Shown: one piece after another, positions 1 to 37,712 of the stretch
Position numbering within the stretch: the first letter of the stretch is position 1
Layout: every line of letters begins with the position of its first letter
Position numbers and translations under genes: made by a program
Virus record (IMG/VR): IMGVR_UViG_3300020188_000003
Coordinates: 1-37,712 of that record
Origin: a virus
Strand: one strand, 5' to 3'
Length of the DNA stretch: 37,712 nucleotides
Notes under the pieces: generated by a model
The model's input: the letters and a program-made list of their open reading frames with translations, nothing else
Databases searched by the model: none
What the model was told of the DNA's origin: nothing

Positions 1-127
1 AGCACGCCACCAGGCTTCAGACCATCAAGACTCTTGGCAAAGAAGTAATTGTGAATACTGAATTTGGATAAATCCTTACGCTTACCGTCATACAACTTCT
101 GGCTACCAAAGGGCGGATTGCCTATTG
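1..127. repeat. Terminal overlap, left copy
   Basis: These 127 bases are identical to positions 37586-37712. An exact 127-base match at both ends is the usual signature of a circular contig produced with a 127-base k-mer, so the unit genome is most likely 37,585 bp and circular or circularly permuted. Both copies lie inside the methylase domain of the giant gene, and joining them keeps its reading frame, which argues against a packaged terminal repeat. Confidence 0.93.
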
Positions 128-3100
128 CCAGGTCGAAATAACCGTCTGGCATAGTGAAGTCCTGGAATCCCATTGGTGTTTTAATGCTCGCACCAGGGTA
201 AAGGTGTAAGGCAATGCCTCCGGTAATGTGATCAAGCTCTACGCCGGTGATCTGACTCTTACCGCGCACGCCTGCCGGCATCATCCCTAAGAAATTACCA
301 GTACCAACTGAAGGCTCAAGCACGCGCCCACCAGAAAAACCCATCTCCTTCACCGCCTTCCAGATTGAAGTAACAATCTCCTGGCTTGTGTAGTGGGCAT
401 CCTGCGTGCTTCTGCGCGCTGCGTCATACTCAGCATCGGTAAGCAACTCTTTAAGCTGTGCCGCCTCTTTTTCCCATCCTTTTGATACCTTGCCAGCATC
501 ACCATAAAACGCTTGAGGAATGCCACCCCAACCAACGTAACGCGCAAGCGCTTGCTGTTCTTCTGGCGTAGCCTGGCGGCCTTCAGACTCAAGCGACTTC
601 AGGATCTTGATAGCTTCCAGATTATTCTTGAATTTGGTTTTCTGGCCACCCTCACCGATACCCATATCAGGCGTGATAGTGAACATCTTAGCCGGTCGCT
701 GCTCTGCACTTGTGGCCTTTTGAGTTGTATCACCCTCAGGTGTCGGCGCTTCTTCTGCTGCTTTTTCTTCAGCCTGAATTAGCTCTGCATCCCCTCTTGA
801 TACTGGTCGGCCTGCATTGCCCGGCTTTTCATCTGTAACGCTTCCTGGTACATCGGTGCCGCGCTGCTCGCCTTGTCCGGTTCGCTCTGCTCCGCTGGTG
901 GAAACAGGTGGTTCTCCCTGACCATCTGAAACGCCTCGTCCGGTTGATAGCCCTGGTTCTCCAGCTCGCTCACTTCCGCCAGTGTCTGCTCTGCCGCCTG
1001 CTTCAACGCCAGTTCCAGTGTCCCCTGCTTTTTCAGTGCTTGGTACTTGCTCGGCTGGAACTCCTGCCAGTGTTTCTTGGCCTGGCTGATCCAATTCTGT
1101 AGGTTCATTGGTTTGCTCCTGTGCTTGCTCTGGTTGCCAGGCTGCTTGTAAATCGGTGAGTAGCTTTTGCTTTTGCGACTCTGGTAAATCAGATCGTTCA
1201 ATGGCTCGCTGAACGGCCACGCCCTTTGATTGTCTGTTCTCTGCGCCTGGCTCACTGGCAACATTGTTAATACGCCCTTCAATATCTCTGCGCACTTGTC
1301 GCTGCCCTGGCGTCAAAGTGGCATAGTCAATTAAACCGGTTAACGCTTCTGCGTCATTCCACACTTGGCGAGCCGCATCACTATCAAGCTTGCCAGCCTG
1401 GCGTAACTTGTTAGCGTAATCTCTCGCCTTCATTAAATCGTTTCGCCAATCAGCTTTAGGCGTCAGTGCATCGTCAACTCGCTCGGCGGTATCTGCCACA
1501 GGAATATCCTCTGCGCTACGCTTTCCAGGCTCTGAGGCAATATCACTAGGCTGTTTCTGCTGTGCTGGTTCAGGTACTCGTCCAGGCTCCTGGCTTCGCT
1601 GCTGCTGATCACCTTGTCGTTCAACGCCTGCTGTATCCACTCTTGCATTTTCTTCACCACGCTTCTGGTTGTACTCCTGAATGCGGTTATCTCGAATGAA
1701 AACGCCCCCATCCTTTTTGAAAGCATAGGGGTCAATTTCTTTGGCCTGGTCCAATGTCATTTCACGATCAATGACGCCGGTTAGTTCCTTTCCTCGCTTG
1801 GTTGTGTGCTGAACTCTCTCAGCGCCTTCACCATAGACTGGCGCCGCATCAGCTGGTTGTGCTTCATCTTGAGCTTGTTCTTCAATTGGCGCTTCTTGCT
1901 TGGGCTCATCCTTAACTTGCTCCTTGGTCTGTTCTTCAACAACCACTTCCTGAGTAGGAACTTCAAGCGGTACATCAACATTCTCAGTCATTGCTGCCTG
2001 CTTTGGCGCGTAATCAACTACTGGCGCCGGTTTAACTCCGCGCTGTTCAAGCTTCTCTGCAACAAGCTCTGCCATGCTTTTTCGCTGCACTGGCTGCTGC
2101 TGTTGCTGAGCATTTGCAGGATCAAAGGCTTGTGCTGCCGCCTGCTCTGCTGGTGCAAACTGAGTTGCATCAACAATTTGGTTAAGAACCTCACCAAGTC
2201 GGCGCTCTTTGCTTTTTGATACATCAACACCGGATTTTACTACGGCCCCAGCACCACCCATCAAACCAGTAACGATGGTTGTTGGAACTACCTGTTTACG
2301 GAAAGCATCACCAACACTAAGCTCCTCATTGGTCATTCCGGCTTCGAGTTCAGCGCGATTCTGGCCGACTGCGGTAGCTGTTTCGGTCACATTCTCAGTG
2401 CCAAGTGTTGTCGCGGCGCGCTTAGTAATCTCCATGAGCTTTTGTTTGCCCATGCCTTTGAGTGGCGCAGTGAAAGCGCGTAAAAATACAAGGTTTCCAA
2501 CGGCTTCTGGTATCGCTTCCCATGCGCCATACTTTGTCGCGGCAGCGTCGAACTCAGCGTAAGCTTTATCCCATTCTTCTTGGGTAAGCTCACGCCCATA
2601 AATTTCTTTGGCTTTTTGGTTTAACCCTTCTTGGACGCGGCTCAAGAACTCATCACGGCTACCACGATAAGCAACAGTCCCGGCTGTTGTACCTGCCGCC
2701 ATACCTGTAGCGATTGGATTTTTGGTAACTAAACCAGTTAAGGCTCCAGCCGTAATAGCTGATGTCATTGTGCTAAGGCTGTATCCGAGAGACTTACCTA
2801 TTCCGTAGAAAGAGTCATAGTTGGGGTCTGGGTTTTCTGGCGGCTCCGGCTCAGTGTAATCAATAGCGCGGTCTAGCCATGTTTTATCCGCCGTTTCATC
2901 TCCACCACGAATGGAACGCATAACGGTATTGGCTGCGCCAGGTATGAGATCAGGCAACTCCTTGATCGTAATATCGGTGGCCTCTGCAAGCGCCTGTATG
3001 GTTGGCCTGCCTTCAGGGTTAAATACAGGGCGACTACCGCCAACGCTCTTGTAAACCTCATCGACTGACACCCCTTTCTCTTTGGCTATCTGGCGAGCCT

Positions 3101-3422
3101 GATACTCAATCCATGCGGCATCTTTGTTGGCTGGAATAATGCCTTTGATCTTGTCCCACAAGGTAGGCTCATAAGCCACCATCTGAGGACCTTCTGGCAC
3201 ATTGCGCGCAGCGCCGGTAAACCCATCTATTTCTGGCTCACCAAAAGAAAGCGCATTCGATACGCGCTGCATGATTCCTGGTTGTTCTGGCTCTGTCTTC
3301 GGTCCGTAAAGCTCATTGTGCCAGGCGGCCAACTCCTTGGCGCCCTGGGTATCCCCTGAAAGGTGTGCTTTCTCAAGTGCTGTTAGCAACTGGTCCTTTG
3401 TAGGTTGTTGGTTCTCTGCCAT
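1..3422 (-). CDS. Giant polyvalent virion protein, N-terminal part (N6-adenine methylase; continues across contig ends)
   Basis: First 1,140 codons of a 3,683-aa protein that continues at 37585 and stops at 29956; both pieces are in the same frame once the 127-base overlap is removed. The ATG at 3422 follows GAGG by 5 nt and lies 8 nt after the preceding stop. Residues 1-200 are helical, and about 211-253 are Gly/Ala-rich and hydrophobic, possibly membrane-interacting. Residues about 430-960 are mostly a Q/E/P/G-rich disordered linker with some helical islands. The methylase follows: a YVGWGG motif, SAM-binding LEPSVGTGNF at 1035-1044 and catalytic NPPF at 1102-1105. This is the family of phage and plasmid methylase-helicase polyvalent proteins (DarB-like). 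Such proteins are thought to be packaged and injected to protect incoming DNA from restriction. Position after the ejection genes fits that role. The linker also holds two nested genes in another frame. Confidence 0.9.
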   Translation of the reverse strand, partial: MAENQQPTKDQLLTALEKAHLSGDTQGAKELAAWHNELYGPKTEPEQPGIMQRVSNALSFGEPEIDGFTGAARNVPEGPQMVAYEPTLWDKIKGIIPANKDAAWIEYQARQIAKEKGVSVDEVYKSVGGSRPVFNPEGRPTIQALAEATDITIKELPDLIPGAANTVMRSIRGGDETADKTWLDRAIDYTEPEPPENPDPNYDSFYGIGKSLGYSLSTMTSAITAGALTGLVTKNPIATGMAAGTTAGTVAYRGSRDEFLSRVQEGLNQKAKEIYGRELTQEEWDKAYAEFDAAATKYGAWEAIPEAVGNLVFLRAFTAPLKGMGKQKLMEITKRAATTLGTENVTETATAVGQNRAELEAGMTNEELSVGDAFRKQVVPTTIVTGLMGGAGAVVKSGVDVSKSKERRLGEVLNQIVDATQFAPAEQAAAQAFDPANAQQQQQPVQRKSMAELVAEKLEQRGVKPAPVVDYAPKQAAMTENVDVPLEVPTQEVVVEEQTKEQVKDEPKQEAPIEEQAQDEAQPADAAPVYGEGAERVQHTTKRGKELTGVIDREMTLDQAKEIDPYAFKKDGGVFIRDNRIQEYNQKRGEENARVDTAGVERQGDQQQRSQEPGRVPEPAQQKQPSDIASEPGKRSAEDIPVADTAERVDDALTPKADWRNDLMKARDYANKLRQAGKLDSDAARQVWNDAEALTGLIDYATLTPGQRQVRRDIEGRINNVASEPGAENRQSKGVAVQRAIERSDLPESQKQKLLTDLQAAWQPEQAQEQTNEPTELDQPGQETLAGVPAEQVPSTEKAGDTGTGVEAGGRADTGGSERAGEPGLSTGRGVSDGQGEPPVSTSGAERTGQGEQRGTDVPGSVTDEKPGNAGRPVSRGDAELIQAEEKAAEEAPTPEGDTTQKATSAEQRPAKMFTITPDMGIGEGGQKTKFKNNLEAIKILKSLESEGRQATPEEQQALARYVGWGGIPQAFYGDAGKVSKGWEKEAAQLKELLTDAEYDAARRSTQDAHYTSQEIVTSIWKAVKEMGFSGGRVLEPSVGTGNFLGMMPAGVRGKSQITGVELDHITGGIALHLYPGASIKTPMGFQDFTMPDGYFDLAIGNPPFGSQKLYDGKRKDLSKFSIHNYFFAKSLDGLKPGGV
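779..1108 (-). CDS. Nested gene in +1 frame of giant gene, 109 aa, conserved-looking helical protein
   Basis: This gene of 109 aa is read on the same strand as the giant gene but one base out of phase. The ATG at 1108 is preceded by AGGAG with 7 nt spacing, as good as any ribosome site in this genome. Codon use is strongly gene-like (mostly CTG, CAG, GAG, GCG). The product begins MNLQNWISQAKKHWQEFQPS, is helical, and has a run ending MVRENHLFPP. I recall similar small phage proteins with a Trp-rich start and an E-x-Y/H-LFPP ending, but could not check. The giant protein in the same bases is Gly/Thr/Ser/Glu-rich and disordered, so this gene appears to be the ordered product. The longer open frame back to 1282 lacks gene-like composition, so I chose 1108. 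Function unknown. Confidence 0.8.
   Translation of the reverse strand: MNLQNWISQAKKHWQEFQPSKYQALKKQGTLELALKQAAEQTLAEVSELENQGYQPDEAFQMVRENHLFPPAEQSEPDKASSAAPMYQEALQMKSRAMQADQYQEGMQS
1463..1648 (-). CDS. Nested gene in +1 frame of giant gene, 61 aa
   Basis: A 61-aa product starting MQEWIQQALNDKVISSSEAR and ending LWQIPPSELTMH, in the same +1 frame as the nested gene at 779-1108. The ATG at 1648 follows GGTGA with 5 nt spacing, a good though not perfect ribosome site; the open frame extends upstream to 1735 without gene-like composition. Its codons favour CTG, CAG and AGC, and the product looks like a compact helical protein, while the giant protein here is a Q/E/R-rich low-complexity stretch. 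The short form and the Trp-rich C-terminal end recall small uncharacterised phage proteins, but no function can be assigned. It may be co-translated with, or independent of, the giant gene. Confidence 0.65.
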   Translation of the reverse strand: MQEWIQQALNDKVISSSEARSLDEYLNQHSRNSLVILPQSLESVAQRIFLWQIPPSELTMH

Positions 3423-3429
3423 CCCCGCC

Positions 3430-4317
3430 TCACTGTGAATACATTTCAAGTAATTTGTTGCGGTCTATATTACCACTTTGCCCCAAATCTTGAACCTGAA
3501 TACCAAGCTTTCTCGCTGCTTGTGTTACAGCTTGCGAGCGAGTAACGCCACCTTGGCTATAAATCTTAGCCGCTTCAGTTGCAATAGACTGGACCTTGCC
3601 GCGTGTGGCCGGGTCAAGGTTTTGAAGGTTGCCTTGCTGGTCAAACAAACCACCAAGCAACTCGCCAGCCTGGCGATACATCAATGACTCATCAGCTGAC
3701 TTTAAGCCACCATCGCCACTCGCACGCGTTAATGCGTTCTGCCGGCTTGTCTGACGGTCAAGCTCTTGGCTACTTGTTGTGCGCTCGATAACTCGGCCAT
3801 CCTTATACAAGCGGTCCTCTGTGCCAAACGTCATGCGTTCAGGGTTCTGTAGCAACTCATCAACTTGGCGAGCTCTGGCAAGCTGCATTTGAAGGAAGTT
3901 AGGATCGTATTGCTCAGGCATTTTTGCTGCGAGCTCTGGGGATACACTTTGGCGCGCAAGCTGATAAGCCTGCTCAGGGTTTTCAGACTGAAGAACATAG
4001 GCTGACATTTTGCCAACTGCATCAATATTTTCTTGCGTTTGCTGGCGCTGGCGATCATCCATCTTGCTCAATGAGTCAAGCATCTTCTTAGCTTCTTCAG
4101 GGTCAAAAGCGTTTAACTCTTGCATGGCTTGTTGATCGCCAGCTGAAGCCTTTGAGCGCAATTCAGAAAGAGCGTTACCACGCTGCCGCGCTGCATCACG
4201 ATCTTCCTTCTTCCAGTCCATCATCAACGCGTTGCTCTCGCGTGACTGACGCGCACCTTTCACGGCCTCAACGGTTCGGTAAACCTGGCCTAAGTCAATT
4301 CCAAAAGCATTAGCCAT
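3430..4317 (-). CDS. Probable internal virion / DNA ejection protein, 295 aa
   Basis: Acidic-basic, Gln-rich, almost wholly helical protein (MANAFGIDLGQVYRTVEAVK at its start) with no signal peptide or catalytic motif. It lies between the gp7-like ejection protein (3 nt upstream) and the giant virion protein (8 nt downstream), which in P22-like and Bcep22-like podoviruses is the place for proteins carried in the head and ejected with the DNA. The ribosome site is formed by the last G-rich codons of the upstream gene. Membership of an ejection complex is inferred from position and composition; I do not recognise a specific family. Confidence 0.7.
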   Translation of the reverse strand: MANAFGIDLGQVYRTVEAVKGARQSRESNALMMDWKKEDRDAARQRGNALSELRSKASAGDQQAMQELNAFDPEEAKKMLDSLSKMDDRQRQQTQENIDAVGKMSAYVLQSENPEQAYQLARQSVSPELAAKMPEQYDPNFLQMQLARARQVDELLQNPERMTFGTEDRLYKDGRVIERTTSSQELDRQTSRQNALTRASGDGGLKSADESLMYRQAGELLGGLFDQQGNLQNLDPATRGKVQSIATEAAKIYSQGGVTRSQAVTQAARKLGIQVQDLGQSGNIDRNKLLEMYSQ

Positions 4318-4319
4318 GG

Positions 4320-5009
4320 TTAGCCCCCCTGCATCATGTTGTACATTAGGTAGTTTTGCATACCTTGGTTTGCTGCCTGGGCGTAACCTTGATAAGCGCT
4401 TGCCCTGGCGTTGCCCTGATTTATTGCGTTCTGAGCTAACGCATTGCCTGTGGCTAACGTGCTCTGCGTTACATTGCTTGCCATATTCTGCCTTGCATTT
4501 GCATCTGCCTGGTTAGCCACCTGGCCGACATTAGATAACGAAGCAAGCTGATTAAAGTTCATGGCCTTAGCACCTGCATTCCTTGCGTATGCGTTGGCAT
4601 ATTCGTTACTTGCAAAGTTCTGACCATACCTCGTTACCGCTCTATCCTGAGCGCCAGACATAAGCCTACCTCTCGCCGCTGCACTTGCATCAAGAGCATT
4701 AACGCCCTCTTGCATCCTGAATTGGTATCCAGGATCAGCTTCAAACTTGAAATTGCTTGGATCGAATCGACCTGAAGCAATGCCTGCCTGAAGCTCACCT
4801 AATGCTTGCGTGCCAATCTCACGCCATGGAGCATTATCTTCACGCTGCTGGTCAAACACTTCTCGCTGAAACTCGATAGTTTCGCGGTTAGCCTGGACTT
4901 GGGCATCACTGGCTTTTTGTGAAGCTTTTGACTGTGCCTTGCTTGACTTGTTTGCTGAGTATGCGCCAACAACGGCGCTACCAACTACTGCTGCTGCAAC
5001 AACTGACAT
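4320..5009 (-). CDS. P22 gp7-like DNA transfer (ejection) protein, 229 aa
   Basis: The product begins with a short hydrophobic Ala/Val segment (residues 4-18), then a helical region, then the ADPGYQFRMQEG signature near residue 90 followed by an AAARGRLMSG motif. This combination is characteristic of podophage DNA transfer or injection proteins of the P22 gp7 type. The C-terminal 80 residues are Asn/Gln/Ala-rich and low in complexity. Such proteins leave the virion with the DNA and help to form the channel across the cell envelope. Start: AGGAGA 7 nt upstream, inside the end of the preceding gene (25 nt overlap), suggesting translational coupling. Confidence 0.85.
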   Translation of the reverse strand: MSVVAAAVVGSAVVGAYSANKSSKAQSKASQKASDAQVQANRETIEFQREVFDQQREDNAPWREIGTQALGELQAGIASGRFDPSNFKFEADPGYQFRMQEGVNALDASAAARGRLMSGAQDRAVTRYGQNFASNEYANAYARNAGAKAMNFNQLASLSNVGQVANQADANARQNMASNVTQSTLATGNALAQNAINQGNARASAYQGYAQAANQGMQNYLMYNMMQGG

Positions 5010-5479
5010 GGCTCATTCTCCTGTTCGTTTGGTAGCGCTGCACGCTCGCCGGGCGGTAACTCCCGGAATTGCGCCATGCTGAATACCGTTAAAATATCTT
5101 CAATGCCTTCAGGACTTGTGGCATCTGTCTTGTGCACAGTGATCCAGTGCGTATCTTCGTGAGCATATCCTGCACGCTTCCTTCCTGGCACACCTTCCAT
5201 GATGTTTACGCCGGTCAATCGCTTAACACCATCAGGCGTTGCAACTGTAATGTCACCACTCAGCATAATGTCCACATAACCAAACTTGTGGACTCGCCCA
5301 GTAAGTAGCGTGCCCTTTGGAATAGTGAGCTCACGCGCATACATTCCATTCACAAAACGGTGCTCTACTGGCATTTCAACCTGCTCATGATCGAGCATGA
5401 TTTCTTCCATGGCCTCAATTTTTTCATTAACCTGCTCAGCTAAAAGCTGGTGGACCTGCGCCGGTGTTAAATCATCCAT
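4985..5479 (-). CDS. Conserved structural-region protein with cupin-like core, 164 aa
   Basis: N-terminal 45 residues are helical and acidic; residues about 50-130 alternate short beta strands with glycines (LTIPKGTLLTGRVHKFGYVD, then GVNIMEGVPGRKRAGYA), a pattern typical of a cupin or double-stranded beta-helix barrel with a histidine near residue 113. It lies within the virion block between a small beta-rich protein and the gp7-like protein, overlapping the former by one base (TAATG) and the latter by 25. It could be a decoration or assembly protein. The fold is inferred from pattern only. Confidence 0.7.
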   Translation of the reverse strand: MDDLTPAQVHQLLAEQVNEKIEAMEEIMLDHEQVEMPVEHRFVNGMYARELTIPKGTLLTGRVHKFGYVDIMLSGDITVATPDGVKRLTGVNIMEGVPGRKRAGYAHEDTHWITVHKTDATSPEGIEDILTVFSMAQFRELPPGERAALPNEQENEPCQLLQQQ

Positions 5480-5823
5480 TAAAACACCTCTACGCCAGAT
5501 CCCATTACAACAATGTCAGTGCTTGCAGCTGTTCCGGTTTTGCAATGAATGGCATCGCCAGGCTTCATAATCTGTCCTTCAAGCTGGTAAGCTGGCCATG
5601 CCTCATTTGCATCAATAAGTTTGGCGCTTACAACCTTGTTTGCGTTAGTTGCAGAATCTCCCGCTGGAACAATATGGACGTCTATTGCCTCAGCATCTGC
5701 GCCATGGTTTGTGAACGTAAGCTTGCTAATGATTGTTTTCTTGCTTGCCGGGCTGGCATAGTAAGAAGTCAAGGTATCGCTGATAGCTTGAGGCTCAATA
5801 ATTTGTACTGGTACGGCTTGCAT
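5479..5823 (-). CDS. Small beta-rich phage protein, 114 aa
   Basis: A 114-aa product with the layout of a single beta-sandwich: it opens with an IIEPQAISDTLTSYYASPAS segment and continues with LTFTNHGADAEAIDVHIVPA and a Gly/Val-rich end. Proteins of this shape are common between head-completion and fibre or ejection genes in tailed phages and are usually left unnamed; a decoration or host-surface role is possible. Start: TTAGGAGA with 7 nt spacing. Its stop overlaps the next start as TAATG. Confidence 0.75.
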   Translation of the reverse strand: MQAVPVQIIEPQAISDTLTSYYASPASKKTIISKLTFTNHGADAEAIDVHIVPAGDSATNANKVVSAKLIDANEAWPAYQLEGQIMKPGDAIHCKTGTAASTDIVVMGSGVEVF

Positions 5824-5832
5824 ATTAATCTC

Positions 5833-6306
5833 CTAAATTCCTGAATAACTTTTTGTGCCAACAAAGGCCATAGATGAGACCATGGCCTTTACCGACTCAA
5901 TCTCTTTTTTTAGTTCGGCTATTTCACTGCTATGCGATCTATTCATAGAGTTAACCATAACGCCAACCGATAATATTGCCTCAAGCAACTGTTGAGTGTT
6001 ATCTGATTTAGATTGCATAGCAATAACCATTGCATTACCAATCACGTCATTTAGTTGTTGATGACCTAAGCTGCTACCAATGTTAAAAACTTGCTCTCCT
6101 GGACCGTCTTGTTGAACAGGCTTGACTGAAGGCTGCGACTTTAATCCAGTCATAAGCTTTACTATAAAATCACTTGCATCATCATTGCCGCCAGACCGCT
6201 CCCACAATCTATGAAGAAAGTCGGAAAGAGCCCTTGTTGGATAGCCCGTTCTTGGGTCAACAACTTGCACCGCCAATGGTGGCGGATCTACTTTAATTCC
6301 TGCCAC
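5833..6306 (-). CDS. Uncharacterised virion-region protein with C-terminal coiled coil, 157 aa
   Basis: I place the start at the GTG at 6306, because GGAGG lies 6 nt before it; the longer TTG start at 6321 would put that ribosome site inside the gene. The N-terminal part contains a conserved-looking segment (DPRTGYPTRALSDFLHRLWE) often seen in podophage proteins next to the P22 gp10-like gene. The C-terminal 40 residues form a probable coiled coil (ELKKEIESVKAMVSSM). It overlaps the gp10-like gene by 14 nt. A role in tail or head assembly is inferred from position only. Confidence 0.7.
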   Translation of the reverse strand: MAGIKVDPPPLAVQVVDPRTGYPTRALSDFLHRLWERSGGNDDASDFIVKLMTGLKSQPSVKPVQQDGPGEQVFNIGSSLGHQQLNDVIGNAMVIAMQSKSDNTQQLLEAILSVGVMVNSMNRSHSSEIAELKKEIESVKAMVSSMAFVGTKSYSGI

Positions 6307-7681
6307 CTTTAACCTCCGCAAAAGCTGAAATCATTACAACTGGAACCGGATCAGACACAACAACTCTAAGCTGTCTTTGCCTGAACATTCCCAATCGGTT
6401 CCACTTGACTCTAGTGAGATAATTACCAATCTTCCCAATATCTGCAAAGTATTCATTGCTCCATGTTTTACCACCATCATCGGACCAAGAAAGCATTGCT
6501 TGCGGGTTACTTCCATAACCATCAACAATTCCAACGCCAGACTCCATATCTATTTCAAAACTGCTCATTGAAACCCTGCTTCTTCCTGCGTGAACTTGTG
6601 GAGTAACAAGCTCCCTTCTTATTGGGTCCCCATGATCGCTGTAAGAGCTCATATCTAGCATATAGATAATGTTGTTTTGAAAATCACCAACCAAGTGTCT
6701 GTCGTAGCACCTTGCGTAACAGTTTGAATGATGCCTACCCCACTCGATATGCGATCTTTCATGCCACATTCCGGTAGATACGTCATAGCACCATGTTAAG
6801 TTTTGAGAAGGAAACGTGACCACATAAAATAAATGGCCTTCCTCAGTGTAAGTGTAGGAAAATGAATCAGATATTTTTCCATTTTCAATGCTAAACTCAA
6901 CGGCGTGCGTGCTTATTCTTTGAGGTATATATCCATTAGCACGATATACAACACCATCCTCACCAAGCCAGAACACACTATTATCAATCTTTGTTGCGCT
7001 ATGAGGCGCCGCTATCCCTTTCTCTACAAAAGCGCCCTGCATTCTTTCAAATGGAAAATCTGGATCGCCGCTGTTGTACCAAACCTCTACACTGTGCTCA
7101 CCAAACAACCACAACTCTCTGTGGTCTGATAGGACAGCAAGCGTATCATCTGGCGCCCCCTCAGCGCTTGCATAATCAAGCGGGTCAAAATTAACAGACA
7201 AAAGCTCGCTTAAAAAAAACTGACCTGTATTTGCACGATTAAAAATGAAATACCCATCCTGGTATGCAACTGTGTTTGCTGGATACCAGCCATCACCAGA
7301 AAGCTCAGCAAGCCCACCTTCCGTACTGTATGAATAACCTTTGTTGCCATCAACAAATACCAATATCGCACCATTATCAGAAGCGCTAACCCTGCCAGAA
7401 AGGAACACATCACCTATCTCTGACACCCCACCGAACTTATCAACCTTGTATAGCTTTGTTGGCGTCATGGCATAAAGCCTGTTATCCATAACATGAAGGC
7501 ATAACACCGGACCGGTAGGAAGCTCTGTGAATTTCGCGGTACCTGGCGTTCCGTATATTGCAACCGGCGACTTGCTATCTGGAGGCATAGACTCAGCGTA
7601 AAGATTCACAAGCCTTGAGCCATTAACCGCCTGGCTCCTGCCTTTATTTGTTCCGATCGCTAGTTGAACTGGTATTTTCAT
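6293..7681 (-). CDS. P22 gp10-like packaged-DNA stabilisation protein, 462 aa
   Basis: The start of the product (IPVQLAIGTNKGRSQAVNGS, then RLVNLYAESMP) and the GTPGT motif near residue 46 are typical of the P22 gp10 family of head-completion proteins. The length is near the P22 value of about 472. In P22, gp10 adds to the gp4 ring below the portal and closes the DNA-filled head before the tailspike binds. The body is beta-rich with repeated Trp/Gly strands. It starts in an ATGA overlap with the gp4-like gene, with no strong ribosome site of its own, so translation is probably coupled to gp4. Confidence 0.9.
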   Translation of the reverse strand: MKIPVQLAIGTNKGRSQAVNGSRLVNLYAESMPPDSKSPVAIYGTPGTAKFTELPTGPVLCLHVMDNRLYAMTPTKLYKVDKFGGVSEIGDVFLSGRVSASDNGAILVFVDGNKGYSYSTEGGLAELSGDGWYPANTVAYQDGYFIFNRANTGQFFLSELLSVNFDPLDYASAEGAPDDTLAVLSDHRELWLFGEHSVEVWYNSGDPDFPFERMQGAFVEKGIAAPHSATKIDNSVFWLGEDGVVYRANGYIPQRISTHAVEFSIENGKISDSFSYTYTEEGHLFYVVTFPSQNLTWCYDVSTGMWHERSHIEWGRHHSNCYARCYDRHLVGDFQNNIIYMLDMSSYSDHGDPIRRELVTPQVHAGRSRVSMSSFEIDMESGVGIVDGYGSNPQAMLSWSDDGGKTWSNEYFADIGKIGNYLTRVKWNRLGMFRQRQLRVVVSDPVPVVMISAFAEVKGGRN

Positions 7682-8382
7682 AATGGACCATGGTTAATGT
7701 CATACCCATTCTTGCGTATCAATCCTGAGTCAACCTCAACCGTCCCCATGCGGGTTTTGCTGTTTGTCCGCTTCAGCACCATGATTGCTTGCCGAAAGCC
7801 TGCTGCAACTGCTGGCGTAACGTCAACGCCATACTCTGGAGCAAGCTCGATAGCCAATCCAAGGCGAATGGCCTTGTCATATCCTGGTGGAAACTGAACA
7901 GACTCAGTGAGTGCTGGTAACTCGGTGATAGGCTTTGTTGTGACCAACTTCAGTGTATCTCCAGCTGTGGGAATGCAACTGAACTCAAGGCGGCCAAGTG
8001 GGTATTCTGGTTCGTAGTAAACGTAGTCGGGTGTATTTACAACCGTATCCTTCAAGCTGATATTGGCCCAAAGGTTCAAGCTGGCAATACTTACCGGCAT
8101 CTCAAGATTACCGGCATCACGAATACGCACATTCTCAATGGTAGTGGGGCGAACAGTGTCAAAGTCTCCACCAGGACCAATGGTATAGGTTCGCTTGCTG
8201 CTCAGTGTGAATGACTCATGCGTCAATGCGGGAACAAGCAAGCCCTCATTACTCCAACTATCAAGCATCTGCTTTGCATATTGAAGTGCATCCTGTGCTT
8301 CAGAAGGCTTTGCCTGCTCCCCACTGGCAAGCACGCCGATAGTGCGCAAGGCACCATCAATCAGTTGCTTGGTCGTTGCCAT
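7678..8382 (-). CDS. P22 gp4-like head-to-tail adaptor, 234 aa
   Basis: Helical N-terminus with TTKQLIDGALRTIGVLASGE followed by an LDSWSNEGLLVPA segment, and a C-terminal half with the PPGYDKAIRLGLAIELAPEY motif. These are hallmarks of the P22 gp4 family, which forms the twelve-subunit adaptor ring under the portal. Length is somewhat more than the 166 aa of P22 gp4 because of a beta-rich insert between the two conserved parts. AGGAGA lies 8 nt before the ATG. It overlaps the upstream gene by 26 nt and the gp10-like gene by 4 nt, so these head-completion genes form a tight translational unit. Confidence 0.88.
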   Translation of the reverse strand: MATTKQLIDGALRTIGVLASGEQAKPSEAQDALQYAKQMLDSWSNEGLLVPALTHESFTLSSKRTYTIGPGGDFDTVRPTTIENVRIRDAGNLEMPVSIASLNLWANISLKDTVVNTPDYVYYEPEYPLGRLEFSCIPTAGDTLKLVTTKPITELPALTESVQFPPGYDKAIRLGLAIELAPEYGVDVTPAVAAGFRQAIMVLKRTNSKTRMGTVEVDSGLIRKNGYDINHGPL

Positions 8383-8710
8383 CTAGTTTCTCCTGGATCT
8401 TGGCAATCAATGTTTCTTCCTTCCAGGCTTTGATAAGCTTTAGGCCAAGACCTTTACCAAGCTCAACGTGCTCATCTTTGGTAAGGCTCTCAGGGTTCTC
8501 CTGGAATGCGCTTAACAGGCCCTGCTGTTCAGCTGCAAGCCCTGCGTCTCCATCATTGCCTGATTCTTCAGCCTGCTTGAACTCTGCCGGCGAGTCGCGC
8601 CAACCTTCTTGCTCAAGATCGTCAATGTCTGCTTCATCTTCCAGGGTAAAGAGTTTTGCACCCTTCTCAGGATGATAAAGCCACATACGCTTTGGTTTAT
8701 TCTCTGGCAT
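8357..8710 (-). CDS. Coat-to-adaptor intergenic protein with SAP/HeH-like C-terminal motif, 117 aa
   Basis: The first 45 residues (MWLYHPEKGAKLFTLEDEAD onwards) match a short beta-helix element often seen in small proteins following phage coat genes. The last 40 residues (ELGKGLGLKLIKAWKEETLI) resemble the small helix-extended-loop-helix (HeH/SAP-like) motif. GGAGA precedes the ATG by about 7 nt. The role is not known; it may help head completion. It follows a terminator-like hairpin behind the coat gene, so it is probably expressed below coat level. Confidence 0.75.
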   Translation of the reverse strand: MPENKPKRMWLYHPEKGAKLFTLEDEADIDDLEQEGWRDSPAEFKQAEESGNDGDAGLAAEQQGLLSAFQENPESLTKDEHVELGKGLGLKLIKAWKEETLIAKIQEKLDGNDQATD

Positions 8711-8730
8711 TGCGTTTCTCCGTCAATGAT

Positions 8731-8752
8731 AAAAGGGCGGCACTAGGCCGCC
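8731..8752 (-). terminator. Terminator or attenuator after coat gene
   Basis: On the minus strand a GGCGGC stem, five-base loop and GCCGCC are followed by CTTTTAT. It begins about 12 nt after the coat stop and would lower read-through into the head-completion genes, giving high coat-to-adaptor ratios. Confidence 0.7.
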
Positions 8753-8764
8753 AGGTTAACTATC

Positions 8765-10024
8765 TTAGCCTGCTGCTGACCACATACGGTGAGCAAGTTC
8801 AGGATAGATAAGGTGAGTACCCCATACCGCATCAATACGGGTGATCTCGGTTTGCTGGTTAATGTCGTATGCACCCGTCATGCACAGCGACAAACCAGAA
8901 TCAGGATCACGCACGCGTGACTTGACGGTAGCTGACTGAGGCAGCTCAAGGTCAACCATTGCCAGGGCACAAGCGTCACGATGGAACAGGAAGTTCTGAC
9001 GGTAGCTTGTGTCTGCGGTACCTAACACGGTGATAGCTGCACCATCTGCTGGCGCTGCTGACACGTTCTGGAATGCAGAAAGGCTCACAGTGTTACCTTC
9101 AGCATCCACAGTGGTCAGTGTGCCATCGTTGATAGCAGGGCTTACCGGGATAGTTGCATTGCCTGAACCATCACTATTCACATCTGCTGTCACAACAAAG
9201 TGCTGTAAGCGGCCAGTTGACTGATAGCTTTGCGGATTGATCTCATAGACGCCCGCAAAGGTAATAACATCACCCTCTTTCAGCAATCCAGTTACACCAG
9301 TGTCCCAGCCATCGGTAACAATGCTTGAACCAGTTTGGTCTGCACCATTAGTCAACGGCGTACCACCATGCGCACCAACAACGTGAACAGGAATGTTCGC
9401 AGACTCAAACAGGTCAAAGCCTGCAAGTGGCCCCATGTAGCCCTTCTGCAACGCACCTTTCACCATTGCTTCATTGTACTTATTGCTGATTGCGTCACTG
9501 ATTTCAGCGCCATCAAGCATATTCAAGATACAACGGCGCATACCATCATCAGGCACAGCCACGTTACCCATGTAAGCTTTCGCCAGGTGGAATGACTTGG
9601 TGCCGATCGCAGTGCCTGGCGTGCCTGAACTGAAAAACGCTTTCTTCATTTCAAGCAGAATAGAGCGGTCAATCACGTTTGCCAGCTGGATAATACCAGA
9701 CTTCAGGTAACGCTCTGAGAACTGCTCAATGCTAAGTGTGCGGTCACGCATGGTTACTTCCAGACCAAAGTGCTCTTGGCGGTTAATCTGGAATGGGATT
9801 GTCTGATCGACCATCGGCTGCTTCTGCAACACACGACCTGACGCGGTTTTAGTACGGAAAGGCTTTTTCAGGCTGATAGTGTCACCAACCTTTGCAAAAC
9901 GCCTTTCCAGGTCACGGTAAACAAGCGGTGCTGTTACCAAGTTGTTTTTGAGAAGGCGTAACGCCTCTTTGATGATAATGTCATCCGTTAAGATGCGATT
10001 ACCCTTTTCACCTTGTACGCTCAT
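8765..10024 (-). CDS. Major coat protein, P22 gp5 family, 419 aa
   Basis: Length (419 against about 430 in P22) and sequence layout match the P22 coat family: a helical N-terminus with a VYRDLERRF motif, a conserved VTMRDRTLSIEQFSERYL segment, and a C-terminal end of TRIDAVWGTHLIYPELAHRM. Between about residues 225 and 345 is a Gly/Asp/Thr-rich beta segment that should correspond to the telokin-like I-domain inserted in P22-type coats. It has an HK97-type fold, as known for the family. The scaffold gene lies directly upstream; GGAG lies 10 nt before the ATG. Confidence 0.93.
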   Translation of the reverse strand: MSVQGEKGNRILTDDIIIKEALRLLKNNLVTAPLVYRDLERRFAKVGDTISLKKPFRTKTASGRVLQKQPMVDQTIPFQINRQEHFGLEVTMRDRTLSIEQFSERYLKSGIIQLANVIDRSILLEMKKAFFSSGTPGTAIGTKSFHLAKAYMGNVAVPDDGMRRCILNMLDGAEISDAISNKYNEAMVKGALQKGYMGPLAGFDLFESANIPVHVVGAHGGTPLTNGADQTGSSIVTDGWDTGVTGLLKEGDVITFAGVYEINPQSYQSTGRLQHFVVTADVNSDGSGNATIPVSPAINDGTLTTVDAEGNTVSLSAFQNVSAAPADGAAITVLGTADTSYRQNFLFHRDACALAMVDLELPQSATVKSRVRDPDSGLSLCMTGAYDINQQTEITRIDAVWGTHLIYPELAHRMWSAAG

Positions 10025-10047
10025 GGCTTAATACTCCAAAGTTTCTG

Positions 10048-10995
10048 TTACCAAAAGCCTCGGCCACCACGTTGTTCCTTTTCGTTCTGAGTGCGCTCGT
10101 ATTCAGCAAAGTCCATATCTTGTGGTGCCTTGCTGGTTGAGTCGCTTCCCTTAACAGGATCAATCGGGTCCGGGGCGCTAGTTGTCTTTTTACCGGGCTG
10201 TTGCGGTTTGGCTGCAAGCTTAGCTTCGATTTTTCCAATCTCCTTTGCTTGGGCAATAGGTGATAGTTTCGCAATGCGTGCTGCCTCTTGCTTGTTCTTA
10301 CCAAGGTGATAGGCAATTGCTCCTGGATCATCAGAATCCGCCATGGCAACAACCATATCGCGGGTGATCTGCAAATCCTCTTGGCCGATTACTTCATCAA
10401 AGTCCTTGAGTGTTTTGCGCGTTTCGCTAAATGCGTCCTGCACATCCTCAAGTGCTTCAGTGAACTCTGTATCTTGGTCGCCTTTGTCTTTGCTGCTGTC
10501 ATCAGCTGCGGCCTTGTCGTCCTTCTTGCCTTTGGCGCCAATCTTCTGATCGGCTTTCCAGTCGGCTAAGGAATCAAGGTACTCGTCATAGCTATCAAAG
10601 TCTGACGGATCAGGTTCGCCTTCATCGTCCTGGGTTTCAGGCTTAGCCTTGCCACCCTTATTGCCTTCAGCTTCTTGCAGTTTACGCTCTGCTTCTTGAG
10701 CTCGGCGCTCTGCTTCAGCTGCACGCTTGGTCAAGCGGTCAATGCGCTTCTGAAAACGGCCACGGCCTCGGCGGTGGCTCGCTTCCTCGCCGGCATCGTC
10801 ATCGGCGTCTTGTTCATCGGCATCATCCTTGCCACTGTCCTGCTCTTGGGCGGTGGCCGATTCATCACCCTCTTGTTTTTGAACCTGAGTTTGCTCATCT
10901 GCCTTTGCAGGCTCTGGTGCTTGCTCAGTTTCGGCGGCCTCGGCAGTAACAACTTCAAAGTTGTCGGTACCAGTGGTTTTGTTTTCGTCTGCCAT
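10048..10995 (-). CDS. Scaffolding protein, 315 aa
   Basis: Highly charged, Ala/Glu/Lys/Asp-rich protein with long coiled-coil segments (RAQEAERKLQEAEGNKG) and no hydrophobic core, directly upstream of the coat gene and downstream of the portal gene. This is the expected composition and place of a scaffold that directs capsid assembly and then leaves. The basic C-terminal end (NEKEQRGGRGFW) could be the coat-binding tip. The ATG at 10995 is chosen because AGGAGA lies 8 nt before it; the ATG 36 nt upstream has no ribosome site. Sequence identity of scaffolds is weak across families, so the call rests on composition and position. Confidence 0.85.
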   Translation of the reverse strand: MADENKTTGTDNFEVVTAEAAETEQAPEPAKADEQTQVQKQEGDESATAQEQDSGKDDADEQDADDDAGEEASHRRGRGRFQKRIDRLTKRAAEAERRAQEAERKLQEAEGNKGGKAKPETQDDEGEPDPSDFDSYDEYLDSLADWKADQKIGAKGKKDDKAAADDSSKDKGDQDTEFTEALEDVQDAFSETRKTLKDFDEVIGQEDLQITRDMVVAMADSDDPGAIAYHLGKNKQEAARIAKLSPIAQAKEIGKIEAKLAAKPQQPGKKTTSAPDPIDPVKGSDSTSKAPQDMDFAEYERTQNEKEQRGGRGFW

Positions 10996-11061
10996 GCGCG
11001 TTCTCTCCTGTCGCGGATTGTTTAACCCCATGAAGCCATGGGTAGCTTATAACTACTTGAC

Positions 11062-11089
11062 ATTATAACGTGAAAATACTAATGAGCAA
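11062..11089 (-). promoter_or_regulatory. Putative promoter for scaffold and coat genes
   Basis: In the 105-nt gap between portal and scaffold the minus strand has a perfect TATAAT at 11067-11062 with TTGCTC 16 nt upstream. The -35 is weak (three of six). The same CGTTATAATGT core occurs before the tail fibre gene. It would allow extra transcription of scaffold and coat. Confidence 0.5.
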
Positions 11090-11100
11090 TCACGTTAAGC

Positions 11101-13161
11101 TTAACCTTGGCTTTGAGCCATTAGTTCTGCCATCGCCTCAGCAACCAGATTACGCACAATTTCTTCCAGTGAGCCTGGCCCGGCCATCATTGCGGCCTGC
11201 TCTATCTCTGCCAGCTTTGCCTGCGCTTCAGCTGTCTTAGCTTGTGCCATTGCCATATCTGCTTGTGCTTTGGCGGTGTCTGCTTTGGCTTTCTCCATAT
11301 CGGCTTGAGCCTGAGCCATGTTAGCTTGCTGCTCTGGTGACGGCTGAGGCGGTTCAATGCCTGCTTCCTCCATTTCATCCTGATCAAGAATGCCTGGTGG
11401 CAATGTTTTCTGTAGTCGGCGCGCAATATCCTGGGCGCCTGGCCAGTCCATGTTCTTGGCAATAAGATCAAGGACCACTCCACCGGCTGCTGGCACAGCC
11501 TGTACAAACTGCATTAAGCTGTCTGCCGCTTCCATTCTCTGCGTTTGGTAGCTTGGACCTGCCTTAACAGTCACATCAAACTTACCTGCTGCAATATCGT
11601 TAACCAGGACTGGCTTTTGAGTTTCCTCATCCATAATCATCTGGTTTATCTGCACCCAATCGCCTTCACCATCATGGAAGCGTAAGCGCAACACACGCTC
11701 ACTGTCATACACACGCGGGATAAGCTCAATCAGTATCTTGCCCACACGGCGAATAGCGCGACTCAAGTTGTCGATATAAGCAAACGTACCGCGATCACCC
11801 TGGCGCTGTCGTGCAAGAATTGCTTTGCCGCTTTGCTCATTACCCTGGGCGCCAACACTCGCATCATACAGGCCAATGGTCGCTTTCATTTCATCAGTGG
11901 CGCTCAATGCAAGCTGAAGCTCTGCCGCTGGCATACTGGCCGGCATATCACGCTGAGGACGGTCAACACCTGGCAATGCGTTGTAGCGTAGAACGCTCAT
12001 GTTCTTGCGGTTAGCCTGATTCCATTCTTCCTCATAGCCTTCAATTGATTCTGCCGGCGCCACCCATGGCGCTTTAGGCGCAAGAGCAACACGCTCAGTT
12101 GCTGCTGTCATCCAGTAGTTGTGCATACGCTGAGCGTCCTTACCAAAGCGAATAAGGCCACGGTAGTAAGTCTTATCGCCTAGCACCATTTCCTTGCCAA
12201 GCACCGGCACCACTGGAATGGTTGAGCCAGGCCAATCAACTGAACCTTCCAATACATCGTATGCTGTTACCTTCATCCATTTAACCTTGTACGTCTTGAC
12301 GCGTCTTTCACGCGTGACTGTCGTACCAAGGTCGCGCAACTCATCAAGCACATCCTTTACTTCATCTTCCCAAACGGTGCGGCCATCACTCAGCAATAAC
12401 AAATTTCTGGTAACTGGTTCACGGTAGAAGTATTCAGATACACGCACGCCTTCTTCATTGGTCCACCAGCTGTACTCGCCACGCTCTGCATCACTGAGAT
12501 CCCCAACTGCCTTACCTGGATACCGCTTCTTAAACTCGGCCTTGCTCATGCGCTCACTGATAAAGCACCAGTTTGCATCACTGTAGTCTGGCTCTGTTGC
12601 GTCCGGATCCATCAGCACAGCAAAGCGGTTATGAATGCTCTTAATGCACAAATCCAGGTCAAAGGCATCGTCAGTGCTGTACTTGGTTAGTACGCGCAAC
12701 CAACCAAAGCCACCTTCAACTGCGTGCTGGAATGCGTTGTCATAGTGCGCTTCTGCGTTACTTGTGTATTCAATGTTGCGGATCAGACTTTCATATACTT
12801 CTGCCAAGCTGTAATCAGAAGTACCAGCAACGTTAGGCACCTTGCTTGTGTCCTTGGTGGCGTTAGCCTCAACCGGGTGAACCTGTATAGCCGGGCGGTT
12901 CTGTCGCTGATCACCCAATACTTGGTCAACATATTGCGGCAACTTATTGAGCGTTAAGCATGGGCGGCCTTCGTCCTCACGCTCCTTGCGCACAGACTCA
13001 GGCCATTGTTGGCCGGCAAGGAAGGCAATATCTTCCTGTGCTGCATCAAAGTTATGCTTCCAACAAGTAACGGCGTGTGCCGCTCGCTCTCGTATTTCCT
13101 GAAGCATTGCCTCTTGGCTGTCGTCATCCCTGGTCTTAATTGGTTCGTTACCTGGTAGCAT
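11101..13161 (-). CDS. Portal protein, P22 gp1-like, 686 aa
   Basis: The N-terminal region contains DIAFLAGQQWPESVRKERED and GRPCLTLNKLPQYVDQVLGD, signature segments of the P22-type portal family, and the length is close to P22 gp1 (725 aa). The portal is the twelve-subunit ring through which DNA is packed and released. The last 90 residues carry a helical run of repeats built on A-K/M-A-Q-A-D/K-x (MAQAQADMEKAKADTAKAQA), which would form the long alpha-helical barrel seen in P22. AGGAGAAAGCC precedes the ATG. It follows the large terminase by 12 nt. Confidence 0.92.
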   Translation of the reverse strand: MLPGNEPIKTRDDDSQEAMLQEIRERAAHAVTCWKHNFDAAQEDIAFLAGQQWPESVRKEREDEGRPCLTLNKLPQYVDQVLGDQRQNRPAIQVHPVEANATKDTSKVPNVAGTSDYSLAEVYESLIRNIEYTSNAEAHYDNAFQHAVEGGFGWLRVLTKYSTDDAFDLDLCIKSIHNRFAVLMDPDATEPDYSDANWCFISERMSKAEFKKRYPGKAVGDLSDAERGEYSWWTNEEGVRVSEYFYREPVTRNLLLLSDGRTVWEDEVKDVLDELRDLGTTVTRERRVKTYKVKWMKVTAYDVLEGSVDWPGSTIPVVPVLGKEMVLGDKTYYRGLIRFGKDAQRMHNYWMTAATERVALAPKAPWVAPAESIEGYEEEWNQANRKNMSVLRYNALPGVDRPQRDMPASMPAAELQLALSATDEMKATIGLYDASVGAQGNEQSGKAILARQRQGDRGTFAYIDNLSRAIRRVGKILIELIPRVYDSERVLRLRFHDGEGDWVQINQMIMDEETQKPVLVNDIAAGKFDVTVKAGPSYQTQRMEAADSLMQFVQAVPAAGGVVLDLIAKNMDWPGAQDIARRLQKTLPPGILDQDEMEEAGIEPPQPSPEQQANMAQAQADMEKAKADTAKAQADMAMAQAKTAEAQAKLAEIEQAAMMAGPGSLEEIVRNLVAEAMAELMAQSQG

Positions 13162-13173
13162 GGCTTTCTCCTG

Positions 13174-14796
13174 TTACGCGCCCATCCAGCCACCGGTACC
13201 CATCGGCATTGGCTTGGCTGGCTTCTTCGGTTCTTTGTCTTTCCAATGCAAGCCCATCTGCTGAATTGCATCGGTGTAGTTTGTTGCCCACTTGGGCCCT
13301 GTCTGATCTTTGAAGGTTTCGTTGTCGTGATCCCACTCGCGGCGCAATGCCTTGAGACCATCCCAACCTTTCTCACACCTGGCGTTATCAATCCAGATAC
13401 GCGGGAACAGCATCTTCAAAGCGTTGATACTGTCACGCTTGCTCTTACAGCGCTCAACCAGCGTGAACTTGATACCCATGGTCTTGGCTACCTCAATGCG
13501 GCTACGCTTGGTCATCAGGTCACGCACTGCCAGATCGTGAGGCCCTAAGTGCTCAGCGTATCGAATGCCGTACTTGTCGGCAAAGTCATGCAGCCAGTTG
13601 ATATAGTGCTCCATGCCTTCGTTGTTGTTGCCATAGCAGGCAATCATTCGTAGCTCTTTGCGGTGCGGCTGCATAAGCCACACAACCATATCGTCATTGA
13701 TACCAAGATCCCAAAACGTGTAAACCGGCAATGACTTCTCAACCGGTATGGCACAGTAGCGACCTTCCTCAATGAGCAATTCAACCTCTTTCTTGTACAC
13801 AACGCCTTCAGCTAGGGCCTCATCAGGGTTTTGCTGGTACTGCGAGCTAAACATATACGCGTCTGCTTTCTCCATAGCGAGTAACACCTCTGTCGGTTCT
13901 TTGTCTGGCCAGTAGCTTGTGCGCTTGCCGGTGAACTTGGTGTCATTAATACACGCCTCGCGCATATCTGCCGGCAACGAATCCAGGTATTCCCTGTCAA
14001 TGAGCGCCGGGACCTTATACACAAGGTAGTCATCCGGTGCCTTGTCACTTAACAGGAAGTCGGTACTGTCTCCCTTACCAATGCGCTGCTGAACCATAAT
14101 GATAGGCACGCCATCATGTGCCAAACGTGAGCGCACGACTCGGTTCAGCTGTTTGTTGCCCTTATCCATCACCTTTGCGCTGTTCTGGTCTTTAGGTGGC
14201 ATTGGATCATCAAGTATAAGCGCACCGGTAAAGCCTTCTTGCATGAAGCCTGCCCGGCGTCCTGTTACCTGGCCGTTGATACTGGTACCAAACATTCGGT
14301 GCATATTGTCGTTCTGGTCATGGTACTTCCAGTCACTCTTGCCCTTGGTGTCCTTGCTTTGCCTCATCGGCCACAGTGATTGAAATTCCTCGCTGTCGAT
14401 AATCTCTTTTACCCTGGCGCTGTTTTCAGTTACCAGATCATCGGAATAGCTAAGCGGTAACCACCTGGTTGAACGGCCTTCCTTGATACACTGGATGATG
14501 CACCACACTGGCCAATGTATTGACCATATCTCTGTCTTGGTTGAGCCTGGCGCTACATTCACAATACCGCGCTTAATCTTTCCTTGGTAAACCTGCTCAG
14601 CAAGCTGACACTCATAAGTGTGGTGCCAGTTCTTCCTGAAGTATTGGCCTTGCAGTAGCTGGAACCAGATACGCATAAAAGCCTCAAAAGAGGCTTCACT
14701 CATCACCTTAACAGCTATCTTCTCAGCGTCCGTCATATCCTCCCACTTCAGTAAGCGGATAGGCTGGCCGTTCGGTAGGTGCTCAAGATCACTCAT
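13174..14796 (-). CDS. terL: Terminase large subunit, 540 aa
   Basis: Packaging motor ATPase and nuclease. A P-loop variant VAPGSTKTE lies at residues 81-89, where the first Gly is Ala, as is common in this terminase branch; Walker B is LILDD at 193-197 and a coupling segment VQQRIGKGD at 235-243. The nuclease part begins with FWDLGINDD at 361-369, whose first Asp is the expected metal ligand. It overlaps the small subunit by 4 nt (ATGA) and precedes the portal gene, the standard packaging order. Headful packaging is likely for a P22-like virion but is not shown by the sequence. Confidence 0.93.
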   Translation of the reverse strand: MSDLEHLPNGQPIRLLKWEDMTDAEKIAVKVMSEASFEAFMRIWFQLLQGQYFRKNWHHTYECQLAEQVYQGKIKRGIVNVAPGSTKTEIWSIHWPVWCIIQCIKEGRSTRWLPLSYSDDLVTENSARVKEIIDSEEFQSLWPMRQSKDTKGKSDWKYHDQNDNMHRMFGTSINGQVTGRRAGFMQEGFTGALILDDPMPPKDQNSAKVMDKGNKQLNRVVRSRLAHDGVPIIMVQQRIGKGDSTDFLLSDKAPDDYLVYKVPALIDREYLDSLPADMREACINDTKFTGKRTSYWPDKEPTEVLLAMEKADAYMFSSQYQQNPDEALAEGVVYKKEVELLIEEGRYCAIPVEKSLPVYTFWDLGINDDMVVWLMQPHRKELRMIACYGNNNEGMEHYINWLHDFADKYGIRYAEHLGPHDLAVRDLMTKRSRIEVAKTMGIKFTLVERCKSKRDSINALKMLFPRIWIDNARCEKGWDGLKALRREWDHDNETFKDQTGPKWATNYTDAIQQMGLHWKDKEPKKPAKPMPMGTGGWMGA

Positions 14797-15416
14797 AGGC
14801 GTTCAAGTACCTTGTTGATAGCTTCAGCAATGTCAGGCGACTTAACATCAGCCTGGATCTGCAATGGCTTACCATCCTTGCCGGTGACTTCATGCTTACT
14901 TGGCGCGTTCCATCCTTCCAGGTCTGCAATCTGCTTGATGGCGCTATGCGGATCATGCAATTCAAGCTTTGGCCCAAACTTGGTGGCTGTAACAGACTTG
15001 ATTGCCGCTGCCGCTTCAGGCGTGAGATCATCACTGTTCTTGATTCGCCACACTGTTTGCTTTACCGGGTTGCCATCTTCATCTTCACCAACAACCTGCT
15101 CAGCAAATTCAGCAATATCTGTCATCGTGACGCGTGCTGCACGCGTGAGCCTTTCGAGCGCCTCCTGTCTTGTCATTACTGCATCACTGGCGGCCGCATT
15201 CATTAGTGACTCATAAAACTTCTTCACCTTAGCGTCAGTTAGCATACGACTAACGATTGCATCAGCTGATTTCTCGCTCTTTGTCTTACCGCCAGCTGCG
15301 TAATAAGCCTCACGCTGGCTCATCTTCCCTGTAGCCAGGTTGATAACAGTCTTACGCTGAAGCGGTGTCAGCTTACTGCCAAGCTCAAGCTGTTCTTCTG
15401 TCAGCGTTACACTCAT
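14793..15416 (-). CDS. terS: Terminase small subunit, 207 aa
   Basis: The N-terminal part has LTPLQRKTVINLATGKMSQR and a REAYYAAGGK segment, the helix-turn-helix of the Terminase_2 small-subunit family that recognises the packaging site. A middle helical region (MTRQEALERLTRAARVTMTD) gives the oligomerisation part, and the C-terminal 35 residues probably contact the large subunit. AAGGA precedes the ATG by 8 nt, within the end of the holin-like gene, whose stop lies 3 nt before. The gene includes a short palindrome at 15130-15146. Confidence 0.9.
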   Translation of the reverse strand: MSVTLTEEQLELGSKLTPLQRKTVINLATGKMSQREAYYAAGGKTKSEKSADAIVSRMLTDAKVKKFYESLMNAAASDAVMTRQEALERLTRAARVTMTDIAEFAEQVVGEDEDGNPVKQTVWRIKNSDDLTPEAAAAIKSVTATKFGPKLELHDPHSAIKQIADLEGWNAPSKHEVTGKDGKPLQIQADVKSPDIAEAINKVLERL

Positions 15417-15419
15417 GGT

Positions 15420-15815
15420 CTAATCCTTCTTGTTCGGATATTCCTCATCGTCTTTTGCTGTGCTGAATGGCGCTTGGCCGTTTTCTGGCTTCCAGTAAAT
15501 ACGATGTTGAAACCACTTTTCCATAATGAATATTGCCCGGCCTCCCATGTGGCCGCTTATCCCGGTTAATGCTGCTGTCATGTAGAAGCTCATACCCATC
15601 TCTGCGCATAAGTACGCGGTAATGAGTCCAGCAAAGCCGCTTATGGCCCACTCGCCAACAAGCTCAACCAGGGAAAATGGCGTCTTGGTTTTTCTGACTC
15701 GGTTAATGTAAGACACGGTGCCACCCCATATTGCAAGGAATATGAACCATAGGTACCCAAGGCCAGCATCAACCAGCATCTTGATAATGTTTGAACCGCC
15801 TTGACCATCAGGCAT
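15420..15815 (-). CDS. LydA/Phage_holin_3_3-like holin, 131 aa
   Basis: Three hydrophobic segments can be seen: about residues 15-36 (GLGYLWFIFLAIWGGTVSYI), 52-72 (GEWAISGFAGLITAYLCAEM) and 74-88. The GFAGLITAYLCAEMG and AALTGISGHMGGRA pattern matches LydA-type holins. Holins make timed lesions in the inner membrane that release the endolysin. It overlaps the nuclease gene by 8 nt. A second holin-type protein lies two genes upstream; which of them acts as holin and which as antiholin or pinholin cannot be told from sequence. The charged C-terminus (DDEEYPNKKD) is typical of holins. Confidence 0.8.
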   Translation of the reverse strand: MPDGQGGSNIIKMLVDAGLGYLWFIFLAIWGGTVSYINRVRKTKTPFSLVELVGEWAISGFAGLITAYLCAEMGMSFYMTAALTGISGHMGGRAIFIMEKWFQHRIYWKPENGQAPFSTAKDDEEYPNKKD

Positions 15816-16152
15816 ACGCTACCGCCCCCATATTCCAGTTAGTTTTGACTTGGGCCGCCACCTTTCTGATCTCATTTACCAAGTTGATAGCCTGATCAAC
15901 GGTTTCAATCACAGTGATAGCCCCCTTAAACCCTCCATGGAACTTCACTTGCGCTGGTGTCAGCCTGCGCTTGCTCGGAACCTTGCCCCCATCCTTTACT
16001 TCTACCAATACGGTAATGCCACCATAGCCAACAACCAGATCGGTCATGCCATCATGGGCGCTGCTTGTGATCTCCACGCTAACACCCATACCCCTCATAA
16101 CTTCAACTAGCTCCTGCTGGTTCGCGTCAGTCTTTGCTGCTCTGCGTGCCAT
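15808..16152 (-). CDS. Small PD-(D/E)XK nuclease (VRR-NUC-like), 114 aa
   Basis: The product has the sequence layout of a compact PD-(D/E)XK nuclease: DANQQELVEVMRGMGVSV, then TDLVVGYGGITVLVEVKDG, with catalytic Asp near residue 38 and E-V-K near 51-53, followed by LTPAQVKFHGGF. Phage proteins of this kind are annotated as VRR-NUC or resolvase-like nucleases and may resolve branched DNA before packaging. Its position between two holin-type genes and just upstream of the terminase genes supports a late role. It starts directly after the upstream stop (TAAATG). Confidence 0.8.
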   Translation of the reverse strand: MARRAAKTDANQQELVEVMRGMGVSVEITSSAHDGMTDLVVGYGGITVLVEVKDGGKVPSKRRLTPAQVKFHGGFKGAITVIETVDQAINLVNEIRKVAAQVKTNWNMGAVAYA

Positions 16153-16572
16153 TTATTGTTCCCTTGCCTTACCCTTCAGCTTTTCGTATGTGCGCAAGCC
16201 TCCCATACCAAGCATGGCGAGGATGAGCTCGAAAAGGTTATCTGTTGGGATTGTTGGCACTGTTGCTACAGCGCCGGTGGTGGATATGATGAATGTTGCT
16301 ACCGGGTACCCGACAAATTGCCAGAATACGCCTATACCGCAAGTCCATCCAATGAACGGGCGCCAGCCTGCTACAAACAAAGACTTATGCGCCGCTTCCT
16401 GCTTGTTAATGTCAGCCTGGGCCTTATTGAGCTCAACCATTGCATTAAGCTCTGCCAGTTCGCCATTCTGTTGCAACTCAATAAGCTTGAGTTTTGCTTT
16501 TTCGGCTGCTTCCTTATCCGGTATCAGCTTATCAATGATACTTGTCACTGGACCTATTAATAAATCAAGCAT
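16153..16572 (-). CDS. 3TM-type phage holin, 139 aa
   Basis: The central signature GWRPFIGWTCGIGVFWQF, a second hydrophobic segment (VGYPVATFIISTTGAVATV) and the C-terminal LAMLGMGGLRTYEKLKGKA are those of the three-transmembrane-helix holin family. The N-terminal third is an amphipathic charged helix with a coiled coil (AELNAMVELNKAQADINKQE). GGAGG lies 6 nt before the ATG at 16572, so the longer open frame to 16629 is not used. It overlaps the endolysin gene by 8 nt. Confidence 0.85.
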   Translation of the reverse strand: MLDLLIGPVTSIIDKLIPDKEAAEKAKLKLIELQQNGELAELNAMVELNKAQADINKQEAAHKSLFVAGWRPFIGWTCGIGVFWQFVGYPVATFIISTTGAVATVPTIPTDNLFELILAMLGMGGLRTYEKLKGKAREQ

Positions 16573-16993
16573 TGATAACCTCCATGTGCGGATAGTCCCA
16601 ACCATGAAAAGAGCGGCCCTTGTTTCCAAACGTGCCGCCCCATCGTAGTGAAATCGTGATCTTGCCTTGCGCTTTTAATCGCTCAGCTGTCGAAAGGATT
16701 GTTGCGGCCACCATTGCCAAGTGAACCTTATCCCAACTTGCCGAACCATTAAGGTAGGCGTAGAAGTCCAGCGCATTGCCATGCTGGTGATTGCTCAGCT
16801 TGTTGTAACCATCGGCCTTGCTCTTGTTATCCAGGAATAGCGAGTGCTGTTCTTCCGCACTCCTTAAACCGCCATACTCAGGGATACCAAAGTCGATAGG
16901 TGATACAGCTAAAGATTCGTGAAACACCAAAACAAGCTCAGGATGAACGCCGGCCATCCTGCTCTTGCTTCTTTCACTAAATTTGAACGCCAT
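16565..16993 (-). CDS. Endolysin, M15 family peptidase, 142 aa
   Basis: The zinc-binding SxHxxGxAxD motif is present as SNHQHGNALD at residues 67-76, with the second histidine in WDYPHMEV at 132-139 and the conserved RWGG at 117-120. This is the L-alanyl-D-glutamate / D-Ala-D-Ala peptidase type of phage lysin that cuts the peptide stems of peptidoglycan. No signal peptide, so release depends on a holin. I chose the ATG at 16993 because GGGG lies 6 nt upstream and the longer TTG start at 17017 has none. It leads the lysis and packaging block and lies just after a putative promoter. Confidence 0.9.
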   Translation of the reverse strand: MAFKFSERSKSRMAGVHPELVLVFHESLAVSPIDFGIPEYGGLRSAEEQHSLFLDNKSKADGYNKLSNHQHGNALDFYAYLNGSASWDKVHLAMVAATILSTAERLKAQGKITISLRWGGTFGNKGRSFHGWDYPHMEVINA

Positions 16994-17015
16994 AGAACAC
17001 CCCGTTTTTATTGTC

Positions 17016-17055
17016 AATACAGGGTTGATTATAAACCAATGTCAATATAAGTCAG
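17016..17055 (-). promoter_or_regulatory. Putative overlapping promoters for lysis and late genes
   Basis: On the minus strand the 67-nt gap before the endolysin contains CTGACT (17055-17050), 16 nt, then a perfect TATAAT (17033-17028). A second pair overlaps it: TTGACA (17045-17040), 18 nt, then TGTATT (17021-17016). Both would start transcripts just upstream of the endolysin. Sigma-70-like, so host polymerase would be used. Confidence 0.55.
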
Positions 17056-17060
17056 CCTCT

Positions 17061-17279
17061 TTATAATCGGTTTCGCTGGCGGTCTATTTTCATCATCAAT
17101 GAATTAAGGCGCTTTGCTGCCGCTTCCGCCTCGCTTCTTAATGTCACAACAATCTTACCAGGCAATAACCACCCGCCTTTTGGCAATGCCTTTACCGTTG
17201 CCATACCAATGTGAATGTCCTTGCTGGCTACGTCTTGCCAGTCTGTTTTTGCTTGTCCTTTCATCGTTGGAATATCCAC
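17061..17279 (-). CDS. Small uncharacterised protein, 72 aa
   Basis: A basic protein of 72 residues ending in a helical segment (VVTLRSEAEAAAKRLNSLMM). I prefer the GTG at 17279 to the TTG 6 nt upstream because GGAG lies 7 nt before the GTG. It lies between ssb and the late promoter, so it may be the last gene of the early leftward unit. The Arg/Lys-rich end might bind nucleic acid, but no motif is recognised. Confidence 0.6.
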   Translation of the reverse strand: MDIPTMKGQAKTDWQDVASKDIHIGMATVKALPKGGWLLPGKIVVTLRSEAEAAAKRLNSLMMKIDRQRNRL

Positions 17280-17297
17280 TGTCAATCTCCAAGGTTA

Positions 17298-17314
17298 ACG
17301 CGTGCCTCACGCGT
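17298..17314. repeat. Palindrome ACGCGTG-CCT-CACGCGT
   Basis: Perfect 7-base arms around a 3-base centre, in the 85-nt gap between the ssb stop and the next gene. An almost identical palindrome (centre CTG) lies at 15130-15146 within the small terminase gene. It could be a protein-binding site; the loop is short for an RNA terminator and no T-run follows. Confidence 0.5.
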
Positions 17315-17364
17315 GAAGCACGCAACAATAACGCGACTATCTTTAATGACCGGCCACGTAACGG

Positions 17365-17862
17365 TCAAAAAGGGATGTCGTCATCGAAGTCCATTGGCGG
17401 CTCATTGTACTGAGGCGGTGCGCTCTGCCTTTGACTTGCTCCCTGTTTCGCCTGGGCATAACCCCCGCTTTGCTGCCCCTGGAACTGTCCGGAATTTCCG
17501 GATTGTTGCCCTTGCGGTTTACCGTCAAGCATCTGGAACTCACCACCAGGGCCAACGACAACCTCAGTAGTGTACTGATCTTGACCTTGCTGGTTCTGCC
17601 ACTTGCGCGTGCGTAACTTGCCATCAATGTAAAGCTTTGAGCCTTTGCGTGTGTACTCGCCGGCCACCTCTGCCAACTTCCCGTACAACACAACACGGTG
17701 CCACTCGGTTTTTTCTACCGACTGCCCTGTCTGCTTGTCTTTGTACTGCTCACTGGTGGCAATGCTTAGATTTGCCACGGCGGTACCGTTAGGCATGTAT
17801 CTGATAGTTGGATCGTCACCGAGATTACCAACAATGATTACCTTGTTAATTCCGCGTGCCAT
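17365..17862 (-). CDS. ssb: Single-stranded DNA-binding protein, 165 aa
   Basis: The OB-fold part (residues 1-105) starts [20 protein letters not shown] and has the usual [19 protein letters not shown] and [18 protein letters not shown] segments. A Gly/Gln-rich linker follows, then the acidic tip DFDDDIPF used to recruit replication and repair partners. The ATG at 17862 is chosen because GGAGGA precedes it; the frame stays open upstream but without gene-like sequence. In the same transcription unit as the recombination proteins, it should coat single strands for replication and annealing. Confidence 0.95.
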
Positions 17863-18142
17863 TGCGCTCCTCCAAAGTTTGCCAGGCTTCATCTTCATCG
17901 CTGATAACACCATGCTGGCGGTCAACGCATTCACCCCTGGCTTGTTCAATTACCTGGTCAAACGCTTTTATCAACCCTTGCGCCTGCCCTCTTATTTCGC
18001 CGTTCATGTGCTTCTCGTGCTTCTGAGCCAGTAATCCATATTCACGGCGCGACACATCAAGCAATTCCACCAGCAATTCAATGTTGGCTTGCTGCATCCG
18101 TATTAACTCGTTGGCTTTGTGAAGGTCTTTGATTTCTTCCAC
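17846..18142 (-). CDS. Small helical protein before ssb, 98 aa
   Basis: The frame is open from an ATG at 18217, but that ATG lies directly after a terminator T-run and has no ribosome site. A GTG at 18142 is preceded by a perfect AAGGAGGTGA with 3-5 nt spacing, so I place the start there. The product is helical, with a leucine-rich coiled coil ([20 protein letters not shown]) and an acidic C-terminus. It overlaps ssb by 17 nt. The function is unknown. Confidence 0.65.
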
Positions 18143-18218
18143 TGTCACCTCCTTTCCAGCTGCTGCGTATGCCACTTTGAATGGCACACCTAACTGAAGC
18201 ATTGTCATTATTGGCATG

Positions 18219-18245
18219 AAACAAAAGCCCGGCGCATGGCCGGGC
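18219..18245 (-). terminator. Rho-independent terminator after the DUF2303 gene
   Basis: On the minus strand GCCCGGC, loop CATGC, GCCGGGC, then TTTTGTTT. It begins 9 nt after the DUF2303 stop and would separate the recombination and small-gene block from the ssb unit, or act as an attenuator. Confidence 0.8.
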
Positions 18246-18253
18246 CTCCCCTG

Positions 18254-19075
18254 TTAAGCTCTGAACTTACCTAAGTAAGTGATCAGCTCATAATCTTCAA
18301 AGCTGTCGTTCAACAACTCCATGAACTCTTGGCCCATTTCTTCCTGGACTGCTTCAAGACGCTTAATGCGAGCCACCAGCGCCGGCGCCTCACCACCAGT
18401 CAGCACAGATAGGCGTAACTCAAAGCTTCGTTCTGCCAGGCCGTTGTAAGGAATACAGGTGAAGCGGAACCCTGAAGGCATACCATGATCACTGCGCGCT
18501 TCAACATTTTCCAGGGCGCTGCGACTTGCTTTAAAGTCCTGAACTTCATGATCTTCCTTGCGGCTTGATTCGATAGTCAGGCGGCGAACAGCACTGATAG
18601 CCTTGGTCAACGCAATAGCATCACCTTCAGCATTGTATGCCTGGATATGATCACCCCAATCTTCCAGGAACTCAGCCAAGCGCTTTTGCGTCAGCTTGTT
18701 ACCGTCAACATCCAACACGGCGCGATATTCTGCTGTTTTCTGAAGTTGAAGCTTTGCAGTGTAGTCTGCATGGCCTGGCTGTTCTTCTGTGCCAAGGTTG
18801 AATACCGTCACTGCGTTCATGGCTTCAGGATCAACAAAGCAAGCTGCACCAGTGCGGTCATGGTCAGTACAGTAGCGCACAAAATCTTCAGGGCTGATTG
18901 TGCTCATGGCGCCACGATAGCGAACACGGCCAGCCATGTAGCGCTCAAGGTTTTGAATGTCGAACTTCTCCGGTGCAATAACAACCGGTGTCTGAAGGTT
19001 AACTTTATCCAATGCGGCTTGTACCGCTTCTGCTGTTTGGGCCTGTTGGATCTGCTCAATTGCTGATTTATCCAT
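18254..19075 (-). CDS. DUF2303 (YfdQ-like) phage protein, 273 aa
   Basis: Length and sequence agree with DUF2303, a family known from E. coli prophage CPS-53 (YfdQ) and many phages. Recognisable parts are the ISPEDFVRYCTDHDRTGAAC segment near residue 80, FNLGTEEQPGHADYTAKLQL, and the C-terminal PYNGLAERSFELRLSVLTGG. The family function is not known; its members usually lie among early recombination and anti-restriction genes as here. The ribosome site is poor (AAAGG about 11 nt upstream) and an A/T-rich leader precedes the ATG. Confidence 0.88.
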   Translation of the reverse strand: MDKSAIEQIQQAQTAEAVQAALDKVNLQTPVVIAPEKFDIQNLERYMAGRVRYRGAMSTISPEDFVRYCTDHDRTGAACFVDPEAMNAVTVFNLGTEEQPGHADYTAKLQLQKTAEYRAVLDVDGNKLTQKRLAEFLEDWGDHIQAYNAEGDAIALTKAISAVRRLTIESSRKEDHEVQDFKASRSALENVEARSDHGMPSGFRFTCIPYNGLAERSFELRLSVLTGGEAPALVARIKRLEAVQEEMGQEFMELLNDSFEDYELITYLGKFRA

Positions 19076-19109
19076 AATATTTTTTACCTTTAAGTAAGAT
19101 TTTTACATA

Positions 19110-19126
19110 GGGCGCACAAGGCGCCC
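19110..19126 (-). other. Intercistronic GC-rich hairpin
   Basis: On the minus strand GGGCGC, loop CTTGT, GCGCCC, 6 nt after the stop of the preceding gene. No T-run follows directly, so it is more likely an mRNA stabiliser or weak attenuator than a true terminator. Confidence 0.55.
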
Positions 19127-19131
19127 GGCGT

Positions 19132-19500
19132 TTAGTTGACTTTTTTGGTGTTCGGGAAAGCGCTCACCTTGTCTGAAGGTTCGCCTTTCTTGTCGAACAT
19201 TTGCCCTTGGTTCTCAGGGAAGAACGAAAGCGCACCACGAGTACCAACGTGCATTGGCGTACTGGTTGAGTTGTCCTCACTGATTGAACCTTTTGAAGTT
19301 GGGCGCTTGTACTTCAGTACATGGTCAATCTGTACCTGGTGACTGCTACCAATCTGCTTAATATCAAGCGTGATACTAACAGTGCCCTTCTTACCATGGT
19401 CGATAACTGACGCGGCCACATCACTGAGGATTGCTGAAAGCTTTTCCTCAAACACGCCACCATCAAGGTCGGCAATAAACTGATCTACTTTTGTGCTCAT
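19132..19500 (-). CDS. Conserved phage protein, 122 aa
   Basis: A 122-aa product starting [20 protein letters not shown] and including the pattern QVQIDHVLKYKRPTSKG followed by STSTPMHVGTRGALSFFPEN. This combination recurs in small phage proteins near DUF2303 genes; none has a known function to my knowledge. It is probably a small alpha/beta protein with a disordered Lys-rich C-terminus. It starts in an ATGA overlap with the Gp49/66 gene. Confidence 0.8.
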   Translation of the reverse strand: MSTKVDQFIADLDGGVFEEKLSAILSDVAASVIDHGKKGTVSITLDIKQIGSSHQVQIDHVLKYKRPTSKGSISEDNSTSTPMHVGTRGALSFFPENQGQMFDKKGEPSDKVSAFPNTKKVN

Positions 19501-19904
19501 AAGTCCACCCCATAAACAATGGATTCAAGTTCCTGTGACGCTTCAAGGCTAACGCCATGTTTGTCACACCACTCCGCCAGGCTATCCAGCGATTGAAGCT
19601 GATGTTTCAGGCGGTACCCTTCCAGGCGCCACAACTCTTTTCGCGCCGATTCTTCAGCATTCTGCTTGGCTATTTTCATTCCAAGCTCTGCGTCAAAGTT
19701 TTCAGGACTGGCACACGCGCTTATCTCGGTTGCCACACTGAAGCCATTACTCAGGAATGCTGTTGCCACTGTCGTAGTGGTGCCGGGCACCACATAGCAA
19801 TGGACGTTAAGATCAGCAACCAGGCTATCAATGCGAGCCGGCGTAATTCGCGGCGCTGTCAAACCCTTGTCCTGGATCTCTTTTTCTACTGCGTTATCAT
19901 CCAC
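19497..19904 (-). CDS. Phage Gp49/Gp66-family protein (N4 Gp49 / Sf6 Gp66), 135 aa
   Basis: The pattern [20 protein letters not shown], then [13 protein letters not shown]-like sequence with an Ala-Cys-Ala following, [20 protein letters not shown] and [10 protein letters not shown] belongs to the N4 Gp49 / Sf6 Gp66 family. The family is widespread in tailed phages and of unknown function. Start: GTG at 19904 with AGGAGA 6 nt upstream; the open frame to 19961 has no ribosome site. Its start overlaps the end of the csrA-like gene by 8 nt. Confidence 0.85.
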
Positions 19905-20083
19905 GGTTTTTCTCCTGTTGGATTCTGTCGTAAATTTCCTCGCGGTGAACTTCAACATCACGCGGGGCGTTAACTCCCAATTTTACTTGGGAACCATTGA
20001 CGCCAAGCGGTACAACTTCGATAACCTCTCGCCCGGTGTCGATGATAAGTTTTTCTCCAATGCGTCTAGTTAAGAATCAGCAC
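19897..20083 (-). CDS. csrA: CsrA/RsmA-family translational regulator with apparent +1 frameshift after codon 4
   Basis: A GTG at 20083 with AAGGAG 7 nt upstream reads M-L-I-L and then meets N-stop (AAC TAG). One base out of phase, from 20073 to the stop at 19897, the frame reads [31 protein letters not shown] and REEIYDRIQ, plainly the rest of a CsrA protein. Skipping one base would give the canonical MLILTRR start and 61 residues, the usual CsrA length. The RNA-binding second strand with its Arg (VHREEIY) is intact. CsrA binds GGA-containing mRNA leaders and alters translation, so a phage copy could control host or phage messages. It may be a programmed +1 shift (stop codon in the A site), a disabled gene, or an assembly error. 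The start overlaps the preceding gene's end. Confidence 0.82.
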
Positions 20084-20321
20084 TGATATACTCCTTAAAT
20101 TCTGAAAAAAGGCGATCTTCATCATCGCTTGTTAACTTATTCTCAAGCCAGCTTGCTTGCCTTCCATTCCTATCAAGAATTTCAAATTCCCATTCCTCTG
20201 GATCGTTTGGCTCAAGGCTGGCACTTGTTATCGTGAAATTAGTGCCAGGGTAGTAATGCGTAACCCTGCAAATACATGGAATCCCTGACACCTTAGTTTC
20301 AAATTCAGTCGTCATTGCCAT
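20070..20321 (-). CDS. Small uncharacterised phage protein, 83 aa
   Basis: An acidic 83-aa protein starting [20 protein letters not shown], with two cysteines spaced CIC and a [17 protein letters not shown] segment. It resembles small phage proteins of unknown role. The ATG at 20321 follows AGG by 9 nt and overlaps the upstream gene by 17 nt. Its last codons contain the ribosome site and GTG start of the csrA-like gene, so translation of the two is probably coupled. Confidence 0.75.
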
Positions 20322-20721
20322 GTTGAAAACCTGAAAAATCAGGGCTTGAAGGCCAATTAGTTATTACGCCATCACCGTCAATATTAAGCTCTATGTAATC
20401 ACCATAAGAACCAGGAATAACACCGTTTGGAACATAGCCGTTGTGTATTTCTGCGATTACCTCGCCATTTGAATCAATAAGCGAGTAAGTTCCCATGTCG
20501 CATACTTTTATATGTAGGTTACGCACATCACCTTTTGGCCAGCCATATATAACCCCAGTTTCAACATCAACTTTTACTTTCCAGCACTTTTTACTTTCAT
20601 CAAGCATGGGGAAGTCTGTGGGCATGTCATCATCATCAGAATCGCCAATATATCTAGGCTCAACATCAATAATGACGTATTTAACATCAAACTCTTTTTC
20701 GATTAAAAATGTCGCTTTCAT
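20305..20721 (-). CDS. Conserved phage protein, 138 aa
   Basis: It starts MKATFLIEKEFDVKYVIIDV and ends with a GDYIELNIDGDGVITNW segment, with VDVETGVIYGWPKGDVRNLH and YSLIDSNGEVIA between them. I recall this arrangement from many phage proteins of about 130-140 aa near recombination genes, none of known function. Asp-rich in residues 34-41. The ATG at 20721 is chosen for the AGGAGA 6 nt upstream. The open frame to 20742 runs through the upstream hairpin region. Confidence 0.82.
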   Translation of the reverse strand: MKATFLIEKEFDVKYVIIDVEPRYIGDSDDDDMPTDFPMLDESKKCWKVKVDVETGVIYGWPKGDVRNLHIKVCDMGTYSLIDSNGEVIAEIHNGYVPNGVIPGSYGDYIELNIDGDGVITNWPSSPDFSGFQHGNDD

Positions 20722-20734
20722 GGTTTCTCCTAAT

Positions 20735-20752
20735 GGCGGCACAATGGCCGCC
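20735..20752 (-). other. Intercistronic GC-rich hairpin
   Basis: GGCGGC, six-base loop, GCCGCC between the stop of the coiled-coil protein gene and the ribosome site of the next. On the minus strand no T-run follows; the T-rich side (TTTGATTT) is on the plus strand, where it could stop antisense transcription. Confidence 0.5.
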
Positions 20753-20758
20753 TTTGAT

Positions 20759-21928
20759 TTATTTAACTGTCACTACAAAGCCGGTGAACTCATCACCAAC
20801 AATATCAACCGCGTACTGATCCATAAGCAGACTTAAAATTGCGCTGCTGTTTGAACTGTCGCACACAACCTTAATGGTTACTTCGCGGTCCTGCTCTGGT
20901 TCTTCTTGTTCTGGTGCAACCTCCTTGGCTTTCGCCTCTTGCTTATGGTGAATCGCGTCAATATCAACGCCTGGAAACTTCTCTTTGCGCTCAGCCTCAG
21001 CCTTTGCCGCCTGTTCAGCTGCTGCTTCTTGCTCAGCTGCTTCTTGCTCAGCTGCTTGTTTGGCCGCTTCTTCTTCAGCTTTCTTGGCCTCTGCCTGCTC
21101 AACCATTTCAGCCTGCGCCGCCATGGTTTCAAGCTGAGTGATTACCTGCTTATGCGCATCAAGCGCCTCTTGGTGACGATCGCCAAACTCTGCTGACGGT
21201 GGCTCATAGTTTCTCAAGCTTGCAATCTTGGCTAGTATTTCAGCTGCCTTCTTGCCCATTAAATCCATTGGGATCATGCGTAGCTTGTTGATACGATCAC
21301 CAATCTGCTGTTGAAGCTCCATAGCCTTGCGCGCTTCCTCGGCCTGCTTGCGCTCCTGCTCTGAACGCTCAAACGCCAGGCGCTCGGTGTACATTTCATT
21401 AAGGCGCTCAAGTGTTTCGTTTTTGGCTTCAGCGGCTTCCTTGCTTAGCTCAAAGAAGTCCTCAGCTGTATCAATGCTGTCAACTTCCTCAATCATTTCA
21501 GCAATAGTGGCGCTTTGCTGGTTGCGAGCCCGGACCACCCAAGAACGGATACCTTCAATTTTGGTGCGCAAGCGTGCAAGGCGTTCTTCCTTCATGCGCT
21601 TTTCTCGGTCATCAAACTCTTTCTTGGCATCCTTCATTGGCGTTTCGAGCTCAACCAACGCTTCAGTAATGCGCTTTGCTTCTGCATCAATGATTCGCCC
21701 GGCGTCAAGGTATGGCTGCTTAATGCGCTTACGCTCTGCATCAAGCGAAGTGCGCAAACTAACAAGCTCTTTCAAGCCATCCTTCACAAAGTTGTAGCCT
21801 TCCTCGGTATCAAGGCTTGGCACAACACCATAGCGCTCACGCAATTCAGCAAGCGCCGCTTCGGTCTTGTTGAAAACTTCTACTTCAACTTTTCCGGTTT
21901 CAATGTTAACTTCGTTTAGTGAAGTCAT
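20759..21928 (-). CDS. Coiled-coil recombination-associated protein (DUF1351-like), 389 aa
   Basis: Long helical protein with an early conserved part (ALAELRERYGVVPSLDTEEG, then LKELVSLRTSLDAERKRIKQ) seen in phage DUF1351-type proteins next to annealing recombinases. Residues about 270-315 are a run of Glu/Ala/Gln coiled coil (KKAEEEAAKQAAEQEAAEQE). The C-terminal 50 residues (REVTIKVVCDSSNSSAILSL) look like a small alpha/beta domain. It lies directly after the Rad52-like gene. It may help load the annealing protein, but this is inferred. AAAGGAGAAACCCT precedes the ATG. Confidence 0.75.
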   Translation of the reverse strand: MTSLNEVNIETGKVEVEVFNKTEAALAELRERYGVVPSLDTEEGYNFVKDGLKELVSLRTSLDAERKRIKQPYLDAGRIIDAEAKRITEALVELETPMKDAKKEFDDREKRMKEERLARLRTKIEGIRSWVVRARNQQSATIAEMIEEVDSIDTAEDFFELSKEAAEAKNETLERLNEMYTERLAFERSEQERKQAEEARKAMELQQQIGDRINKLRMIPMDLMGKKAAEILAKIASLRNYEPPSAEFGDRHQEALDAHKQVITQLETMAAQAEMVEQAEAKKAEEEAAKQAAEQEAAEQEAAAEQAAKAEAERKEKFPGVDIDAIHHKQEAKAKEVAPEQEEPEQDREVTIKVVCDSSNSSAILSLLMDQYAVDIVGDEFTGFVVTVK

Positions 21929-21961
21929 AGGGTTTCTCCTTTTGGATCACTGTCAATTTAG

Positions 21962-21979
21962 GCCCGGATTATTCCGGGC
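21962..21979 (-). other. Hairpin overlapping the stop of the Rad52-like gene
   Basis: On the minus strand GCCCGGA, ATAA, TCCGGGC; the loop contains the TAA stop codon of the Rad52-like gene. No T-run follows on that strand (TAAATTGACAG), but the plus strand reads GGGCTTCTTTTT, which would terminate antisense transcripts. Confidence 0.55.
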
Positions 21980-22790
21980 TTCTTTTTCCGCCACATTCAG
22001 GGCACTTACTATCTGGCTTGCCCTTTCCGACAACACCACAATCCGCACAAACCAGGTCAACGTCTGGCGCTATTTCATCCATGCGAGCCTGGAAGGCATC
22101 AACAAACGGCTTTTTCGCCTTTTCTTGGTCAATACCAAGCACCTGGCACTGTCTGGCAATCTTCTTCAGGTGGCCCTGGTGAACTGTGCGCAAGGCCGCC
22201 TTGTTAGGGATTTGCCCATAGGCTTTAAGCTCGCCTTCTGCCCACTCGCCAAACTCCTGGCGCTGCTTGATAAGCTCAGCGTCTGCATCATCAGCTTTTT
22301 TCACAGACTCTTTAACGCGTGCCGCCTCAACGTATGTCTGATCATCAAACAGGCCAAGGTACACATCAGCACTAAAACCAAGCATTGAAAGGCACTTCTT
22401 GATTGCATCGGTCAGGCTTTTCTTTGGCGCATCAAAGTCAGTCATTGAGCCATAGTGAGTACCAAGCACATAAGGCGTGTGACCAAAGTGGCTAACTTCT
22501 CGGCGCTCTCCTTCATCATCCAGGTACCAAAGCGTTAACTTGATGGTGTGCATGATTGAGTTACCAAGAACATTGCCGTTGTGAATAATTGGGCCTCCCT
22601 GGTCAAAGCGTTCTTCTGTGATCTCGTAACCCCAACCTTTACCAATAGGGCCAAAAATCTCAGTTGCACGCTTTACCATGTAAGTGCCGTTAATGCTGGT
22701 AACGATTCGGCCATTGAGCTCTGAAGCCTTGGTGTATCCAGGCGCTGTTTCGTCAACCTGCTTCCAGATAGATAGGTTTTTATCACTCAT
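21969..22790 (-). CDS. Rad52-like single-strand annealing protein candidate, 273 aa
   Basis: The first 150 residues contain TSINGTYMVKRATEIFGPIG, KGWGYEITEERFD and DAPKKSLTDAIKKCLSMLGF followed by SADVYLGLFDD. This pattern, with the lysine-rich TDAIKK segment, is found in a phage family often related to Rad52-type annealing proteins. A zinc ribbon follows at the C-terminus (CADCG and CPECGG). It would pair single-stranded DNA for recombination-dependent replication, with SSB from the same strand. The ATG at 22790 is chosen because AGGTGA lies 5 nt before it. It overlaps the preceding gene by 8 nt. The Rad52 link is from memory of the family. Confidence 0.72.
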   Translation of the reverse strand: MSDKNLSIWKQVDETAPGYTKASELNGRIVTSINGTYMVKRATEIFGPIGKGWGYEITEERFDQGGPIIHNGNVLGNSIMHTIKLTLWYLDDEGERREVSHFGHTPYVLGTHYGSMTDFDAPKKSLTDAIKKCLSMLGFSADVYLGLFDDQTYVEAARVKESVKKADDADAELIKQRQEFGEWAEGELKAYGQIPNKAALRTVHQGHLKKIARQCQVLGIDQEKAKKPFVDAFQARMDEIAPDVDLVCADCGVVGKGKPDSKCPECGGKRSPE

Positions 22791-23082
22791 CGTCATCACC
22801 TGGTTTGTATTCAAGCGCCTTCAATGACTGAATGCGGTCCTCAATGGTTTTCACTTTTGCGTGCGTATCAGCTTTGATTTTGTCTGCTGTCTTTTCAAGC
22901 ATTTCAATCTCGGCCGACACGCGGTCTGTTTGCGGAACAGCAACAATCACCTCATCAGTTCCAAGCGGAATGTAACCATACTCGCTCATATCTGAAGTGA
23001 AGGCTTGCGGCTCATCGGTATGCGGTGAAACTTGGATATAGATTTTCACCTTGATTGTTTCGGGTAGGGTGTTAGCGGTCAT
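22783..23082 (-). CDS. Small acidic protein with coiled coil, 99 aa
   Basis: Starts MTANTLPETIKVKIYIQVSP, then a beta-rich half and a helical half (SAEIEMLEKTADKIKADTHA). I chose the ATG at 23082, with GGAG 7 nt upstream; the frame remains open to 23217 but without gene-like sequence. It overlaps the small membrane protein gene (11 nt) and the Rad52-like gene (8 nt), so all three are probably co-translated. Function unknown; the position points to the recombination unit. Confidence 0.75.
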   Translation of the reverse strand: MTANTLPETIKVKIYIQVSPHTDEPQAFTSDMSEYGYIPLGTDEVIVAVPQTDRVSAEIEMLEKTADKIKADTHAKVKTIEDRIQSLKALEYKPGDDDE

Positions 23083-23260
23083 TGCCACTCTCCTTATCGC
23101 AGTTTGTTTCAGGGTTGAAGTTTGGCCAGTAGCCTTGCTCGACCATCTGGCAGTAATGCGCCTCCTGATCAAGTTGGTCCTGGTAATCCATGGAGCCAAC
23201 CAGGCCAAAAAGCCCAATCATTGCAGCCACTAACGCGGCAGACTTAATTTTCTTCTTCAT
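23072..23260 (-). CDS. Small secreted or membrane-anchored phage protein, 62 aa
   Basis: A basic start (MKKKIKSAALVAAMIGLFGL) and hydrophobic core form a signal peptide or a single membrane anchor (residues 8-23). The rest contains MDYQDQLDQEAHYCQMVEQG followed by YWPNF, a pattern I recall from many small early phage proteins of unknown role. Two cysteines (HYC and TNC) could pair in the periplasm. It is the first gene of the long leftward unit, 30 nt downstream of a strong promoter. Confidence 0.8.
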   Translation of the reverse strand: MKKKIKSAALVAAMIGLFGLVGSMDYQDQLDQEAHYCQMVEQGYWPNFNPETNCDKESGNDR

Positions 23261-23284
23261 AACGGCTCACTCTCCGTATCAGCG

Positions 23285-23319
23285 TTGAGTTGAAATTTAC
23301 AGCCATATAATACACGTGT
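23285..23319 (+). promoter_or_regulatory. Rightward promoter and candidate operator palindrome
   Basis: On the plus strand a perfect TATAAT (23306-23311) is preceded by TTGAGT 15 nt upstream (23285-23290), a weak -35 and short spacer. Just after it lies the 8-base palindrome ACACGTGT (23312-23319), which also overlaps the -35 of the leftward promoter. A dimer bound here could control both directions; the XRE protein at 23398 is the obvious candidate. Confidence 0.5.
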
Positions 23320-23322
23320 CAA
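23294..23322 (-). promoter_or_regulatory. Leftward early promoter
   Basis: On the minus strand a perfect TTGACA (23322-23317), a 17-nt spacer, then TAAATT (23299-23294). The -35 overlaps the palindrome ACACGTGT at 23312-23319. It would drive the leftward recombination and regulatory genes from 23260 on. Confidence 0.75.
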
Positions 23323-23397
23323 TAGTTATGTTTGCTTTTTTTAATTTCTCGTTGTAGCATTCACTCGAATCATCAAACCAACTATGAGGAAACGAAC

Positions 23398-23613
23398 ATG
23401 AACATTGGCCGCTCAGTAAAGGTAGCGTTGGCACAACGCGGTAAGACCGTGACCTGGCTATCTGAACAACTTGGCATTAGCCGCACACGCACCAGCACAA
23501 TTGCTAACTCTGAACGGGTAAGCCTATCCAATATCGAAAAGCTGGCTGCAATCTTTGAACTCACTGCATCTGAATTTATTGCATTAGGGGAACAGGACTA
23601 CAACAAGGAATAA
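23398..23613 (+). CDS. XRE-family HTH regulator (Cro-like), 71 aa
   Basis: A small helix-turn-helix protein starting MNIGRSVKVALAQRGKTVTW, with the recognition helix region LGISRTRTSTIANSERVSL and a C-terminal ASEFIALGEQ. Length and fold match Cro-type or small CI-like phage regulators. GAGG lies 8 nt before the ATG at 23398; a TTG start at 23332 would extend it through the promoter region without support. It is the first gene of the rightward operon and faces the leftward promoter, as in a lambdoid control region. No integrase or long CI repressor is seen, so a lysogeny role is doubtful. Confidence 0.85.
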   Translation: MNIGRSVKVALAQRGKTVTWLSEQLGISRTRTSTIANSERVSLSNIEKLAAIFELTASEFIALGEQDYNKE

Positions 23614-23615
23614 CC

Positions 23616-24521
23616 ATGGCACGCATACGAACAGTGAAGCCTGACTTGTTCAGGCATGAGGACCTACACGACTTAGAACTAGAAACCGGCCTACCAGTTC
23701 GCTTGGCATTCATTGGCTTGTTCTGTGTTTGTGATAAAGCCGGGCGCTTTCGCTGGCGACCAAAGCAATTGAAACTAGATATTTTGCCCTATGACAATCT
23801 TGAATTTGAGCGCGTGATTGACGCGTTAGCCTCGCGTAACTTTCTCGTGAAGTACGAAGTTAAAGGTGAGTTTTACGGGTGCATTCCTACTTTCACGCGC
23901 CACCAGCACATAAACAACCGGGAAAGTGAGTCAATGCTGCCTGATATGTCGGATGGTACCCTCATCAATGAAGGTACCATGCCTGAAAGTCCCGTAATTA
24001 CTGAGCCTGAGAAAGCAAACAGCACTATCCCTATCACGCGTGAACAACGCGTAGAGCACGCCGCAGAAGGGGAAAAGGAAAAGGAAAAGGAAAGGGAAAA
24101 GGAAAGGGAAGGGGAAAGGAATAATATGTCGCGCCAAATACGCGACCAGGTGAAAGAAGTTTTCGACCATTGGATAACAACCATGGGAAAAACATCACAA
24201 GCCAAGCTTACCGACAAGCGCAAGAAGTGTGTTGAGGCAAGACTCAAGGAAGGTTACACGGTAGACCAGATCAAGCAAGCAATCGAAGGCTGTGCAAAGT
24301 CACCCCACCACATGGGGCAAAACGACTCTGGCACTGTCTACGATGATCTGACTTTGATTTGCCGCTCTGGTGACAAGGTTGAACAGTTTGCCAATAACGT
24401 AGCCAAGTTCACCCCGACTTACCTCAACGGACCAGGCACTGAAACCCTAGAGCAATTTGAAAGCCGCGTAAGAAACCAGGCCGATAGAGCCAGCGCGATG
24501 ATTGACGACTTACCAGACTAA
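23616..24521 (+). CDS. O-like phage replication initiator, 301 aa
   Basis: The N-terminal domain (MARIRTVKPDLFRHEDLHDL, then LAFIGLFCVCDKAGRFRWRP, and FTRHQHINNRESES) is a winged-helix replication domain common in phages. A linker of about 19 Glu/Lys/Gly/Arg residues (150-168) joins it to a C-terminal domain (VKEVFDHWITTMGKT, KRKKCVEARLKEGYTVDQIK) typical of DnaT-like or primosome-interacting ends. Such proteins bind the origin and recruit the helicase loader encoded next door. The linker is encoded by a 57-nt purine-only tract that ends in an in-frame internal start (24126). AAGGA lies 5 nt before the first ATG. The origin may lie within the gene, as in lambda O. Confidence 0.85.
   Translation: MARIRTVKPDLFRHEDLHDLELETGLPVRLAFIGLFCVCDKAGRFRWRPKQLKLDILPYDNLEFERVIDALASRNFLVKYEVKGEFYGCIPTFTRHQHINNRESESMLPDMSDGTLINEGTMPESPVITEPEKANSTIPITREQRVEHAAEGEKEKEKEREKEREGERNNMSRQIRDQVKEVFDHWITTMGKTSQAKLTDKRKKCVEARLKEGYTVDQIKQAIEGCAKSPHHMGQNDSGTVYDDLTLICRSGDKVEQFANNVAKFTPTYLNGPGTETLEQFESRVRNQADRASAMIDDLPD
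24065..24121 (+). repeat. 57-nt homopurine tract with internal ribosome site
   Basis: All 57 bases are A or G, in imperfect units of GGAAAA and GGGAAA. They encode the Glu/Lys/Arg linker of the O-like protein. The end of the tract, AAGGA, lies 5 nt before an in-frame ATG at 24126 (codon 171), so a C-terminal 131-aa form could be made. Such tracts can also open as triplex or unwound DNA and may mark an origin. Confidence 0.75.
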
Positions 24522-24531
24522 GGACCAAACC

Positions 24532-24945
24532 ATGACAGTGATTTGTGATTATTGCGGCCATGCTGCAAACCTTGTGACAGGCGAAGTGATTTACCCTCAC
24601 CGGCGCGACTTGTACCACCTGAAATTTTGGCATTGTGATAACGGGCACCCGGCTGCATACGTTGGATGCCACAAACCAGGCAATGGCCAGGGTGACGGTG
24701 ATAAGCCACTTGGAAGGCTTGCCGATAAGGTTTTGCGAAAAGCCAAAGGCAATGCTCACCAGGCTTTTGACTGGCTTTGGCAAGATGGAATTATGCAGCG
24801 TAATGAAGCTTACGCCTGGCTTGCTGAAAAATTAGGAATTAACCAAGAGGATTGCCATATCGGAATGATGGACGTTGCTACCTGCAACCGTGTGGTGGAT
24901 CTGTGTATGAACAAACTTGAGGATCACCGCAATGCAAAAGTCTGA
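24532..24945 (+). CDS. DUF3268 zinc-finger protein, 137 aa
   Basis: The start contains a CDYCG zinc ligand pair; IYPHRRDLYHLKFWHC and AAYVGCHKPG follow, then PLGRLADKVLRKAKGNAHQA, FDWLW and AYAWLAEKLGI, and finally CHIGMMDVATC. These are the conserved elements of DUF3268, a zinc-binding phage family of unknown function often placed with replication genes. I chose the ATG at 24532 with AGGA 7 nt upstream. It overlaps the next gene by 14 nt. Confidence 0.85.
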   Translation: MTVICDYCGHAANLVTGEVIYPHRRDLYHLKFWHCDNGHPAAYVGCHKPGNGQGDGDKPLGRLADKVLRKAKGNAHQAFDWLWQDGIMQRNEAYAWLAEKLGINQEDCHIGMMDVATCNRVVDLCMNKLEDHRNAKV

Positions 24946-25576
24946 CTTCCCTCTCTTCACCGCTGTATGGTCTGCAACCTGTGAGCTATACGGAAAACAG
25001 CCAAGTGATGCTGCGCTTGGCATGGTCTTTCGTGCGCTGTACCGCTATGACCTGGCAGACGTTAAACGCGCCTTGGATGCGCATATCAATGATCCAGGTG
25101 ACGGTAGATTCATGCCAAAGCCTGCTGACCTTGTTCGTCACATTGACGGTGATCCAGAAAGCCGATCACTACAAGCATGGTCAAAGGTTGAAAACACCAT
25201 TGAGCGCGTTGGCTCATACGGAACAGTGGTATTCGATGAGCCTGCAATCATGGCTTGCATTGAGGATATGGGCGGCTGGATAGAGCTCTGTAAGATCACC
25301 AACGATGAACTTCCTTTCAAACGGAATGAATTTACCAAACGCTACAAAGGATATTTAAACCGTCCACCTGAGCGTTACCCATCAAAGCTAATCGGCGTTA
25401 CTGAGGCGTCAAACACCAGGACTAATCACCTTGACGCAATACCTGAGCCGGTTCTTATCGGTGATACTCGCCAGGCTTTGCTGGTACACCAATCAGGATC
25501 AAACCAGAAGAAAGGCCCGGTATCAATTAGCCAGGCAATGGAAATGATGCAACTGGAGCATAAGAATGAAGATTAA
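24932..25576 (+). CDS. Replication-module protein in the helicase-loader position (DUF6475-like), 214 aa
   Basis: The sequence has FTAVWSATCELYGKQPSDAA, a helical start, VKRALDAHINDPGDGRFMPK, and a WIELCKITNDELPFKRNEFT segment after VVFDEPAI. This layout is that of a phage family placed after replication initiators, in the place of lambda P, and annotated DUF6475. No ATPase P-loop is present, so it is not DnaC-like; recruitment of the host helicase is inferred from position. The ATG at 24932 follows GAGG by 9 nt. It overlaps its neighbours by 14 and 11 nt. Confidence 0.72.
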   Translation: MQKSDFPLFTAVWSATCELYGKQPSDAALGMVFRALYRYDLADVKRALDAHINDPGDGRFMPKPADLVRHIDGDPESRSLQAWSKVENTIERVGSYGTVVFDEPAIMACIEDMGGWIELCKITNDELPFKRNEFTKRYKGYLNRPPERYPSKLIGVTEASNTRTNHLDAIPEPVLIGDTRQALLVHQSGSNQKKGPVSISQAMEMMQLEHKNED

Positions 25577-25892
25577 ACCTTTCTCAGAAGTGCCAAGGCA
25601 CGAATGGCCAAGGAAAAACAAAAACCTGTTTAAAGTGTTTTTATCAAGTCAGTTCCTTGTTCAGGAATACCATGAAGATGGCGTTATCAGATTAAGCATT
25701 TGTCAAACCAAGCGAAAAGGATCCAAGTGGGCTGACGGAATAACCTGGGACCAACTTCAGGAAGTTAAAAACGCAGTTGGGTACCACGACAAATGCGCCG
25801 TTGAAGTTTTCCCTGAGCGATCAAAAGTGGTGAACGTAGCAAATATGCGTCACTTGTTTGTCCTTCCTGTACGCCCTGATTTTGCATGGTGA
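25566..25892 (+). CDS. Conserved phage protein (DUF7694-like), 108 aa
   Basis: The start MKIKPFSEVPRHEWPRKNKN with LFKVFLSSQFLVQEYHEDGV, a central ITWDQLQEVKNAVGY and the end NMRHLFVLPVRPDFAW form a pattern common in small proteins of phage replication modules. The central WDQLQ segment and the W-ended tail are constant in such proteins as I recall them. The function is unknown. GGAG lies 7 nt before the ATG. Confidence 0.8.
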   Translation: MKIKPFSEVPRHEWPRKNKNLFKVFLSSQFLVQEYHEDGVIRLSICQTKRKGSKWADGITWDQLQEVKNAVGYHDKCAVEVFPERSKVVNVANMRHLFVLPVRPDFAW

Positions 25893-25895
25893 TTT

Positions 25896-26498
25896 ATGGC
25901 AACTGAAATAACACTGGTGAAGTGCCAGGACGGATCATTGCGTCCGGTAACACAAACCGATCAGGACCTGGTTAAATCCTGGAAGCTTGGCCAAGGTGTG
26001 CGCGTCAAGGCTGTCATGCTAAAGCCGCGATCAATACAACACCATCGCATGTTTTTTGGTGGATTGCTTGGCTTAGCAATGGAATATTGGGAACCATCTG
26101 GCGGCTTGATAACGCCTGCTGAAAGAAAAACATTATCTGGCTTTGCGGCATGGCTTGATAGGCAAGGTGGCAACACTGGCGCTGTTAGGCGCGCTCAGGA
26201 TGAATACTTGAAACAACTAAATGAAAGGCGCTCTGAGCAAATTCAAGCGCCAGAAAAGTCTCTTGACGCACTCCTTGAGTGGCTAAAGCTTGAGGTAGGG
26301 CATTATGACCTGGTTGAAACTCCAGTCGGGATTATGAAGCGAACCAGAAGCATAAATTTTAACAGCATGGATCAAGATCAGTTCAGGGATTTTTATAAGC
26401 AGTGCTTCTCTGTTGTATGGCGATTTATACTTTCAAAAACATTCAGCACTGAACAAGAAGCGCAAGCGGCTGTTGATCAGTTGCTGCAATTTGGATAA
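25896..26498 (+). CDS. DUF1367 phage protein, 200 aa
   Basis: The segment SWKLGQGVRVKAVMLKPRSI, followed by QHHRMFFGGLLGLAMEYWEP, is the N-terminal signature of DUF1367; the second half includes GHYDLVETPVGIMKRTRSIN and a Phe-rich helical end. The family lies among replication and Nin-region genes of lambdoid phages and is of unknown function; a role in recombination is often suspected because of its neighbours. It starts 3 nt after the previous stop with GGTGA upstream. Confidence 0.85.
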   Translation: MATEITLVKCQDGSLRPVTQTDQDLVKSWKLGQGVRVKAVMLKPRSIQHHRMFFGGLLGLAMEYWEPSGGLITPAERKTLSGFAAWLDRQGGNTGAVRRAQDEYLKQLNERRSEQIQAPEKSLDALLEWLKLEVGHYDLVETPVGIMKRTRSINFNSMDQDQFRDFYKQCFSVVWRFILSKTFSTEQEAQAAVDQLLQFG

Positions 26499-26507
26499 CC
26501 TTTGTTT

Positions 26508-26553
26508 GCGGCTAGGTTAGCTCCCGAAAGCCTGAATCGTGACAGGTTGCCGC
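26508..26553 (+). ncRNA. Possible structured leader of the HNH gene
   Basis: The 90-nt gap before the HNH gene contains GCGGC (26508-26512) paired with GCCGC (26549-26553), and immediately inside, AGCCTG (26529-26534) with CAGGTT (26543-26548), which stack on each other on the 3' side. A 16-nt segment between the 5' arms may form more structure. This is unlike any other gap here. A translational control leader or a relic of a mobile intron is possible. Confidence 0.4.
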
Positions 26554-26588
26554 GTCTACATTCACGGATTAACTAACACGAGGTTAAT

Positions 26589-27107
26589 ATGATTACTCAA
26601 TCAAAGCTTAAAAAGCTTCTTCACTACTATCCTAACACTGGCGAATTTACTTGGTTAGAGCGCAAAAATAACAAGCGCTTTAACTCGCTATGCGCTGGGA
26701 GTATTGCTGGCTCAAAATGCCCAAACGGATATTTAATAACATCAATAAACAACCGCTCAATACGACTTCACAGGCTTGCTTTTTTATACATGGAAGGCCG
26801 AATGCCTAGATATATTGACCACAAGAACAGAAATAAATCTGACAACTCTTGGGATAATTTAAGAGAGTGCACTGCAAGTGAAAGCACTCACAATACAGGA
26901 AAGAAACCTAACAATAAAAGCGGATTCAAAGGCGTTAGATGGAACAAGCAATGCGGAAAGTGGCAGGCTATCGTCAAGTTAAATTATAAGCAATATCATG
27001 CAGGGTTATTTGAATGCCCTAAAGAAGCTGCGATTGCTTATGACAAAAAGGCAATAGAACTTCATGGTGATTTTGCACAAACCAACAAGATGATGGGCCT
27101 ACTATGA
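26589..27107 (+). CDS. HNH homing endonuclease with AP2-type DNA-binding domain, 172 aa
   Basis: The HNH part contains RLHRLAFLYMEGRMPRYIDH, KNRNKSDNSWDNLRECTASE and HNTGKK, with the usual H-x-N-x-H spacing. The C-terminal part SGFKGVRWNKQCGKWQAIVK is a plant AP2/ERF-like DNA-binding domain, which joins HNH nucleases in many phages. It is more A/T-rich than the genes around it and separates two intact conserved genes, as expected for a recently gained free-standing homing endonuclease. GAGG precedes the ATG by 5 nt. It overlaps the next gene by 4 nt (ATGA). Confidence 0.9.
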   Translation: MITQSKLKKLLHYYPNTGEFTWLERKNNKRFNSLCAGSIAGSKCPNGYLITSINNRSIRLHRLAFLYMEGRMPRYIDHKNRNKSDNSWDNLRECTASESTHNTGKKPNNKSGFKGVRWNKQCGKWQAIVKLNYKQYHAGLFECPKEAAIAYDKKAIELHGDFAQTNKMMGLL

Positions 27108-27421
27108 AGATCGTTTCAAAGAAGTTGCGCGATAGCGCCAGGGATGAGGAATGCACGCTGCAAATTGTCGGCGTGTGCAACTTCAACTGGCAAACAACAA
27201 TACTTGCTCACCTACCTGACGAATCAAACGGTATGAGCACCAAGTCAGACGATATTAGCGCGTGTTATGCGTGCCACGCTTGCCATGATGCGATAGATAG
27301 GCGCAATAATGACGCGTCAATGACTGGTGAGGAACGCGAGTGGTACATGCGCCGGGCAATGGTTCGCACCTGGCGCCGGCTAATTGAGAAGGGAGTAGTT
27401 ACCATCAAGGGAATGAAATAA
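27104..27421 (+). CDS. YbcO-like nuclease (DUF1364), 105 aa
   Basis: The order of LRDSARDEECTLQIVGVCNF, TTILAHLPDESNGMSTKSDD and ACYACHACHDAIDRRNND with a C-terminal RAMVRTWRRLIEKG is that of DUF1364. YbcO of prophage DLP12 belongs here and is an HNH-type nuclease. The Cys-His cluster (C-x2-C-H) should bind zinc. The family lies in Nin-like regions of phages, where it may process recombination intermediates. The stop codon adjoins a terminator. Confidence 0.85.
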   Translation: MKIVSKKLRDSARDEECTLQIVGVCNFNWQTTILAHLPDESNGMSTKSDDISACYACHACHDAIDRRNNDASMTGEEREWYMRRAMVRTWRRLIEKGVVTIKGMK

Positions 27422-27442
27422 GGCCCCGAAGGGCCTTTTTTT
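27421..27442 (+). terminator. Rho-independent terminator of the rightward operon
   Basis: AGGCCC, loop CGAA, GGGCCT followed by seven Ts on the plus strand. It starts at the last base of the YbcO-like gene and its T-run touches the stop of the convergent tail fibre gene at 27441. On the minus strand it reads GGGGCCTTATTT, so it may also slow the opposite transcript. Confidence 0.9.
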
Positions 27443-29912
27443 AAGCGTAGTCTACAATTAGATAATTGTTAGCTTCTCGACCTATCTGATCAATTGTCTC
27501 AAGCTCAGCAAACAGCATAGAGCCAGATACATTCATCTGTGCTGACGTAACTGAAACATAAAGAACTCCAGATGTTACCGTCAATCCAACCACGAAAACT
27601 GGGGCACCAGGATCATTAACCCGAACAACTGACAGCTGCGTTGGCGGCATGTGAGTAGCCCATGTATCAGAGTTACCGTTAAACAAGCCAGAAAACGCGA
27701 GTTCTTCATACGTCATCTTAGAACCACCGCCTGCCGCTTGATTTATGATGCCGTAAAGCTTCAACTTACCAAGAACAAGCGCAATAGTATTTCCTGTCTC
27801 GCCACCGGTTGAGATTTTAAATAGGTTCACGCCGGCGCTTATGTCACCTGTAATCTTCCCGTATGTTAAGCTCTTGCCTTTTTTCCCTTTACCTAGAATA
27901 TCAACACCACCAAAACCAAGAATAGCCATTGAAGATCCTGATATTGGCCCACTGCTTCTCACGCCACCTTTGCCGCCAGTTACAGTTTCTCCGTCAATCT
28001 CTCTTGCACTTGCTTTTTCAGCATAAACATCTTTTGTTTTTATGCTTCTTGCCTTCAGCCCGTCAATCTGTAATGGGTTAAAATCAAGTACAGCAAGTTC
28101 TTCACCTTGATCGCTGTCATTTGGCGCTGCTCCTGGCGCTGGACCAAGAAGCCCATTTATGAAAGCGACAATGTAGGAACCATAGTCCTGCGGATAGAAT
28201 ATATACCTATCTGACCAAAGAACGGTTTTTACCGGGTTATCCAAATCAGAAATATCCCAAGCAACAGTTTTCTTGTTATCAGGATCGCCAACTGAATCGG
28301 TACCATTAAAGCCAACCAGATAATCACCGCGCTTGGTAAATGATGATAAATTGAATGAAAGTTCTTTAATTAGCACCGGCGTACTTGTTGAAACGTCAAC
28401 AACGCATACTCTTGATGTTGACGCAAACCCACCAACATAAAGCTTGTTGTTTTCTATAACTCCGTATCTTGCAAATCGAATTTCCTGAATTGCCGTTTTT
28501 GTAAGTAATTGCGGCTGAGTTGGCACACTAAGATCAAAACATAGCAAACTGTATTCAGTTGTCGCGCTTGTATAACCAATACACCAAACGTGCTTTCCGT
28601 TTGGAATCATTTGCACCATTGATAGGCCATTAGCGCTCTCATCAAAACTTTTTAGCAAGATTGGTGCTTTAGGGTTTCTTATGTCATAAAAATCAATTGT
28701 GCCATTCCATCCTGGGCAACAAAGGATACCGCTTATTACATGAAGCATTTGCAGGCTGGATGCTGTTGCTCGATTAAAGCTCGCAACTTGGAATGGGTTT
28801 TCAGGATCTGCAACATTCCAGATATATACCACAGTTGACCAAGAGCCAAGATAAACAAAGTTCCCGTACTTAGCCAAACCTCGAACACCAGTACCTGCAA
28901 CGCCGACATTATTTGAACTGACTCGCTTCACGTTGGATGGGTCTGATATATCAAAAATATCAAAGCTTGGTATATCGTTGTTTGCTGCGTCATAAGAACC
29001 TTTTGATATTGAATAAACATAATGCCCGTCAATTTCAAACCATGTGGCATTTACTTGGTTAACGTAATCAGAACCAAGCAAGCTAAATTGCTGCTCAGTC
29101 GTGTTCCTTTTAGCTATGCTTGAGACTGGCACCTTTTGCTCAAGATCTGATATATCGGAAAGAACAAAAGCTTTACTTGCCCCACCAGCAAGACCAGTTG
29201 ACTTGCTGAATGTCCCATCAAGAACACCTGTTGCACCATTACCATTCCATACAGTTGTTCCTGTCGAATCAACGTATATGAAGTGAGTGTAAAGAGAAGA
29301 ATCAACACCATTTTTTATGTAAGTTACTTTTGACTCGTCACCATTTGTATATTGTGCGGCAACAAGCTTCTTTATGTAATCAGGTAAAGTTTGCTCAGAA
29401 ACCAATGAAACCCACACACTAACAAGTTGAGTTGTTAACGATTCATCAGCCGATACTGTGACGAATGTTTCACCTGATAAATATTGAGCGTTAGTTACCT
29501 CACCATAAATAAATGACGCATCTTTTAGGCGCAACTTTCGCCCTGCCGTATAAATATCGGTTGCATTGCCAGACACTTTGAATTGGTTGGCGCTTACCTG
29601 AGTAGCCCCTTTTTGATTAACCCACTCTTTCCCTAGCTGGCTAGGATCGCTAACAGGGTCTGTTGTATTAACCTCAACATCATTTACATCTTTGACAACA
29701 ATCTTGTAACTACCATCAAGGTAAATGTCAGCATAACCAGCTGCGTTCAAAATGACTGGGTTAGTATTTTCTGTTTCCTGACCTTCCGTTGTGTATGTTG
29801 CCTTGGGCGTGTTTGTACCTGCCTGGTATGTATAAACCTTTCCAAATGCTAAAGGTTTTCCATCAGCGCTATTCCATGCTCTGAACTTGGTACCAACTAT
29901 TGATACTGCCAT
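27441..29912 (-). CDS. Tail fibre or tailspike with predicted LVIVD-type beta-propeller, 823 aa
   Basis: The N-terminus (residues 1-95) has GKPLAFGKVYTYQAGTNTPK, then NPVILNAAGYADIYLDGSYK, as in head-binding domains of podophage tailspikes and fibres. Residues about 300-615 contain repeats spaced 44-50 apart, each with a D-[IVL]-x-x-P motif: DISDP near 321, NVADP at 366, DIRNP at 410, DLSVP at 460, DVSTS at 506 and DISDL at 553. This pattern is that of LVIVD-type beta-propeller repeats, unusual in a fibre. A C-terminal region of about 200 residues follows, Gly/Ser-rich. It probably recognises the host surface; a catalytic site is not seen. AGGAGA lies 7 nt before the ATG. The gene converges with the rightward operon. 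Confidence 0.85.
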   Translation of the reverse strand: MAVSIVGTKFRAWNSADGKPLAFGKVYTYQAGTNTPKATYTTEGQETENTNPVILNAAGYADIYLDGSYKIVVKDVNDVEVNTTDPVSDPSQLGKEWVNQKGATQVSANQFKVSGNATDIYTAGRKLRLKDASFIYGEVTNAQYLSGETFVTVSADESLTTQLVSVWVSLVSEQTLPDYIKKLVAAQYTNGDESKVTYIKNGVDSSLYTHFIYVDSTGTTVWNGNGATGVLDGTFSKSTGLAGGASKAFVLSDISDLEQKVPVSSIAKRNTTEQQFSLLGSDYVNQVNATWFEIDGHYVYSISKGSYDAANNDIPSFDIFDISDPSNVKRVSSNNVGVAGTGVRGLAKYGNFVYLGSWSTVVYIWNVADPENPFQVASFNRATASSLQMLHVISGILCCPGWNGTIDFYDIRNPKAPILLKSFDESANGLSMVQMIPNGKHVWCIGYTSATTEYSLLCFDLSVPTQPQLLTKTAIQEIRFARYGVIENNKLYVGGFASTSRVCVVDVSTSTPVLIKELSFNLSSFTKRGDYLVGFNGTDSVGDPDNKKTVAWDISDLDNPVKTVLWSDRYIFYPQDYGSYIVAFINGLLGPAPGAAPNDSDQGEELAVLDFNPLQIDGLKARSIKTKDVYAEKASAREIDGETVTGGKGGVRSSGPISGSSMAILGFGGVDILGKGKKGKSLTYGKITGDISAGVNLFKISTGGETGNTIALVLGKLKLYGIINQAAGGGSKMTYEELAFSGLFNGNSDTWATHMPPTQLSVVRVNDPGAPVFVVGLTVTSGVLYVSVTSAQMNVSGSMLFAELETIDQIGREANNYLIVDYA

Positions 29913-29938
29913 GGTTATTCTCCTGTTAAATAATAAAC

Positions 29939-29971
29939 ATTATAACGCGCACTCCCTATTGGGAAAGCGCG
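29939..29971 (-). promoter_or_regulatory. Hairpin and TATAAT element before the tail fibre gene
   Basis: On the minus strand an imperfect stem (GCGCG/CGCGC and TCCC/GGGA around a four-base loop, 29971-29946) spans the stop of the giant gene and is followed by GTTATAATGTTTATTATTT. TATAAT at 29944-29939 is perfect, but no good -35 is present. It may be an attenuator for the giant message, a weak promoter for the fibre, or both. Confidence 0.4.
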
Positions 29972-32900
29972 CTTTCAACTTGTTCCAGGGCCTTGTTAGC
30001 CTGCTCGTAGAACTGCGCAAGTGCGTTGTTCTTCTGCTGGTACCAGTTTTCTATTCTCCTTTCCTTTTCATCCCTGGTCAGATCCGGGTTGTACTTGATT
30101 GCCGCAAGCACCGCTTCCTGGTCCTTGAATGCGCCATCAATCTGCCTAAAGGCGTTATCCATGCTGATAAGCAACTGGTTAACTTTGTCGGCTGAAAAGT
30201 CTTTCATTGGCTGCTGATCGCGTATTGCTTGTGCGGTCAGTAGGTCAAATGCAGACTTAGCGCCGGCTGCCTTTTTCTTGAGTTCAAAATAACCTTCAGT
30301 CCATTTTGTTCGATAAGGGACACGCTGCCCCTGGAATTGATAGGTTAGGTAGTCAATCGGTTCTTTAACGAATGGACGCGGCCCCCACTCTTTTTCATTC
30401 CATAGCAAGGCTTCACTGCCATCTGAGATATACGCCTCAACGTAACGCAAGTAACCTTTCATGTAATGCTCGGCCACCAATGGCGACACTCCAAGCGCTT
30501 CACCAAGATTGCGGTACAGTTGCGGCGTGCGATCAGTGAATTGATACTCGTTAGGAACGTGCATCAACTTCTCAGGGACAATAGGCGCGCCTGTGAATTT
30601 CTTATTCCTGGCCACCTCAATCATTGGCTGGAATATGCCAGGGTAATCACCAACACCAAGCGTATTAGCAAAAGTCCATGCCAGCGTCTGCGCTGCCTCT
30701 TTACCATCACGCTCCTTGATATAGTCAAGGCTTACTTCTGGTATGGTTGCGAACAAATGCCCTATATCGTATGGACGCGGAATTTTAAGAGGCTTCTCTG
30801 CACCAGGAAGGAAGATCCACCAGAATCGCGCCTTTTGGTCTGGCGTCAATGCCTGGTACCGGTCATCATCCTCATTCAGCAACCACAAGATCACTGTCAT
30901 AAGAGTTAGCACTCCACCAGCCGCCAGGAATCGCACCTTAGCATCATCAAGTTTTGCCAGGTTGCTACCCTTCATTTCACCGCGCAATTCAAATATCTCT
31001 CGCGCTGTTTTATCCAGGCCCTGAATACCGGCATTCATAAACGGAACAGTACGAAGGAACTTGGCCCACAACTCATTGCGCCCCATCTTGCTAAAGTCTG
31101 TTGCAACTTCCCTAGCCTCCCATGCAGCCTCAAGCGCATTCTTTCCAGCTTGGCGGCCACGGCGATAATCACCAAGGCGGCTACCATACTCAAATGCACT
31201 AGCAAAACGGTCATACCCCGCCAAAAACTTAGCTGCGGTATCCCACATATTGCGGCTTGGCAGATCAAGCTGTCGGCGCTTTCTGGTTTCCTCTGTTCTT
31301 GCCTCTATACGGGTACCATATCCGCCACCATGCAAACGAAACTCACGGTAAAGCTTGGTGTGGAATATGGCGTGCCCCATACCAATCAAGGTATCCCATA
31401 CTGGAATGAACTTGTTTTTACTGATCACAAAGGCGCTCAACGTATCGCGCACAGCGTTTGGACCAAGGAACTGAAGCATTGACGTTACAGTGCGGGTTTG
31501 CAGGTTCTTAACGCGGAACATGGCATTAAGCAACGCGCCAGACTTAAAGCCTCTCATACCGGTTAGCATATCCACCAGCAACGGATTGCGAACCTCAAAC
31601 CAGGTGCGCTTACCATCAATGATGGCACTATCAACGTATGTTTCTGCTGTCGTTGGCTTGTGCCCAAATGTCCAGAAGTTAAGCAGATCAGGGTTAGACT
31701 CAAGGGCCTGGGCAATATCATCAACATCAGTGATCTGCGCATCAGGATCGCCGGCCATAATCATTCCATCTTTGCTTACTGTTAAGCCAACATCAGCCAT
31801 GGCTTCAGCAATTTTTGCCGCCATCTGAGTTTGCTCAACCTTAACCAGCTTGCTATCTGGCGATAACTTAACTGCAAACAGGGAACCATCCTGGCTAGTC
31901 ATAATGTCCCGGTATAGCGTTTGCTTGGCCCTGGCAATCAATGCCGCCCTGATATTTGAGTAAAGTCCCTCAACAATGTTTTCAGCAATGTCTCGCACGT
32001 TCTGAGTGCCGCCGCTCAATCGCTTACCAATTGACGTTGTGCCAGCCTGATCACCATCTTCAAGGCGCTCTATTACCCGGTGGAATGGAACATAGTTTTT
32101 GTTGGCATCAGCAAAGGCTTGCTTCTGCTTCCCATCAATCAGGCCCATCTGCTCGTAGAAGTCCAGCATTCGCTTGTTGAACTCCTGATACTCCTTGAAT
32201 ACATCACGGAACTCAGGGTATGTAACACCAAGCTTTAACCCGGCCTCAATCTCTTGCTTTGTGAACAGCCTTTCACGGCCCTGCTTCATAAGCTCATTGG
32301 CCCGGCGCGCCTTGAAGTAATCCATAAGCAAGTCAAAACGCTTCCATCCATGTTTTGATACCGGCCAAAACACTTGGTTAAGCCCCTTGCCGTTAAACTC
32401 AAAGGTCCCATCTTCAGCAAGTGAAGGCGTGCCATCTTTCAAAATCGCTTCATGTAACGACTCTGAACCATTGATAAGCTGGAACTGCTTGAATGGGCTT
32501 AACGCCGCATCACGAACCTCACCATGAAGCGTGCGCTCAACAACCTTGGCTGCATGGATCTTATCAATTACTTCCTGTCGATAGCGCTCAAGCGGGTATG
32601 ACTGCATGTACTGGATGATCTGCTGAGACTGACTTAACTCTTTACCAGACTTGGCACGCAACTGAGCGCGAGCGCCTTGCAGGTACCACCGGTGCATTTC
32701 ATCCTGAAGCTTAACCATCTTCTTATTGAGCGTTGAATCTTCAGCAAGCACCTGCTCAAAACGCTGGGTAAACAATGGCGCCGCCGCTTTTGCCTCTGCA
32801 TAGTTTGTGAGCCATAGACGCACAAATTCAGCAAAGCCTTCTTTGTACTTCAGATTCTTCTGGCTTGTATAGCTCAGGCCGGCAACCTCATCACGATACT

Positions 32901-35900
32901 TGGTATCCTTGTATGCCCTGGTAAATCGCTTGTTGTAGCGGTAGTGCATATCAAGGTAGTGAGCCATTTCATGGGCCATAACCTCAACATCATCATAATT
33001 AGCAACACGAACTTCACTGTTATTCTTACGGTAGAAGCCAAGCTTTGACTTGCCTTTCACTTTGCCTTGATAAAGCCTTGGCCCTATAACATCCTCGACC
33101 ATAACGCGCACACCCTCACGGCGCGTTGGCTGTTCCTCTGGCTTTAACTTCACCACTCTATCACCAATGGAAAACTCATCACCTTCAGGGCGCTTAGGTA
33201 CGCCAGCCTGGCGATATGTTGGGCGCCAGTTAGGCATAGGCACATCAGCTCCAGCGTTGTACATCATTGCACTGGTGCCATCCTGCTCTATTTCTTCCTG
33301 ATCCCTGTTTTTAGGTTTCAACTCTGCAATAACCAAGGCATGACGCGCCTTAACCTTTGCAAGCTCATCAGCTTGCGACCAATCAGCAATCTGACCTTCA
33401 AGATCTGGAATGTCACGCTCAGCCTGTTTGATAAGCTCAGCCTCATTCTTGGCATCAACACTGATACGCCTAACAGTATTGGTAATGCGCATAGCCAAGC
33501 CAGTAGGATCAGCTTCAGCAATATCTGGAATATCAACCTGGTATTCCTGCTCGCCCTCTATGGTGATCACGAACTCAGCACCACTGATATTATCCAGGCG
33601 CAACTTAAAGCCAGCATATTCACCGATAGGCTTTGTCTCTTGCCCGGCATCAGCCATCTTATTGGCCGCCGCAAGCAATGCCTGGCCAGCCTCTTTGTGC
33701 TTATCGTACTTGCCGCTATTGATTGTGATAGAGAAGTCTTTTGGCGCTTTCTCTGCCTTTTTAGCATCACGCGTAAACTTCAGCATTCTATCCTTACCGG
33801 TTTCAATGCGTAGCTTCAGGCGGCGCACCTGATCTCGAATGCGGAATTGCTCGCGGTCATGCTCATCTTCAAGCTGCTCAAGCTTTCTGATCTTCTGGCG
33901 CAAGTCCATTTCCTCAAGGATAAGCGGGTTGCCACTTGAGGCCGCTTTCATTTCAGCTGCATTACTTGCCTCGCCGCCAACATCCTCAATCTCACGCGTC
34001 TTGGTATTACCCTTGCGCACCTGCTCAATGAATCGCGCCTTAGTTTCAATGGTCTGCCACATACGGCTATCAAGCGTCTGCTTGGTTGCGTAGCGGTTAA
34101 TCTCAACCTCAAATCCATCAGGGTCACGCTCATAAAGCTTGTTGCCCTGGCGAATGATACGACCTTCACGCTGTTCAAGGTCAGAAGGCCGCCATGGTGC
34201 ATCCATGTGGTGTAGCGCAACAAGGCGCTCCTGCACGTTCATGCCGGCGCCCATCTTGGCGGTAGAACCAAACAACACACGAATGCGACCACTACGAACC
34301 TTACCAAACAGTTCTTCTTTCTGAAGCTCCGTATTAGCATCGTGAATAAATGCTATCTCCTGCTCAGGAATACCCTTATTGATAAGCTTCTGGCGCAAGT
34401 CATCGTAAACACTGAAATCACCATCAAGCGCCGACAACTCATCAGGACTCATCTTGTCGAGTTCATCCTGGGCGCGCTCATCACCGTTATCTGCTTTTTC
34501 AATCAGATCACGGATTCTCGCCGCCTCTTTTGCCTTGGCGCCTTTAGGTGTGCTCAAGTCAATGAATACCAACTGAGCGCCTTTGTCTGCACTCCATTGG
34601 TCATAGATACGCTTAATGTTGTCTGCTGCCTGATTTACTTTGCTACCTTCATAGTCGCCGTACATGGCAGGGTCTATCATGCGCATATCAAGCGCCGCCT
34701 TCCTGGCGTCACTCATTATCTTCAGCATGTTATCCGCGCCCTTTTCAGGCTTCTTAGGCAAGTGCTCAGCACGCCAAACAAGACTTCCTTCAGGGTATGA
34801 CTCGCGGCCATTCTCATCGGTGATAGGCTCGCCAATATAAGCGGCCTGGTCATCACTTCGAGTAACAACAACATTCTGAGGCTTGCCGCCTTTAACCTTT
34901 GGCACCGGTAGGCGCTTGCCCTGGGCTGCCAGTTGGCGGTTAATGTCATCACGGTTGATAACATCACCAAACGATAGATAGCGCTGCATAAGCTCAGGGA
35001 TGTTCACAAATTTACTGAAGCGACTGTTTAGCTTGTAGGTGCCTGAAGGCGACAACTCCCAATCAGTAACAACCTCACCATACATGCGCGCCCATGCGTC
35101 AAAGTGCGCAATACCCTGGTCCTGCAATGCCTGGTAATCCAGGTAGCGCTGCATGGTGTACATTTCGGCCATGGTATTGCTGATCGGCGTGCCGGTGGCA
35201 AATACCACGTTATTCCCGCCAGTTTTTTCCAGGACAAACTGAGTTTTCATAAACAGGTCTGCCGCCTTCTGACTGCCTTGTGGATTACCAAGGCCGGCAA
35301 CGCGGGTCATGCTGGTGGCAAAGCCAAGGTTTTTAAACTCATGCGCTTCATCAAGGAATAGCGCATCAACACCAAGCTCACCAAAGGTTAAGTTGTCATC
35401 CTTGTTCTCAGCATCAAATAGTTTCTTCAGCTTTTCCTGAAGGCGCTCTTTCTGCTTCTCAATCTGCTTAATGCTGCGTGACTTCTGCCCGTCCTGGGCC
35501 CGGATATTCTGAATAGCCTCGTCAATGTCACGGATCTGCTGGTTGATAAAGCGCTCTTGGAACTCCTTATCCATTTCAACCTTACCAAACGATGAGTGCG
35601 CAACAATAACAGCATCCCAATCACCGGTAGCAATGCGAGCAAATAAGCGCTTACGGTTGCCTTTCTCAAAGTCCTTCTTGGTAGCTGCCAGCACATTTGC
35701 GCCAGGGTAAAGCTTGGTGAAGTCCTCCGCCCATTGCCCGACCAAGTGATTAGGAACAACAAACATCGGCTTCTTAGCTCGGCCCATGCGGCGCATTTCC
35801 ATAGCGCCAGCAACCATAGTGAAAGTCTTACCAGCACCAACAACGTGATCAAGCAAGGTTGTGCCAGACTGAACGATACGCCAAACAGCGTTAGCCTGGT

Positions 35901-37712
35901 GTGGACGCAACTTGATAATGTCGTCACTGACCTTTCCAGGGAAAGTAAGGTGCGAACCATCAAACTCACGCAAGCGATCGGTGTTGAAGGTATCGTTATA
36001 AATCCTGGTCAACCGACCACGCCGCGCATCATCCTGCCAAACCCAACGGCGAAACTCTGCCTTTAAACGCTCAACCTTTTCATTGGCCGCATTGGTGGCC
36101 GCCTCATTCACGCGTGTTGTGTTTTCGTCAATACGGTCACGCACAACAATCTGCTTTTGGTTTGCAGCTGCTGCAACAATGTCAGTAACCTGAACTCGGT
36201 CAGTACCCCAACGCGAACGCGCCGCCTCAGTTGGTACGCCATCAATAGACCATTTTGCATTGGTAGGGATATAAACAGCCTTGCCGCTTTCATTACCAAG
36301 CACATGATCAACAAACGACTTCATATCTTCACGCGGCAACCAGTGAGCACCAGGCTTAACGTCAATATCAACGGCCTCAATATCTTCAGGCTGAACCGAC
36401 TCAAGGGCCTGGACGTTGCGCTTATACTTGCTGTCTGCCTTGGCAAGCTGCTTTGCCTGGGCAAGCTTCTGCTTAACATTACCGCTAAGGTATTGATCAC
36501 GCGTTTCAAATCGGCCAGGCTCAACTTCAAACACAAGATCACCAAGCTCATTGGCAATGTATCCTGGCGTTTTGTTGTAAAGCTTAGCCATGTAATCCAT
36601 ATCAATGACGCCATACTCAGACAAGCTTGCTGCCATGGCATCCTTGGCCGTTGTCGCTTTGGTGGGCGCCTTATATGGTGACTGAGTGCGCTTGTAGAAT
36701 ATCGCCGCCTTTTGGGCGCTTGGCTTGCGTGATTGCTCGCCGGTTTTCTTCGCCATTGCTGGCGTAATTCCTTTATCGAATGATTCTTCAAGGGCTGCAA
36801 TTTGCGGCCAGGTAGGATCATCACGGAACAACCGCTTATTGGCATCTGAGTTTATTGGCCCATGAGACTTAACAAACGCGTCATATTCACGATTAAGACG
36901 CGTGCGCAACGCGTCAAGTGCCGCATCTTTCACGCCTTCAGTAAGCTGCGCCTTTCTCAAATCGGTGAATACATCACGGACCTTTATCATTCCCTCAACG
37001 CGCTGGCGCGCTTTATCGCTTGCAAACTCAACTGGCTCAGCCTGGACGCTACCAAGCTCATTATCCTGGCGCACCATAACCTGGCCGCCATCCATGAACA
37101 TACTTCCAACCTTGACGTTATCAACACTGGTGGATAGCTTAACTTCCTCTTTTGCTGGTTCTGCCTTTGACTCTGCCATAATACCTTTTGGTAGCTTAGC
37201 CAAAGCCTCACGCAACAACGCGCCGGTGTCCTGACCTTCACGCGCTACAAGCGCCGGGTCATTTGGGCCATACATAGAACCGTATGCACCCCACTCACCA
37301 AGCATCATGTCGGGATTTTTTACAAAGTATTCATTCAGTGGTGTTTCAATGCCTTTGGCGTCTTTCACTGTTTCAGTGCGCTTCCATGAAGGTCCTTTTC
37401 TTGGTGTGCCTTCTTCGCGCTTTTGAAGGAATACAATATCAGTTGTTACTTCTGTCCCGGCGTTCTTCAGGAAGGCGTTGTTAGGCAAGCGAACAGCGCC
37501 AAGGAAGTCTGCACGATTAGCCATGTACTCACGCGCTGCCTGATTGCTCTGACCATCCATAAGACGGTTAGATACGACCATTGCCAGCACGCCACCAGGC
37601 TTCAGACCATCAAGACTCTTGGCAAAGAAGTAATTGTGAATACTGAATTTGGATAAATCCTTACGCTTACCGTCATACAACTTCTGGCTACCAAAGGGCG
37701 GATTGCCTATTG
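29956..37712 (-). CDS. Giant polyvalent virion protein, C-terminal part (methylase end, SNF2 helicase, metalloprotease-like, LPD38)
   Basis: Continues from position 1. Numbering by the full 3,683-aa protein: end of the methylase (NPPF at 1102, repeated in the overlap), a YLSGNVKQKLAQAKQ segment typical of such methylase-helicases near 1500, Walker A GAGKT at 1724-1728, DEAH at 1886-1889, and helicase motif VI QREGRIIRQGN near 2278. HEMAH at 2679-2683 with a downstream EGFAEF near 2721 forms a metalloprotease-like domain. The end holds a PFMNAGIQGLDKTAREIF segment near 3320, as in LPD38, and a hydrophobic stretch (LTLMTVILWLL) near 3365. Such proteins guard injected DNA by methylation and translocation. 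It may also be cleaved into parts. Only one start (3422) is supported. Confidence 0.92.
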   Translation of the reverse strand, partial: IGNPPFGSQKLYDGKRKDLSKFSIHNYFFAKSLDGLKPGGVLAMVVSNRLMDGQSNQAAREYMANRADFLGAVRLPNNAFLKNAGTEVTTDIVFLQKREEGTPRKGPSWKRTETVKDAKGIETPLNEYFVKNPDMMLGEWGAYGSMYGPNDPALVAREGQDTGALLREALAKLPKGIMAESKAEPAKEEVKLSTSVDNVKVGSMFMDGGQVMVRQDNELGSVQAEPVEFASDKARQRVEGMIKVRDVFTDLRKAQLTEGVKDAALDALRTRLNREYDAFVKSHGPINSDANKRLFRDDPTWPQIAALEESFDKGITPAMAKKTGEQSRKPSAQKAAIFYKRTQSPYKAPTKATTAKDAMAASLSEYGVIDMDYMAKLYNKTPGYIANELGDLVFEVEPGRFETRDQYLSGNVKQKLAQAKQLAKADSKYKRNVQALESVQPEDIEAVDIDVKPGAHWLPREDMKSFVDHVLGNESGKAVYIPTNAKWSIDGVPTEAARSRWGTDRVQVTDIVAAAANQKQIVVRDRIDENTTRVNEAATNAANEKVERLKAEFRRWVWQDDARRGRLTRIYNDTFNTDRLREFDGSHLTFPGKVSDDIIKLRPHQANAVWRIVQSGTTLLDHVVGAGKTFTMVAGAMEMRRMGRAKKPMFVVPNHLVGQWAEDFTKLYPGANVLAATKKDFEKGNRKRLFARIATGDWDAVIVAHSSFGKVEMDKEFQERFINQQIRDIDEAIQNIRAQDGQKSRSIKQIEKQKERLQEKLKKLFDAENKDDNLTFGELGVDALFLDEAHEFKNLGFATSMTRVAGLGNPQGSQKAADLFMKTQFVLEKTGGNNVVFATGTPISNTMAEMYTMQRYLDYQALQDQGIAHFDAWARMYGEVVTDWELSPSGTYKLNSRFSKFVNIPELMQRYLSFGDVINRDDINRQLAAQGKRLPVPKVKGGKPQNVVVTRSDDQAAYIGEPITDENGRESYPEGSLVWRAEHLPKKPEKGADNMLKIMSDARKAALDMRMIDPAMYGDYEGSKVNQAADNIKRIYDQWSADKGAQLVFIDLSTPKGAKAKEAARIRDLIEKADNGDERAQDELDKMSPDELSALDGDFSVYDDLRQKLINKGIPEQEIAFIHDANTELQKEELFGKVRSGRIRVLFGSTAKMGAGMNVQERLVALHHMDAPWRPSDLEQREGRIIRQGNKLYERDPDGFEVEINRYATKQTLDSRMWQTIETKARFIEQVRKGNTKTREIEDVGGEASNAAEMKAASSGNPLILEEMDLRQKIRKLEQLEDEHDREQFRIRDQVRRLKLRIETGKDRMLKFTRDAKKAEKAPKDFSITINSGKYDKHKEAGQALLAAANKMADAGQETKPIGEYAGFKLRLDNISGAEFVITIEGEQEYQVDIPDIAEADPTGLAMRITNTVRRISVDAKNEAELIKQAERDIPDLEGQIADWSQADELAKVKARHALVIAELKPKNRDQEEIEQDGTSAMMYNAGADVPMPNWRPTYRQAGVPKRPEGDEFSIGDRVVKLKPEEQPTRREGVRVMVEDVIGPRLYQGKVKGKSKLGFYRKNNSEVRVANYDDVEVMAHEMAHYLDMHYRYNKRFTRAYKDTKYRDEVAGLSYTSQKNLKYKEGFAEFVRLWLTNYAEAKAAAPLFTQRFEQVLAEDSTLNKKMVKLQDEMHRWYLQGARAQLRAKSGKELSQSQQIIQYMQSYPLERYRQEVIDKIHAAKVVERTLHGEVRDAALSPFKQFQLINGSESLHEAILKDGTPSLAEDGTFEFNGKGLNQVFWPVSKHGWKRFDLLMDYFKARRANELMKQGRERLFTKQEIEAGLKLGVTYPEFRDVFKEYQEFNKRMLDFYEQMGLIDGKQKQAFADANKNYVPFHRVIERLEDGDQAGTTSIGKRLSGGTQNVRDIAENIVEGLYSNIRAALIARAKQTLYRDIMTSQDGSLFAVKLSPDSKLVKVEQTQMAAKIAEAMADVGLTVSKDGMIMAGDPDAQITDVDDIAQALESNPDLLNFWTFGHKPTTAETYVDSAIIDGKRTWFEVRNPLLVDMLTGMRGFKSGALLNAMFRVKNLQTRTVTSMLQFLGPNAVRDTLSAFVISKNKFIPVWDTLIGMGHAIFHTKLYREFRLHGGGYGTRIEARTEETRKRRQLDLPSRNMWDTAAKFLAGYDRFASAFEYGSRLGDYRRGRQAGKNALEAAWEAREVATDFSKMGRNELWAKFLRTVPFMNAGIQGLDKTAREIFELRGEMKGSNLAKLDDAKVRFLAAGGVLTLMTVILWLLNEDDDRYQALTPDQKARFWWIFLPGAEKPLKIPRPYDIGHLFATIPEVSLDYIKERDGKEAAQTLAWTFANTLGVGDYPGIFQPMIEVARNKKFTGAPIVPEKLMHVPNEYQFTDRTPQLYRNLGEALGVSPLVAEHYMKGYLRYVEAYISDGSEALLWNEKEWGPRPFVKEPIDYLTYQFQGQRVPYRTKWTEGYFELKKKAAGAKSAFDLLTAQAIRDQQPMKDFSADKVNQLLISMDNAFRQIDGAFKDQEAVLAAIKYNPDLTRDEKERRIENWYQQKNNALAQFYEQANKALEQVESALSQ
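37586..37712. repeat. Terminal overlap, right copy
   Basis: Identical to positions 1-127. When this copy is removed the reading frame of the giant gene runs unbroken from 3422 through position 1 to 29956 (11,052 nt, divisible by three), which supports a closed circle rather than a terminal repeat. Confidence 0.93.

Follow-up and report, generated by a model that had tools for sequence, protein, structure and literature searches.

Comparative evidence for two small genes nested in the DarB-like giant gene of a Vibrio phage

Comparison with related genomes makes it near certain that the gene of a DarB-like giant protein of a Vibrio phage carries two more protein-coding genes, ORF-A and ORF-B, nested in its +1 frame. 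The product of ORF-A is a predicted four-helix protein, probably a distant relative of TnpV. The explanation we favor combines nested coding, internal initiation, an older ORF-A acting as partner of the giant and a younger ORF-B; taken as a whole, we consider it rather probable.

The window (the whole stretch analyzed, 37,712 nt) is a circular phage contig whose ends overlap by 127 bp; the giant gene therefore wraps round the window ends. It lies on the minus strand, running from the ATG at 3422 down to 1 and on from 37585 to 29956, with a joined translation of 3,683 aa. The 5′-part (1..3422) includes a low-complexity linker (giant residues about 430–960), with the methylase module beginning at residue ∼900–920; the 3′-part (29956..37585) codes for the remaining methylase, SNF2-type helicase and LPD38. 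The giant is matched by PHROG 10089 (DarB-like, E 3.8e-119) and by the Pfam domains Eco57I, ResIII, SNF2, Helicase_C and LPD38; methylase, SNF2-type helicase and a polyvalent-associated domain are thus united in a single giant, as in the DarB-like polyvalent class. Virion packaging and protection of DNA from restriction have been reported for relatives of the giant only (PMC9144972, PMC9024508); the JC1 homologue is present in virions (PMC9144972). A search of the openly accessible literature for nested genes in DarB-like giants found no description of them.

ORF-A (779..1108, minus strand) starts with ATG and codes for a TnpV-like helical protein of 109 aa in the +1 frame of giant residues 772–880. 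ORF-B (1463..1648, minus strand), also starting with ATG, codes for 61 aa with three predicted helices in the +1 frame of residues 592–652. Both were judged to be coding because of comparative conservation, not openness of the frame. The first codon position of the giant is the wobble position of ORF-A, and substitutions within ORF-A fall there: in the Vibrio clade, changes at giant positions 1, 2 and 3 numbered 23, 11 and 4 inside ORF-A versus 15, 3 and 106 downstream. The shift to ORF-A wobble was seen in 11 phage clades (the Vibrio clade and ten more). Fourfold sites of the giant frame were variable in 1 of 44 cases in ORF-A and in 2 of 25 cases in ORF-B, versus 63 of 109 in the methylase region (P 7e-12 and 4e-6, respectively). 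Hence ORF-A shows both marks of purifying selection on a nested gene, phase reversal and nearly invariant fourfold sites, and ORF-B shows the second. Homology points in the same direction: the C-terminus of PHROG 938 matches ORF-A (E 8e-23), while ORF-B is conserved among VvAW1-like phages and has homologues, also in the +1 frame and with 33–41% identity, in the giants of vB_ValP_FGH and two contigs. The claim of the preliminary description that the linker carries two extra proteins in another frame was borne out by this conservation.

Open length by itself is weak evidence for ORF-A or ORF-B. The +1 frame of the linker has open stretches of 177, 97, 68 and 59 codons. A longest stretch of at least 177 codons had P of 0.042 among codon-shuffled linkers and 0.062 among synonymously re-drawn ones; for an ATG ORF of at least 109 codons the values were 0.22 and 0.14. 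As these values are borderline or non-significant, openness was left out as evidence. An excess over shuffled linkers, the test suggested in the preliminary description, was thus borderline for the longest stretch and absent for the ATG ORF (P 0.04–0.22); this test has too little power for a single genome and would nearly have dismissed both ORFs. Real nested genes can be missed by open-frame statistics alone.

One could argue that the +1 open stretches encode nothing: the linker is poor in Leu, Val, Ile and Met, so +1 stop codons are few and frames stay open without coding. Long +1 stretches are indeed common in shuffled linkers (mean longest 109–112 codons), and three further +1 stretches of the same giant (residues 407–476, 481–547 and 952–1032) are open with no clear coding signal in the fourfold-site comparison, the stretch 481–547 being borderline (8 of 25 fourfold sites variable; P 0.03 versus the methylase region, 0.15 versus the linker). 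However, synonymous change is suppressed in both ORFs, each has a Shine-Dalgarno (SD) site, and distant homologues of each lie in the same frame; ORF-A has the phase shift in addition. A by-product of composition is hardly tenable as a general explanation; the fourfold sites and the homologues refute it for ORF-A and ORF-B, and it holds for the other stretches.

Given two nested genes, their products would most likely be translated from the mRNA of the giant, with ribosomes initiating internally at SD sites; sequence support for this is strong for ORF-A and less so for ORF-B. An SD sequence, AGGAG (1116..1120, minus strand), is situated 7 nt 5′ of the ORF-A ATG (AGGAGCAAACCAATG), and an SD match of at least 4 nt was found at 66 of 66 distinct nested starts of ORF-A homologues versus 24% of background starts; ORF-A thus has a start signal of its own. 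The ribosome-binding site of ORF-B in the window is weak (GGTG, 1655..1658, minus strand); in the comparison of upstream sequences it is GGAG in four of six close relatives and of GGAGG type in FGH and contig L114. The predicted ribosome-binding sites ahead of the nested proteins were therefore found, convincingly for ORF-A. A different route to ORF-A would be a ribosomal frameshift from the giant, producing a truncated giant with an ORF-A tail and no separate protein. In Sinorhizobium phage PBC5 the ORF-A frame is indeed used by the upstream part of the giant, with the shift ∼45 nt before the ORF-A start, and the same joining is seen in the C-terminus of PHROG 938; still, PBC5 is an old record and its joining may be a sequencing error. 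The start codon, with its SD, is kept in all distinct nested cases, free-standing copies of ORF-A exist, and the +1 frame of several genomes is closed 0–6 codons upstream of the ORF-A start, leaving little room for frameshifting. We find a frameshift very improbable, and internal initiation remains the preferred reading.

A search for ORF-A homologues yielded 87 loci in viruses and bacteria; at 79 of these the homologue is nested in the +1 frame of another open frame. In phages from a wide range of unrelated bacteria the gene has retained this nested position, with annotation not showing it. In Bcep22-like giants a +1 ORF preceded by AAGGAGG or AAGGAGA lies directly before the methylase, with a weaker phase shift; recurrence of the arrangement in other polyvalent giants, foreseen at the outset, was therefore confirmed. 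ORF-A was not detectable in the DarB-like giants of 8P, PHB04 and P1 (neither DarB nor Ulx of P1 matched it), so such a partner is not universally needed. A plasmid search for ORF-A gave no match.

The constant linkage to the methylase–helicase module suggests that ORF-A would act as a dedicated small partner of this module; it might bind the module, keep it soluble or inactive, or aid its loading into the capsid. ORF-B perhaps is a second accessory of the same giant; a structure search with it found nothing above Z 3.7. Phages often pack small effectors, and the giant itself is assigned to counter-defence, so one could also see ORF-A as an independent early host-takeover or anti-defence protein, nested merely to save space. 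Among the phages examined, however, ORF-A stays nested before the methylase module and is not scattered over other places of the genome; we regard independent action as rather unlikely.

The probable relation of ORF-A to TnpV is distant. Compared with canonical TnpV, without shared members, the ORF-A profile had an hhalign probability of 64% (E 6.4e-5, 51 columns), with homology limited to the N-terminal half; an earlier value of 95.6% was discarded, as one member was shared by both sides. For the window's ORF-A a Pfam search up to E 1 gave no family, and it is below the gathering cut-off of TnpV (PF14198), 27 bits; other members of its family score 12–35 bits, and a nested homologue in a Fibrobacter contig reaches 35.5 bits, above the cut-off. 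Canonical TnpV, too, lies in the +1 frame of giants, in six records associated with the gut, Clostridia or Listeria; in some Clostridia-type elements it lies far upstream of the methylase (∼1,200 codons in element L129). No TnpV above the cut-off was found in the Bacteroidota genomes searched. A profile match of ORF-A to a designed helical repeat was judged to be a composition effect.

This relation brings in the possibility that ORF-A is an Xis-like recombination factor that merely happens to lie within the giant gene. Because TnpV of Tn4451 resembles lambda Xis, a role in excision was postulated for it (PMC3158075), and in a Campylobacter plasmid a recombinase gene is followed by a free-standing TnpV. 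The complete phage contig, however, has no detectable resolvase-type or tyrosine recombinase, making an excision role unlikely here; also, a survey of 397 other genomes of the phylum found ORF-A in none, indicating that it travels with giants and not with recombinases. We consider an Xis-like role quite unlikely and retain the reading of ORF-A as partner.

In 59 of 64 genomes the ORF-A frame is closer to phage codon usage than the giant frame is, and relatives of ORF-A also occur as free-standing genes. ORF-A is therefore probably the older frame in its own stretch, with the linker overprinted on it, presumably as the modules on either side merged into a single reading frame. ORF-B, confined to two Vibrio-phage-type lineages and with codon usage poorer than that of its host frame, looks like a younger, lineage-specific gene. 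The idea of the linker as a gene nursery thus fits ORF-B and probably fails for ORF-A. One could speculate further that methylase–helicase giants of Proteobacteria phages and Clostridia-type elements have an ancient and obligate partner in a small TnpV-like protein, and that the disordered linkers are the out-of-frame shadow of its gene, which lay between modules that fused; we hold this as quite possible, though tentatively. If true, the linker owes its form to the gene, not the gene its origin to the linker.

Work on giant polyvalent proteins treats each as one polypeptide. Should a second frame conceal a conserved partner, knock-outs and truncations of such giants, like their published annotations, may have altered two or three proteins together. 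With the older frame identifiable, the locus offers a test case for the origin of overlapping genes in DNA phages, and the TnpV family, whose role is only postulated, gains a second, very different setting.

Among known systems, the host gene of the overlap belongs with the DarB-like polyvalent giants (P1 DarB, Bcep22 gp75 group). DarB of P1 has a helper, Ulx (PMC9024508), unrelated to ORF-A by profile and encoded by a separate downstream gene, whereas ORF-A is nested. In the embedded Rz/Rz1 spanins, too, a single stretch yields two proteins by way of different frames of the same strand; there both genes are short and lysis-related, while here a conserved gene lies deep within one of the largest phage genes. 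TnpV of Tn4451-type transposons and Clostridia elements is small, probably has an N-terminal pattern in common with ORF-A and is also found nested +1; however, many TnpV genes are free-standing, some following recombinase genes, and the window's ORF-A has no recognizable TnpV C-terminus. The best fold match of the ORF-A model was PDB 2APL (PG0816), a member of DUF1896 (PF08989). VIA-align aligned 63 residues at rmsd 2.3 with a Z of 7.1, against 4.4 in the next row, which is a modest value for a helical bundle; Foldseek gave E 3.7. DUF1896 was rejected as a sequence homologue (hhalign probability 0.2%, best hmmsearch E 0.46). Yet at six of six loci in Bacteroidota a DUF1896 gene lies directly upstream of a methylase–helicase gene homologous to the giant: like ORF-A, a small gene just before the methylase–helicase, but separate and non-nested.

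Bases 1–127 of the 37 712-base sequence are identical to bases 37586–37712, and this 127-base end overlap indicates a circular phage contig in which the giant gene was split by an arbitrary cut. This minus-strand gene starts with the ATG at 3422, reaches base 1, resumes at 37585 on the other side of the junction and ends at 29956; its product has 3683 residues. PHROG and Pfam place the protein among the DarB-like antirestriction giants (Eco57I-type methylase, SNF2-type helicase, LPD38), with a low-complexity linker at about residues 430–960. The nearest named relative is Vibrio phage VvAW1: across 70% of the first 12 kb the two DNAs are about 90% identical. Elsewhere in the contig, an HNH endonuclease gene with a weak AP2-like domain (26589–27107, plus strand) adjoins a YbcO-like putative nuclease gene (27104–27421, plus strand).

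In the linker, the +1 frame stays open for 177 codons in one stretch and for 97 in another, the others being shorter. The preliminary description had proposed testing for an excess of such stretches over those of codon-shuffled linkers; run on this linker, the comparison gave P values of 0.04–0.22. The 177-codon stretch was borderline (P = 0.042 with codons shuffled, 0.062 with codons synonymously re-drawn), and an ATG-started ORF of at least 109 codons was within chance (0.22 and 0.14, respectively). Stop codons in the +1 frame require NTA or NTG codons, seldom used in such linkers; null linkers are therefore often open in this frame. Taken alone, the open stretches prove little. With P values this weak, the shuffling test proposed for refutation nearly dismisses two genuine genes.

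It is conservation, not open length, that settles the status of these two genes, ORF-A (1108→779, minus strand, sequence starting MNLQNWISQAKKHWQEFQPSKY) and ORF-B (1648→1463, minus strand, sequence starting MQEWIQQALNDKVISSSEA). Among VvAW1-like genomes, changes in the ORF-A core number 23/11/4 at giant codon positions 1/2/3, so that they fall on the wobble position of ORF-A itself; downstream of ORF-A the counts are 15/3/106, the third position being the most variable, as is normal. Ten more clades showed the same phase shift (rhizobial, Ochrobactrum, Klebsiella, Erwinia, Pseudomonas, Variovorax and others). Relatedness among many of the loci means that counts do not represent independent events, but the eleven clades nonetheless agree. 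Within ORF-A, 1 of 44 codons varies at a fourfold-degenerate site of the giant's frame, and within ORF-B 2 of 25 do; the neighbouring linker has 31 variable of 60, and the methylase region 63 of 109 (P = 7e-12 for ORF-A and 4e-6 for ORF-B against the latter). Elsewhere in the giant, three open +1 stretches that serve as an internal control behave like non-coding frames (18/33, 8/25 and 16/37 variable; 8/25 is borderline). Selection thus acts on both proteins, and the earlier suggestion of two extra proteins in another frame of the linker is borne out by the ORF-A phase shift and by the scarcity of fourfold-site variation in both.

All 66 distinct starts of nested ORF-A homologues, picked by alignment position independently of Shine–Dalgarno sequences, have a Shine–Dalgarno match of at least four bases; for the remaining ATG/GTG codons in the +1 frame of these giants the figure is 24%. 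One could suppose that ORF-A is reached by frameshifting from the giant, as in Sinorhizobium phage PBC5 (L012, L049), where the giant's upstream part lies in ORF-A's frame about 45 nt before ORF-A and is joined to it as 'orf33' (PHROG 938, 'endolysin', carries ORF-A as its C-terminus). The PBC5 frame may be due to a sequencing error, with a real frameshift as the alternative. Several genomes make frameshifting an unlikely route, as their +1 frame is closed no more than six codons upstream of the ORF-A start. Internal initiation on the giant's message probably yields the small protein.

Homologues of ORF-A were found at 64 viral loci and in 23 bacterial contigs, and also in named phages of Erwinia, Klebsiella, Sinorhizobium, Agrobacterium, Ochrobactrum, Pseudomonas and Microcystis. 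At 79 of the 87 loci the homologue is wholly enclosed, with the same +1 relation, by a second open frame that nearly always exceeds 900 codons; two of the other eight are truncated by contig ends. A Corticibacter copy (L089) adjoins remnants of a giant, and apparently free-standing genes occur in Marinimicrobia (L092, L094), Pseudidiomarina (L103, L104) and Variovorax (L105). The P. sediminum gene (L103:2974–3759) encodes a 262-aa protein that joins an ORF-A domain to a hydrophobic C-terminal part, which probably spans the membrane; a mid-gene stop interrupts the P. piscicola copy (L104). The more distant giants of BcepMigl, JC1, vB_PalP_Y7 and vB_PaeM_USP_25 gave weak or no profile matches, yet also carry a +1 ORF of 97–117 aa with a Shine–Dalgarno site where the methylase region begins; between BcepMigl and JC1 the phase counts are 20/13/16 inside this ORF and 16/13/51 downstream. 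No such ORF was found in the giants of Pseudomonas phage 8P and Bordetella phage PHB04, and ORF-A was not detectable in P1 DarB. Recurrence of the arrangement in Bcep22-like and other polyvalent giants had thus been rightly anticipated. No description of these nested genes was found in the openly licensed papers searched; one may exist elsewhere.

Codon usage in the overlap fits that of the giant better in the ORF-A frame (mean 0.68) than in the giant's own frame (0.45), in 59 of 64 distinct genomes, and GC3 is high in the ORF-A frame where it is low in the giant's; in the window genome itself the advantage is absent (0.68 vs 0.72). Together with the free-standing relatives, this suggests that ORF-A is the older frame and that the linker arose by overprinting. 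For ORF-B the relation is reversed (0.57–0.64 vs 0.72–0.81 in the host frame); the idea of the linker as a gene nursery therefore fits ORF-B, and probably not ORF-A. ORF-B is present in the VvAW1-like group; Vibrio phage vB_ValP_FGH and two contigs have it in their giants too, at 33–41% identity and likewise in the +1 frame. Its AlphaFold2 model has three helices (pLDDT 82), for which structural comparison gave no convincing relative. At L009:6001–9729 the linker between ORF-B and ORF-A is longer and ORF-A starts at about giant residue 865 (about 730–770 in others); the stretch that separates the two nested genes is thus free to vary.

By profile comparison, ORF-A is probably a distant relative of TnpV. 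For a nested homologue from a Fibrobacter contig the TnpV score is 35.5 bits (Pfam cut-off, 27 bits), and hhalign without shared members gave E = 6.4e-5 and a probability of 64%, covering the N-terminal half; the window's own ORF-A falls below the Pfam cut-off and is therefore not classed as TnpV. Nesting in the +1 frame of long frames is also seen for canonical TnpV, in gut phage or element contigs (L128, L129, L164), a Subdoligranulum plasmid (L165), a viral contig (L145) and a Listeria-associated record (L137); in pairwise comparison of all but the last, identity is always higher in the TnpV frame than in the host frame. Elsewhere TnpV is free-standing, e.g. adjoining a recombinase gene on a Campylobacter plasmid. 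For TnpV of Tn4451 a role in excision was postulated (PMC3158075); a similar role for ORF-A is less likely, because the complete phage yielded neither a resolvase-type nor a tyrosine recombinase.

The AlphaFold2 model of ORF-A has four confident helices (residues 3–67, pLDDT about 90) and a weak tail, and its best fold match is 2APL, a DUF1896 structure; sequence homology between ORF-A and DUF1896 was not detected. In Bacteroidota (L156–L161) a DUF1896 gene lies directly upstream of a separate methylase–helicase gene, homologous to the giant, at six of six loci. As DUF1896 was reached solely via the fold match, the shared position before a methylase–helicase is independent support, and it suggests that this uncharacterized family is functionally linked to the adjoining gene. 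The pair looks like an unfused version of the nested arrangement; its frame relation differs from the nested cases, so simple read-through would not be enough to connect them.

The nested genes are constantly associated with methylase–helicase giants. Presumably made beside the growing methylase–helicase part, the small protein may bind, hold or help package that part. That a DarB should have a small partner is plausible, since P1 Ulx, a helper of DarB, is reported to aid DarB localization (PMC9024508); unlike the nested ORF-A, Ulx is encoded by a separate gene.

Follow-up and report, generated by a model that had tools for sequence, protein, structure and literature searches.

Introduction

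A small open reading frame that lies completely inside a giant phage gene, on the same strand and in another frame, raises the question whether it is a gene of its own or a chance product of the sequence around it. To our knowledge, fully embedded same-strand genes have seldom been proven in Bacteria or their phages. The case analysed here comes from the viral IMG/VR record IMGVR_UViG_3300020188_000003, positions 1–37,712 (37.7 kb), a stretch which is called the window in the following.

The outer gene

Positions 1–127 of the window are identical to positions 37586–37712, over about 127 nt. The record is therefore circular, with the giant gene running across the join. This gene is encoded on the minus strand, from 3449 to 1 and then from 37712 to 29956, and its product comprises about 3.7k amino acids. 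The part at 1–3449 (minus strand), which runs off the low end and resumes at the high end, encodes the N-terminal part and, according to a Pfam match to Eco57I, the beginning of the methyltransferase (MTase) domain. The conserved start of this domain (3–698, minus strand) is located directly 3′ of the nested frame and served as an unbiased probe. The remainder of the gene (29956–37712, minus strand) is an open frame with Pfam matches to the MTase, a SNF2/DEAD-type helicase and LPD38. The closest named relative of the window is the Vibrio phage VvAW1, whose near-identical gene is named DarB-like antirestriction in RefSeq. With an Eco57I-type MTase, a SNF2/DEAD-type helicase and an LPD domain, the outer gene encodes a DarB-like polyvalent protein.

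The nested reading frame in the window

The nested frame (779–1108, minus strand) begins with an ATG at 1108–1106 and ends with a TAA stop codon at 781–779. Its first nucleotide falls on the second position of a giant codon, i.e. it is read in the +1 frame, and it is wholly contained in the giant ORF. The complete 109-codon frame which the initial annotation had proposed as a same-strand gene could thus be found, together with the Shine-Dalgarno (SD) sequence AGGAG that it had placed 7 nt before the ATG (1116–1120, minus strand). Across the overlap the translated giant product is of low complexity (PGQETLAGVPAEQVPSTEKAGDTGTGVEAGGRADTGGSERAGEPG...), again as described before. If the giant protein of the window is kept and its synonymous codons are resampled, 2.5% of the trials yield a +1 frame that has a start codon and is open over the nested length. 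The gene-like codon usage that had also been claimed is a weak discriminator; the nested frame ranks near the 90th percentile among +1-frame windows.

Homologues and recurrence of the arrangement

Homologues of the nested protein with 45–65%, for the most part 45–60%, identity were detected by tblastn in phages of Klebsiella, Erwinia, Pseudomonas, Agrobacterium, Sinorhizobium, Ochrobactrum and Microcystis, and a family-specific motif, EAWxMVRExYLFPPEE, is conserved in the phage proteins. Scans for the family yielded 102 loci, 76 of them viral and 26 in bacterial genomes; in 96 of these loci a longer ORF encloses the homologue, in one identical relative frame. An unbiased set was composed of 80 viral loci chosen by the MTase domain only and not by the nested gene. 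Here 58 of 80 loci possess the nested gene, in a few cases with a weak match; its frame is always the same and its place, with few exceptions, is just upstream of the MTase domain. Most of the remaining 22 possess a divergent small gene in the same place and frame. The initial annotation had expected such a gene to be lost by most annotation pipelines; it is indeed annotated in none of the phage records examined with their annotation, where only the giant gene is shown.

Some giant genes contain two small genes in tandem, both in the +1 frame (L232, 3216–3479 and 3522–3833; L233; L236); of the two, the upstream one is under weaker constraint (omega 0.66). Besides, a second nested family, of the NRWMLGWPKRV type, was compared with the first by hhalign (probability 64%, E 7e-5), which is merely suggestive of homology between the two; a profile comparison of TnpV with this second family was not significant. 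In the Bacteroides phage BKO1-TP3 (L252, 2597–2926) the ORF found in the +1 frame ahead of the MTase domain specifies an acidic protein which looks unrelated and may represent another nested family. Two further loci (L244 and L245, near 3810–4007) have a 66-amino-acid +1-frame ORF with an SD-like site at the position of the nested gene, resembling neither nested family.

Selection in the two frames

Conservation of the nested protein was compared with a control in which the giant protein was kept and synonymous codons were resampled, for 80 relatives forming 3,160 pairs. Pairwise identity in the nested frame was 0.52 against an expected 0.18 and exceeded the expectation in 3,160 of 3,160 pairs, so that far more nested codons are conserved than in the shuffled giant-frame control. 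Neither of the two outcomes that the initial annotation had named as refuting a nested gene, a lack of phage homologues and a lack of such an excess, was thus observed, and its interpretation is supported. In the reverse comparison the identity of the giant frame in the overlap was 0.367, against 0.331 expected if the nested protein alone is kept.

Omega values were determined for six clusters by a simple counting method, in which sites were grouped according to their consequences in the two frames. Within the overlap omega was 0.19 for the nested frame (95% interval 0.14–0.25) and 1.01 for the giant frame (0.75–1.37); these intervals come from a bootstrap over alignment columns and the sequence pairs are not independent, but the effect is large and is repeated in independent clusters. 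The Vibrio cluster which holds the window gave 0.08 for the nested and 0.69 for the giant frame. The divergent nested genes among the other 22 loci, main copies only, showed the same order (nested 0.12–0.42, giant 1.0–1.6). In the flanks of the same genes the values are reversed, with 0.82–0.94 for the +1 frame and 0.13–0.33 for the giant frame. It follows from this reversal that the frame under selection switches at the overlap.

The frame might also be open by chance, as a consequence of the linker composition of the giant gene. Given the composition of the giant protein, the +1 frame stays open in about 35% of the resampled relatives on average. However, all 80 aligned relatives are open and possess starts where 11.5 are expected, and neither the identity of 0.52 against 0.18 nor the nested omega of 0.19 has a counterpart in the control flanks. 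Barring an alignment artefact, the omega reversal refutes chance, and it recurs in independent clusters, so that the probability left to this explanation is negligible. Conservation of the DNA as an RNA structure or a regulatory element, instead of a protein, would agree with a conservation visible at the DNA level even among distant phages. Substitutions in the overlap, however, fall mostly at nested third positions (2146 versus 997 and 838), and such a codon periodicity leaves an RNA element next to no probability.

The comparisons thus indicate that the nested gene is under strong purifying selection beyond that imposed by the outer frame, and that the giant linker in the overlap is close to neutral at the amino acid level. 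The initial annotation had supposed that the linker may owe its composition to the nested gene, as a by-product, and the same values support this: the giant protein is hardly more alike than the nested protein alone would make it, and its omega is about 1. As judged from anatomy and evolution, 1108–779 is almost certainly a real protein-coding gene that occupies the +1 frame within a DarB-like linker, with the giant linker as a passenger. Mainly, this linker would have to stay open across the better-constrained nested gene.

Fold of the product and its relation to TnpV

An AlphaFold2 model based on 59 relatives predicts helices at residues 3–17, 19–28, 31–51 and 56–67 with a pLDDT of about 90. 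A further helix at 84–103 is less certain. The ordered helical product that had been proposed therefore holds for residues 1–70, but not for the poorly ordered C-terminal third. In a Foldseek search the model had no significant match in the PDB, and its only strong viral match was Q8W6J4, which we take to be the PBC5 protein. Searches of NCBIfam, PADLOC and PDB sequences with the nested protein gave nothing useful.

The protein of the window matched no Pfam family at E values up to 1 and stays below the cut-off of TnpV (PF14198), which is passed by two divergent nested members (L124, L098). A profile comparison of the nested family with TnpV by hhalign resulted in a probability of 90% and an E value of 1.5e-6 over about 50 aligned columns. 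At the family level the nested proteins can thus be regarded, on profile evidence, as remote relatives of TnpV, and the gene at 779–1108 is predicted to encode a TnpV-like helical protein, an assignment resting on translation, homologues, selection and the AlphaFold2 model.

The PHROGs label 'endolysin' (phrog_938) was rejected as an artefact. It was traced to the C-terminal end of orf33 of the Sinorhizobium phage PBC5, which is in frame with the nested gene, and this in-frame run probably seeded the misleading match.

Translation start

An SD match of at least 4 nt precedes 97.5% of 80 homologous nested starts, whereas the background rate among ATGs in this frame is 20.7%. In 15 of the 80 phage cases an in-frame stop codon lies at most five codons before the nested start, and in the clostridial cluster ICE_A such stops are found 3–18 nt upstream. 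The nested gene hence possesses a conserved ribosome-binding site and start codon of its own, as the SD site at 1116–1120 already suggests for the window. The SD frequency and the close upstream stops in some relatives favour internal initiation over frameshifting.

Programmed frameshifting would provide the N-terminal half of the giant protein with a TnpV-like tail. It finds some backing in PBC5 (L005, 8733–9309), where, unlike in its relatives, this half passes into the nested frame shortly before the ATG of the nested gene and continues through that gene in frame, and in PHROG 938, which ends with a TnpV-like domain. The conserved Met start, the SD sites at 97.5% of starts and the stops within five codons (15/80 phages) or 3–18 nt (ICE_A), which leave almost no room for a shift, make frameshifting very improbable. 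PBC5 is the single case seen with this configuration, and its in-frame run could be a real fusion, or else result from a mutation or a sequencing error. Most probably, the nested protein is translated from the mRNA of the giant gene by internal initiation, given its own SD site and ATG.

Clostridial elements, plasmids and stand-alone copies

Outside phages, TnpV genes were taken from the order to which a clostridial genome belongs. At about one-third of the loci read, TnpV is itself nested, at the same place and in the same relative frame as the phage gene. These nested genes are located inside polyvalent genes, several of which extend into the same MTase module. Two sets of these nested genes had omega values of 0.10 and 0.34 compared with 1.18 and 0.85 for the giant frame, the best set being 0.10 versus 1.18. 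A Listeria plasmid carries a nested TnpV (E 4.8e-12) in the same place and frame, and +1-frame ORFs with SD sites are present at the position of the nested gene in Stutzerimonas, B. multivorans and Campylobacter plasmids. In the B. multivorans plasmid (L259, 3193–3498) the nested gene is annotated by PGAP (WP_261508081.1) and the methyltransferase is given a downstream start, although the larger frame extends far upstream of this point without a stop. The nested gene is absent from the Anabaena, the Acetobacter and one Streptococcus record.

Stand-alone copies without a giant gene exist as well (L106, L109, L120), so that a role as a partner is not obligatory. The copy of Corticibacter (L106) is situated near a likely mobilisation gene, and 201 genomes of its family contained no copy beyond the known one. 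In Pseudidiomarina (L120, 2974–3762, and L121) a likely membrane segment is joined to a TnpV-like domain, with McrB-like genes beside it; a divergent HTH regulator also adjoins in L120. Variovorax (L122, 3001–3318) has a stand-alone relative divergent to a neighbouring hsdM-like gene. The copies near hsdM-like or McrB-like genes fit an anti-restriction setting and also an independent role.

Possible functions

The nested product could be an accessory or regulatory partner that assists the MTase-helicase module in shielding the incoming DNA of the element from restriction. Such a role, the likeliest of the functions considered although itself more doubtful than probable, is suggested by a location immediately before this module, which phages share with clostridial elements and some plasmids, and by a divergence which correlates with that of the MTase domain (Mantel r 0.82), a correlation that simple co-inheritance also predicts. 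An independent anti-restriction or anti-defence protein which merely shares the locus with the giant gene is somewhat unlikely. The carriers, i.e. phages, clostridial elements and plasmids, would suit it, as would the stand-alone relatives adjoining hsdM-like (L122) and McrB-like (L120, L121) genes; against it, the divergence tracks the MTase domain (r 0.82) and the position directly before this domain is kept across element types.

For TnpV of Tn4451 an action in excision has been postulated, no more than that (PMC3158075). A recombination or excision factor of the Xis type would agree with the remote TnpV relation and with the mobilisation gene near the Corticibacter copy (L106). The Xis role of TnpV itself is merely a postulate, however, and in phages as in clostridial elements the nested gene remains associated with the MTase-helicase module, so that an Xis-like factor appears improbable. 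A further role may be considered. The DarB-like protein gp69 of phage JC1 was reported in virions (PMC9144972), so the nested protein could also help to handle or package the giant protein.

Taken more broadly, it may be common for DarB-like/SNF2-type MTase-helicase genes, whether in phages, integrative elements or conjugative plasmids, to hide a fixed-frame gene in the linker before the MTase domain; the product of this gene would be a dedicated anti-restriction partner, and the giants would have been joined through it. This proposal as a whole is put forward tentatively, as a plausible reading. The giant genes would then have arisen from two neighbouring genes by read-through of a small gene in another frame.

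Comparison with known systems

Accounts of DarB-like proteins (PMC5512222, PMC9144972, PMC6606913, PMC6630229) mention no other-frame gene. No report of the nested gene was found in the papers searched; an earlier mention elsewhere, for instance in the founding description of Bcep22, is possible.

The nested gene recurs across hosts of several phyla and at least three types of element, and sequence comparison reveals which frame is selected. Low-complexity linkers of DarB-like giants would be explained as by-products, and annotation either misses a widespread gene or gives its neighbour a wrong start. In addition, the unexplained TnpV family becomes tied to anti-restriction genes, a concrete handle on the working of MTase-helicase proteins is obtained, and a route to giant genes, by fusion across a small other-frame gene, is suggested.

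With its MTase, helicase and LPD domains the outer gene belongs to the DarB-like/PLxRFG polyvalent MTase-helicase proteins, such as DarB of P1 and gp75 of Bcep22. In P1 darB, unlike in the giant gene of the window, the MTase match is close to the N-terminus, so that little linker is left there. With TnpV (PF14198), a protein of Tn4451-type transposons, the nested family has a central helical core in common, whereas the N-terminal segment and the C-terminal part of TnpV are outside the profile alignment.

Embedded out-of-frame genes are a known kind of arrangement, e.g. Rz1 inside Rz. There, too, a larger gene contains a second one on the same strand, complete and in a different frame, which has a start site of its own; both products are lysis proteins. 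The arrangement in the window differs from Rz/Rz1 in that, across the overlap, its outer frame is close to neutral, and in that the inner gene recurs across types of element.

Follow-up and report, generated by a model that had tools for sequence, protein, structure and literature searches.

Can 61 codons that lie wholly inside a very long virion-protein gene, and in another reading frame, constitute a gene of their own? The question is raised by a complete, terminally redundant and circularly permuted phage record of 37,712 bp with a 127-bp end repeat, which is close to Vibrio phage VvAW1 and which is referred to here, at its full length, as the window. The gene that houses the small frame, here called the giant, has a total length of about 3,690 amino acids and yields profile matches to phrog_10089 (DarB-like; 4e-119), LPD38 (1e-39), ResIII (8e-11) and Helicase_C (4e-6), and a match to the Eco57I methylase that falls under its cut-off. 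Judged by its sequence the giant is a DarB-like polyvalent protein of great length that combines putative methylase, SF2 helicase and LPD domains; it has the methylase and helicase domains, LPD38 and the PHROG assignment DarB-like in common with DarB of phage P1 and the polyvalent proteins (LPD domains). An earlier note on this DNA had proposed a pair of overprinted genes in the same frame and in the same linker of the giant, N1 and the 61-codon N2 (Table 1), and both are supported by their conservation and by dual-frame substitutions. For N2, with which we are mainly concerned, the conservation, the frame, the position of the start and the selection have been established by computation, and these argue strongly that N2 is a real, internally initiated nested gene, a reading that we consider very probable.

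Table 1. Features of the giant gene and of the genes nested in it (positions are those of the window unless a locus is named)
Feature	Position	Strand	Remarks
N2	1463..1648	minus	nested gene, frame +1 of the giant, 61 aa + stop
N2 ribosome-binding site GGTGA	1654..1658	minus	5-nt spacing to ATG
N1	779..1108 (782-1108 without stop)	minus	first nested gene, 109 aa + stop, frame +1 of the giant; TnpV-like domain
Linker of the giant between N2 and N1	1109..1462	minus	giant more order-like; +1 frame broken by stops; hypervariable
66-aa basic +1 ORF upstream of N2	1784..1981	minus	low complexity; N2-like substitution classes in the VvAW1 clade
Giant DarB-like gene, 5' part	3..3449	minus	1149 aa; TTG 3449, first ATG 3422; runs across the genome ends
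Giant gene, 3' part	29956..37710	minus	helicase + LPD38 domains; joined to the 5' part via the 127-bp terminal repeat
N3 loci	L051, L057-L061, L064-L070, L072-L074, L077, L079, L083, others		about 6-6.7 kb after N1
Example peptide for the N2/N1 products			VISKSEALQLTK

Read on the minus strand from ATG 1648 to the stop at 1463, N2 gives the product MQEWIQQALNDKVISSSEARSLDEYLNQHSRNSLVILPQSLESVAQRIFLWQIPPSELTMH*, whereas the giant's frame translates the same DNA as NARVDTAGVERQGDQQQRSQEPGRVPEPAQQKQPSDIASEPGK... The ATG is preceded by ...GCGTGGTGA-AGAAA, in which GGTGA occupies positions 1658-1654, and the coordinates, the 61 codons and the spacing of 5 nt are all as the earlier note had claimed. 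Its description of the two frames is likewise correct for the window genome. Over N2 the giant is indeed rich in Q/E/R (52% Q/E/R/P/K/S), and its order-promoting residues amount to 11% there, 21% in the linker and 10% over N1, versus 37%, 30% and 25%, respectively, in the +1 frame. Order thus alternates between the frames, and the +1 frame loses its gene-like sequence between N2 and N1, where it is interrupted by 5 stops.

The homology search with the 61-aa product that had been proposed finds nested homologues in the same +1 relation in seven VvAW1-type genomes (87-98% identity for six viral contigs of that clade, among them VvAW1) and in the giants of Thalassomonas phage BA3, Vibrio phage FGH and two contigs (31-39% identical). 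In the family to which the BA3 protein belongs the sequence similarity spans the full length (z 10-14): against FGH and BA3 the window N2 scores z 14 and 10, respectively, whereas the giant frame over that DNA scores only z 3-4. The BA3 homologue, BA3_0004 (ABV74289.1), is 31-33% identical to the window N2 and 71% identical to the FGH protein. Like N2 it lies in frame +1 of a DarB-like giant, namely the counterpart BA3_0002; unlike N2 it has already been deposited as a separate, anonymous hypothetical protein of 110 aa with an upstream start, of which only the last 63 residues are backed by homology. Stop codons in close relatives, which the earlier note had named as speaking against its claim, were not found, the N2 frame being open in all VvAW1-type and BA3/FGH-type relatives. 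LASTA and SopranoGao were rejected as N2 carriers; their +1 frame has stops at the N2 position.

Further members are probably present in more distant phages. The Erwinia phages PEp14, Pavtok and Stean have, upstream of N1 and in the N1 frame, a nested protein of similar length (64-68% identical to that of PEp14), and the metagenomic phages L088 and L102 have one of N2 length in the same place and frame. For both groups the sequence statistics are weak (Vibrio versus Erwinia members: HMM E 0.02-24, hhalign P 1e-4), so that the Erwinia, L088 and L102 proteins are graded as probable distant homologues, for which the case leans on position, frame, length and the ending LP-x-x-L...L...H-stop that they have in common with the Vibrio-type N2. 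When the translations of loci with N1 (about 2 million residues) were searched with a loose signature of this C-terminus, 8 matches lay in the N1 (+1) frame and 1 was antisense; the other two sense frames had none. A free-standing N2 was not found in phage records, in viral contigs or in a scan of 84,980 species with one genome from each. In this respect the homologue as a separate gene elsewhere, the lack of which the earlier note had named as speaking against its claim, did not turn up; the claim for N2 nevertheless stands, since every homologue found is nested in a giant, which points to a gene native to the giant gene family. That related giants keep the nested pair is true of the VvAW1-type, Erwinia and L088 lineages but not of BA3 and FGH, which carry N2 without N1. 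Since, in addition, most N1-bearing giants are without a recognisable N2, N1 and N2 are separate modules. In the VvAW1 clade no part of the giant diverges more than the linker between them: between otherwise close relatives 40-50% of its sites differ (1109-1462), at all three codon positions, and its length varies between lineages. Such hypervariability between two conserved nested genes suggests module exchange by recombination.

The dual-frame selection test favours both nested genes. Over N2 the change at third positions of the giant is 0.22 versus 0.53 in the flank for BA3/FGH (P 5e-6) and 0.11 versus 0.43 for the window and c36466 (P 8e-7), and the Erwinia phages exhibit a comparable shift (P 6e-4). 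In the BA3/FGH clade changes that are silent in N2 and nonsilent in the giant are more frequent (0.39 per site) than those of the reverse class (0.20), and dN/dS of the nested frame is 0.31 in N2 versus 0.8-0.9 in the flanks. Within N2 of the VvAW1 clade both classes are equally frequent (0.126 and 0.113), whereas in the 46 codons upstream they are 0.02 and 0.31, and the synonymous rate of the giant, normal in these upstream codons (0.31), is 0.11 within N2. It should be added that the substitution classes of N2 are not unique when only the VvAW1 clade is considered, a low-complexity stretch (1949-1830) behaving somewhat alike; the 66-aa ORF upstream of N2 has no counterpart among relatives outside this clade, BA3/FGH included. 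Base composition was scanned in the GC-rich giants of PEp14, Pavtok, Stean and L088 (2,580-4,670 codons) for an inversion in which GC1 is up and GC3 is down, and N1 proved to be the one further region with an inversion as strong as that of N2. In N1 the exchange of constraint is complete (giant p3 0.02, p1 up to 0.3). There is, in short, purifying selection in the N2 frame beyond the giant's own demands, weaker when the VvAW1 clade is taken alone.

These data have to be set against the simplest alternative, namely that the frame is open by chance: codons of a Q/E/R-rich giant seldom yield +1 stops, and relatives would be open because their giant frames are similar. By itself the open span is indeed ordinary and proves nothing from one genome, and it is only comparison that supplies significance. 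When the codons of the giant were resampled synonymously with its amino acids kept, the N2 span of the window was stop-free in 32% of the trials, and for four genomes including the window P was 0.20-0.43. Chance openness does not explain, however, why the similarity of the nested frame exceeds that of the giant frame, why third positions are depleted in three lineages, why the GC1-GC3 inversion is confined to N2 and N1, or why a start and a ribosome-binding site are conserved. This alternative is already contradicted, and its probability is very low. Synonymous constraint alone cannot separate coding from non-coding constraint, and the depletion in the giant could in principle reflect a DNA or RNA element (a structure, a packaging or a regulatory site) with no protein. 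Such an element would not be expected to have substitutions and base composition that track the nested codon phase (N2-nonsynonymous changes being the rarer class; GC1 up, GC3 down), indels in multiples of three, and an amino-acid similarity that survives where the DNA has diverged, and we regard it as next to negligible.

A third alternative accepts the N2 frame as coding but assigns it another start: by programmed ribosomal frameshifting a truncated giant would be formed whose C-terminus is N2. A product of this kind can be imagined because in Sinorhizobium phage PBC5 (L027 1-5309) a single ORF, orf33 (2185 aa), joins the first half of the giant in frame with the N1 frame, and because the +1 frame is stop-free for 36 codons ahead of the N2 ATG. 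PBC5 is, however, a single old record, and its fusion may be due to a sequencing indel. The similarity between N2 proteins begins exactly at the initiator Met, the +1-frame codons upstream being without conservation, and ribosome-binding sites are found ahead of N2 starts. Every lineage tested has a Shine-Dalgarno match there, which ranks among the best 0.4-14% of the giants' ATGs, that of the window being the weakest (best 14%) and those of FGH, c29258 and the Erwinia phages the strongest; in four relatives the site is GGAGTGA (GGAG, 8 nt). The start codon itself is ATG in L102 (L102:200-235) and CTG in the 97%-identical L088 (L088:6000-6035), GGAGAGG preceding both. From the onset of similarity at the ATG and the Shine-Dalgarno match in every lineage, internal initiation is favoured over frameshifting, which we consider very unlikely. 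The conserved ATG (CTG in L088), the ribosome-binding site and the onset of conservation at the ATG point, at the level of sequence, to a translation start of N2's own.

With internal initiation, N2 would be a small gene translated on its own, its frame (+1) superimposed on one of the giant's disordered linkers. On the late mRNA of the giant, ribosomes would initiate at ATG 1648 by means of the purine-rich site upstream of it, which would yield a 61-aa protein. For this product AlphaFold2 predicts three helices (residues 3-10, 16-28 and 39-51; pLDDT 82, pTM 0.60) from an alignment from which the phage-record rows were left out, so that N2 is modelled as a three-helix protein. The sole good structural match to the model is a viral BFVD entry of 110 residues, A8HNW3 (TM 0.86), which, judged by length and identity, is very probably BA3_0004. 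Pfam, PHROGs, NCBIfam and the PDB sequences yielded nothing significant for N2; the hits to phrog_101 CII-like (E 0.2) and YmfL (E 0.02) are taken as chance helical matches. In the PDB Foldseek found no match to the fold, and the best Z of a second comparison (4.4) is uninformative for a helical bundle. As to its role, the likeliest, which we put forward tentatively, is that of a partner of the giant, i.e., an adaptor for assembly or packaging, or else a regulator of the giant's domains. This is our first guess because all homologues sit inside giants and because N2 would be on the late message of the giant, a protein that is packaged and is presumably ejected together with the DNA. Next comes a doubtful candidate, an independent small protein that targets the host or a defence.

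Phage genes embedded in other genes are a known kind, although mostly as single cases. The embedded Rz1/Rz spanin genes resemble N2 in that a whole small gene lies inside another one in a different frame and is conserved across phages. N2 differs from them in that its sequence has no cysteine and no hydrophobic N-terminus, hence neither an Rz1-type lipobox nor a signal peptide, and in that its host gene codes for a giant virion protein rather than for lysis. With the overprinted lysis genes of microviruses and leviviruses N2 has in common that a second protein is laid into an existing frame where the older one is disordered or permissive; here, in contrast, several unrelated small genes are found in the linkers of one polyvalent gene of tailed phages. 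N2 and N1 have almost always been missed by annotation programs in related phages because gene finders reject ORFs wholly contained in another. No mention of nested genes in the giant was found in papers on polyvalent proteins, VvAW1 and JC1, and in the papers searched, most subscription papers lying outside them, no description was found of nested genes that recur in linkers of such giants. The text of the paper that defines polyvalent proteins describes no nested genes (PMC5512222).

The partner gene N1, which has AGGAG 7 nt ahead of its ATG, lies within a long giant ORF, in its frame +1, in each of the 58 viral loci found and has free-standing relatives in bacterial contigs (L106, L109, L120, L122 and others). 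Its resemblance to TnpV (PF14198) is weak: E values up to 1 were obtained for 18 of 25 members (best 7e-7), and the single score obtained, 20.7 bits, is under the gathering cut-off of 27 bits. Its fold has no match in the PDB. The PHROG label "endolysin" (phrog_938) for N1 was rejected. It was traced to PBC5 orf33, the length of which (2185 aa) is that of the profile and in which N1 is fused in frame, so that the label is uninformative for N1; the frame fusion of one record has made a database name a nested gene "endolysin".

A third nested family, N3, of about 60 aa ("...DPPSPFDTLQKWKDW...LKQARQIIREKSA") is absent from the window and occurs in about 20 rhizobial-type giants, always in frame +1 of giants of 3,000-5,000 aa, the third positions of which are depleted there (P 2e-5 to 6e-4). 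Together with N1 in its 58 viral loci and N2 in about four lineages, N3 makes it fairly likely that the polyvalent giants of podophages are "deep operons", whose disordered inter-domain linkers would systematically house several small, folded and separately translated +1 proteins, co-produced partners of the giant that standard annotation discards. Mutually unrelated small genes recur in frame +1 of a single class of very long genes for virion proteins. The phages concerned are those of Vibrio, Thalassomonas, Erwinia, Klebsiella, Pseudomonas and Rhizobiales, and the small products, if translated, are candidate partners of DarB-like proteins. N2 and its giant provide a clean natural case in which a putatively folded protein overlies a disordered one and constraint passes back and forth between two frames of the same gene. 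A minor observation concerns Pseudomonas phage Itty13 (L029), in which long antisense ORFs have been annotated over the giant: the giant itself, on the opposite strand, has at least 3,425 codons without a stop and contains N1, which makes the deposited annotation look reversed there.
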